NCBI GenBank assembly: GCA_905221605.1
Contig: CAJNDS010002124.1
Span: 248,496-312,495 of the forward strand
Origin: Symbiodinium natans
Taxonomy: Eukaryota; Sar; Dinophyceae; Suessiales; Symbiodiniaceae
Reading direction: 5' to 3'
DNA: 64,000 bases
The notes beneath the pieces are model-generated. The model was not told the DNA's origin. It saw nothing but the letters and a program-made list of their open reading frames with translations, and made no database searches. Every line of letters starts with the position of its first letter. Within the stretch, counting starts at the first letter, position 1. Positions 1-64,000 of this stretch are shown here, in pieces. The position numbers and the translations under genes are program-made.

Positions 1-58
1 CGGTTTAGGGTTTAGGGTTTCGGGCCCCCTAAACTCCTGAACCGACACGCCCTTTGAG

Positions 59-112
59 GCAACAACCACGTGAATCAGCTCATCATGACGCAGTTTGACT
101 GGAGTGACACGG
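59..112 (+). CDS. CLEC16A: CLEC16A-like exon A (FPL region)
   Basis: Reads [17 protein letters not shown], matching the NNYVN...FDFSD stretch of animal CLEC16A. The acceptor is the AG at 57-58. The donor would be GA at 113-114, giving phase 0 into the next exon. The shared GGAC at the donor (112-115) and the next acceptor (1245-1248) looks like a short target-site duplication. Confidence 0.68.
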
Positions 113-3100
113 ACGGCCGGTTGAGCTTGACTTGCGAGCAAGTCCAACGTACAGGGTTTTAGGGTTTCGGGTTTAGGGTTTAGGGTTTAGGCTCATGAAG
201 GGCTTCAGGGTTTAGGGTTTAGGATTTTGGGTGTTGGTTTTAGGTTCTCTGGGGGTTTTGGGGGTGTACTTGCAGGGCTCAAGGAACTTCGTGATCAAGT
301 TATAAGTAGTTAGGGCTACAGGTACCCTAAGTTGGTGTTATCTGAATTTCCCTGGATACCCCGACCTACTCACTCAATTCCCTGAGCCGTCGGATGAGGT
401 TGGTAAGCACTCGGAACACCTACCCTAAACCCTGAAACCCCATAAGTCCCCCCACCCTTCGCCACCCCGAAACCTTGATCCTAAACCCTAAACCCTAAAA
501 ACCCTAAAAACCCTAAAAACCCTAAAAACCCTAAAAACCCTAAAAACCCTAAACCCTAAACCCTAAACCCTAAACCCTAAACCCTAAACCTTGATTAGGC
601 CCAAAACCCATGGCCATGAAGTGCACGTCCCAAAACCTCGCCCAAAAACTAGCCCGAAACCTGCAGCTCGCAAAAGTCCGCAACCCCCTCAAGAAAACTT
701 TAAACCCTAAATAAACCCTAAACCATAAACCCTACACCCTAAACCCCAAACCCTAAACCCTAAACCTGAAGCCCTAAACCCTAAACCCTAAGCCCCAAAC
801 CCTAAACCCTCAAGACAAAATACATAGAAATTGTATGTGGTATCATTCTGAAGTTCCCAAGGTATTGGTCTAAACAGCTGACAGGCCGAGTTTAAGTATA
901 TTATTCCAAAACACACATCTGGGAGGCCAAATGCTCAATTTGCTTAAATCTCTCGGGGCTTCTCCCCCCCCCCCAGACCCCCCTCCCGCTCAGCTCCTTT
1001 CCTCCCGGCCGCCGCCCTCCTCCCAGCTTCCTCTCCACCCCTTCGTCCCCCTCGCCTTCCCCCCCAATCCTCCCAAAATAATTCTAATACTAGGTTCAGA
1101 AACAAACGTTTCGCGCAAAACGTTTCGCTCAAAGCTTTCGCTCAAAACTTTTTGGGACCCAAACCCTATACAATTTGAATAAACCCTAGACCCTAGACCC
1201 TAAACCCCAAACCCTAAACCATAAACCCTAGTGCAGCCCTCACAGGACATCCTGGGGTACTATATCTCTTTCCTCAAGTCCCTGGCGCTCCGGCTGAACT
1301 TCGAGCGCCTCGCCTGGGCCATGAGGTTGGTTGGTTTCTGCTGTTTTTTGGGGTTTACGGTGTGGGGTTTAGGGCTTCGGGCTTTCCAGGTGTAGGGTTT
1401 AGGGTTTAGCGTTTAGGTTTTAGGGTTTAGGGTTTAGAGATTAGGTAGAGTTTTAAGGTTTAGGGTCTCGGTTTCAGTTGGGGTTTAGGGTTTTGTGGTC
1501 ACGAACTGCGGGGTTGGGGTTAGGGGCATAGGACTATTTGGTGGTTTGCGAAATTGGGGGGGGGGGGGGGGGGGGGGGGTGGGGGGGGGGTTAGTGTCCT
1601 TATTACAAGGGGATCCTACTACTTGGGGCTCTATTGGGGGTCCCTTATTCTCGTAAACCCCCATTTGAGGACCATCAAGTTCTTCTTCAACGAGCACTCC
1701 CAGCAGTTTCCGCTCTACACCGAGGCGATCCGGTTCTTCGGCCACCAGGACGCGAAGGTCTCAAAACCTGAGCCGAGGTAGTTGCGGATACGATCTGATC
1801 CCCCAATAAGGGTTTAGGGTTTAGGGTTTAGGGTTTACGGGAAAAAGGGGCAAGCTAAGAAACATGAGTCCCGCTCCCTAGCAGCCAGCCTCGGCCCCGC
1901 AAAAGCCTAGGTTCCGCACTCGTAGACCCAACAACCCTAAACCCTAAACCCTAAACCCTAGACCCTAGACCCTAAACCCTAAACCCTAAACCCTAAACCC
2001 TGAACCCTAAACCCTAAACCCTAAAGGTTCCGCACTTCTAGACCCAACAACCCAAAGCCCGACAACCCGTCACATCTGAACCCCGGACCCTGGGCCGCAA
2101 CATAATTGACTGCCAAACCCAAGCCCTTAAACCCTAAACCCTAAACCCTAAACCCTAAACCCTAAACCCTAAACCCTAAACCCTAAACCCTAAACCCTAA
2201 ACCCTAAACCCTAAACCCAAAACCCTAAACCCTAAACCCTAAACCCTAAACCCTAAACCCTAAACCCTAAACCCTAAACCCAAAACACTAAACCCTAAAC
2301 CCTAAACCCTAAACCCTAAACCCTAAACCCTAAACCCCAAACCCTAAACCCTAAAGAAGCTTCGGAGGACCCCATGGTCCGCACGGCGGTTCGAAACCTG
2401 ACACTGCAAGTGCCTTCCGGCTGCGGTTTGCAAGCAAACCTTGCGATTTCCCCCTTATACTAACAGTCCTTAACAGGGAGTTTAGGGTTTAGGGTTTAGG
2501 GTTTAGGGTTTAGGGTTTAATGTTTAAAGGGTTTAGGGTTTAGGGTTTAGGGGAATATAATTGGGGGGGGGGGGGGGGTACCATAATCCCAAGTAAGGAT
2601 TGTTAGCATAAGGGGGAACATCACAGAGCAAACCCCCAAAAAAAACTACGCCCTAAAAATTCCGAACCCCAAACTCAAGGTTTAGGGTTTAGGGCCCAGC
2701 GTTTAGGGTTTCGGGTTTAGGTGTAGAGTTTAGGGTTTAGGTTTTTTTTTTTTGGGGTTTAGGGTCCGAACCCGACACCCTGAGCACTAAAGCCTAAGCA
2801 ACGCCCTAAACAACCCTACGTAAGCCCTGAACCCTAAACCCCTAAACCCTAAGCCAAAATCCTGAAGCCCAAGCCCCAAAGCCTCGGACCTGAGGTACAG
2901 GGTGGACGACGCGGCCATGCGTGCGTTTATCTTGGATCGATCACAGGCCTACTTCGTGCCTGGGCCAGAGAACGTTAAGGGGTCTAATCAGGGACCCCCC
3001 AGGAGGGACCTTTAGTCTTATTCCCCAATATAACCCCTTTAGGGTTTAGGGTTTAGGGTTTAGGGTTTAGGGTTTAGGGTTAAGGGTTAAGGGTTAAGGG

Positions 3101-6100
3101 TTAAGGGTTTAGGGGACCCTTAGTCTAATTCCCCAATATGCTAGGATGCCCAGTAGTACCCTTATTCCCTTTTTTGGGGATTTAGGTTCCCTTATAAACC
3201 CCTTTAAGCAAAAAAGGGCACCCTTTTTAAGCCTAGGTTACTGGGCAGCCTAGTATAACCCCTTTAGGGTTTAGGGTTTAGGGTTAAGGGTTTAGGGTTT
3301 AGGGTTTCGGGTTTCGGGTTTAGGGTACCTCATATCGTCCCTATATACCTAGTAGCGCATGAAGAACCCCTAAACAACCCCTAGGTTCCCTTAGAAGGGT
3401 CCCTCCTTTAGTCCCCCGAACCCTCAACTCCAACCTTGAACCCTGCAAGCCTCAAGATCCTAAACCCTCAACCCGAAACCCCTAAACCCCTAAACCCCTA
3501 AACCCCTAAACCCCTAAACCCTAAACCCTAAACCCTAAACCCTAAACCCTAAACCCTAAACCCGAAACCCTAAACCCCTAAACCCCTAAACCCTAAACCC
3601 CTAACCCCTAAACCCTAAACCCTAAACCCTAAACCCTAAACCCTAAACCCTAAACCCTAAACCCTAAACCCTAAACCCTAAACCCTAAACCCTAAACCCT
3701 AAGGAGCAGCTGGCGGGCCACCTCCGCAGCCTCTGGGCCCGGCTCGACAGCGCGGAGGCGAGCTCCGCGCTGCGGCTCGGCTTGCGGTTTGGGGTTTGGG
3801 GTTTGGGGTTTAGGGTTTAGGGTTTGGGGTTTAGGGTTTGGGGTTTAGGGTTTAGGGTTTGGGCTTTGGGGTTTGGGGTTTAGGGTTTAGGGTTTAGGGT
3901 TTAGGGTTTGGGGTTTAGGGTTTAGGGTTTAGGGTTTGGGGTTTAGGGTTTGGGGTTTGGGGTTTGGGGTTTGGGGTTTAGGGTTTAGGGTTTGGGGTTT
4001 GGGGTTCAGGGTTTAGGGATTCGGGTTTAAGGTTTGGGGTGTAGGGTTTAGGGTTTAGGGAAGTTGCTACATTTGGGAGCTTATATGGCTGAGGGCTCAG
4101 CGTCACAAGTACATGTCAGGGGGGGGTGACGTTTGGGGTTTTGTGTTCAGCGTTTGGGGGCTCAGAAATTTGGGTTTTTGGGCTGAACACCTCCAGTTGA
4201 GAAATTCGTGGGGCCATTGAGGGTGCATAAGTTTCAGGGTTCTAGGGGGCATTTCGGGGTTTAGGGCTGGATTCCAGGTTTGGGGTTTTACTTCCCGCGC
4301 TATGTATTCCACAGTGTGACTGGCGCTATTTAGGGGCTTACAAAAATAAGGGCACCCGCCCCCAGAGAAACCCACCCTAAAATTCGTAAAGTAGTCTTTC
4401 AGCCAAGGCACGTGTACGAAATATTGCGAAAACTGTGGCATGGGCGACGAATTTTCGGGTAGGGGAGCAAGACTTGGGATGGGAAGTGCAAGAAACATGT
4501 GCACAAAGAGGGTCTCTGCGCAGGACCCCTTTTGTTGTCTCTTCTCGCCCCGTGAGAGTCAGGAAATGGGCCAGCGAGTGACTTCTGCCGCTGCAGCCCA
4601 CTGTGCTTCTTCGAGAAGCCAGTGGTGCATGGATGCTCTGGCCACCCGCAGGGCATGGATGCTCTGGTAACACGGACGTAATCATCGTGCGGGCATGGAG
4701 GCTCTGGCCACTCGCAAGCGCTGGAAACACGGAAAGCCGTCACATGCAGAAGCGATACTGGCATAGACGGTGGGTTTTTCTGGGGGCGGGTACCAAAAAT
4801 AAGGGACCCCGAATATAGACCCCCAAATTGTAGGATTCCCTTATACAATAAGGAGCCCCAAGAAGGTACCCTTCATTTCTTACACACACACACACACCAT
4901 ATCTCTGCAGCTTTGTGTGAAGGGAAAGCGTTCTCGAGGGGGTGGTGGCTGTAGTTCAATTTTCAGAGCCGCCATGGCGACTGGCTTGTCTGCAGTTAAA
5001 CTGGAGAAGGCCATTATGAACCTCGAGGCGCGATTGCGCGAGGAGTTCCGACAGGACCTCGCGCGCCAGGTGTCAAAGCAGATGCAGCCCTATGTCCAGC
5101 AGATGAAACTTCTCACGTCCCAAGTCAAGGGGCTTGCCGGAGATTTGGCGCAGTCCAAGTCGATGCCTTGTCACAACATGGAGCTTGAGCGTGCGGCCGA
5201 TGAGGCCGACGGGCAAGGATTTGTTCAAGTCGACATCGACAAGTGGATGCAGGGCCAGGCCCATGTGGACCTGGGTCAGGCGCAGCCGATCGTTTCAATC
5301 GGACTTGGTGACCTGTTCTCTGCAGAGAAAGGTGCTTCCCAGTCCGTCGGACCGGAGGCGGGTGGGGCCGGTGGAGTGCACGAGGTGGTGCGCGAGGTGG
5401 CGCGGGCCGCCATGGAGCATCATCAGGCGACCCTGGAGAAGTTGGAGATGCTTGAGGAGGGCGGGAAGCCGGGCGGAGAGAAGTATCTCAAAGAGAGCTC
5501 CCAGGCCTCTTTGATGGACGATGTCGTGGAGGAGCCCGTGGCTTTCCTCGAGACGGCCTGGAACCTGGTCCTTGTCTTGGGCCACACCGACTGTGGCTTG
5601 CTGGACCTGGCGATCGCCTGCTTTCTCTGGCTCGCCAGCGGTTTGATGCAAATCTCCTTCTTCGTCATCCTTCTCTCGGAAGCTTAGGTAGTAGAGTAGG
5701 TAAACCTCTAACCTTTTTGGGGGTATTCGAAGCCCTATACAATCCCAAAGCTTCACCTTTTCATTCCCTCAGGTTACTGGACAACCAAGGAAGATTTTCT
5801 TGGAGAGCCCTTTGGGAAACAGGTGGAGGTGGCGAAAGCATGGCGCGAGTCCATCGCGCACGACTTCAAGCACATGGACCTTGGTGACGAGAGCCTCGTG
5901 TCCCGCGTGTGCCGCGCCGACCGCACGCTGATTCTGTCGACCCCACAGATGCTTGGCGGGTTCAAAGCCCCTAAGCCCTAAATCCTTAAACCCTAAACCC
6001 TAAACCCTAAATCCTAAAACCCTAAACCCTAAACCCTAAGCCCTAAACCCTAAACCCTAAACCCTAAACCCTAAACCCTAAACCCTAAGCCCTAAACCCT

Positions 6101-6750
6101 AAACCCTAAACCCTAAGGATGCAGATGCTGGACCAGATCAATGCCTTCATCGGCCTGGGCACCGCCGATTTCGAGGCGCCCTACTTCCAACCAGGCGTTC
6201 TCCTCTGCATGATGTGCATCCTGCTTTGGTGCTTGTACCCTTGAATTACTTGGAAAGTATTTTTTTGGGGGGTAGTCTTTGGCTACGAAAATCCCGAAGG
6301 AACAGCCAGAATGTTTTTTTTTCGCTAGGGTGCCAAAGGGGTACTTGGAAATACTTTTATATGTTTGGGTTACTACAATCCCCAAGGAACAGCACAATTG
6401 TAGTTTTTTGCAAGGGTGCCCCAAGTTCGGTATAGCTAAACCCTAAACCCTAAACCCTAAACCCTAAACCCTAAACCCTAAACCCTAAACCCTAAACCCT
6501 AAACCCTAAACCCTAAGCCCTAAACCCTAAACCCTAAACCCTAAACCCTAAACCCTAAAGCCTAAACCCTAAAGCATAGGTACCTCCTCAACGAGTTCCG
6601 ACTCGTGGTCTTCTCCCTGGAGGCCGTCTCCCAACTCCCCCGGGGGCCTCGCACCTTGTGGCGAAGGCGCGGAAGCTTCCAGACGATCCTCGGTCGGCTG
6701 TTGGGAGATTCTATCCATTTTTCCTTAAAATTGTGTTTATAAGGGACACG

Positions 6751-6786
<36 letters not shown>

Positions 6787-9700
6787 ATATTTATATATGT
6801 ATATATGTATCTATATATATAAATACCATATGTATGTATACACATATGTATATATATATATATATATATATACAATTTTTTCAATGGGTCTTAAAGGCCA
6901 ACCCAGGATCTCCTATGGCCGCTTTGCCGTCTACTGCCTCATGCGCCTGTCGCGCTTCTTCATCGCCGTGGGCCTCCTCTACGCGGGCGTGCAGTGGCTG
7001 GCCGGCACGATCTCCATCACCGAGCCTTAGTAGCTGAAGGGTTTAGGGTTTAGGGTTTAGGGTTCAGGGTGTAGGATTTCTTAGTAGCTGAATGAGTGCA
7101 CTTTACACGTTCTTTTGGGATACGATCATTTTCCTTAGAACGCAAAGAGCTAAGGAGCTCATCCTGAATGCGGTGGCCTTGTCCGCCGTCTTGCAGATCG
7201 ACGAGATGGTCTTCGCGGCGCTGATGCCGAAGAAGATCCAGATCTGCATCCAAGACCTAGAGGCCATTAAGGTGCGGTACAGCAAAGGGCGAAGTCAGAC
7301 GGAGTCCCTCATCCTCGTCGTGGCGATTTCGCTTCTCATGCTGTGGCCGTGGACACACAATGTAGGGCCACTGAGCTGGGACATGATTGAAGTCAAACGC
7401 CAGTACTGTGGGGGCACTCAGAACTTCGTGGTGGCGGACAATCAAGTCCAGGGGATCACGGTGGGACTGGTGACCTCGGATTATGCCTCCGCCCAAAGCG
7501 ACCACCACCTCAACCAGACTTCCCTCATCCGCTTCGCAGTGAGCCGGCACATTTGGCAGGAGCCACTCGGAACTTCGAACTACATCCGATTCGGCAAGGA
7601 TCGATCCGACTTTGTGACTGCCAGAGACATGACGATGTATACACGCAACTTCCATGACAGCCTCTGCATTGACTTTGACGAGATCTTTCTGGGCAATGCT
7701 ACCCATGAGCTTCAGGAGTTCTACCGCCCATACTTCTACTCGGCCAGCTTCGGATCAGGACTCCTGGACCCAGAGTAAACCCTTATCCACTTTTTTTTTT
7801 TTTTTTTGGGGGGGGGGGGGTCGGTTTAGGTTCCCTTTTTAAGCTCTTTAGCCCAAAGAGGGCGCCCGGTTTTACTCCTAGGTAGCTCTTGAGCCTAGGA
7901 TTTCCAGATGGGGCCAGCTGCGCGGAGATGGCGCACCTCTGCCACTCCCTCGTCCCCGAGGGGCGCCTCGTGCGGCACGTGTGCCCACGCACGTGCGGAT
8001 GCCACCAGCAGCTAGCCCAGTGGTCCCCTATTTTCTCTTTTTTTGGGGTTCAGGGTTCCCTTAGAAAGTAACCAACCCCCCCAAAAAGAAAGGGTGCCCT
8101 CGTTATGGTAGCCATAAACCCTAAAGCCTAAACCCTAAACCCCAAACCCCAAACCTCAAACCCCAAACCCCAAACCCCAAACCCCAAACCCTAAACCCTA
8201 AACCCTAAACTGAACCCTGAATATGGTTACTGGGCTACCAAGGCAGCACGCAAATCCGACGCTGAAGGTTCTGGGTGAGGGATGCTCGAAGACTTGCTTC
8301 TCTGAGCAACTAGGCAGGCCCTCGTGATCTCTTCTATTTTCCCTTACTTAGGGACTAGGGTTTAGGGTTTAGGGTTTAGGGCTTAGGGTTGAGGGTTTAG
8401 GGTTTAGGGTATCAGGGCCTTCCGAGGCAAGACACCGCGATGCGCTTTACGGCCTGCAAGGACGTGGACCTGGAAGCTTGGTCGCCCAGTGGTACCCTTT
8501 ACCCTTCTTTTTTTGGATTATAGGTTTAGGGTTTAGGGTTTAGGGTTTAGGGTTTAGGGGTTAGGGGTTCCCTTATGAAGTAGCCAACCCCAAAAAGGGT
8601 GCCCTTCTCAAAATAGGGTTACGGGGCTACTAAGGAAGAGACGCCCCACCTCCGGGAGGAATGGGAGGCGTTCTGGGACGCTTTGCAGAGCTTAAGTTAC
8701 TATAACAGGGTTATGGAAGGCGTTCTGGGGCACTTTGCAGGGCTTGAGTTACTATAACAGGGATCCTTTTAAAGCAAATGATGTAGTATCCTTACTTTGG
8801 TAGCTCACTTAACTAAGGCAACTAAGGTAGGACCTCGGCACATGTGTATTTCCCCTTCTTTGGCGTTCAAGAGGATCATATGTCTGAATATTACTCAGAG
8901 GGCTTTTCGAAGCGCCAACCTAGGACAGCTACATGCCGATGGTGGAGCAGAGGGTGGGAGTCAACTTCAGCAATCCCTCTTTGAGCTTCCTTCCGGAGTT
9001 CCTGGCCCACGTCAAGAACGTCGGTTGCCCGGGCCTAAGCTTGGTGCCTGGGCAGCCCTCGTTTTAGGGTTCAAGGTTCCCTTATACAGTAACCAACCCC
9101 AAAAACGGGTGCCCTTATTATAGTAGCCTTATAGTAGCCCTAAACCGTAAACCCTAAACCCTAAACCCTAAACCCCAAACCCCAAACCCCAAACCCCAAA
9201 CCCTAAGCCCCAAACCCTAAACCCTAAACCCTAAACCCTAAACCCTAAACCCTAAACCCTAAACCCTAAACCCTAAACCCTAAACCCTAAACCCTAAACC
9301 CCCCGAAAAGGTTACTCTGAGACGGCTAGCAGCTAGCAAGGTGCCCATGGACCCCGTCACACGCAGCCCGTGGTGTTCAGGCAGCTTGCTGTTCTACAGC
9401 CCCCTTGCGACTCCGGAGCTGAGTACACTTTACACTTTTTGGGATACCATAATCCCCTATAGAACCCTAGACCCTAGACCCTAGACCCTAGACCCTAGAC
9501 CCGAGACCCTAAACCCTAAACCCTAAACCCTAAACCCTAAACCCTAAACCGAACTCAGCAACTAAGGCGACCTGGTGCCCGCAGACCTGCGGCTGCCACA
9601 CCTCCGCCACGCTGCCGGAATGGTGCCCACGAAGCTGCGAGGGGTGCAAGGATACACTGGGGTTTAGGGTTTATGTTTAGGGTTTAGGGTTCAGGGTTTA

Positions 9701-12700
9701 GGGTTTAGGGTTTAGGGTTCAGGGTTCAGGGTTCAGGGTGCAAGGTTCAGGGTTTAGGGTTTAGGGTTTAGGGTTTAGGGGTGCAAGGATACAGCGATCT
9801 TCCCGGCCGACCTCCCTGTCAGTGACTGTGCACAAGCTCATCAACTGGGCTTTTGTGGGGTGTTTCCAGTGGAAGCCGCTGTGCTTTGCGCCGCCACCTG
9901 CGACGCTTGCTCAGCCCTGCACAACAACGGCACGATTGTGTGAGAGGCTAAACCCTAAACCCTAAACCCTAAACCCTAAACCCTAAACCCTAAACCCTAA
10001 ACCCTAAACCCTAAACCCTAAACCCTAAACCCTAAACCCTAAACCCTAAAGCCTAAACCCTAAACCCTAAACCCTAAACCCTAAACCCTAAACCCTAAAC
10101 CCTAAACCCTAAACCCCAAACCCTAAACCCCAAACCCTAAACCCTAAATGGCTCCCAAGATGCTGTCTTCCTAATGGGAGCCCACAGGGGATTTGGATGC
10201 CCAAGGCTTCCAAGAACTTTCCGCCATGGGGCCCGCAGGGGGCCCGTGAATAAGCCAGAGCCACATACTGCCTCACTCTCCCAACTCCGAGGTTAACTTC
10301 ATGTCTTCTTAGGGTTTAGGGGCTTTAGGGGTTTAGGGTTTAGGATTTAGGGGTTTAGGGTTTAGGGTTAGGGGTTTACGAGTTATGGTTTGGGGTTCAG
10401 GGTTTCGGGCATGACTCGAAGGTTTGAGCGCCCATGCGTTCCTTGGATCTTGTGGAAGAGAACCCTAAACCCTAAGCCCTAAACCCTGAACCCTGAACCC
10501 TGAACCCTAAACCCTAAACCCTAAACCCTAAACCCTAAACCCTAAACCCTCGTTGGATCTTGGGGGAGAAAAGGCTCCGTCGAATGTGGACCTGGGGCTT
10601 GCCGGCCCCCGGGGTTGGAACTGCCAGGTTTTGCGGCGGAGGCCTCTGGGACAGTAGTTGGCATCCCCTTAGGCTCCAAGTAGCCTCAATGTAGGGTTTA
10701 GGGTTTAGGGTTTAGGGTTTCGGGATGATTTTGCAGACTTTAGGACCCCCCCAAAGGAGGTGAGAGTTGTGTACTTAGAGCCTTAAGGGTTATGACCGAA
10801 TTAAATTCCTCAGTCCGTTCACGGGCCGCGGACCTGCAAAATGCTGCCGGGCTGTGAGCGCATGACTTTCCTTACTGTTGGTCAGCAGGGAATGGGGACA
10901 TGAGGTACCCCTATACAATCCCTTAAAGGGTATACGGTATATGGGGCCCTAATTCCCTCATTCCCTACGAACCAACAGTAAGTTTCAAGCATTTTCCAAG
11001 CCATCAGGGCTTTTACGAGACCCCTGGCTTTCAGAGATGAACCATGCCGAGGCCCATGCGAAACTGCAAAATCCCTGTGTCGCTGGACACTGCAACCCTA
11101 AACCCTTCACCCTAAACCCTAAACCCTAAACCCAAAACCTTAAGTTGCCTAAACCCTAAACCCTAAGTTGCCCAAACCCTAAACCCTAAGTTGCCTAAAC
11201 CCTAAACCCTAAGTTGCCTAAACCCTAAACCCTAAGCTGCCTAAACCCTAAACCCTAAGCTGCCTAAACCCTAAACCCTAAGCTGCCTAAACCCTAAACC
11301 CTAAGTTGCCCAAACCCTAAACCCTAAGCTGCCTAAACCCTAAACCCTAAGCTGCCTAAACCCTAAACCCTAAGCTGCCTAAACCCTAAACCCTAAGCTG
11401 CCTAAACCCTAAACCCTAAGCTGCCTAAACCCTTAACCCTACGAAGATGCTCTGGACCCCACCAGAGCCCGTGTGGGGCTACCTTCAAGGCCCTACAAAT
11501 CCAAAACCCCAGACACGACTTGGAGGTTCGTGGTAAAGTATAACTGTACTTCTGGGGTTTAGGGTTTAGGGTTTAGGGTTTAGGGTTTCGCGTTTGGGGT
11601 AATTGTACTTATTAACCCGATTAGGGTACTTAAGAGGCTTATATGTGGGTTATAGCTACACTTATACTAGTATTGGGTTACTAAGTACCCTGAACCTCCA
11701 AGTATGTCTCCTTCTGCCAAGGCAGGATGCGAACGAGCAGCAGCAGGACTTGCGGGTTTAGGGAACTTGGAGGTCTTGGCTTTGGGTTTTCGGGTTTGGG
11801 GTTTCGGGGCTATGGGTTTAGGGTTTAGGGTTTAGGGTTTAGGGTTTAGGGTTTAGGGTTTAGGGTTTAGGGTTTAGGGTTTAGGGATTGCAGCTTCAGG
11901 ATAGCCCCAATCCCGCGCTCTTCTGGGGCTTAGGGCCTCGTGTTCCTCCATGTGTTTCTGATAACGCTCCTTCGAATATCTCTCTGGAACAGAATGTCTT
12001 GAACCCGGAGCCGGGCGACCCCCCAAACCCTAAACCCCAAACCCCAAACCCCAAAACCCCAAAACCCCAAAACCCTAAACCCCTAAACCCCTAAACCCCT
12101 AAACCCCTAAACCCCTAAACCCCTAAACCCCTAAACCCCTAAACCCCTAAACCCCTAACCCCCCTAAACCCCTAACCCCCCTAAACCCCTAAACCCCTAA
12201 ACCCCTAAACCCCTAAACCCCTAAACCCCTAAACCCCTAAAAACCCCTAAACCCCTAAACCCTTAAACCCCTAAACCCCTAAACCCCCCCTAAACCCCTA
12301 AGCCCCTAAACCCCTAAACCCCTAAACCCCTAACCCCTAAACCCCCAAGCCCAAACCCAAATCCTAAACCATTAAACCCTAAGCCCGAAACCCCCAAGCC
12401 CCTGTAACCTCAAGTTATTCAAAAGTTTAAAACGAAACTCCTCGAAACTCCCCGAAACTTCTGAACCGTCAGTAATTTCAAGAAACCCCTGAACCCTAAA
12501 CCCTAAACCCTAAACCCTAAATCCCAAACCCTAAGCCCTAAACCCTAAACCCTAAACCCTAAACCCTAAACCCTAAACCCTAAACCCTAAACCCTAAACC
12601 CCTAAACCATAAACCCTAAACCCTAAACCCTAAACCCTAAACCCTAAACCCTAAACCCTAAACCCTAAACCCTAAACCCTAAACCCTAAACCTTACCCCC

Positions 12701-15700
12701 TAAACCCTAAAAACCTTGAGGACCTCGTCATGTACGTGAGCGACTTGTTGAGCTTAGACATCGCCGAGCTGAACGAGTCGCTTGCGGCTCGGCTCTGGTC
12801 GGAGGGTCGGCGACGGTTTAGGGTTTAGGGTTTAGGGTTTAGGGTTTAGGGTTTGGGGTTTAGGGTTTAGGGTTTAGGGCTTCGGGCTTCGGGTTTAGGG
12901 CTTAGGGTTTAGGGTTTAGGGTTGCTGTCGCGTGGCGCAGATGCTTCATCGTGTGTGCTACCGCGGGTGTAGGATGTAGGATGCTAGGGCTTGTGCCATC
13001 AAGGTCGAGGGGCTTAAGCTCCGCCTCCCATTGAAGGGGGGGGGGGGGCGGCCCAGGGTGTGCGTTTAGGGGTTAGGGAGGGTCTAGGGTGCGGGGTTTA
13101 GGGGTTTAGGGGTTTAGGGTTTAGGGTTTAGGGTTTAGGGTTTAAGGAGCCACAACCCTGACATTAGAAGAGTACTGGCGTCAGGGCTCTTAGCAGGAAT
13201 TGGAGAGTCTGGGGCCCTGGCCATGTAGGGAGGTGTTCCAAACCCTAAGCCCCTAGAGCCTGGGCCTAAACCCGAAACCCAAAACCCTACACCCAGAACC
13301 CCTAAACTTACACCCCTACACCCTAAACCTCAACCCTAAAAGCCCAAACCTGGGAAGTCAGAGCAACAGGGGGGGTGGGGGGCTACGAGGGCTCAGAAGG
13401 TTCTTCGGTTCAGAATTTTGTGGGATAACGGTGCGGCTCAGGGTTCAGGCGCTTTAAAGGCTAGGCTGCCCAGTAGTACCCTTATTCCCTTTTTGGGGGG
13501 GTTTAGGTTCCCTGATTAAACCCCTTTAAGCAAAAAAAGGGCACCCTTTTTGAGCCTAGGTTACTGGGCAGCCTAGAAGGTGGTTTAGGAGTCCATTTAG
13601 GAGCTTCAGGGTTCAAGGGAAGTTGGGGGTTTAGAGTTTAGGGTTTTGGGGGTTTAGGGCTTTTTTAGGCCTTTCGCTGTGGGCTTGGTCAAGACAAGTA
13701 TGGTGAAGACCTTGAGAGCTGCATCGAGCCAAGATACAAAATCTGGTGGAGCACGCTTTTCGCCCTGCACTCCTTTGCAGAGACTTGGGCCCGAACATGA
13801 GACCAACGCCCTCGAACCTAAATCTCATGCCCTCAACTCTCAGCCGAAACCCCCAGCCCCTAAACCCTAAACCCCCCCCAAACCCCTAGACTCTAAACCC
13901 CAAACCCCTAAGCCCTAACCCGACACCCCCTAATCCTAAGCCCCAAAAACCTTAGGCTCCAGTTCAGCGCGTGGCCTTTTGTTTAGAGTTGCGGTCGTTG
14001 GTACAAGTCTCTGGAGATGCCCAAAACCTCTCAACAGGGTTTAGGGTTTAGGGTTTAGGGTTTAGGCCTGGAAACCTGAAGCCCTGAAGCCCTGGAACCC
14101 TTAAACCCTTAAACCCTGAAGCACCAAAAAACCCCTCAACCCCCTAAAACCCCCTAAGCCCTAAAACCCCTAAACCCAAAGCCACGACATTTTGAGAAGC
14201 TGTGGGGACTTTAACCCTAAACCCTGAACCCTGAACCCTGAACCCTTGACCCTAAACCCTAAACCCTACCTAAGCCCCAAACCCCAAACCCCAAACCCCA
14301 AACCCCAAACCCCAAACCCCAAACCCCAAACCCCAAACCCCAAACCCCAAACCCCAAACCCCAAACCCCAACCCCAAACCCCCAACCCCAAACCCCAAAC
14401 CCCAAACCCCAAACCCCAAACCCCAAACCCCAAACCCTAAACCCTAAACCCTAAACCCTAACCCTAAACCCTAAACCCTAAACCCTAAACCCTAAACCCT
14501 AAACCCTAAACCCTAAACCCCCAAACAGTACCCCAAGCAGAAACCCCGACATGTTGAGAAGCTTGGAGACTTGGAGCCTTGGGGGGTGGTAGGCTTGATG
14601 CTGGACGAGCCCGGCGGTGACGAGGCAGCCGAGTCGGCTGAGGCGCCAGCCCTAAACCCAAAAACCGTAAACCCTAACTAAACCCCTAAAACCCTCAAAC
14701 CCTCAAACCCTAAAACCTAGAACCCTAGAGCCCTAGAGCCCTAGAACCCTAAAACCCTAAAACCCTAAAACCCTAAAACCCTAAAGCCCTAAAGCCCTAA
14801 AACCCTAAACCCTTAAACCCTCAAACCCTTAAGCCCTTAACTAGACTTAAAAGCCGGAAAGCCCTACTGCCCAAACCCAGTCATTGGTGCTTATCAGTCA
14901 GGCCTCCGAGCGCCGTGCCCCGCGCGAGGCGTCGAGGACGTTGAGCTGGAGGTCGCAGCTTGGGTCAGATGATTGCCAGACTCTTGAGAGTTGTGTTTTG
15001 GAAGGGGGGGGGTCTAGGGTTTAGGGTTTAGGGTTTAGGGTTTAGGGCCCTAGGGTTTAGGTGGGGAAAAGCATTCGGGGCTTAGAGGTAGGAAGGTAAT
15101 TTGCGGGTCCTTTCTTGGTCACTGTAAACCCTGAGCCCTAAGCCCTAAGCCTTAAGCCTTAAGCCCTAAGCCCTAAGCCCTAAGCCCTAAGCCCTAAGCC
15201 CTAAGCCCTAAGCCCTAAGCCCTAAGCCCTAAGCCCTAAGCCCTAAGCCCTAAGCCCTAAACCCTAAACCCCTTCTTGTGTCGTCTTTTTTCTTTGTGAG
15301 CCAGCAGAGTCTAGGAGAGAGGGGATGCTGCACGAACCCAGCCTCGGCCCCGGAAGCCCCCTTTTACCCTAAAAACGTAGAAATCTCCCCCCGCTCCCCG
15401 CCCAGCCCCTGCTAGGGTTTAGGGTTTAGGGTTTAGGGTTTAGGATGGTTTAGGGTTTAGGGTTTAGGGTTTAGGGTTTAGGATCGTTTTCGAGGTGTGT
15501 TCACGCGTGTATGCGTAGACTTACCGGTTTAGGGTTTAGGGTTTTTTCGCTCGACTGGCAAGGTCCCTCTTCCTTCTGAACCAGCACCGTGGCTGCGTAG
15601 ATTGAAAACTGTGAACCGACGCCCTCAGACTGAGACTAAGACAGTTTGGAGATGCTGCAATCAAGTAGGTTTAGGGTTTAGGGTTTAGGGTTTAGGGTTT

Positions 15701-17368
15701 AGGGTTTAGGGTTTAAGAAATGTACGGCTGGGGTCATACTAGTACTAGGCAGTCATGAAACCCAAGGGAGCCACCCAAAAGAAGCACCACGGCCCACTAA
15801 GCTTTAACAAGCTGCACCCATGAATAGCCCTGTACACCCTAAACCTTAAACCCTAAACTAAATCATAAACCCGAAACGCATGAATAGTCCCTTCTTCTGG
15901 GCGCGCTCTGTGTGTTTTTTTTGTTGCGCTCCGATGGTTTAGGGTGTAGCGTTTAGGTCTTTTTGGTGCTTTTGTGGCTGCTTCCGTGGTGAAGGCACCC
16001 TCCCCAAAAGCCTAAAGCGCTCTGAATCCCAACGGCTTGCGAAGCCCGAAAGCCTCCCACACAAACCCCTGTCCCCCTCCCCCCCAAAAAGCTCAGAATC
16101 GTTCAGCCTTAGCCGAAACCCTGCAACCCGCAACCCTAATCCTTAAACCCACCCTACACCCTAAACCCTAACCCTACACCCCAAACCGAGGATCTTCCAA
16201 AGCTGCCGGAGCTTGGAGGACGGGGTCCCGGGAACATCTCCGAAACCGGCGCTAAGCCATCCCCCCTTCAAAACCCCCGAAGCCCCAAATGAGCACCCAA
16301 AAAAAGAACCAACCCCTCAAAACTCTAAACCTCTAAACCTCTAAACCCTAAACCCTAAACCCTAAACCCTAAACCCTAAACCCTAAACCCTAAACCCTAA
16401 ACCCTAAACCCTAAACCCCCTGAACCCTGAGTTCTCAAGCCAAACAAACACCCTAAGCAATGGCCTCCCAGAGTCCCAACATGGCCTCCAAGAGGGGCGT
16501 TGTCAGCCCCGACATGGCCTCCAAGACCCATTAGGGTTTAGGGTTTAGGGTTTAGGGTTTAGGGTTTACGGTTTAGGGTTTAGGGTTTAGGGTTTAGGGT
16601 TTAGGGAACATAGTCTGCAAGAGGGGTGAACTCTAAACTACTCGAAACCTCAAACCCTAATCCTTCTAAAACCCTAAACCCCGAAATCCCCCCGAAGTCC
16701 CCAAAAGCCCCCCAACAGCCCCCCAAGAAGCCCCCAAACCCTAAACCCTAAACCCTAAGCCCTAAACCCTAAACCTTGAACCCTATACCCTAAACCCTAA
16801 ACCCTAAACCCTAAACCCTAAACCCTAAACCCTAAACCCCCCAACTCCCAAAGGTCCTCGAGCCGCTGGCGCGGCCACTTCTGCTGCGCCGGCTGCCGGC
16901 GCGCCTGGGCGCAAGGCGGGCTTCGGGTTGGCAGGGGTTGGGGTTTAAGGTTTAGGGTTTAGGGTTTAGGGTTTCGGGTTTAGGGTTGAGGGTTGAGGGT
17001 TGAGGGTTTTGGTTTTTAGGGTTTAGGGTTGAGGGCTTAGGGTTGAGGGTTTTGGTGTTTAGGGTTGAGGGTTGAGGGTTTTGGTGTTTAGGGTTGAGGG
17101 CTAAGGGTTGAGGGGTTTTGGGGTGTAGGGTTGAGGGTTTCGGGTTTGGGGGTTTAGGGTTTAGGGTTGAGGGGGTTTAGGGTTTGGGGGTGAGGGATTA
17201 GGAGGCTTGAGGGCTTAGGATGTTTTAGGGTTTGGGGTCTTGGGGTACTGGCGGTTTGGGGGTTGGGGTTCAGGGTTTTTTGCGTTTTAGGTGTCAGTTC
17301 TCTTTTTTGTCTTTTCATTGTTGGGGGGTTGGGGTTCAGGGCGAGGGCTACCCTAATAGCCCTAAAAA

Positions 17369-17436
<68 letters not shown>

Positions 17437-20400
17437 ATCCTCAATCCTCAACCCTCAACCCTGAACCCTAAACCCTAAACCCTAAACCCTAACCCCTAAC
17501 CCCTAAACCGCTTCCTTGCCTCCGGGCAGGTTGCGGGCGCTGCCTCCTCCTGTGCCGGCGCAGCCAGCTGTTTGGGAGCCCGTCTTCTCATCAGGCCCGA
17601 ACCCTAGAGCCGCAAAAAACCGTTGGAGGAGGCCCGTGCATCCTAAACCCTAAACCCTAAACCCTAAACCCTAAACCCTAAACCCTAAACCCTAAACCCT
17701 AAACCCTAAACCCTAAACCCTAAACCCTAAACCCTAAACCCCCAAACCCCAAGCCCTACGCCCTAAACCCCCAAGCCCCAAACCCTTGAAGGCGGCAGCA
17801 CCTACAGTGATGATCCCGCGAGCCAACCGTCGAGAGGCAGGCCGCAGCTGTGTTTAGGGTTTAGGGTTCAGGGTTTCGTTTTAGGGTTCAGGCTTTTGGT
17901 TTAGGGTTTTTGGGTTTTCGGGTTTTAGGGTTCAGGGTTTAGGGTTCAGGGCTTTGGGTTAAGGTTTTTGGGTTTTGGGTTTAGGGTTGAGGGGCCTGGT
18001 GCGGTTTCGTTCAGGTGCAAGACCCCTGGGCCGGGACACGAAAAGCAGGGTCGTTCATGCATCCTTCTGAACCGCAACCCTCTTTGGGGTGAGTTTACTT
18101 CGGCTGAGGGGGCAGGGTTTAGGGTTAACCTCGTCAGTCCCGAGACGCTTGAAGCAAGTTTCCAGTCGTTGGTTTTGTTGCGAACTTCACAAACCTCACA
18201 AACCTCAAGACCCCCAATAAACGTCACAAACCCCACGAATCAACGTCACAATTTTATAAGCAAGTGCAAGCCTCATAAACCTCAGAGACCCCCCCCCAAT
18301 AAGCCCTATACAAAGCTCAAGCAGCTTGAAATGACAAGTCGATTTCCCTATCCCCCCCTTCCCTGCTCCCCCCCACAACAAAAAATGGAAAACAAAAGCT
18401 ATATATATATATATGTATATACACATGAAAAAGCAAGGAAAAGGAGAACAAGAACTCTGAAATCCCAGGCGATCTCGATTGGGAGGAGGACCTGGAGGCT
18501 CCAGAGGCCGAAGCACCCGAAGCCCAAGAAGCCCTGAGCCCTAAAAAGCCTCCACCCTATGAACCCCTAAGCCCCTAAACCCTAAACCCCAAACCCTAAA
18601 CCCTAAACCCTAAACTCTAAACCCTAAATCCTAAACCCTAAGCCCTAAACCCTACACCCTGAACAAAGAACCGAGCAAACCCCAAGAGCAGGCTTCAAAC
18701 GAGCAAGCGCACGCCGAACATCCCCGAGACGCCCCAATCACATCCAGGAAACAGCACCACACACACACAACTAACCTGCAGAACCCTCCCAAAGCAACTC
18801 CTGAAAGGTAGAGGGTTTAGGGTCCCCTCCTTCCCCCCCCCTCCCCCCCCCACCTACTAACCCTCAGCAACCCTTACAGCACCACAAAGTAGGAGAGACA
18901 CTTACTGCTCGAGGCATCACTGCGGGCGCAGTTGCTGAGGCGGCTGGGCGACCGCCAGGTCCGGGGGCGGCTAAGGGCTTAGGGTTTTGGGTTTAGGGTT
19001 TAGGGTTTGGGGTTTAGGGTTTAGGGTTTAGGGTTTAGGGTTTAATTAGGGGTCACTTGGAAGCTCGGCTGGCTTAGTAAGTCTCCTTCGTACCCCCCTT
19101 ATAAACCGTCTAAGCATCCCCATAAGCAAACCGACTAACCCTAGTTACTAAGTCAAAAGGGCTTCCAAGTCAGGGTTTGAGGTCTAGTGCGGGTTTGGGT
19201 TCAGGCTTTGGGGCTTACGGAGCCTTAAAGGCAGGGGGGGCGGGGTTCCGATGATCGCGAAACCCGAAACCCTAGTCTAGGGTTTTGGGTTTCGGAAATT
19301 GGGTTTAGGGCTTTGCGTTGAGGGTTGAGGGTTTAGGGTGTAGGATTTTTTGGGTGTATGGTTTAGGGTTTAGGGTTACGTGTGTTGGATTTAGGGTTTA
19401 GGGTCTTGCTGGAGTTTCCTGAGCCTTCGAGTGGCAGGACACCTGCGTGCTGCTGGCGGCCAGCCTGCTGCGGTCTTGTCTGCAGGCCCTTGTCCCCGAC
19501 TTCTACATCCCAACGACTCCACAACCCTCAACCCTGACCCCTTAAACCCTAAACCCCAAACCCCAAACCGTAAACCCCAAAACCTAGACCCCCAAGCCCC
19601 AAACCCTAAACCTCAAACCCCAAACCCCAAACCCCAAACCCAAAACCCCAAACCCCAAGCCCCAACACCCTAAACCCTAAACCGATCAAGGGCAGTTTGC
19701 ATCCCTTCTAGTTCTTCACTAGGTAGTCCCATGATGATCAGTATCGTGATTGTGAGTAGTAGCAAGGTTGTTCTACAAGCACGTGTCATTATGATCCGCA
19801 TTCTTCCCTATAAACCCTCAACCCGAAACCTAAACCCCATCCCTAAACCCTAAACCCTAAACCCTAAGCCCTAAACCCTAAACCTTATTCCCGAAACCCG
19901 AAACCCTAAACCCTAATCCCGAAACCCTAAACCCTATACCCTGAACAACGAACCGAGCAAACCCTGCCCCCCCCCTCTCCTTACCCTAAACCCAAAACCC
20001 TAAACCCTAAGCCCTAAACCCTAAACCCTAAACCCGAAACGCTAAACCCTAAAACATCCGGAGGTCAGCAACCTCATACCCCAAGGGCTCCTCGGCTGAG
20101 AGTGCCAGGGGTGTAGGGGTTTGGGGTTTAGGGTTTAGGAGTTTGGGGTTTAGGGTTTAGGGGTTTGGGGTTTAGGGTTTAGGGGTTTGGGGTTTAGGGT
20201 TTAGGGATTCAGGGTGCAGGGTAGAGGGCTTGCGGTTTAGGACTTAGGGTCTAGGGTTTGGGGCTTGGGGTTTAGGTTCTAGGGCTTGGGGTTGGGGTTG
20301 GTGTTCAATGTTTCCTTGCTGGTCAAGGTCTGGCGCTGGGATTGGAGTTTGGGTTCAGGGTTCAAGGCTGCCAACCCTGCGTCCGAAACCCGGAACCCCC

Positions 20401-21747
20401 AACGTTTCAAAGGGGTTCAGGGTTTGGGGTGTAGGGTTTCGAGGTTTGAGGGTTTGCGAGGCCGTTTTTCGAAAGCCTCAAACAAGCGCTAAGCGTGATT
20501 GGGCATGGTCTCGCCCAAAGCCCGGTGCCCCTGAAAGTTGACCCTGCAAGCCCTACACCTTAAACCCTAAACCATAAACCCCAAACCCTAAACCCTAAGC
20601 CCGAAGCCCGAAACCCTAAACCATGAACCCGAAACCCCAAACCCTAAACCTCTTTGAGGCTTTTGGTGCAGGCGGGGCTTCTGCCCCCGGCGCCCAGCGA
20701 CAAAGCCGAGCCAGGGCCTCCCCTGGAGGCCACTGCTTCTTTTTTGGTAGGGTTTAGGGTTTAGGGTTTAAGGTTTAGGGTTTAGGGTTTAGGGCTTAGG
20801 GTTTAAAATAGGGTTTAGGGTTTAGGGTTCGGGGTTTAGGGTTTAGGGTTTGCTGTGAAGTGGCGCAGAAGCTGTGAAGGTTGGCATGCGGACTCGCTTC
20901 GAGAGCTTCGTGACATGCGAAGAGCAGCCATGGCCCGATAGTGGAGGGCCATCTAACACTGACACTTTTCTCCCACCCCACGCCGTCTCAGGCGGCAAAA
21001 ACACCCAAACCTACTCCTCTTAGGGTCGGAACTCAAGCCACTTCGCTTCCAAAAACTTCTGCCGTTCCAGGGGGTCTCGTGCCAGGGGGTCTGTAGGGGG
21101 AGAGAAATGTCAGGCAGTCCCGGTCCCAGTTTGGCCCCCTTTCCCTCGGAGCTTCGGGTGGGGTCTTAGGGAGTGTCAGGGGTCCCGGGCACGTTCCACA
21201 AAAAGATTGAGGTAAGGTAGGTCCCAGAAAGGTCTCGGAAAAGTGCAAAACGCAGGAGGTCGGCCGAGGTCGAGGGACTTTTTTTTTTTTTTCTTTTCTT
21301 GTTTTTGCTTTTTTTACTGCTGAGTTTAGGGGTTTAGGGTTAGGGTGTAGGGTTTAGGGGCTACTGCTTCTGTTTTGGTTATTTAGGGTCTAGGGTTTAG
21401 GGAGCCAGGTTTTTTTTTGGGGGGGGGGGGGAGTTCCTTATGGCTTTTCGGGTGTAGGTTTCGGGGCGTTAGGGCTTTTAGGGGCCAGTTCACGTTTCCA
21501 GGGTTAGGGTGTCAAAAACTTTCGCTTAGGGGCATTAGGGTTCTAAAGTTGTTGTGCATTTCTTGCTGTGATGTGTGCCGCCAGAGGTGCTGCTGGCAGC
21601 GTCCAAGAGCCTGCAGCAGCATGCAGAGATGCGGATCGTCGCGGTGCAGGCTCTAAACATCCAACCTAAAACCATGAAGCCTGCACCTGAAACCCTCAAC
21701 CCTAAACCCTAAACCCTCAACCCTATATAAACTTGCAGAATTACAGG

Positions 21748-21792
<45 letters not shown>

Positions 21793-24700
21793 AAAAAAAA
21801 ACAACCTTCCGCATAACAACCCCACAATCCTGATTCGGTTCTCTGAATCGGGTGAATCTGGGTCCCCTTTGTGGGTACCGGAACCCCTAAAGCCCCTAAA
21901 CTAGACCCCTAAACCCCTAAACCCCTAAACCCCTAAACCCCTAAACCCCCAAACCCCTAAACCCCTAAACCCCTACACCCCTAAACCCCTAAACCCCTAA
22001 ACCCTAAACCCTACGCCTAAAGGGGCTGCACCCGGAAAACCCTAAGCCCTAAATTAGTGGCTCGCTCTGAAAGCTCGAAGGCCCAACCCGACACTGCCTT
22101 CCCAGGCTCTCTGCCGCTTGTGCTTCGACGTCGCATTCACGCCGCAGGCCTGGGTGCACCCTAAACCCTAAACCCTAAACCCTAAACCCCAAACCCTAAA
22201 CCCTAAACCCTAAACCCTAAACCCCAAACCCTAAACCCTAAACCCTGAACCCTGAACCCTAAACCCGAATCCCCATTTCCGAGACCCTAAACCCTGAACC
22301 TCAAAAACAAATAGAAGAACCAACCTCCCAGCAGAAGCCAGTGCGCCCAATGTAAGGCTTGCAGGGCCCCGAACCAAGAGTTTCGCGGCTTCGTATTTCA
22401 AGGCTTCCAACTCTCGGCCGCAGGCCCAAAGCCCCAAAACCTTAACTCCTAAACCCCAAGCCCGAAATCCTCAACCCTGAGCCCTGAACCCTAACCCTAA
22501 ACCCTGAACCATAAACACCCCTGAGCCCTAAGCCCTAAACCCTAAACCCGAACCCCTCTATACATGCACTTCGAGTAGCCCTGAGCCCTCCAGCCCTTCA
22601 TACCTCTTCAGCTCGAAGTTGCTGAACTTCGAGCTGGGTTGCGACCCCCTAACCCTGCAAAAACCCGTAAACCCGATATGGGCTTAGGGTTTAGGGTTTT
22701 GGCTTTTGGGTTTAGGGTCAGCCCAAAAGTCCTGGACCTTCCAAAAAGATCCGAAGCCCTAAGATCCCGAATATCCTAGAAGCTAAAAAAACGCCTTTAA
22801 AAGCCCTGAGCCCCACTGTGCAGGCACGCAGCTTGAGCGGCAGCCGCGAGACACTGGGACGGAACTTAGGGTTTAGGGTTCAAGGTTTAGGCTGTAGCAA
22901 AACCCGGAAACCCTCAACCCTAACGGCTGAACGGGCTTCAGGCTTCAGGGTTTAGGGTTTGGAGCCTCAACGCCTCAACTCCCAACCCTAAACCCTAAAT
23001 CCCTGGGCTAGCGGCAGTAATTAGGGTGTTCAGGTTGGGGGAGTTTGAAGCTTAGGTGTTTGAATTCAGACCCCGAAAGGCTTCGGTGCAGCCTCTTACA
23101 AACCCTAAACCCTAAACATCCGAAATATGGGCCCTTCATCTGGGTACCTTATATACACTCTACATCATAAAGGCCCCATAACTTCGGATCCCTCTAACCA
23201 AGAGGTAAGGGACCACCACTAGTAGGGTTTAGGGTTTAGGGTTTAGGGTTTAGGGTTTAGGGTTTAGGGTTTAGGGTTTAGGGTTTAGGGTTTAGGGTTT
23301 AAGGGACTAGTGGCCCATGGTTCAAACCTTAGGCTTAAAGATCCTGCAGTCTGCCATTCAAGAGCTTGGGCTTATGGGCTTTAGGCGTAAGGGATCAGGG
23401 TGTCTGCGGTCCAGGGGTTTAGGGTTTAGGGTTTAGGGTTTAGGGTTTAGGGTTTAGGGTTTAGGGTTTAGGGTTTAGGGTTTAGGGTACAGGGTTTAGG
23501 CTTTGGGGGTTTGGAGTGTTGGGGTTTGCGGCTCGGAGGCTTCTCCCCCCTTCCCCCCCCCCGAACCCCAAGCCCTTTGGCGGCACCTCTTCATGGCTCT
23601 AGACGTGGTACCGATTCGGAGTAGCTGTGGGTTTAGATGTTGATCTTTGAGTTTAGGGTTTCGGGTTAGTTTAGGGTTTAGGGTTTAGGCTTTAGGGTTT
23701 AGGGTTTAGGGAGGGTTTAGGCTTTAGGGTTTAGGGTTAGTTTAAGGTCTAGGGTTAGTTTAGGGTTAAAAGGAAAGGTCCAAAGAGTTTTCAGCCCCAA
23801 GCCTGGACTTCGGAAATCAGCGCCAGCCACCCTGCAGCCATTCCTCACCCCTGAGCCCTTAAACCCTTCAACCTTCAACCTTCAAGGTTTAGGATTTAGG
23901 GTTTAGGGTTTAGGGAAGCCCTTTCTTCTAACCCTGGAAAAACCCCATGCGCGGCTGATGGACGGCAGAGATAGTTAGGCAGGCCTCATCTACATCAAGC
24001 TGGAGCTGCGCAGGGTCCAAGGTGCCACCTTGCTGTCTGGGCGCAATATCCCCATGCCTCGCTGCGAGTGGAAAGCAGATTGCTATCGCGCTGGAAGGTT
24101 CGAGATGGGGCAATACGAAAACGCCCTTTGCACCACAGCTCGTGATTTTAACCTTACGTCCTAACAACCCTTCATCCCCTAAACCCGAAAACCCTTCAAC
24201 CCTAAGCCCTTAAACCCTTAAACCCCTTCATCCTCTGAATCATACAGCTTCAGAAGCCCCAAACCCTGAAAACCCTAAAACCCTTCAACCCTAAGCCAAA
24301 CCTGTAACCCTAAACCCTAAACCCTAAACCCTAAACCCGAAACCCTAAACCCTAAATCCGAAACCCTAAACCCTAAGCCCTAAACCCCCAAGGTGGAGGG
24401 AGGAGCCGCTGGCGAACATCGCCGCCGCCCTCCGCTCGGCGGCCGAGCAGGTGCCTGGGGGGGGAGAGGTCACAGGTTGATGCGCTTCATGGGGTTAACG
24501 GTATAGAGCTTGGGGCTTAGGGGTTAGGGTTTAGGGTTGTAGCAAGGTAGTTCCTTTAACTGGGGTCCCTTTTCGGGTCCTGTTAAGTGTGCGCTTGGAA
24601 ATTTCGGCTTCGCCGCAAACCCTAAACCCTAAGCCCTAAACCCTAAACCCTAAAACCCAAACCGCAGAACTTGGTTGGAGTAATCTGTCGGAGACCATCC

Positions 24701-27700
24701 GTCTCCAGGTTCGTTCGGGAGGGCTACCAAGCCCCGGCTGCAAACCCAAGGAGCCCCTTTAGGTCTTAGGGCTTCAGGGCTTGGGGTTTAGGGGCTTTAG
24801 GGGTTTTAGGGGTGATAGGCCTAAACCCTAAACCCGAAACCCTAAACCCTAAACCCTACACCCTAAACCCCTCAACAAGCCTTAAACCGTGAGTTTGCCA
24901 AAAGAAGTCCTTGCTCCTGAGCCCCAACGAGCCTTGAATTTAGGGGTAGCAGGAGGGACCCCTAGAAGGGACCCTTAATCTAACTATGATTCCCCTATAG
25001 ATAACCCATTCTTACTCCCTAAATATCTAAGTAGCCCCTAACCCTTAACCCTAAACCCTAAACCCCAACCTAAACCCTAAACCCTAAACCCTAAACCCTC
25101 AACCCTAAACCCTAAACCCTAAACCCTAAAGCCTAAACCCTAAACCCTAAGATCTCTTACAAAGGGTCCCTCCTTTAGTCCCTTGATTGAAGCTGCCAAA
25201 GGTGCGGGCGCTGAAGCATAGCCTTGGCGACAGCTTCCTGGACACTTCGACAGTGTGGGGTTTAGGGTTTAGGGTTTAGGGTTTAGGGTTTAGGGTTTAG
25301 GGTCTAGGGTTTAGGGGTTATCTATAGGCAGTCCCGTGACCCCTTAATATGGCCCATTACCTTCTTTGAAAGGGTTCTGAAGTAAGGGCCCTTTGGGCTT
25401 TATGGGGTATATCACGGGATAAGGGTTCCCCAGTTTCATGGCCCATGTTGATGTTGGGCACTACCCTAAGCCACTTGGCGGAAGGAGGTAGTGAACTTGT
25501 TCCGGCTCGTATGGCGTCTGGCATCGTCTTGTTATTGATTTATTTGTTTATATATGTATGTATTTATGTATCCTCCGTTTATTCTTATTATTTCTTGTTA
25601 TTTTGATTTCTTTTTTCTATTTTTGTTTTGGGGGTGGGGGGGGTGCCGTGGGCCCAAACGCCAAAGTCTTACCCCTTCGGTTTCGGGTTTCGGAGCTCTG
25701 GGGCCACAGGGCTTCAGTTGTTACCGCAGGCTCTAAGAAAGCATCCCCCAAGACCCCAAGCTCCACAGCCCCAAGCTCCAGAACTCCAAGCTCCAAAGCC
25801 CCAAGCTCCAAAACCCTACTTAAACCGTAGTAAACCCTAAGCCCTAAACCCCAAACCCCAAACGCTGAACCCTGCTAAACCCTAAACAACCCTAAACCGT
25901 AAACCCTAAACCCTAAATCCTGAACCCTGAGCCCTAAACCCTAAACCCTAAACCCCTAATAAACCCTAAGCCCTAACCCCTCAGCCCTAAGCCCTAAGCC
26001 CTAAGCCCTAAGCCCTAAACCCTAAACCCCTAAACCCTAAACCCCTAAACCCTTAGCCCTAACCCCTCAGCCCTAAATCCCTAAAACCCAAAACTTTCCC
26101 AGTGGAGGACCTCTTTGCCGAAGCCTGGGCAACGGACGTGGGCCCGGCAGTGATGAAAGACCACAGCGGCAGCCGCTTTGGCCATCAACAAGGGCCCATG
26201 GTTGAGGGTTTAGGGTTTAGGGTTTGGGGTTTAGGGTTTGGGGTTTAGGGTTTAGGGTTTAAAAGCCCACGTAGTCCCCAATTCAATGACATTGGATCGT
26301 TGTGCAGCCTCATGGCTTTGTGTGAAGACCCCAAACCCTAAGCTCAACGCCCTAAAGCCTAAAACCCTGAACCCTGAAACCCTAAACCCTAAATCCTAAA
26401 ACCCTAAACCCTAAACCCTAAATCCTAAGCCCTATATCCTAAAACCCTGAACCCTAAACCCTAAACCCTAAACCCTAAACCCTAAACCCTAAACCCTAAA
26501 CCCTAAACCCTAAACCCTAAACCCTAAACCCTAAACCCTAAACCCTAAGCCCTAAACCCTAAACCCTAAACCCCAAACCCTAAACCCTAAACCCAAAACC
26601 CTCAAACCTCAAAAAGCCACCAGCCCTCGAAGCAAGGCATCCGCTGCCTGGAGTCGGCGCAGCAGGCTCAGGGTTTTAGGGTTTTAGGGTTCAGGGTTCA
26701 GGGTTCAGGGTTTAGGGTTTAGGGTTTAGGGTTAGGGTTTAGGGTTCAGCAGGTGTAGGGTTTAGGATCCAGGGTTTAGGGTCGGGGTTCGGGGTTCAGG
26801 GTTTAGGGCTTCGGTTCAGGGGTCAGGTTTTAGGGTTCAGGGTTCCGGGTTCAAGGTTTAGGGTTTAGGCGGTTTGGGGTTTTCATGGGTAAGGGTATCT
26901 GGGTGTTGGATTTATGGTTTTTACGGTTTAGGGGTTTGAGGGGTTTAGGGCTTAGGGCTGAGGTATATCGGGTGCAGGGTTTAGGTTTAGGCATGGAGTT
27001 TTGGGGTTTACGGCATGGGGGGTAGGGGTTGCAGGTTTAGGGGTTTAGGGCTTTAGGGAGGTGGGCTGTCTCTAGCGCAAGCCGTCAACGTGGCTGGGCC
27101 ATAGCCAGTGCAGACACGGGGTTGCAGCTCGCCAAGAGGCTCAAGAGGGCCGTGGCAGCTTTCATGAGTTCGGGGGGCACTGTCGTGTCTTCTGCATAGC
27201 CGAGATCTTGCGGTCAAGGCCTCCGAGCAGTTCGTCACTGCCCCACATCTTCAGTTTCGTCATGAAGTGTGGCGGGGGCACCAGCGAAGATGCCTTTCTC
27301 AACAAGACTGAGCGGTTTGTTCGATCTCATGGCGTGGTATCTCGGGTTCTGGGGCAGAGAAAGGTGGCATCTCGCAGTTTCGCAGAAAGTGCTTGAATGT
27401 AAATATAGGGGTCGGAATCTTACGAATAGTATGCCCTTGTGGTCTCTCTATATAAATGTACTAGAACAACACCCCAAAACCCTATTCTAATAAATTAAGG
27501 CCCCCCATATTGGGCACACGATGTTGAAGCGTGGGCTGTGCGGGCCAGTGCTTGAGTCTACTTATAACCTACTTAGGGGACTTAGGGGGCTTGTAAGTAC
27601 AGTTATAAGTAGGGTTATAAGTACCATGAACCTCCAAGTGAACGCCATCAACTCTCGGCGACCTCAAAGGGGCATTTTGAGCAGCAAGGGCATTTTGTGC

Positions 27701-30700
27701 GAAGATGTCCAAGCCCCAGTGGCTGGCTCAGCAGGTGCAGAAGCTCTTAGGGTGTAGGGTTTAGGGTTTAGGGTTTAGGGTTTAGGGTTCAGGGGTTCAG
27801 GGTTCAGGGGTTCAGGCTTTGGGACTTAGGGGGATTGGGGGCGTTAAGCGGCTTAGGCCTTTGCCCCTCCCCCCCCCCCCCCGGCCCCCCTCTCCCTTCT
27901 CGGCATCCCTCCAACAACGATATACAACACCTAAAGTGCTAAAGAAATCCAACTTTCCCTAACCCTATGAAGCCTGAACCCTAAGCGCAAGACTTGAATC
28001 CTAAACCTTAAGCGCCCAGAAACCTAAACCCCCAATCCCCCAAATCCATCAAGCCCCGAACCTCACGAACCCCCAAACCCCAAACAAAAACACACCCCCT
28101 AAACCCTAAACCCCATAATTAGCTCCGACACTAAAACCCCAAATCCCAATCTCCAAACCCCAAACCCCAAACCCTACCCCAAACCCTAAGCCCCAAACCC
28201 AATCCCAAACCTAAACCAAAACCCTAAACCCCAACACCGTAACCCTAAACCCTAAACCACAGACCTTAAACCCTTAAACCCTTAAACCCCAAACCCTGTA
28301 AGCCCCAAACCCTAAACCCTAACACCCCCCCCCCCCCCCCCAGCCCCCCAATGCTATGGAGGCGAGGAAGGCATCCGGGCTCTCGGTCCCTGCAGCCCCT
28401 GGACTTCCGCGGTAGGGGCTTTTGGGGGGTTTAGGGTCTTTCGGGGCTTTAGGAGCTTCAGGGGCTTCTTGGGGGGTTTAGGGGCTTGTTGGGGGGTTTA
28501 GGGGCTTTAGGGGCTTTGTTTAGGGGGGTTTAGGGGGTTTAGAGGGGTTCGGAATTTAGGGCTGGAGCTTACGAGCCGGTGAGTACGACAACCCTGAGCC
28601 CCGGAAACCCTTACGGTAAACTCCAAAAAGTTGGAACATCCTCATCCCCATTCTCCAAAAGGTATACTTAAGGGAATCCCAGCTCTAATCATGCTTAAAC
28701 CCTAGACCCCTAGACCCTTGACCCTAATTGAACCCTTAACCCTTGAACCGTAAACCCTAAACCCTAAATCCTCAACCCTAATCCGACGAACTTTCTGGAG
28801 TTTACTGTAAAAAGCCTGGGGCCCAGGAATGGGCGTTTCCAGCGCCCCACTCGGACAGCCAGCAGGCGTCGAAGGCCCACGGGGGCAGGGGCTTAGGGGG
28901 TTAGGGGTCTCAGACCCTAAGCGCTGAACCCTAGCCCTAAACCCAAAACCCGGAATAAACCCTAAACCCTAAACCCTAAACCCTAAACCCTAAACCCTCT
29001 CTTACTATGTATATTTAAACCCTAATGACCTTCGTCGGCAAATGGTTTTTTTTTCCACCCGGGGGGGGCCCTAACCCTGACCCCCTTCGTCGGCAAATGG
29101 TTTTTTTCCACCCGGGGGGGGCCCTAAACCCTGACCCCCTTCGTCGGCAAATGGTTTTTTTCCACCCGGGGGGGTCCTAAACCCTGACCCCCTTCGTCGG
29201 CAAATGGTTTTTTTCCACCCGGGGGGGTCCTAAACCCTGACCCCCTTCGTCGGCAAATGGTTTTTTTCCACCCGGGGGCCCCCCAAAACACCCCAAATGA
29301 GGGGGACCCCAGGATCGGCCCCGGCCCTAGTTCAAAATGCGATTTTTTAGTATTGAAATCGACGGTTCTGGGTGGCCTCCTGTTTTCTGGGTTTTTGACC
29401 AAAACCGGGGGGGGTCCTAAACCCTGACCCCCTTCGTCGGCAAATGTTTTTTTCCGCCCGGGGGGGGCCCTAAACCCTGACCCCCTTCGTCGGCAAATGG
29501 TTTTTTTCCACCCGGGGGGGGTCCTAAACCCTGACCCCCTTCGTCGGCAAATGGTTTTTTTCCACCCTGGGGGGGCCCTAAACCCTGACCCCCTTCGTCG
29601 GCAAATGGTTTTTTTCCACCCGGGGGGGGCCCTAAACCCTGACCCCCTTCGTCGGCAAATGGTTTTTTTCCACCCGGGCCCTAAACCCTGACCCCCTTCG
29701 TCGGCAAATGGTTTTTTGCTCTAAACCCTGACCCCCTTCGTCGGCAAATGGTTTTTTTCCACCCGGGGGGGCCCTAAACCCTGACCCCCTTCGTCGGCAA
29801 ATGGTTTTTTTCCACCCGGGGGGGCCCTAAACCCTGACCCCCTTCGTCGGCAAATGGTTTTTTCCACCGGGGGGGGGCCCTAAACCCTGACCCCCTTCGT
29901 CGGCAAATGGTTTTTTTCCACCCGGGGGGGCCCTAAACCCTGACCCCCTTCGTCGGCAAATGGTTTTTTTCCACCCGGGGGGGGCCCTAAACCCTGACCC
30001 CCTTCGTCGGCAAATGGTTTTTTTCCACCCGGGGGGGGCCCTAAACCCTGACCCCCTTCGTCGGCAAATGGTTTTTTTCTATTTGGGGCATAGGGTTTAG
30101 GGCTCGTAGGGTTTGGGGCATAGGGTTTAGGGCTAAATTTTGCTCCCAAAACACCCCAAATGAGGGGGACCCCAGGATCGGCAAGGGTCCCAGTTAAAAA
30201 TGCGATTTTTTAGTACTGAAATTTTCTGGGATTTTTGACCAAAACCGAGCCTTCACCGATCGGGGCTTCTAAACCGTAGGGTTTAGGGCCCTAAGAGCAT
30301 AAAGGGCTTATTGCGGGCCTTAGATTAGATTTCGGGTTTTGGGTCCGTGAAAAACTAAAACATTTTGGACCAATTGGACTTTGAGCTTTAAGCCTACCGG
30401 GAAAGTATTGAGTGAACTTTATATTTTCTCAATGTTATGGGTTTCTTGGGTGGGTGGGATTTTTTTCCAACGCTTGACAAGCTGCTTGACTAGTGAATGC
30501 TCGGACTTGAGATGCTGAACCCTAAACCCTAAACCCTAAACCCTAAACCCTAAACCCTAAACCCTAAACCCTAAACCCTAAGACAAACCCTAAACCCCCC
30601 TCCTGCATCCCCTAACCAAACTAAACCCTAAAACCCTAAACCCTAAACCCTAAACCCTAAACCCTAAACCCTAAACCCCTAAACCCCTAAACCCTAAACC

Positions 30701-33700
30701 CTAAACCCTAAACCCTAAACCCTAAACCCCAAACACTAAACCCTAAACCCTAAACCCTAAACCCTAAACCCTAAACCCTAAACCCTAAACCCTAAACCCT
30801 AAACCCTAAACCCTAAACCCTATACCCTGAACCCTGAACCCTGAACCCTGAACCCTGAACCCTGAACCCTGAACCCTGAACCCTGAACCCTGAACCCTAA
30901 ACCCTAAACCCTAAGCCCTAAACCCTAAACCCCAAACCCCAAACCCTAAACCCTAAATCCTAAACCCGGAACCCTAAACCCTAAACCCTCAACCCCAAAC
31001 CTAAGCCCGACGACTATCGAGGGTTTTCGGGGGATGCAGGGGTGGCCCCCTTGAGTGTGTAGAGTGCGCTTAGCCAAGGGTGTGCAGGGCTTGTGAACTT
31101 GTCGTTTCTGCTTGGATTTGGGGGTTTCCGAAATTAGGGGTACCTTGTTGGGGGAATCCTGCTATTTGGGGACTACACTAGGGCCCCCCTTATTTTCGTA
31201 AGGTCCCATGTAGTCTAGGCCCATTTTAGGTGGGCACCTTCCCCCTTTGTTGGACTTTGTTCCTCTCCAACCCGTTTATGCGCCCTATATACTCCTTCTA
31301 GAAGCCTCATATATGGCGGCTCTCTCCAAAAGGAAACTCACTCCCTGAAGTTGTGCTTAGTCTTAGAGGGTTTCCGGGCTTCAGCAGGTCTTGGGAGGGT
31401 GATTTTGAGCGGTTTTTGGCAGCGAGAGCCAGCAAAGGGTTTAGGGTTTTGGGTTAGGTTTTAGAGTTTTAGGGTTTAGGGTTTAGGGTTTAGGGTTGGG
31501 GCTCTCTGAACCTCACGTCTACGGGAATTTATGCATGATCCCCTAGCATGGAGCCTAGCTTCTTTTGAAGGGTTCTGAAATATGGGCCCTTGTTTATAGG
31601 GCATATAAGGGTGTAGAAGGGTGGACCACGTAACTACCCTAAAGTAAACCCCTAAACCCCCAAACCCCCAAACCCCCTAAACCCTAAACCCTAAACCCTA
31701 AACCCCTAAACCCTAAACCTCCTAAACCCGAATTTTTTGGACCTAAATCTTTCCCTGGCGTGGTGGATGGAGAGGCGATTCGCGTGCTCCTGCTGCTTCG
31801 GCGACTACATGGAGACCTCTCACGGAAGGACCCGAAAACATTTTGGGTTCAGGGGTTAGGGGTTTTAGGGGGTAGGGATTTAAGGGTTTAGAGGGTTTAG
31901 AGGGTTTAGAGGGTTTAGAGGGTTTAGAGGGTTTAGAGGGCTTAGAGGGTTTAGAGGGTTTAGAGGGTTTAGAGGGGTTTAGAGGGGTTTAGAGGGTTTA
32001 GCGGGGTTCAGAGGGTTTCGGGGGTTCAGAGGGTTTAGAGGGTTTAGGGGGGTTAGGGGGTTCAGGGGTTTCGGGGTTCAGGGGGTCTAGGGCAAAGTTT
32101 AGGGGTTTAGGGTTTAGGGGGTTCGGGGTTTCGAGGCTTGGGGTTTAGGGGTTTCGGGTTTTAGTGGTTTAGGGGTTTAGGGGTTTAGGGGTTTAGTGGT
32201 TTAGGGGTTTCGGGTGGGGTTGAGGATCTCCACAGCGGGTGCCTGCAGGAGTTGATCAGCATCTTACTTTGCATGACAGGGCCTGGTGGGGGCCCCTAGG
32301 ACTTGAATGGACAAAGGGCTTCGGGTAGTTATATGGGTTCTGCGTATGTGCCATTAAAGGGGGACCCCTTCTGTGGGGGTGTACGATAGTAAGGGACCCT
32401 CATATATAGCCCCAAGTAGCAGGATCCCTTCCGACCCCAATAAGGTATCCCCAAGATCGTAAACCCTAATCCCTAAACCCTAAACCCTAAACCCTAAACC
32501 CTAAACCCTAAACCCTAAACCCTAAACCCTAAACCCTAAACCCTAAACCCTAAACCCTAAACCCTAAACCCCCATATGCCTCGATATACGACCCTACAGT
32601 CATGAAGGGAATGTATCCTCCCGTAGACAGGGCTCTGGGCTTTTGGTTCGGGTGAACTTTTCGAGGGTTACCACGAAATTTCGGGGCTTCCGAGCCCAGG
32701 AGATCTGAGCATTAAAGGAATTCTGCATACGAGCACTTCAAGATGTACTGAGCTTTCCACAAAAGAGGGATTCTCCTAGTGTCCTGACGGCCTAGGCAGA
32801 GGCTCTGACAGAAGTTCCGGCATTCGTCTTCGCGGAGTTGCCCTAAACCCTACACCCTAAACCCTAAATCCTAAATCCTAAACCCTTAACCCCTAGGTGC
32901 CCACGGAGTGGAAGAAATTTGTTCACAATGTTCTCGTGGCCAGGACCCGCCAGAGCAAGTCTCGCCGCAGAAGCGTTCCGTGTCCGCTCTGTTCAGCTTG
33001 GGGGATCGGGGGGGCGCAGCAAGCAGGTAGGGTATTTAGGGTTTCGGGCTAGGGTTTAGGGTTTAGGGTTTCGGGTTCAGGGTTTAGGGTTCATGTACCC
33101 TGAAAAGTGGGACCCTACTTGGGGTTATCCTACTCGATAACCCGCGTAACAGTCGCTTGCTTAGCCAAGAAGGCCTATGAGATGCGGTTTAGGGTTGAAC
33201 CCGAGGCCCTGTAAAACCATGAGCCATGTGAGCAAAAATGTCCCACGCCCCGAAACCCTATCCCTCAACACCTAAACCTTAAACCCTAAGATGACCCTAA
33301 ACCCTAACCCCTAAAACCTCTGACCCGAGGCGCTGAGCCCTAAATCCTAAACCCTAACCCGATGCAGCCCAAAAGCCCCCAAACCCGCCTCAGACCTAAA
33401 CTCTCCCAAAAGCCCAAGACCCCTCAACTCAAGGGATCAAGGCTCGTACCCCTCAGGGTTCAGGGTTCAGGGTTCAGGGTTCAGGGTTCAGGGTTCAGGG
33501 TTGAGGGTTGAGGGTTGAGGGTTGAGGGTTTGCGGTTTAGGGTTGTAATCCTAAAGGTTTCCCTTGGTATACTCCTAATGGGGATCTTCAAAAAGGGTCC
33601 CTGAACCCTAAACCCTAAACCCTAAACCCCAAACCCTAAACCCTAAACCCTAAACCCTAAACCCTAAACCCTAAACCCTAAACCCTAAACCCTAAACCCC

Positions 33701-36700
33701 CGGCTGCTGGCTGCCCCAGGTGTGCCGCCGCCTGCAGCTGCCTCTTGCCTTCGGGTTTAGGGGGTTCGGGGTTTAGGGTTCAGGGTTTAGGGTTTAGGGT
33801 TTAGGGGTTTAGGGGTTTAGGGGTTTAGGGGTTTAGGGGTTTAGGGGTTTAGGGGTTTAGGGGTTTAGGGGTTTAGGGGTTTAGGGTTTAGGGTTGGAAT
33901 CCGAAGCCCTAAACCCTACACCCTACACCCGAAACAGGGGTTGCGGCAGTTTAGCATTTCGGAGGTTCAAGAGGGTTTAGGGCTCAGTTTTTGTTTCGGA
34001 GGGTTTTTGGTGTGTGCCCTCAACCCCCCCCCACCCCACCCCCAAGGAACCAACACCCAACCCTTCAACCCTATTGCCCTCTCAATGCCTCAACCCTTAC
34101 CCCCCCCCCCCCCCTCACCCCTTCACCGCCAAACACTCAGCCCCAAACCCAAAACCACGCCCGCCCTCCAACGAACCCGTGGATCCCCTGGCGCTGCCAT
34201 TCGGGACCGCGTTCAGGACCCCTAAACCCTAAACCCTAAACCCTAAACCCTAAACCCTAAACCCTAAACCCTAAACCCTAAACCCTAAACCCTAAACCCT
34301 AAACCCTAAACCCTAAACCCTAAACCCTACACCCTAATCCCCCAAACGCTCAAGCCTCAGCCTAAACCCCTCATCCCTCATCCCGCCGGCTTTGTTTAGG
34401 GTCTAGGATTTAGGGTTCAGGGTTTAGAGCTAAACCGCTCAAGCCCCAAACCCGAGTTTCCCAACCCCAAACATCAAAGCCCTAATCCCGAATTTCGCAA
34501 ACCCGAAGCCCGAAACCCTCATTTCCCCAACCCCAAAACTCCAAAACCCCTAAACCCCAATTCCCCAAACCCGAAACCCCACACCCTAATTCCCCCAAAC
34601 CCCAAAACTCTAACTCAACCCCAATGCTACTACTTCTCCCAAACCCTGAACCCTATTTCCGAACTCAAAGCCTCAGCCCTAAGCCCCAGTTTCCCCAAAC
34701 AACCCTAGACCCTAAACCCTAAACCCTAAACCCTAAATTCCGAAACGCCAGCGACAGCAGCGACGCCACCGACAGCAGCACATCGTCGGATTCGTCGCCG
34801 GAAAAGGTTTATCCGTCCGGTGGCGGCCGCCCCCGCCGCTGCATCAGAAGAATCTCACTGCCCCACTGATGCGGTGGTTGAGGCAAAGGCCTGGAGTGCC
34901 AATGAGGCACGGGCCAATGTGCCTGAAGTAACCTGGAGCACTTATGAGATGCGGGTTGGGGCACAGCAAGAAAAAGACTCCGCAACTGACTGCAACAATG
35001 GAGCGCAGAGGGTTGAGGTTACCAGTGATGGAGACGTGCAGGTGGATGCGCCGGCCCAGTCTGAAGTTGGTGGCGAGGAGCAAAACAGTGAGAATCGCAC
35101 CGAAGCCAAAGAGGCAGCTGTGATTCAAAATGGTGGTGGTGTTTCTTCATCGGCAACCGTGGAGCCAGAGGAGAAGCAAAATTTAGTCCACACCGGAGCC
35201 AAAGGGGCAGCTGTGGAAAATCCTCCTGGAAAAGATGATGGCTTGGAGGAACCTGCAACAGAAGAAAGCATGCCTGTTGTGGAAGAAAATTTGGAAGCCT
35301 CCAAAGCGGAGAGTACTTCCAAAGAAGGACCACCAATGGAGGTTGATCTGGAAGTCGACACCGGAACAACTGTTGTGGCAAAAGTGGTTCAATTTGTGGA
35401 AGATGATTCTGGACCTGGAGATCACGAGCGCGGAGGTGCTGATCCAGCAGAACTCGTGAAAGTGCAGGGGAATCAGGATGATGGTCAGACTGGAACACCA
35501 GGGCTACCTGGAGCTGAAGACGGTAAGCCAACTCCTGGTGATCAAGTAGAAGAGCCGTGACACCTGCAGATCCTGCAGCTTGATTGGGGTCATGCTAAGA
35601 CAGTACCTGACACGCTGAACTCCACTGCTCCTAAGCCCCTCCTCCGTGCGATGCCGAAGCCTCCACGAATCGAGCTGAAGAAGGAAAACCTTGAAGAAGC
35701 CCGCCTGCGTTTGGAGACAGGAAATTTGTGTATCAAAAGAAGTATGGGGTCCTCATGTTGCAACCCCAGATCCCTCGACTCTTCAGACCCAGGCCCTAGG
35801 CTCGGCGCCTGAGCTCCAAGATCGCCAAGCAGCCCCTTCAGAGCACAGTGTTATGACATTGGGGACAACGATGTCAGAGATCGTCAACCAATTTGGGCCT
35901 GCGCCCGGCGCCCCAGACGTAGAGGCCACTCGGCGTCAGCTCAAGCCCTTGACGTGAGTGATCGACCCATTTGGAGGTGCATTCTTTTTGGGAATTCATT
36001 TTTCTTTTTTTGGGAGTTTTTATTTAGTGCTAGGAAATCCTCAACTTTCTCTGTATTTTACGAGGAAACCCTCAATTTTCTCTATTTTCATAGGAAATTC
36101 TCAATTTTCTCTATATTTTTTTAGAGGAAAACCTCAATTTTCTCCATTTTCATAGGAAAACTTGGATTTTCTCTATATTTTAATAGCAAAAACCTCACTA
36201 GACTAAACCTCAATTTTTTCTGTGTTTTTGAATAGGAAAACATCTATTGTCTTTATTTTCTTTTTAAGAAAACAGCTATTTTCTGGCTGTCGGCTACGGT
36301 TCTTCTGCTTCTGGTTCCCGGCTTCTTGGCTTCTCGGCTTCCTGGCTTCGTGGCTTCCTGGCTTCTTGGCTTTTTCCTGGCTTCTTGGCTTTTTGGCTTC
36401 TCGGCTTCCTGGCTTCGTGGCTTTTGCCTCTCGGCTTCCTGGCTTCGTGGCTTTTTGGCTTTGTGGCTTCCTGGCTTCTTGGATTTCTGGCTTCATGGCT
36501 TTTTTGGGTTTCTGGCCCCATCGGCTGCATCGGCTGGCTTCCTGGCATTTTTCTACAATACTGACAATGTGCATTTATATATACACTACATATTTTGGTA
36601 TAGAGATAGTATATATATATATAATACATACATGTGTATATGTATATATATATATATACGATACATACAGTGTGTAAAAATTTAGTGTATGTAGCATCGG

Positions 36701-39700
36701 AAAAAATATATAGTATACACGTTGCTATAGATAAAAATGGGGGCTGCGCCCCCCCCCCCCCCCCCCCTCCCCGACTCCCCCCCCGCAGTCGTGCAGGCCT
36801 GCTTCAAAGCATACGCGCCTTTTCGAAACCCATGATGCGAGCATGGTGTTTGCATAGGGAGGGGGGGCCTGCGTCTCCCCCTAACCCCCCCGCTGTTTTA
36901 AGTCGTGCAAGTTTGCTTCAAAGCACACGCGTTTTCTGAAGCCCATGATGCGAGCATTGTGTTTGCAAATGGGCCCCAACCCCCCGCTGTCGTGCAAGCT
37001 TGCACCTGTACTGGAACCACGACGAGGACGCGCCGAATGCGTTCATAGGACGCACCTTTCATTACACCCAGCCGGTGGACAAGGCACAGTGATTACTCCA
37101 GCTGGAGGAAAGCGTTCTTGACACTTGTGCACCCCCGCTCGCCCCATTTGGTGCTCCAAAGCCCCTAAGAAATTCCGTAAACCAATGAACCCGAGACCCT
37201 AAATCCTAAACTCTAAACCCTAAACCCTAAACCCTAAACCCCAAACCCGAAACCCTAAACCCTAAACCCTAAACCCTAAACCCTAAACCCTGAACCCTAG
37301 TCATTTCCCCCCCCATGCAAGAATCCGTAAGGGCCGCGGGGCCGGCATGCTCGGCTCGGCCCTCGTTCCGGCCCCGGCGACCGAGGCCGGGGGTTGAGGG
37401 TTTGGGGTTTAGGGTTGAGGGTTTCGGGTTTAGGGTTTAGGGTTCAGGGCTTAGGGTTTGGGGTTTCGGGTTTGGGGTGTAGGTTTTGGGGTTTAGGGTT
37501 TAGGGTTTACAGTTTAGGGTTTAGGGTTTGGGGTTTGGGGGTTTGTAGGGTTGAGATTTTAGGCTTTGGGGTTTCGGGTTTAGGGGATTTGGGGGTTCAG
37601 GGGGTTTTGGGGTGGTTTAGGGGGTTTTAGGGTTTATAGGCCTGGAGGATTTTGGGGGTTTAGGGGTTTGGGGGATTTAGAGGGCTTCGGGGGGGGTGGG
37701 AGGGGGGGGCGGGGGTAGGGGTTTAAAGTTTTGGGTTTAGGCGCTTTCGGGGATCTCGGCGATTTCGGGTTTAGGGCTTCTCGACGGCGCCTGACTGCCC
37801 CAACAGAGGGCGGGAGGGGTGTGAGTTTAGTTGTTTAGGTGTTTCGTGGCTTTACCAGGTTTAGGGGATGTAAGGGATGTGAAGGGCTCAAGATTTCAGG
37901 ATGTTGGGGGGTGTCAGGCACCTTCAACCCTAATTACACACTCGACCCGTTCTATTTGTGAAATCTTACACGCTACGCCTGTAACCAAAAACCTGGAGCA
38001 CAAAGCCCGGAATCCAAAAACTGAATCCTTAAACCCCAAACCCCAAACCCTCAACCCCAAACCCTAAACCCTTAACCCCAAACCCTAAACCCCCAACCCT
38101 AAACCCTAAACCCTAAACCCTAAACCCTAAACCCTAAACCCTAAACCCTAAACCCTAAACCCTAAACCCTAAACCCTAAACCCTAAACCCCAAACCCTAA
38201 ACCCTAAACCCTAAACCCCAAGCCCTTAACCCCAAACCCTAAACCCCACACCCGAAACCCCAAACCCCAAGCCCTAAACCCGAAGGGCCGAGTCCCAATC
38301 CTCACAAGTCCAGGCGCCCTCGCCGCTGTGGCTGGCAGAGGAGGTGCAGAATGTAGGGTCCTACTTGTTGGGGGCTTAGGCCCCTGGGGTTCAGGGGTTT
38401 GGGGTTTAGGGCTTAGGGGTTTAGAGTTTGGGGTTTAGGGTTTATGGGGGGTTTAGGGATTATAGTGTTTATAGGGGGTTTAGGGGTTTAAGGGTTAGGG
38501 GTTTAGGGTTTTAGAGTTTAGGGTATTTTCTGGGATGTTCGAGCGGGGTTAATTTTCGGCCGTGCTAGGACCTCTCTCTTCAGACGATGCCGAATGTGAA
38601 ATTGAGGCTATTTTTGCCAAGCCTGAAAAAGTGTGAGTGCTTCACAAGACAACTGAACGAGCGCCTCGCTCCAAACCCCCCAGCGTTTAGTGTTGGGGTT
38701 TGGGTTAAGGTTTAGGCTCCGAACCCTATATTCCTCAACCTGAAACCCTAAATGCCCAGCTCTGCGCCTGACACCAACTTCGAGACCCTCAACCCCAAAC
38801 TCCCAAACCCCGAAGGTTTAGGCGCCTTAAGGCTTGGGGTTTAAGGTTTACTCCCCAAACACCTACCCTGCACCTTAAACTCTAAACCCCTAAGCACCTA
38901 ACCCTAAACCCTAAACTCCCAAAATCTAGAACCCCAAACCCTAGACCCTAAACTTAAAACCTGAGACACTCAGCCAGCAGGACTTCAACGGATGCACCGA
39001 GGGCAAGGCCTGTCTTCTCTCGTTCAGGGCTTTAGGGTTTCAATAGAATTTAGGAAGTAGTGCTTAGGGGAGGGAGGGGGAGGGAGAGAGAGCGAGGGGA
39101 GCGTCCCTGGGGGTAGTTGCGCTGAGTTTTCAGAGGGTTTGTCGCACGGTCGTGTTCGAAGGTGTCCACACCGTCCCTTGATATGAAGCCGGGTATATTT
39201 TTCTGTTTTTGGTGAGTGTATATAAGGTTCCTTTTTAATATTGGTGAGTGTATATACCTGGTGTCCTTTTGGGGGTACAAGAAATATATACCCTACTTCA
39301 TATGGTCCCTTACTTCTTTAAAGGGCTCTGATGTATGGGGCGCTTGGGGTTGATTGGGGTTTTCGAAGGGGTTCCCCTTCTAAGGGCCCATATAAAGGGA
39401 CCATGTCATAGACTGTCATAGGGTCTAAACACTTTAAGCCCTAACCTGAAACCCTAACCCTAAACCCTAAACCCTAAACCCTAAACCCTAAACCCTAAAC
39501 CCTAAACCCTAAACCCTAAACCCTAAACCCTAAACCCTAAACCCTAAACCCTAAACCCTAAACCCTAAACCCTAAACCCTAAACCCTAAACCCTAAACCC
39601 TAAACCCTAAACCCTAAACCCTAAACCCTAAACCCTAAACCCTAAACCCTAAACCCTAAACCCTAAACCCTAAACCCTAAACCCTAAACCCTAAACCCTA

Positions 39701-41343
39701 CTCACGGGTGGAATCGTTCAAGCTCCCCCATTCCTTCCGCAAGGACTTCTGGGCTTTGTGCGCATTTTGGGAGAGGGTTCAACAGATTTGGGGGGCCAAC
39801 TTTTTGGGCCTCCACACCACCAACCGGCAGGCTTTTGAGCTCGGGCGCATGGATCGCATCGTCTGCGGCGTCGTGACACCCGAGGGCCGCCACACCAGGC
39901 CTGGGGCTTGTGCGCTATTGTACCCCCTAGTATAATCCCTATTGAGGACTGTTCGTGTAAGGAGCCATGATTCTTGGGGCTCAGTTTGAAGCACTTTACC
40001 CCAGAAAATGGAGCGACTGCCCAGGTTTATGATGCTTGGGGCATAACTAGTCTGCCTTTGGTGGCGGTTCGGCCCATTCGGGTGCATGTTTTGGGATAAG
40101 GTTGGGGGTCAAAGTCACGGGTCGCTGCTGTCAAGAAGGAGCCCCGAGATTTGTTCAGCTTCGAAAGACAGTCTATGAATTCTTGTTGCTGACGGTTGCT
40201 GACGAGCTGGCGTGAAGGGGCGTTGTTTCGTGCTTCGTTTCATCTATCATACATGAAATGCTTTGAACCGAGAAGCACGCATATAAGTACATCATTCCAC
40301 ACAGATGAAGATGTATCGTGTCGCGTCTCCAGACGTGTGCCAGGTATCGGGTGCTGCACGACTTCTGAACGTGGGAAAATCGTCATCCCCCAAGAAACTC
40401 AGCAGAACAGCACTTCCCCCTTGGTAGGAAAGTATTGTTCACCATATCTAATAGAGCACATATCCCCTTTATCTCGCAGGAACTCATTTTATCCCGGATC
40501 TCGCGGCCAGGTACCTGGTGTTGCACCAGCATCTGCTGCTTCTTGTGCAGCCGGACAGGGGATTGCGGTCCTGAGTTGTAATTGCAGGGCTCAAGAATCC
40601 ACATGGCAAACCCCAAGCCCTAAACTCCAAAATGGCGTCTGCGGAAAGTGGAAGACCCTAGACCCCGACCCGTCGCCACTATATAAGCCCTAAACTACGA
40701 AACCCTGAACCACGAAGCCCTAAACCCTAAACCCTAAACCCTAAACTCTAAACCCTAATCAGGACCTGGTGCAGCCTGGCTGGGCCGTGGCTCGCACCTT
40801 GGTGCCACTCCGGTACGTCGACGCCCAGGCAGGCTTTTCCAACCCGAAACCCCAATCCACCTAAACCCTGAACCCTAATCCCTAAACCCTAATTAAGCCC
40901 GAAACCATAAACCCTAAACCCTGAACCCTAAACCCTCAACCCTAAACCCTAAACCCTAAACCCACCCTGGCAAAAGGATGAGGGACCCAGGCAGGGCTTG
41001 AGGTGTTTGGGGCTAAGTAAGGCTTAGGGGTTAGGGAGCTTGCTATAGGACCTCCCCCAACTCCGGGTACTTGCAGCTCTGCTTCCAAACCCCAAACCCT
41101 CAGCCTCAAACCCCAAACCAAAACCCAAACCCAGAATCCTCCTGAACCCTCAACCCCCAAACCCCAAAACCCGAAGCCCCAAATCCTAAACCACCTGCAG
41201 GCTATGGGCATGTATTGGTGTGGTTGTCAGAGTTTAGGATTTCGCGAGGTTTAGGGCTCTGGGGTTTGGAGTTTCGAGAGAGGTTCAGGGTTTTAGGGTT
41301 TTGGGCTTAGGGAGGGATGTAAGGGGTGTATGGCTGGGCTGTT

Positions 41344-41382
<39 letters not shown>

Positions 41383-42070
41383 TGTTAGAGAGAGAGCTTG
41401 GGGGGCATAGGCGGCGAGATGTATAGAGTTTTGATTCGGGGGTCGAAGCTCAATGGACTCCGGCTGATTTCTCAGAGACAAGAGCCTATGGATTTAAGAT
41501 TTCGGGTTGGGGTTTAGGTTTTGGGGTTTCGGTCGTAGGGTTTAGGTGTTAGGGTTCAGGTTTTCGGGTTCAGCTTTTGAATTTAGGTTTTCGGGTTTAG
41601 GTTTTGGGGCTTAGGATTTAGGGTTGAGGGTTCCGGGTGTTGGGCTTAGAAAGGGTGGTGAGGTTTGGGGAATTTTGGGGTTCTGGACATTGCCTGGCGT
41701 CTGGGGCCGATTCGTAGCGTGCGAGAAGCTTGATTGAGAAGATGGATATCTATCTAAGTAGATAATCCGTGAGTGTAAACAATAAACAGACAGATACATA
41801 CACATTGCAATACCTACCTATTTACGGAGATACACACACCGTCATGAAGATTTGAATGATGAATCGAAAAGACATGGGGTTCTTAAGGGAGGGGGGGGTT
41901 CATGGGGGGGGAGGGTAGAGTATTAGGGAAGCTTGGGCCCCCTCCCTTAAGAGCCCGATCAAACCCTAAACCCTAAACCCTAAACTCTAAACCCTAAACC
42001 CTAAACCCTAAACCCTAAACCCTAAACCCTAAACCCTAAACCCTAAACCCTAAACTCTCAACCCTAAACC

Positions 42071-42123
<53 letters not shown>

Positions 42124-45100
42124 ACCCTAAACCCTAAACCCTAAACCCTAAAAAACTCTCCCTTAAGAACCCTCACCTGGGGAGGTGGACAGAACCGACC
42201 ACCGCATGCTGCGCCTGACGCTTCGTCTTGCGCAGGGAGCCGCCTGCCCGGGAGAGGCCGGGGTTTAGGGTTTTAGGGGTTTAGGGTTTTAGGGTTTTCG
42301 GGTTTTAGGGGTTTAGGGTTTTCGGGTTTTAGGGTTTTCGGGTTTTAGGGTTTTAGGGTTTTAGGATTTTAGAGTTTTAGGGTTCAGGGTTTAGGGTTTA
42401 AGGTTTAGGGCTGAGGGTTGAGGGTTTAGGGTTTAGGTGGCGACAGATTTTTGAGGCCGAAGTTTGGGTTTCCGGGATTCAGGGGTGTAACTCGGGGCTG
42501 GCTTCGGGCTCCGGGATTTGGGGGTTGAGGATTTGGGATTTTGGGTTTTTGTGGGTTGACCTGGGTATTGAGCTTCAAGCCCTGCGGCGTGAGATACCTA
42601 ATACCCCAAACCCTAAACCCGTTCTCCGAACACATCTAACTAAGCTAAGTTAACACCCCAAGCGCCCGAACTCTAGACCCAAAGCAACCCCAAGCCTAAG
42701 CAGCCCGACACAATCCTAAACACCCTAAAGCCCAAAGCCCACCGTGAACCCGCCCCAAAAAATCGCAAACATCTCTGAATGTCCCCCCCCCCCCCCCCCC
42801 CCCCTCTTCCCTCCAAACTTCCCCACACGACCTTCAAAACGTTTCCCAAACAGGTCTAGGGTTTAGGGTTTAGGGTTTAGGGTTTAGGGTTTAGGGTTTA
42901 GGGTTTAGGGTTTAGGGCCCTCCCAAAACCCCCGAAAGGCCTCGGCCTTCGATCCCGGTGCTGCAGACGGGGAGGGCACGTCAAAGAGCCCCGGTCCTGT
43001 GGTTTCCTTGGGAGTTATAGAAGTTATAGAGTTTATGGTTCAGCTGTTTAGGGTTTAGGGTTTAGGGTTTAGGGACATAGAGCCCAAGAAAACTTTGAGT
43101 ATAGCCCTTGTACTATGGCATCTACAGGGAGTACATGATCTTCCATTCGCCGGCCATTTATTATGGCAGTTTTTGTGGTTACGGCTCTTATGCGTAGGAG
43201 AAGTACGACTCCGATGACTCTGGTGAAGGCGATGACGGTCATGACTATCAAGGCTCTCATGATGGGGTTTTGAGGCAATAGAGGTGTCGGAATAACTACT
43301 ACTAGTATATGGCCCCTATAGAAATGCGCTGGAATAAACCCCCCCCTCCTCCCAAAACCTACTGAAATCGCCCTGTGGTTTCGGATCCTCAGATTCGCCA
43401 AGCTCGAAGCGCTAGCGGCTGGGGGAGAGCATCTAGAAACGCCGGATCGCCCTGCCCTAAACCCTGAAGCCCTAAAAACCCTAAAAACCCTCTAAACCCT
43501 AAACCCTCAACCCTGAACCCTGAACCTTGAACCCTGAACCCTAAACCCTAAACCCTAAACCCCAACACCCTAGACCCCAAAAGCCTGGAAACCCCAAAGC
43601 CGTAAGCCGAGGACATCCTGCTTCCTGTTGACTCTCAGCTTCGAGGACCATTTGTTAGTTGTGTTTAGGGTTTAGGGTTTAGGGTTTAGGGTTTAGGGTT
43701 TAGGGTTTAGGGTCTAGGGTTAGGGTTTAGGGTTTAGAGTTTAGGGTTTACGGTGTGCATCAGTGTGCGCACGCAGAGAGTGCGCCTTTTCTTCTCCCTC
43801 TTGCGCACTTGCATAGCTTAGTAGCCCCACCCCCGACCCGAACGACATCCCCCTCAAACCGTGGAGCAAGGGGGGGTGTTCTTGCTTTTATTCAGGCACC
43901 TTCCCAATGGCTGAGCTGGCCTCTGCACTTTGGGCTTTCCGGAAAGCCCTACATTTGGGATAAAGGCTAAACCCTAAAGCCCTAAAGCCTAAACCCTAAA
44001 CCCCTATAGGGGGTTCAAGAATGCTTAAGGTGTGGTCTTATGTGACGGTTTTGTGGCTTTTGGGCCGGGGGCAGCCTTTCTTGGCACGAAGCCTTTCTGG
44101 TTTAAGGTTTTAAAGGTGTACTCTGTCATAGCGGGGTAACATTTTGCATTTTCTGGGTACTTAAAAAACTCAATAAGGAATAGACATTTGAGTTTTTAGT
44201 GCTACCCCGACCATGAACTAGTGTACGGGGCTTTGGGGAAATTTCGGAAAACGCCGCGGCACCGGAAACGGAAAGAGGACAACCAGCGCAGACTCTTTGC
44301 CGAGAACCACTTGTGCAAGTACCGGAAGGCCGCGCCCCCCCCCCTCTTCTCTCAGGGGCACACGTGAGGTTCACTTCTTAACCAATTATAACTGTACTTA
44401 TACCTGTACTTACTACCATATGAAGGCACTTGAGGGTTATAAGTCCTAAATAGGATAAGGGGGACCCTTCAAAGGGAACCCCATTTTAACCCTCTTCTGG
44501 CTCTCTTAAACAGGGACCTTATTCAGAGGGACTATATCCCCAAGGGTCCCCCTAATCCTCTCCCCTATATACTTGGTGAATAAGTACCATGAACCTCCAA
44601 GCAGAAGGGCACCCGGGTTTTCAGCTCCACGGCGCCTCTTCGACCTTCTTGCCGGGAAACCCTGAAGCCCTCCCTAGGGTTTAGGGTTTAGGGTTTAGGG
44701 TTTAGGGTCTAGGGTCTAGGGTTTAGGGTTTAGGGTTGAGGGAGCTGCCAGACCAGGGGCATGTCGTCGAAGTTCGGGAGCTTGATTGTCCTTCGAGCGG
44801 GGCGAAGGGTCCGCAGGGTTTTGGGTCACGATGTCAAGGCGTAGGTCATGATTCGGAGAACCCCCACTTCGGGTACTCATCCTAGTTGCCAAGTTTTCTG
44901 AGCCGACAGCCCTGACCTGAACTAAGCTTCTAGTGCTCCTGGGTCTCTCAGGCCTTGCGAACTCCTACACCAACGGGAGTCTAAGGTTTAGGTCGCGCCC
45001 TTTAAACTCAAGCCCTAATTCCTACACCCTAAACCTTAGGCCCTTTATGATGCTGATCACCCCCAACGTTTTTCTCGCAAGGCAGTGCGAGAACACCTCT

Positions 45101-48100
45101 CTGCGAACGTGGAGAAGTTTGTGGACGATCTGTGCGGACAGTGAGCCAGCGTGCTGAAAAAAAGCTGCTAGCACGTAGGTGAGGGGAGTTCCTAGTTTAG
45201 GGCTTAGGTTCCCTGATAAGCTCCTTAACCCGAGAAAGGGCACCCTTGTTATACCCAGGTTACTCTTTTGTCCCCAGAAATCTTGAGAAAGGTTGGGTTG
45301 CAGACCTGCCGGAAGCCCTTAGCCCTACACGCCTGCGAAGTGTTCCGGGTGGGATGGCTGTACCCTAAACCCTAAACCCTAAACCCTAAACCCTAAACCC
45401 TAAACCCTAAACCCTAAACCCTCAACCCTAAACCCTAAACAGTAGCCTACTTCGGCCCTCGGTGACCCAACGACAAGACCTGAGAATTGAACCCTCACGT
45501 CCTAAAGCCCTAGAAACCTTGTTGCATTAAAGCCCTACAACCTTGATGCCTGAACCTCTAAACCTTGGATCCCAAAAGCTCTAAAACCTTAAATCCCAAA
45601 AGCCCCAAGACCTTGTACACCCTAAAGCCTTAAACCCGAAAGGCCCAAAACCTTTTTAGACCCCCAAAACAATACCTTAAATTCTGGACCACGAAGCTCC
45701 CTGCCCGCCAAAGTCTCCGTTGGGAGGCGCCCGAGGAGTTGCACGTGAAGGCCTTGGCCCCAGCAACTGTGGGTTTGTCGGGGCTTTTGGCGGGGGCTTA
45801 TGGGGTTTGCATGGGGCTTATGAGGTGTTGTGGGGCTTGTGAGGTCTGTGAGGTTTTAGGGGGTTCAGGAGGTTCGGGGGTTTAGGGTTTAGGGTTTAGG
45901 GTTTAGGGTTTAGGGTTTAGGGTTTAGGGTTTAGGGTTTAGGGTTCAGGGTTCAGGGTTCAGGGTTTAGGGGGTTGGAGGATCTACAAGCAGCCCTTGGC
46001 TTCCCAAAACACGGATGTCCACGCTGCACCTTGAGAGCCTGGGGCCCTAAACCCTAAACCCTAAACCCTAAACCCTAAACCCTAAACCCTAAACCCTAAA
46101 CCCTTAAACAAGAAAGCCTGAACCCGAAACAATTTAAGTGACCCTTTGCCGAAACCTATGATTTATGAAAGGAGTTACCCGAAGCGTTTGAAGTGCTTCT
46201 GACTCGGAAAACGATAACCGAGAAAACAACGAGAACTTTATCATATGGCCCCTGATTGCTGCATCGGGTATTCCAGTACTGAGCTTGTACTATAAAGCAA
46301 TGAACTCCAGCCAGCTCACGGGCACGGCACTTCCAGCACTAAGCTTGTACTACAAATCAACGAAAATGCCTGTTAAAGAGGCATGAATTTGTAGGCTGCT
46401 CCACCAAACCCTGCAAAACGACAACCCTAGAACGGAAGAATCGATCTAAAGCGTGGGGGTTTACAACCCGTTTGGGGTGTAGGGTTACTAAGAACCTACC
46501 GACCAAGTTCCCCGAGCCCGAAGCCCTAAAGCCCCCTAAGGCCCTGAACCCGAAGAGCCCTGAACCCAAAACCCTACTAATTTCCCTGAGCTTTCCTCTT
46601 CACCGTTTACCCTAAGCCCTTTACAAACGCCCACCCTAAACCCTAAACCCTCAAAACCCCCGTAACTTGAAATTATTCAAAAAACGAAACTTTCCTCGAA
46701 ACTCCCCGAAACCTCCCCGGACCTGAACCCTTATTAATTGCAATAAACCCTAAACCCTAAACCCTAAATCCTAAACCCTAAACCCTAAACCAGATCCGGG
46801 TGCTGCATCACGACCCTTCCCTGGAGTGCATCCAAAGCGTGGACAGCGGGCCGCTTCGCCTCCGCCCGGGGCCTCAAGGGATGGTCAAGGGTTTAGGGTT
46901 TAGGGTTTAGGGTTTGGGGTTTAGGGTTTAGGGTTCAGGGTTTAGGGTTTGGGGTCTGGGGTTTAGGGTTTCGGGTCTAGGGCTTGGTTCACGGCTTGGG
47001 GCTCTATTGTAAGAAGGTTGCTAGTTTGGAGCCCACCCATCTTACTACGTAGCCCCTAAACCCCTAAAACCTTGAAGTTGGGCAACTGCAAGGTGGGCTG
47101 TAGTAGAGTTTGCTGAGGCCGTCGCCCATGTCGGCTTTGGGCATTTGTTAGGGCGCCCCGTTCGGGGCGCCCTGGGCTTAGTGTTCAGGGTTTCGGGGTC
47201 AGGGCTTGTGTGGCTTTGGGTTTAAAGTGTGTGGTGCTTATATGTTTAGACATGAGGTTACGGCTTCGGGGCTGTTTATGGCGTTCAGGGTTTGTGTGGT
47301 TCAGGGGTTGAGATACATGAGTCTTCGGACATGGTAGGATGGATTTATGGGCTTTATAGGGGCTTGTTTTGCTTGCTTTTAGTCAGGGTTAGACTTGAGA
47401 GTTTTCTAGGGCGCTGTGATGTCATTAGCTAGGCTCCCTAGAACAATCCTAAATGCTAAACCCAGAGTACTATACCCTCACCCTTCAAACCTAAACCCTG
47501 TACCCTCGACCTCAAAGCCCAAACCCTATACCCTCAAGCTTAAACCCTAAACCCTAAACCCTAAACCCTAATCCCTAATCCCTAAACCCTAAACCCTAAG
47601 CCCTAAGCCCTAAACCCTAAACCCTAGGGTTAAACCCTCAACCCTAAACAATCCAACCTTAACCCCTAAATCTTCGGCACCTGAATCCCTTGAGGCCCTT
47701 ACTCCTTCGTTTTATTTTATTTTGATAAATTCGCCCCTTTGACCCAAAAAGGTTGCCCTAACCCGAAGCCCTACATCCCAACATCCCTAAACCCTAAACC
47801 CTAATCCCTAAACCCTAAACCCTAAACTCTAAACTCTAAACCCTAAACCCTAAACCCTAAACCCTAAACCCTAAACCCTAAACCCCTTGAAGCCCAAAGG
47901 TCAAGGCACCCAGCTGGTGGTGAACCGCTCGGACGTGGAGCATCTGATCCGGTCTGGCAAGGTGCAGAAATTTGGCACTCGGGGAGGTTGCAGGGTTTAA
48001 GGGTTCAGGGCTTAGGGAACCCAAAAATTAACCCTAAACCCTAAACCCTAAACCCTAAACCCTAAACCCTAAACCCTAAACCCTAAACCCTGAACCCTAA

Positions 48101-49630: not shown

Positions 49631-50504
49631 GAAGGCGAGAGCCATAAGCCACCAGTGCAAGTCTTTGTGGGCATGTGGTTTAGGGTTTAGGGTTTAGGGG
49701 GTTGAGGGTTTATTTGAGGTTTGAGGGTTAATCTCGGGTGTATTTAAGGCTTGTTGTGGTTTAGTTTAGGGTTCAGGTGTATTGGGGCTTGTTTTAGCAG
49801 CAAGCTTTGCAACACTTCAAGAAAATCGGCAAGGACGATGCGAAGCAGTGCGGATCCTAACTTGTATGTGGAGACCAGAACCGATTCCATGCTACAGTGT
49901 GCTACAGCCGCTCCAAGGCAATAAAGGGTTTAGGGTTTAGGGTTAGGGTTTAGGGTTCAGGGTTCAGGGTTTAGGGTTTAGGGTTTAGGGTTTAGGGTAC
50001 CTGAGCCAACTCGCTGTGACAAGCATTAAAGGATGGCGGGATGATGCGAGTCCCTGCGAGATAGTCTGGATGCCATTGTTACATGCTCAGGTCATCTAAG
50101 TCTTGTGCAATAGGAGCCCTAAACCCCAAACCCCAAACCCCAAACCCCAAACCCAAAACCCTACACCCTACACCCTAAACCCTAAACCCCTAAACCCTAA
50201 ACCCTAAACCCTAAAGGGATCAGCAAGCCGTGCCCTGCCTGCGGCTGACAGCTGACCTAGGGATTGAGACCAGCTAAGGTGGCCGGGGTGAGAAATTTCG
50301 TGAAACGGTGTTGCGGTTTAGGGTTTAGGGTTTGGGGTTTTGGGTTTCGGGATTGAAATCTCCCGGCCTGGCAAGGTGAAGAGCTACACCCACGACTGCG
50401 TCGGTGGCGGATATTAGGACCTTGGTGTCCGGATTCTGGCTGTAGGGGCTTTGCAAGAAATTAGGACCCCAAAACCAAAAGCCTTCCAAACATAAACCAT
50501 ACAC

Positions 50505-50690
50505 CCTAAACCCTAAACCCTAAACCCTGAACCCTGAACCCTGAACCCTGAACCCTGAACCCTGAACCCTGAACCCTGAACCCTGAACCCTGAACCCTGA
50601 ACCCTGAACCCTGAACCCTAAACCCTAACCCTAAACCCTAAACCCTGAACCATCCTAAACCCTAAACCCTAAACCCTAAACCCTAAGCCC
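50505..50690 (-). repeat. CCCTGAA block within CCCTAAA
   Basis: About 13 CCCTGAA units, then CCCTAAA. Confidence 0.92.
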
Positions 50691-50819
50691 TACCCGAGAG
50701 CCCCTTGGCCCACAAGCTTAGACCCTAAAGCCCTACCCTAAACGCCTAAACCCCAAACACCCCAAACCCTCAACCTTACCCCGAACCCTTAAATCTTAAA
50801 CCCTAAACCCTAGGCCCTC

Positions 50820-50889
50820 AGCCCCAAACCCCAAACCCCAAACCCCAAACCCTAAACCCTAAACCCTAAACCCTAAACCCTAAACCCTA
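50820..50889 (-). repeat. CCCCAAA/CCCTAAA array, LTR insertion site (left half)
   Basis: The array continues as 59696-59770 on the other side of the LTR element, so the element split one array. Confidence 0.88.
50885..50889 (+). repeat. Possible 5-bp target-site duplication (left)
   Basis: CCCTA before the 5' LTR; the same five bases follow the 3' LTR at 59696-59700. Ambiguous because the target is itself a CCCTAAA array. Confidence 0.45.
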
Positions 50890-51168
50890 TGCGGAGCTGC
50901 AATTGGTATTGTAGAAAGGAGTTAGTGTTGGAAGTTGAAAGGGTTAATGAACCCGTAAACCATGTTTGGCTCAAGGATGGCCAGTCCGTCCAAAGAAAAA
51001 AGTCCGTGTTTGGGAGTGAGGGTTGGGTTAGTGCCCCTCTACTTGTGTAAGGGTGCCCCTTCCTTGTTGCTCTTATCCGTGTTCTTGGTTGTTTCTTGGT
51101 TCGATCTGGGAAATATAAGTTCAGGGCGATTAGGGGAGTTGATTTCCTTCCTTGGTTGTCCCCCCGTA
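50890..51168 (+). repeat. 5' LTR
   Basis: 279 bp, TG...TA ends, matches 59417-59695 at all but one position. Contains a spliced-leader-like stretch at 50953-50975 and a short open frame from the ATG at 50976 encoding a hydrophobic segment (SLLLLSVFLVVSWF). Confidence 0.93.
50953..50975 (+). other. Spliced-leader-like sequence in 5' LTR
   Basis: CCGTA, two bases, then CCATGTTTGGCTCAAG. The dinoflagellate spliced leader is CCGTA, one base, then CCATTTTGGCTCAAG (from memory). An ATG follows two bases later (GGATGGCC). A second copy is at 59480-59502. Confidence 0.7.
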
Positions 51169-51180
51169 GGTTATGAGCCC
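51169..51180 (+). other. Primer-binding site (half-tRNA initiator Met)
   Basis: GGTTATGAGCCC abuts the end of the 5' LTR. Its complement GGGCTCATAACC is the anticodon arm (CAT anticodon) of initiator tRNA-Met, so priming by a cleaved tRNA half is likely. Confidence 0.65.
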
Positions 51181-51211
51181 AAATTAGGTTCCCTGCGGGG
51201 ATCAAGAAGCA

Positions 51212-54200
51212 ATGCCTTCTCCGAAGCGATGGCTCCAACTTGCCTCGGATGGTGGACAAGATGGTGGAGCTGGAAATGGTGCAGCTGAGTCTCTGGGTGA
51301 AAGATCGGTGTTGGAAGAGGTGATTCCCGGCGCTGAAGAACATCTGGAAGAGGCCTTGGTTGCAGAAAGCCCCAATGTGGGTATGAATCCCAATGGGGAT
51401 ATGGTTAGCAATGCTGAAGCTGAAGGACGTGCTGTTTCTGTATCGCCAAAGCCTGGTGAGAAAAGGAACTGGGACGCGACTGGTGGTATAGATCGTGAAA
51501 TGGAGGTGACTGTTTTACGAGTGTTGCACAAACACGGGTATCAGCCGTCGTCTTCGACTTCGGGTCGAATGGTAGACCAAGAGTCTCAGACCGATCTGAT
51601 TGGAGAAGTGCTGCAAGCGGCCAGGAGGCCTCTGAACAAGATCAAAAGGGATCCATCTTCGAGTTCCCAAGGTGGTGGAAGCGGTCATGAACAGAAGGGT
51701 GCGGACAGCTTTGAAGCTGCGCCTGCTGCTGGATACGCCATGGGGGAGGAGGAGATCCTACAGATGGAGGCTGAGAGGTTGCGACAGTTGTCCGAAGAAG
51801 AGGACGAGATGCGACAGGTCTCTGAAAGGGATGGTTTTCGGAAAGACGAGCATCTGATCAAAGCGTGCGATGGGACAACGTGGGAAAGGCACCTCCATGA
51901 AGATGGGAGACAATATTATTACTGCCTGGATACGCAGGAAAGCAAGTGGACATTGCCGGTGGTAGGTGAAAAGATGAAGAGTGACGAGGTGGTTGGGTCT
52001 CCTTCGGGCAATGAGCTGGAAATGGAGGCGGCACGGGATTCTTCATCCTCTACTCCGAAGACTGAGTCTACGAGGGCATTCCAGGGTAGTGTAAATAGTT
52101 TAGGTGAAAAAGATTTTTCCTCTGCTATCAGGGATAGCGGTCCTAGGGCTGGTGGTGACGCCTTGACCTCGGGTTCTCCTGATGAGGAGGAGATTCCTGG
52201 AAACCGAACAGACATCGCTGGAGCTCAACATCTGGATCGGGAAGGAATGGGAGCACTTTCTGAGGGTGTGGCAGCGGTGGAATCGGTAGGTCCAGAAGAA
52301 AAGATTCCCAATGTGGAGATCGGAACTGTGTCGGCTGCAGAAGATCGAGTGGTGGATGTGGTACCTGTCGTTCAGGAATGTGGTCCTGGAGATTTGGAAG
52401 ACGGAGGGAAAAGGTCGTGTGTTGCGACTGAGGAGGTCTCTTCGTTTGGTGCCAAGGTTCCTGCCATTCAAAGGGAAAAAGAAGCTTCTGGAATAGCTGG
52501 AGACACAGAAGATCTGAAAAATGAGGCCTGGAGCGCCAATGATGCGCGGGTCGATGCGCCAGATATTACCTGGAGTGCGAAGGAAGCACGGGTTGAGGTG
52601 CATATGGTGTTACGTTCCACGGGCGACTGCAACAATGGGGCGCAGGTCTCCGCAGCAGCTGATGATGGAGGTTCACAGGTGGACGCACTGGTGCAACCTG
52701 AAGTTAGCCGCGAGGAACGAAATGACAAGGGCTACACCGGAGCCAATGAGGCAGCTGTGGTCAATGATGGTGGAAATTCTCCTTTGGAAGCCATGGAACC
52801 AAAGGAGCCTGCGGTGGAAGAAAGCGTGCCTGCCGTGGATGATCGACTCAATTGCCCTGCAGTGGAGGAAGATTTGCCTGCTGCAGAAGGTGTGACAAAG
52901 GACTCCAATGATGGGTCCACTCCCATGAAGGGAGAAGTGTTGCCGTCTGGAAGTTCGCCGGAAGTCGACACCGAGCGAATTACAGCAGATGAGGCAAAGC
53001 CTTTGGCGGAGAAAAAGAGAGGTCCTGAAGTCCAGGAGCACAAAAAAGATGAGCTTGTGGGACTCGTGGAGCAGGACGAGCAGTGTGACTCAAAGGTGAA
53101 AACAAAGGATGCGCCAGGAGCCGATGATACAGAGGTGGTTTCTGAAGAGCACGCAAAGAAAGTGCCCCGAGCGGGAGCCTTGGAATCACCTGGGACACAT
53201 TGCTATCAAGAGGGAGATGAGATCATGGGTCTAGTGCGCTGCATCAATGGGTATGGAGCCTTTTTGGACCTTGGTGATTTGAATGTATTGATTCCTGCAG
53301 AAGGGAACAATACGTGTCATTTCAGATTTGGTGATACTGTCAATGGAACAGTGAAACTAGTGGAAGATGATGGTACCATAATCTTGGACACCTTTCTGGT
53401 TTTGGAAGAGGACGTGGAGGACTCTTCCTCAACGCTGCGGAAGTGGAAACCCAGCGGCTGGAGTACGTGGTGGACGAATTCATGGTATGTTGGTCAGTGG
53501 TACCGAGATTCCAACGGTCAATGGGACTGGAAACAGGAGGAAGAGCAATCCGATGAGGAGCTTGTGGTACAGGAGTTATCCTCTGAAGAACGAGAAGAAA
53601 GACAACTTTATGGAGAAAAGATCTACAAAGCTCTTCTGGAGAATGGAAACGAAGAGGAAGCCTATGTTGGCAAAATTACAGGGATGCTGTTGGGTCGCCC
53701 GATGGAAGATTTACAGGAGTGTGTTGCAGATCAGGCATTCCTCAATGCGGAAGCTCGGCGCGCGTATGGCATCTTGCAAAATGGTGGTTGGAAGCCTGAT
53801 GGTACAGAAAGCACAGGCTTGGGGGAGTTAACCACTTTTTCCCGAAAACAGTACCACAACGCGCTTTTCGAACTGGCATGCAAAAAAAGGAGATTTTCTC
53901 GACCAGTTGTGGGTGAAGCGGTGGCAACGGTGCTGAATCAAGGGGAAGATGAGTTTTGGAACGCGCTTTGGTTGGACACCAAGCTATTTTTGCAGGAGCT
54001 TGATGGTGCAGTGCAATCCATGAGCAAAAGGGAGAACAAGCCAATGGAAGCCTACATGGACCCTGACCAGTACAAAAAGGCTTACATGACACCAAAGACT
54101 GTGTTGTCACCTGGTTACAGCAAGCTGTGCAAGTTCTTCAATCGGGGAAGGTGTCGCAATGGTGATGAGTGTTCCTATGAGCATCGTCGTTATGGTGAAG

Positions 54201-55279
54201 GTTGGCCAGGAGGAGGGTCAACTGATCCAAAGAATAGCCAAGAAGCTGATGATGAGGATGGGAACATCGGTGACCCTCCCACAGAGGAAGGTACAGTGGA
54301 TGAGGCACAGCAGGAGCGGGAGGATTTAGCCTTCCGGGCCAAGTACAATTTTGGCAAAGGTGCATCAAAGGGTGAGCCTACGTCGGGTGAGCCAAAAGGT
54401 CGGCTGTGTCTGTATTACAATCAAGGTGGTTGTAAATATGGGACTGCATGCAGGTACCTTCACAACGATGACATAGCATTGGAAGGGACTTGGGAGCCCG
54501 GCAAATCTTGGGACAATGCTTCCAGGAAGTCACTAAGGGACGCAGGGTTCCACAATTGCTGTTTCGATTATTACCTCCGAGGACGTTGCCGGAAAGGGTT
54601 AAATTTCTGCAAGTACTCCCATGACGAGATGTCAGAGGAGCGGCTGTCGCTCCTGAAACACTTGGTACAGGTGGCCAATCAGGTCCGGTTTGAAAAAGAG
54701 AGAGGATGGGAGATTACGGATAGAAGCACGTTTCAGCCGCCTGCAAGTGGGGGAGCTGAATCTTCCTCATCCTCGGCGCCGAGAGCACTGCAAATGACCA
54801 ATGTGTCACAAAAAGATGGTGAAAAAGGTACTCTGGATGAAGCAGAAGCTGATGAACAAAAGAATTCAGTGGCTGCATCCACTGGTACTCAGCTTCAAAA
54901 TCCGGAGGAGCCAATTGAAAATTGGATGGCTCGCAACGCACACCTGTGGGTGTATACCCCTCATGTAAGTGAGGTGATGATTACGCTTGGTGTGACCAAT
55001 GTGTCGGACTTGCAAGAGTTCATCTTTGTGGAAGATTTGGTTGACAAAGGGATCAACAAAGTGACCGCATGCAAAATTCTGCAATTGGTGGGTGATGTCC
55101 GATATCGGCCGGGAGGACCGGAAAAGGCAGTTCCTTCTGATGCGTCTGTACGGGTACAACAATCTTCTGGGAACAAAGGGACTGGAAGAGCGGCGGTGCG
55201 AACCCTCACTCAGGTGCGTGAAGCTGAAGACTCCGGTGCAAAAACCTATGCCGAGAGGCTCCTATCGGGAGCTTTTTGA
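51212..55279 (+). CDS. LTR element ORF1: WW, S1, three CCCH fingers, SAM-like end (1355 aa)
   Basis: Starts at the first ATG after the primer site. Residues 1-215 acidic. About 220-250 a WW domain (TTWERH...YYYCLDTQESKWTLP). About 430-660 Glu-rich, with AWSAN and ITWS repeats shared with 34820-35560. About 668-730 an S1/OB-like RNA-binding domain (GLVRCINGYGAFLDLG). CCCH fingers near 972-990 (C-x7-C-x5-C-x3-H), 1066-1084 (same spacing) and 1116-1138 (C-x8-C-x6-C-x3-H). About 1234-1295 a SAM-like helical region (HVSEVMITLGVTNVSDLQEF). By position it is the Gag-like protein, with RNA-binding domains instead of a CCHC knuckle. It overlaps ORF2 by 188 bases in a different frame. Confidence 0.82.
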   Translation: MPSPKRWLQLASDGGQDGGAGNGAAESLGERSVLEEVIPGAEEHLEEALVAESPNVGMNPNGDMVSNAEAEGRAVSVSPKPGEKRNWDATGGIDREMEVTVLRVLHKHGYQPSSSTSGRMVDQESQTDLIGEVLQAARRPLNKIKRDPSSSSQGGGSGHEQKGADSFEAAPAAGYAMGEEEILQMEAERLRQLSEEEDEMRQVSERDGFRKDEHLIKACDGTTWERHLHEDGRQYYYCLDTQESKWTLPVVGEKMKSDEVVGSPSGNELEMEAARDSSSSTPKTESTRAFQGSVNSLGEKDFSSAIRDSGPRAGGDALTSGSPDEEEIPGNRTDIAGAQHLDREGMGALSEGVAAVESVGPEEKIPNVEIGTVSAAEDRVVDVVPVVQECGPGDLEDGGKRSCVATEEVSSFGAKVPAIQREKEASGIAGDTEDLKNEAWSANDARVDAPDITWSAKEARVEVHMVLRSTGDCNNGAQVSAAADDGGSQVDALVQPEVSREERNDKGYTGANEAAVVNDGGNSPLEAMEPKEPAVEESVPAVDDRLNCPAVEEDLPAAEGVTKDSNDGSTPMKGEVLPSGSSPEVDTERITADEAKPLAEKKRGPEVQEHKKDELVGLVEQDEQCDSKVKTKDAPGADDTEVVSEEHAKKVPRAGALESPGTHCYQEGDEIMGLVRCINGYGAFLDLGDLNVLIPAEGNNTCHFRFGDTVNGTVKLVEDDGTIILDTFLVLEEDVEDSSSTLRKWKPSGWSTWWTNSWYVGQWYRDSNGQWDWKQEEEQSDEELVVQELSSEEREERQLYGEKIYKALLENGNEEEAYVGKITGMLLGRPMEDLQECVADQAFLNAEARRAYGILQNGGWKPDGTESTGLGELTTFSRKQYHNALFELACKKRRFSRPVVGEAVATVLNQGEDEFWNALWLDTKLFLQELDGAVQSMSKRENKPMEAYMDPDQYKKAYMTPKTVLSPGYSKLCKFFNRGRCRNGDECSYEHRRYGEGWPGGGSTDPKNSQEADDEDGNIGDPPTEEGTVDEAQQEREDLAFRAKYNFGKGASKGEPTSGEPKGRLCLYYNQGGCKYGTACRYLHNDDIALEGTWEPGKSWDNASRKSLRDAGFHNCCFDYYLRGRCRKGLNFCKYSHDEMSEERLSLLKHLVQVANQVRFEKERGWEITDRSTFQPPASGGAESSSSSAPRALQMTNVSQKDGEKGTLDEAEADEQKNSVAASTGTQLQNPEEPIENWMARNAHLWVYTPHVSEVMITLGVTNVSDLQEFIFVEDLVDKGINKVTACKILQLVGDVRYRPGGPEKAVPSDASVRVQQSSGNKGTGRAAVRTLTQVREAEDSGAKTYAERLLSGAF

Positions 55280-57524
55280 TAAGGTCAGGTACCGTGATGG
55301 TTGGACGCTTGCGCAGAGGTCTCCGTTGTGCGTACAGAAGCTGCGGTTGGTGGGAGTTGGAATGCCGCCGGTGAATCCACCAACAAAAAAGTATCGGTCA
55401 AGATCAAACCCTGTGAGAAGGGGAAGGCCCTTGCTGGACAAAAAACAGGTGCGACAGGTGCCACGCTCTCGGTCACAACGACGAGTGCAACCGGCGGAAG
55501 TGGTGGAAAAGCCGAAGCCACTGGAACTGAAGCCTCGTGGTGGGTTGTCGTATCGGTTCAGCAGAGCGTGGGCAGATGTGGTGGATGATGATGAACAGGC
55601 GGAGGCCTTGGTCTCGTATGCCGCTTCCTCAAGCGATTCAAGCGAAGAGGAGACCAATGCCGTACAACGCCTGAAGGAAATCTTTTTGCAAGAAAGGGAT
55701 TCACAGAGAACTGCGAATCGTGGCAATGTTCCGCAAAGTGGTTCTTCAGGCTCCAATGACGGGCCGAAAAAATCGGTTCACCTTGGCGAAGGGCGCGACA
55801 AAGCGTCGCGGGGGGAGACCCGCCAAGAAGTGACTTCACAAGTTTTTTCGCTACCACAACCTTCTCGTCGAGCTGAACGGTCTCAAAAAAGAGCAAGGGA
55901 TGGTTCAGTTATGGTTGGTTCGCTGGCGGTGGGCTCCACGGATGAGGTTTTACCTGGGCAAGGTGTTGCTGGACAGGTGAATGTCTCTGAAAGCGCTCAA
56001 GTTCTTCCTGGGCAAGAAGTGGCTGGACAGGAGACGGCGCCGGAAGGAGCAGTACAGATTTCTGGCGAGGAGACTGACCAAAAAGAAGGAGAAGGTGGGA
56101 GCAATGACCTCCGTGGTGATGATGCGAAGATATTGGATGGTGGTCCGGTGAGGAGTGACCTTCAGCAATTGCTGGTTAAAGGCCTTCTGACTCGGATTTA
56201 TTGGAAGGTTGCAGTTGGCAAGTTGCCGGTGGGGCAAAGAGACTGCCAAAAAGGGTCCAATAAGATGGATCGAAATTTGGTTATTAGCATGTCATCCGAG
56301 GGTGCAAGCGAACAGGATGAGAACCTGGCACTGGAGGACGATGCTGATCAGTCAATGGGTGACGGTGCGATGGTTGTTCTGGTGTATGATCCAAGGACGC
56401 TGATTCAGTCGCCAACAACTGATTGGGTTATGCGTCGCGGTCTTACCGATCGTTCCGTCTGGCCAGCAATGGCGTACATGGCACAGAGGATATGTGCTGA
56501 AATGGTTCAAGTGGATGAAATGAATGCCCAGCTAGGGACTGGAGCACTCCTTTTTCAAAGGAGAGATCAAGGACATTATACTGACCTGCATCATTCGTTC
56601 CATGACAACCCGTGCTTGCCGGCGGTGGGGAATTATCCTCTTTCAGTGATGGGTGCCTTGTTGTCTCCTGGTCTGGAAGGGGAATTCAAGAATACTGACA
56701 AGTTTGGAACTGCTATGGAGGCAATTGCCTATGATTGGAGCCGCAGTCCAGGCATGGAAGTTCATATTGAACTTATGGCGAGGGTAGCCAAAATGGTTCA
56801 CCCATTCCTGAATCTGGGAGCCCAAGGGTCGGTGATGGTTTCGGAATTTCTCTGGCAGCGCGGGAGGGCTCGGTTGATGGAGTTCCTTCAAGCGGCGACT
56901 TGTGCGGACCAATTGGAGGCTCTCTGGAGAAGGATGGACGACGATGCTGATGAAGAGGTGGATCCTTCGACAGCGGTGCTGGAAGTTCTTGGACCAGAGG
57001 GTGCGGTGCTTGATCAAGGGAACAATGAATCCCTTATTCCCATTGAAGATGCTGGAGGTGAGACAAGTGGTGACACTGGAGGGGATGGCAAAGCGCCAGA
57101 AGTTTCTCCGGAAGAGGAGACATCCAGTGGGTCATCAAGACTGGCGGACACAAGGATTTTCTTGTGGTCAGTGTACTCCCGCGTGGCTTCGAATTTCTCT
57201 ATGCAGGACCGCACTACTGGTAAGATCTTTGACAGCACAAAAGGGTATCCTGGTGAAGGACCAAACAATGATGACAATCCTTCCTCTAAGGGGAACTTAC
57301 CCTGGATCTCGGAAGACTACCTCGACGAAGTGGTGTCAAAAAAGATGGAAAGGTCTTCAGATATGGATGGGTTTGTTCCGGGAAGTGAGGGACCATTGGA
57401 AAAGGTAGAGGTGGAGAATGTTACTGCCTCTAAAATTCTTATGGCTCTTTGGAAGAAGGGACATAGAGTTGGTTATAGGAGGTTGTGTCGTTTGAACGCA
57501 TCTGGTGCAAGGTTGGAGCAATGA
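55092..57524 (+). CDS. LTR element ORF2 (up to 810 aa), unknown
   Basis: Frame is +1 relative to ORF1. The first ATG is at 55092; the frame may instead be reached by frameshifting inside the overlap. N-terminal part basic (KKYRSRSNPVRRGR). Residues 120-400 Ser/Gly/Gln-rich with repeated VLPGQ-VAGQ motifs. Residues 400-630 look globular (MVVLVYDPRTLIQSP, then RICAEMVQVDEMNAQ and ARVAKMVHPFLNLG). No protease, integrase or polymerase motif is visible. The TGA at 57522-57524 overlaps an ATG at 57521 of ORF3. Confidence 0.7.
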   Translation: MMSDIGREDRKRQFLLMRLYGYNNLLGTKGLEERRCEPSLRCVKLKTPVQKPMPRGSYRELFDKVRYRDGWTLAQRSPLCVQKLRLVGVGMPPVNPPTKKYRSRSNPVRRGRPLLDKKQVRQVPRSRSQRRVQPAEVVEKPKPLELKPRGGLSYRFSRAWADVVDDDEQAEALVSYAASSSDSSEEETNAVQRLKEIFLQERDSQRTANRGNVPQSGSSGSNDGPKKSVHLGEGRDKASRGETRQEVTSQVFSLPQPSRRAERSQKRARDGSVMVGSLAVGSTDEVLPGQGVAGQVNVSESAQVLPGQEVAGQETAPEGAVQISGEETDQKEGEGGSNDLRGDDAKILDGGPVRSDLQQLLVKGLLTRIYWKVAVGKLPVGQRDCQKGSNKMDRNLVISMSSEGASEQDENLALEDDADQSMGDGAMVVLVYDPRTLIQSPTTDWVMRRGLTDRSVWPAMAYMAQRICAEMVQVDEMNAQLGTGALLFQRRDQGHYTDLHHSFHDNPCLPAVGNYPLSVMGALLSPGLEGEFKNTDKFGTAMEAIAYDWSRSPGMEVHIELMARVAKMVHPFLNLGAQGSVMVSEFLWQRGRARLMEFLQAATCADQLEALWRRMDDDADEEVDPSTAVLEVLGPEGAVLDQGNNESLIPIEDAGGETSGDTGGDGKAPEVSPEEETSSGSSRLADTRIFLWSVYSRVASNFSMQDRTTGKIFDSTKGYPGEGPNNDDNPSSKGNLPWISEDYLDEVVSKKMERSSDMDGFVPGSEGPLEKVEVENVTASKILMALWKKGHRVGYRRLCRLNASGARLEQ

Positions 57525-58813
57525 AATGTCCAATCAAAAGGGTGCAGAAGATTGGCACTAGAAAGGCCTTCATGAAGATGTTCAATGTTTTTGGATCGTC
57601 TCAGCATGGCTCAGGAGTTGGCGGAAAACCGATCATGAAGGTGGTAGGACCAAGGCCAGGTTTTCCAGCTGTACTCCAAGCACCAAATACTGATAGCACG
57701 TCGGGTGAAGGGAGCAGTCCCCAGGTACATGGCAATGTTCATGTAGAGCACAATCGCCCTATGGACCGGTATGAGGCAGAGCGCTTGGAGAAGAGGAAGA
57801 AGGGTTTCTGCTATTGGTTCGGCAAGGGGAAAGATCGCTGCAAATTCGGTGACGACTGCAAATTCATCCATTCCGAAGATGATGTGGTGCTACATTCATA
57901 TTGGTGCAAATACTATGTGGCAGGGAGAGAATGTTTCGCTGGAAAGGATTGTGAGTTCTCGCATGATGCAACTGGTGTGAGGTGCGTCCAGTTTGCTCGG
58001 TCTGGGAAGTGTCGATTTGGTGACAGGTGTGTCTTCGAGCATGGTGTTCCGTTGGAAAAACAGAGGCCAAGGTCTCCAAGGACGCCCCCAAGGGATGGTC
58101 CAAGGAGAAAGTCTGGTGCAAATGGTGGAGAAAAGGAGATCTCTCCTGAACAGTTCGATGATGATGAGGAGGATTTTATGGTTTATGACGAAGAGACCAA
58201 GATGACGGAACTGTTGATGGAGGCGATTTCATTTCTCTCCGGTGGCAAGCCAGATTTGGCTCGAGCAGAGGCGGACCCATTGTTCAAACTCCTGAAGTTC
58301 ACTGGAGATGCTGACCAAATGGATCAAGTATGGGTTTCGTGGACCACTGAAATGTTGTCCGTGCTGGAACTTCTCGAAGTAGTGAAGTCGTATGAGGTTT
58401 CGCTCGCGGAGGTGGAAGAATGGGTCAATGACCTGAGGATATGGTATGAGCGAGCCAATTTGGGAGAGGAAAAGGATCCCAAAAGAGGTAAAAAGAGATC
58501 CCTAGAAAGGGAGTCCAGCAAGGATATTCCTGCCGAAAAAGGAGTGGTTGAGACTTCGGAGACGGAGGTTGCCGTTGAAGAAGAGAAGAAAAAGGTAAAA
58601 AGAAGAGGAAAGCTGCAGCTATCGAAGATCCTTACACTCTCATGGTTCCAAAGCCGAAGAAGATGCCGACGATCATTGAGAAGGGTGGATCAACATCCAA
58701 TGTGGTGGCTTCTGCAGTGGAAAAACCCTCGAAGACGCGCGCAAAGTCAAATGTCGGTGGAAAGACAAAGAAGAGGGAGAAAAGTCAGAGTCCCAAAAAA
58801 GGAGAGGTGGTAA
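57485..58813 (+). CDS. LTR element ORF3: three CCCH zinc fingers (442 aa)
   Basis: The frame opens at ATG 57485, but ATG 57521 overlaps the ORF2 stop (ATGA), suggesting reinitiation. Residues about 107-186 hold three fingers: CYWFGKGKDRCKFGDDCKFI..H (C-x9-C-x5-C-x3-H), CKYYVAGRECFAGKDCEFSH and CVQFARSGKCRFGDRCVFEH (both C-x8-C-x5-C-x3-H). An acidic, helical region follows (residues 220-345). After KKKVKRRGK, near nucleotide 58605, the reading becomes Arg-rich and unlikely, while the -1 frame is protein-like, so the true product probably shifts into ORF4. Confidence 0.74.
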   Translation: MSFERIWCKVGAMKCPIKRVQKIGTRKAFMKMFNVFGSSQHGSGVGGKPIMKVVGPRPGFPAVLQAPNTDSTSGEGSSPQVHGNVHVEHNRPMDRYEAERLEKRKKGFCYWFGKGKDRCKFGDDCKFIHSEDDVVLHSYWCKYYVAGRECFAGKDCEFSHDATGVRCVQFARSGKCRFGDRCVFEHGVPLEKQRPRSPRTPPRDGPRRKSGANGGEKEISPEQFDDDEEDFMVYDEETKMTELLMEAISFLSGGKPDLARAEADPLFKLLKFTGDADQMDQVWVSWTTEMLSVLELLEVVKSYEVSLAEVEEWVNDLRIWYERANLGEEKDPKRGKKRSLERESSKDIPAEKGVVETSETEVAVEEEKKKVKRRGKLQLSKILTLSWFQSRRRCRRSLRRVDQHPMWWLLQWKNPRRRAQSQMSVERQRRGRKVRVPKKERW

Positions 58814-59046
58814 TGGTGCAAGATCCTGAAGAAAAGGATCGTCCATCTGATGCGGATGCACTAGGGTCTGCCACTGCGAATGAAGAGCTGGGTCAATCAT
58901 GCCAGGCGATTGAGGACGCAAAGAGAGAAGGATTGGTATCCTCAATTCAAAGGGGCGTACAGGATCCTGTTCTTACAGTTTCGGACCTGGAGTATATTCT
59001 GCTGCAACTTCACCTCAAGATTGCCAACAATCGGAAAAAGAAGTGA
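58642..59046 (+). CDS. LTR element ORF4 (134 aa) or frameshifted end of ORF3
   Basis: First ATG of a frame that is already protein-like from about 58600 (KKRKAAAIEDPYTL). Basic KPKKMPTIIEKGG start, Lys/Ser-rich middle, helical end VSDLEYILLQLHLKIANNRK with TGA at 59044. Its frame is -1 to ORF3, and an A-rich run (58580-58612) lies at the change-over. An indel in this copy, a sequencing error in the homopolymer or a programmed shift are all possible. Confidence 0.6.
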   Translation: MVPKPKKMPTIIEKGGSTSNVVASAVEKPSKTRAKSNVGGKTKKREKSQSPKKGEVVMVQDPEEKDRPSDADALGSATANEELGQSCQAIEDAKREGLVSSIQRGVQDPVLTVSDLEYILLQLHLKIANNRKKK

Positions 59047-59403
59047 TTGGATGGTATGGATGAAGGGATAGTTTTTCTCTTTCTGGAGACGGGTGCGCTG
59101 GAACAGCCAATGTGCTGACAATGTGGTGGTTACTATTAAGGGTATGGAAATCCCTGATAGTAGAAGTCAGTAGCTTTTCGCGTAGCGAAGACCACGGTTT
59201 GTGGTGAAGAAGGCCAAGGAGTCTTCAGTGATGAGAGGATCATGGTGAAAAAAGATTCTCTATGGGTAGTAGGTTAGCCAATGTGCTATAATTCCGTCCT
59301 GGAAGACGTTAAACCACAACTTGCATTTCAAGCAGCTGGCTGCTGCCTTAATGGCAGTTTTTGGCCAAAAGACCTGCATCTCCAATGTGTCCTAGGAAAT
59401 CCT
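59047..59403 (+). other. LTR element 3' non-coding region
   Basis: No convincing frame. Contains the palindromic pair TCCTAGGAAATCCTAGGA at 59391-59408 just before the purine tract. Confidence 0.5.
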
Positions 59404-59416
59404 AGGACAGGGGGAG
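59404..59416 (+). other. Polypurine tract
   Basis: AGGACAGGGGGAG directly precedes the TG of the 3' LTR, the expected place for plus-strand priming; one C interrupts it. Confidence 0.55.
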
Positions 59417-59695
59417 TGCGGAGCTGCAATTGGTATTGTAGAAAGGAGTTAGTGTTGGAAGTTGAAAGGGTTAATGAACCCGTAAACCATGTTTGGCTCA
59501 AGGATGGCCAGTCCGTCCAAAGAAAAAAGTCCGTGTTTGGGAGTGAGGGTTGGGTCAGTGCCCCTCTACTTGTGTAAGGGTGCCCCTTCCTTGTTGCTCT
59601 TATCCGTGTTCTTGGTTGTTTCTTGGTTCGATCTGGGAAATATAAGTTCAGGGCGATTAGGGGAGTTGATTTCCTTCCTTGGTTGTCCCCCCGTA
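59417..59695 (+). repeat. 3' LTR
   Basis: Second copy of the 279-bp terminal repeat, followed immediately by CCCTAAA repeats. Spliced-leader-like stretch at 59480-59502. Confidence 0.93.
59480..59502 (+). other. Spliced-leader-like sequence in 3' LTR
   Basis: Identical to the 5' LTR copy; follows from LTR identity. Confidence 0.7.
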
Positions 59696-59770
59696 CCCTA
59701 AACCCTAAACCCTAAACCCTAAACCCTAAACCCTAAACCCTAAACCCTAAACCCTAAACCCTAAACCCTA
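59696..59770 (-). repeat. CCCTAAA array, LTR insertion site (right half)
   Basis: Ten perfect heptamers starting at the end of the 3' LTR. Confidence 0.92.
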
Positions 59771-59861
59771 AGCCTCAGAATCTGGACAAGCTGAGCTCAA
59801 TGTCTCACCGCTGAAGGGAAGGCGGGTCCTGGATTCAGAGCCAGAGCCACGTCCCCTTAGT

Positions 59862-60300
59862 TCTAGGGTTTAGGGTTTAGGGTTTAGGGTATTTAGGGTT
59901 TAGGCACTGGTAGGGTTTAGGGTTTAGGGCTTAGGGTTTAGGGTTTAGGGTTTAGGGTTTAGGGTTTAGGGTTTAGGGCTTAGGGCTTAGGGTTTAGGGT
60001 ATGTAGGGTTTAGGGTATTTAGGGCTTAGGGTTTAGGGTTTAGGGTTTAGGGTATTTAGGGTTTAGGGTATTTAAGGTTTAGGGTATTTAGGGTTTAGGG
60101 TTTAGGGTATTTAGGGCTTAGGGTTTAGGGTATTTAGGGCTTAGGGTATTTGGGGTTTAGGATTTAGGCTTTAGGGTTTCTGGTTCCGGGTTTAGGATTC
60201 AGGATTTAGGGTTTCGGGTTCAGGGCTTAGGGTATTTTGGGGTTTAGGGTTTAGGGTAGCTATTTAGGGTTCAATGACTAGGGTTTGGGTTTTTGGGGTT
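59862..60300 (+). repeat. TTTAGGG array with TATTTAGGG units
   Basis: TTTAGGG units are interspersed with recurrent GGGTATTTAGGG, a 9-bp variant seen about ten times. Confidence 0.9.
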
Positions 60301-60307
60301 CAGGTTG

Positions 60308-60396
60308 AAAGGCTGCAGGTGGAAAGGTGGAAACAGGTGCGAGCAGTGCATCAGTGGACCTTGGTCTGGCCAGAATCCGCCGGGGAAGGACCGTGA
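60308..60396 (+). CDS. Exon-like island ending in stop
   Basis: Reads LQVERWKQVRAVHQWTLVWP then ESAGEGP and stop, flanked by TTTAGGG arrays on both sides. Unassigned. Confidence 0.22.
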
Positions 60397-60603
60397 AGAC
60401 TGTTCTAGATTAGGGTTGAGGGTCTAGGGTTTAGGGTTTAGGGTTTAGGGTTTAGGGTTTAGGGTGTAGGGTTTAGGGTTTAGGGTTTAGGGTTTAGGGT
60501 TTAGGGTGCTTCTCGAGGTCCGCATTATAAGCACACCCATTAACAGGGACTGCCTACGAGGGTGCGCAAGACCCTTAACCCTTTCCACTTTCATTGAAGC
60601 AAC

Positions 60604-60662
60604 CCCCCTCCCCCCCTCCCCCCCTCCCCCCCTCCCCTTCTCCCCCCCTCCCCCCTCCCCCC
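60604..60662 (+). repeat. (CCCCCCT)n run
   Basis: CCCCCCTCC units, pyrimidine only. Confidence 0.9.
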
Positions 60663-60734
60663 CGGCCGAAGCCCTAAACCCTAACCTGCTACACCCTTAA
60701 CCCCTAAACCCATATTCCCCTAAGCCCAAACCCT

Positions 60735-60872
60735 AAACCCGAAGCCCTAAACCCTAAACCCTAAACCCTAAACCCTAAACCCTAAACCCTAAACCCCAAA
60801 CCCTAAACCCTAAACCCTAAACCCTAAACCCTAAACCCTAAACCCTAAACCCTAAACCCTAAACCCTAAACC
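60735..60872 (-). repeat. CCCTAAA array
   Basis: About 19 heptamers with one CCCCAAA. Confidence 0.93.
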
Positions 60873-60889
60873 CAACAACCGCATGCTTA

Positions 60890-61395
60890 TTCCTGGCACC
60901 CAAAGCTTCAGTGTTCGAGGGACTAAAACAAAGGGACCCTTATAATGAGGGACCTTAGGGGTTTTTTGGGGATTAACAAGGAGGCTAGATAGGTATTTAG
61001 GTTTTGGGTTGAGGGTTTAGGTGTATATATATATATATAAGTAGGGGTCATATACAGGAAGAACATCAAGGTTTTTATTTGTAGGGGTCTGTCCTGGTAT
61101 ACCTTAAAGTGTGCGACTCCGGTGTCTTCACGGTTTACGGTTGCGAGACTCCACCTGAGGAGTGCCTTTTGGCTCAGGTAGCATATGTAGGGTTTAGGGT
61201 TTAGGGTTTAGGGTTCGCGGAACTTAAGTTGGTAGTAGGTAGGTTGTAAGAAGCCTTAAGTACCTGGTTTTAGGCCTCCTCGTTAAGACGACCTAACCTT
61301 GGGGACATGGGAGGGCGCGACGGCGAGTGAAAAGGAAGGGAGACTCTAGGGCGGCCTATGTTTGGTTTAAGTAAGGGTTTCCCTTAGCCCTCAAA
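60890..61395. other. Mostly unique sequence
   Basis: Family-E-like AAAGGGACCCTTATAATGAG, a short TA run (61024-61038) and a TTTAGGG trio at 61190. No supported gene. Confidence 0.35.
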
Positions 61396-61396
61396 C

Positions 61397-61585
61397 CTGA
61401 CCCCTAAACCCTAAACCCTAAACCCTAAACCCTAAACCCTAAACCCTAAACCCTAAACCCTAAACCCTATGCCCTAAACCCTAAACCCTAAACCCTAAAC
61501 CCTAAACCCTAAACCCCAAACCCCAAACCCTAAACCCTAAACCCTAAACCCTAGCCCTAAACCCCAAACCCCAAACCCCAAACCC
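61397..61585 (-). repeat. CCCTAAA/CCCCAAA array
   Basis: Long mixed heptamer array. Confidence 0.92.
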
Positions 61586-61863
61586 ATCCATAGCCCTGAA
61601 CCCTGAAACCCTCAACGCTGAATCCTAAACCTTGAAGCCGAAACCCGAGACCCTAAACCATAAACCCTAAACCCCTAAGTATCCCTAAGTCAGGCGCCCT
61701 ACGGTTCGCCTTATTGGGGGATCTTCAGGTATCTTGGCGGGTACTTGGGCAGCCCCTCAACAAACCCTGTGTAAACCCTAAACCCGACACCCCAAACCCT
61801 AAACCTCGACCCCATACACCCTCCTCAATCCTCAACCCCAGCGTTTGGGGGTCGGGTTTAGTA

Positions 61864-61972
61864 GGGCGTTAGGGCGTTAGGGCGTTAGGGCGTTAGGGCG
61901 TTAGGGCGTTAGGGCGTTAGGGCGTTAGGGCGTTAGGGCGTTAGGGCGTTAGGGCGTTAGGGCGTTGGGCCG
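61864..61972 (+). repeat. TTAGGGCG octamer array
   Basis: About 13 units of GGGCGTTA, a telomere-like repeat with a CG insertion, decaying at the 3' end. Confidence 0.93.
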
Positions 61973-62053
61973 TTAGGGGGTTTTGGGCGTTCGGGTTTTC
62001 GGCTGTCTTGCTGTTAGGGTGTTCAGGGTTTATAGGGAGTCTGACACCTCTGC

Positions 62054-62130
62054 CAGGCCCGCCTGGACAGCGTGCAGAGCGCGCGGGCTCGGACCTCGCA
62101 GCAGCTGACGTCCGGGCGCCGAGTCACAGG
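62054..62130 (+). CDS. Exon-like island
   Basis: Reads CQARLDSVQSARARTSQQLT then SGRRVT; GC-rich, flanked by repeat. Unassigned. Confidence 0.22.
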
Positions 62131-62604
62131 ATGAAGGGCTCCACATCCTTCTTGCCACCGGGATTCAGGGACCCTAAACCCTAAACCCCTATCACCCTAA
62201 TAACCCTAATAATCCTAACTACCCTCATAACCCTAATAACCCTAAACCCTAAACCCTAAACCCTTGTCTGCTTGCTACAATGCTGCTCCTGGTCACACCT
62301 CTGAGGCCCTAGTCCTCAAACCCTAAACCCCATGCCCTATACCCCATAATTACCAAGCACCCTAGCCCTAAACCCTAAACCCTAAACTCTAAACCCTAAA
62401 CCCTAAACCCTAAACCTTAAACCCTAGACCCTAGACCCTAAACCCTAAACCCTAAAGCCCTTGAAGTTGTGAAGGAAGCGGATTGTTCTGGGGGCCCCAT
62501 GCCCTAAGAATAAGACACTCTCCTTTTTTTGAGCTCTGCCAGGGAGTAGGGGTTTAGGGCTTTAGGGTCCTGGGTGGGTTAGGGTTTGAGGTTCATTTGG
62601 GGCT

Positions 62605-62965
62605 CAGGGGTTTTAAAAGGGGACTCCTCAAGTATGAGCCGGATGATGTACCACCAGACATTCGGGCTATGCTGCCACGCCCAGAAATAGCAGATGATCC
62701 CAATCCCGGTGTGGGATGGGGGAGTGAGAGTGACAGAAGATCGGATTCATGCGGATCGGGCCCCAGGCAGTCTGGGACGAGCAGGCGCACTTCACCATAG
62801 AGCTCGTCAGGAACCCGAGTGGCTGGCAAGGCGAAACTATGACAACAAAATTGAGCAGCACCCCCGAGACCACGATGACAAGTCCCAGTTTGCTGCCGGA
62901 AGCCGCCAGCTCAGCATCATTGTCGTGAACTTCGGTCTTTTGGATCGCATGGGCACGAACAATCG
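62605..62965 (+). CDS. Coding-like island, frame uncertain
   Basis: 360 repeat-free bases. One plus frame reads LLKYEPDDVPPDIRAMLPRP then EIADDPNPGVGWGSE; another, from 62850, reads NKIEQHPRDHDDKSQFAAGS then RQLSIIVVNFGLLDRMG. A frame change or intron is needed between. Looks like part of a real gene; not recognised. Confidence 0.33.
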
Positions 62966-63117
62966 GGGGGGTTTAGGGGTTTAGCCAATACCCCGCGCTA
63001 CACACCAACCCTACACCACACCCTAGTCAAGACCTATAAACCCTGCACCCTCAACCCTCAACCCAAAACCCCAAACCTTAAACCCTAACCCTAAACCCAA
63101 CCCGCAATCCCAAAGCC

Positions 63118-63235
63118 AAACCCCAAACCCCAAACCCCAAACCCCAAACCCCAAGCCCCAAACCCCAAACCCCAAACCCCAAGCCCTAAACCCCAAACCC
63201 CAAACCTCAACCCTAAACCCTAAACCCTAAACCCG
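63118..63235 (-). repeat. CCCCAAA array
   Basis: Mostly CCCCAAA with a few CCCTAAA. Confidence 0.92.
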
Positions 63236-63262
63236 AAACTATAAGGGAGATTTTTGTCAGGG

Positions 63263-63332
63263 CCGCTTTGCTGCGGCGCCGAGCTGCGAGCCGGGCATCC
63301 GCGGGATCGGAGCGCTGGCGCGCCAGGGGGAG
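63263..63332 (+). CDS. Exon-like island
   Basis: Reads FAAAPSCEPGIRGIGALARQ at a C-to-G switch of the repeat. Unassigned. Confidence 0.22.
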
Positions 63333-63425
63333 AGGGTTTTAGGGTTTAGGGTTTTGGGTTTAGGGTTCCGGGTCTAATTATGGGTTTTGGGTTTAGGGTT
63401 TAGGGTTTTGGGTTTACAGTGCTTG

Positions 63426-63541
63426 GTAGTCCATTGGTACCCCTTTGCCCTTGTTTCGGTTCAAGGTTCCCTTACAAACGTAAGCCAACCTCAAAAAGGT
63501 ACCCCTATCATAACATGGTTGCTGGGCTGCCCAGTTGTAAT
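63426..63541. mobile_element. Diverged A-type element
   Basis: GGTAGTCCATTGGTACCCC at the left, GGTTGCTGGGCTGCC at the right, core GGTTCCCTTACAAAC...AAAAAGGTACCCC. Same architecture as A1/A2 with point changes. Confidence 0.5.
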
Positions 63542-63597
63542 ATAGGCTTGTGGGGGTTTGAGGCTTTGGGGCCCTTCAGGAGGGGATTAGGCTTTGT

Positions 63598-63894
63598 GTG
63601 TTTTCGGGGTTAGGGGTTAGGGTTGGGATTCAGGTTTCGGGTTCAGGGTTTAGGGAGGGTTGGGGGGTTTATAAGATTCTGTCTGACGATGTGCGGTTTT
63701 GTGGGAGGGCATGTGGGGAATGTTTGGTTTCAGGGCTCAGCATTCCCCGTCCTCACATTCGGATCCGCCCACCAGAAATTTCGTCTACGAACGGTGCTGA
63801 GCTGACCCATCCTCGGAAGCTCTCGTTTTTTCGAAATCGCATGTACGTTCCACTTGCCTTCCCTGCTCTTCACGCTGTTGCACGCGAAGTCTAG
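63598..63894 (+). CDS. Hypothetical open region near window end
   Basis: An open frame of 98 codons; its first third is TTTAGGG-derived, but from 63670 it is repeat-free and reads ILSDDVRFCGRACGECLVSG and on to HAVAREV with TAG at 63892. Probably only the second part, if any, is coding. Confidence 0.25.
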   Translation: MFSGLGVRVGIQVSGSGFREGWGVYKILSDDVRFCGRACGECLVSGLSIPRPHIRIRPPEISSTNGAELTHPRKLSFFRNRMYVPLAFPALHAVAREV

Positions 63895-64000
63895 CTTGCT
63901 ATCCCCAAACTCCAGACGAGAAGTCAGACACCATGAAAGCCCTCCTGATCCCAAGCACGAAGCCCAAACCCCAAGCGGTAAGCCCTACGCCCTAAGCCCG

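Follow-up and report, generated by a model that had tools for sequence, protein, structure and literature searches.

A spliced-leader-like block at a module junction in the LTRs of a telomere-repeat-targeted retrotransposon family of Symbiodinium natans

The DNA that we analysed, hereafter the window, is a 64-kb stretch of the Symbiodinium natans genome that holds an LTR element at positions 50890-59695, all features of which lie on the + strand. Repeat comparison delimits two direct LTRs of 279 nt each (5′ LTR, 50890..51168; 3′ LTR, 59417..59695), which start with TG, end with TA, and differ by a single mismatch at LTR position 140; the 5′ boundaries were consistent with those of 20 further LTR pairs that we fetched. 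On either side of the element the sequence reads CCCTA (50885..50889, inside a CCCTAAA array, and 59696..59700). Within a repeat, such a target-site duplication is ambiguous when taken alone, and 19 of the 20 other pairs displayed a 5-bp duplication in the same phase, the degenerate CAGGG and TGGGG included. The primer-binding site (PBS), GGTTATGAGCCCAAATTAGG (51169..51188), abuts the 5′ LTR and presumably is of the half initiator-tRNA type known from Drosophila copia. A polypurine tract, AGGACAGGGGGAG (59404..59416), abuts the 3′ LTR on its 5′ side. Direct terminal repeats, a PBS with a polypurine tract, and a short target-site duplication of fixed length identify the element as an LTR retrotransposon.

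Three long open frames, each measured from stop to stop, fill the interior. The first (51188..55279) has matches to CCCH zinc fingers, Torus, and MLLE; the second (55065..57524) has no Pfam match at E up to 1 and 27 relatives among public proteins; and the third (57479..58813) again contains CCCH zinc fingers. By eye, the first frame also resembles WW and S1 domains, neither of which Pfam reported. Public relatives, for example P0001 and P0004, extend across the borders of the three frames, which indicates a break of the reading frame in the window copy. Pfam at E up to 1 detected neither a reverse transcriptase nor an integrase in the three frames, so that the window element is at most a non-autonomous member of the LTR retrotransposons, and the family as a whole looks non-autonomous. 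As no pol gene was found in these frames, the Ty1/copia order of integrase before reverse transcriptase does not appear in them, and we assign no superfamily. The window as a whole yielded no tRNA and no Rfam family. It does hold other tandem arrays, at 28953-30142 and 11056-11510, whose units measure roughly 54 nt and 23 nt (families D14 and D15).

At LTR positions 64-86 lies a block, CCGTAAACCATGTTTGGCTCAAG (50953..50975), that resembles the dinoflagellate spliced leader, DinoSL (CCGTAGCCATTTTGGCTCAAG). The first-pass annotation had reported this likeness in both LTRs and proposed aligning it to DinoSL; both LTRs, with their one difference, do carry the block (50953-50975 and 59480-59502), and the alignment spans the whole block, with a single substitution and two extra bases, at a local score of 32, the next-best DinoSL match elsewhere in the window scoring 24. 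The last 11 bases of DinoSL are matched exactly and the 5′ half is altered. The same annotation had placed GGATGG after the block, which was off by one base: CTCAAG is followed by GATGG, the extra G being the last G of the leader counted twice. Of 1932 sequences of 64 kb simulated from the element interior, 1 attained a score of 32, with a Gumbel estimate of 0.0026 per 64 kb on both strands, or about 1e-5 per LTR; none of 40 sequences simulated with a first-order model of the window did so (best score, 30). The 11-base core TTTGGCTCAAG, with at most one mismatch, occurred four times in the window versus 2.1 expected, and 13 of 100 shuffles reached four; alone, this short core is no rarer in the window than chance. 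Whether such a match is mere background, as the first reading had asked, has a divided answer: the full block is rare and the core with up to one mismatch is not. A scan of IMG/VR for the block end followed by GATGG gave no matches. The conservation of the block end in other LTRs (87 of 89 in the PBS-based sample described below) is stronger evidence against chance than the match in the window.

The genome of the window (759 Mb, 2543 contigs) contains 205 exact copies of DinoSL, with none for the reversed control. We examined 40 of these copies (42 rows minus the two duplicates L021 and L022). Five of them read SL|GTACAAATCGGG, three of the five having been sampled from an evenly spaced array on contig C479, and a sixth similar copy has GC instead of GT; from their sequence, these copies look like SL RNA genes. 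Copies of this type lie on contigs C479 and C1538, with steps of about 3.8 kb on C479. Truncated leader repeats follow the canonical copy at L024, L074, and partly L082, and truncated tandem repeats of this kind are described, in the available parts of the reports, as a mark of retroposed trans-spliced mRNAs (PMC6050394, PMC7245778, PMC3229502). Together, these copies show that the canonical leader is present, suggest a host of dinoflagellate type, and support the view that its genome holds and re-integrates DinoSL. The element's PBS was found within 900 nt downstream of none of the 40 canonical copies examined out of the 205. In IMG/VR, exact DinoSL was present on a single contig (L001), AT-rich and giant-virus-like, with two copies on the minus strand at 2746-2766 and 2893-2913, 147 bp apart; 46 bp downstream of one of them lies the ATG of a GC-richer 254-aa frame. 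These copies may come from a host cDNA that was captured with its SL tag, or may be a leader mimic of the virus.

Searching the genome for the block with up to two mismatches returned 279 places (control, 0), and from 100 listed among these we chose 20 LTR pairs, in which the block is present by selection. Nine pairs belong to subfamily A, like the window element, and 11 to subfamily B, in which a different 98-nt cassette takes the place of the 90-nt cassette of the window element. The insertions are young, as the two LTRs of a pair differed by 0-2 substitutions and, in one pair (L031/L030), also by a 30-column gap. Variants in the 5′ half of the block (CCGG, AATC, GTATGG, and a common C-to-T) were present in both LTRs of an element, the exception being L031/L030, where one base of the 5′ half differs between the LTRs. 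This pattern indicates that the 5′ half is templated by the element itself, and that the block is inherited via the element's own RNA with no fresh overwriting by a whole leader. The canonical whole leader occurred in none of the 40 paired LTRs. Within-element differences (14 located with the pair L058/L059 left out, against a per-pair sum of 15) never fell inside the last nine bases of the block, TGGCTCAAG (50967..50975 in the window), which equal the last nine bases of DinoSL. Copying back of a whole leader at every cycle was rejected for the 20 pairs examined, because variants of the 5′ half are inherited by both LTRs.

As a guard against circularity, we also sampled relatives independently of the block, by the LTR end plus PBS plus 4 nt with up to three mismatches, which gave 790 places in the genome (control, 0). 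Ninety were sampled from 100 listed, all exact matches; among these 100, four were omitted as their LTRs were already represented, and six more were not taken. An LTR of 206 to 311 nt was present at 89 of the 90 places, with none at L147, and three LTRs are shared with the paired set (L097/L032, L106/L035, L119/L031). The nine bases TGGCTCAAG were exact in 87 of the 89 LTRs, and the canonical whole leader was found in none of the 89. The two exceptions, L111 and L157, carry one substitution each in the nine-mer, and each has a partner LTR with an intact nine-mer and no other difference; the changes are most simply read as mutations after insertion, two cases being few. In the 88-LTR set defined by the rule GGCTC[AC]AG (L157 in, L111 and L147 out), the nine-mer ends at LTR position 81-90, and at 86 in 58 of them. 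That the block might be private to the window element is ruled out by these counts. The first-pass annotation had proposed conservation in related LTRs as a check, and it holds for the last nine bases, the 5′ half being variable.

Across 19 representatives, one per LTR module combination, nine columns were invariant, and the flanking stretches averaged 0.4-0.8 bits; also invariant or nearly so were an upstream column at −13 and the LTR ends. Because the representatives were drawn from LTRs matching GGCTC[AC]AG, the invariance rests on the count of 87 of 89. A constraint arising merely from the LTRs being copies of each other was rejected, as the nine columns stay invariant across 19 module combinations. 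The 12 bases upstream of the nine-mer resemble the 5′ part of the leader to a degree equalled by 17 of 4000 scrambles and 8 of 4000 random 12-mers, the likeness being strong in L119, L097, L107, and L139 and weak in 8 of the 19 representatives. This DNA test superseded a back-translation test of the leader 5′ half on 26 protein relatives, the result of which was weak. Open frames of such LTRs also occur in the protein database, where TTGGCTCAAG is encodable by 36 of 50, with three reading frames represented, compared to 7.25% of shuffled proteins; one of the 36 (P0037) has the place outside the block.

The family inserts into telomeric repeats. The window element and all 20 pairs lie inside TTTAGGG/CCCTAAA arrays, in one phase and in both orientations, and 82 of 88 PBS-sampled 5′ flanks pass a strict telomere-repeat rule, most of the remaining six resembling degenerate repeats. 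Counted as exact arrays with a minimum length of 12-14 nt, such repeats cover 14-16% of the window, scattered throughout, and exact 12-mer targets make up 0.68% of its positions; set against these fractions, the insertion pattern amounts to target specificity. To our knowledge, insertion into telomeric repeats is a behavior mainly of non-LTR elements, and a family at one phase of TTTAGGG would be an LTR case of it. Our searches of a partial collection of open-licence literature listed no account of telomere-repeat insertion by LTR elements.

The 3′ end of the block coincides with a boundary between exchangeable LTR modules. When the window LTR (subfamily A) is compared with that of L048 (subfamily B), the two are identical at positions 1-86 and again from 177 to the end, through the PBS, and the cassettes in between (90 nt, 50976..51065, in the window element, and 98 nt in L048) have only short patches in common. 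The first break between A and B falls exactly at the end of the leader-like block. Overall, A and B are 92-96% identical for three B loci, with the differing cassette included. We propose that the cassette corresponds to the R region and that the 3′ part common to both subfamilies (51066..51168, identical between the window element and L048) corresponds to U5, labels that would follow from the reading developed below. Among the 88 LTRs, six different cassettes occur with U3 cluster 0, and a given cassette can likewise occur with more than one U3 cluster, namely two for cassette 6 and three for cassette 8; the cassette clusters share descent and hence are not independent. The bases 3′ of the block, (G)ATGGC, are partly common to several cassettes. 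That the block ends at a module junction is as expected if the 5′ ends of element RNAs lie there. At L129, the junction reads GGCTCAAGGCTCAAGGATGG, a doubling of seven bases that is present in both LTRs and so predates the insertion. A doubled junction, GGCTCAAGGCTCAAG, occurs in the L129 LTRs and after a canonical SL in L088, and is allowed by peptides P0045 and P0061; it may mark a misregistered strand transfer.

In LTR replication, the cDNA of the RNA 5′ end must move to the 3′ LTR via base pairing. If the host replaces that 5′ end with the spliced leader, the cDNA will end in leader sequence, and the 3′ LTR must then contain leader sequence in order to receive it. The conservation of the block, its position, the junction at its end, and its inheritance are direct observations, from which we infer trans-splicing of the element RNA, a role in strand transfer, and the U3/R labels. 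On balance, it seems to us an even call whether the block is the leader-derived U3/R border of this telomere-repeat-targeted LTR family and serves as a landing pad for first-strand transfer. In such a scheme, DinoSL would be trans-spliced onto the element RNA at the AG that ends the block, yielding an RNA whose 5′ end consists of leader, cassette, and U5. Reverse transcription from the PBS would proceed through U5 and the cassette into the leader, copying its last bases at least, after which the cDNA end could pair with the identical TGGCTCAAG in the 3′ LTR (the block copy at 59480..59502, identical to the 5′ copy and the putative receiver of leader-ended cDNA), with synthesis proceeding into U3. 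The leader 3′ end would be kept identical either through selection for pairing or through being copied, and the old LTR would serve as template for the 5′ half of the block, which could then drift. As family RNAs with different cassettes would have the leader in common, transfers between families would swap cassettes at the leader 3′ end.

Two features point to the landing-pad reading: the block is identical, and not complementary, to the leader, as pairing with leader cDNA would require, and a nine-mer retained at the site of module exchange is what a leader-ended strand transfer predicts. The fuller statement, that DinoSL acts as the element's 5′ repeat, that the nine-base LTR copy lets strong-stop cDNA switch strands, and that families sharing the pad exchange R/U5 cassettes, we hold with somewhat less confidence than its opposite. 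Several observations count against a landing pad. Copying of the full 5′ end should sometimes leave a whole leader, and it was found in none of the 89 PBS-sampled and none of the 40 paired LTRs; the upstream likeness is weak in 8 of 19 representatives; retention of the nine-mer is explicable by purifying selection on any function; mutated nine-mers are few, only L111 and L157; and the (G)ATGGC common to several cassettes raises the possibility of a longer conserved motif with a different function at this site. The tie between the spliced leader and the retrotransposon that was drawn at first pass is upheld by the 205 host copies, by the nine bases in 87 of 89 LTRs, and by the block end at the module junction, and is not upheld as regards the copying back of a whole leader.

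The chief rival, which we consider unlikely though the least so of the alternatives, holds that the block is an SL fossil acting only as acceptor: trans-splicing at its AG would make translatable mRNA, and the packaged RNA would be unspliced, starting upstream of or in the block. Inheritance of the block through the element's own RNA would suit this reading, as would the reported behavior of Cer1 of C. elegans in the available passages (PMC3315495). An acceptor, however, requires an AG and not identity with the last nine bases of the leader, and module exchange exactly at the block end would be left unexplained. Considerably less probable is an accidental resemblance to DinoSL of a promoter or initiator motif of this LTR class. 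The (G)ATGGC shared 3′ of the block by several cassettes, the weakly leader-like 5′ half in 8 of 19 representatives, and the core that is not rare in the window are all compatible with chance, but a full-block match arose in only 1 of 1932 simulations, the nine invariant bases are exactly the leader 3′ end with added likeness upstream, and the block ends at the module junction. We give little credence to a leader relic acting as the source of a TTT(G)-type promoter motif, a role put forward for the DinoSL relics of retrogenes in the parts of the reports at hand (PMC6050394, PMC12014239), given that the invariant part is TGGCTCAAG and the T run just upstream varies (ATGG, CTGG, GTGG). Copying of the whole leader into R at every cycle, as suggested at first pass, would account for a leader-like block in both LTRs and for an invariant leader end but is highly improbable, since all pairs with 0-2 substitutions have non-canonical blocks, variants of the 5′ half stand in both LTRs, and canonical leaders number 0 of 89 and 0 of 40.

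The landing-pad reading can be set beside several known systems. Copia-type LTR retrotransposons are primed by a half initiator tRNA, and the window element is like them in the half-tRNA-type reading of its PBS, its 5-bp duplication, and its short LTR, and unlike them in having no detected pol, its superfamily thus not being shown. SLACS, CRE, and NeSL are retrotransposons that insert into spliced-leader RNA genes and so likewise link a retrotransposon to the spliced leader, but these elements target the leader gene, whereas the window element contains a leader-like sequence and targets TTTAGGG. The DinoSL relics of dinoflagellate retrogenes are described, in the available parts of the reports, as genomic copies that arose via trans-spliced RNA and reverse transcription (PMC6050394, PMC7245778, PMC3229502), and truncated tandem leader copies also occur in the genome of the window. 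Those relics are tags on retroposed genes; here, in contrast, each of the two LTRs of a replicating element family contains a variant leader, which has a constant location and an invariant 3′ end. Cer1 of C. elegans is, similarly, an LTR retrotransposon in a trans-splicing host, which carries SL1 on its spliced mRNA and none on its long RNA; the available Cer1 passages, unlike the case of the window element, mention no leader sequence in the LTR (PMC3315495). SART1 and TRAS1 of the silkworm are described, in the passages available, as non-LTR elements targeted to telomeric repeats (PMC7265360, PMC2868851); the window family shares this target but is made up of LTR elements with a PBS and a 5-bp duplication, and it occupies interstitial arrays in either orientation. 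An account that joins spliced leaders to LTR-element strand transfer did not appear in the partial open-licence literature that we searched.

Hosts that trans-splice their RNAs pose a specific problem to LTR elements, as the piece of RNA that is replaced is the very one required for first-strand transfer. If the landing-pad reading is true, an LTR that contains a pad derived from the leader would solve this problem directly. This reading predicts that the RNA 5′ end, the site of strand transfer, and the site of module exchange coincide at one AG. If it is true, the SL-tagged retrogenes of such genomes would be tied to the reverse-transcription pathway of LTR elements.
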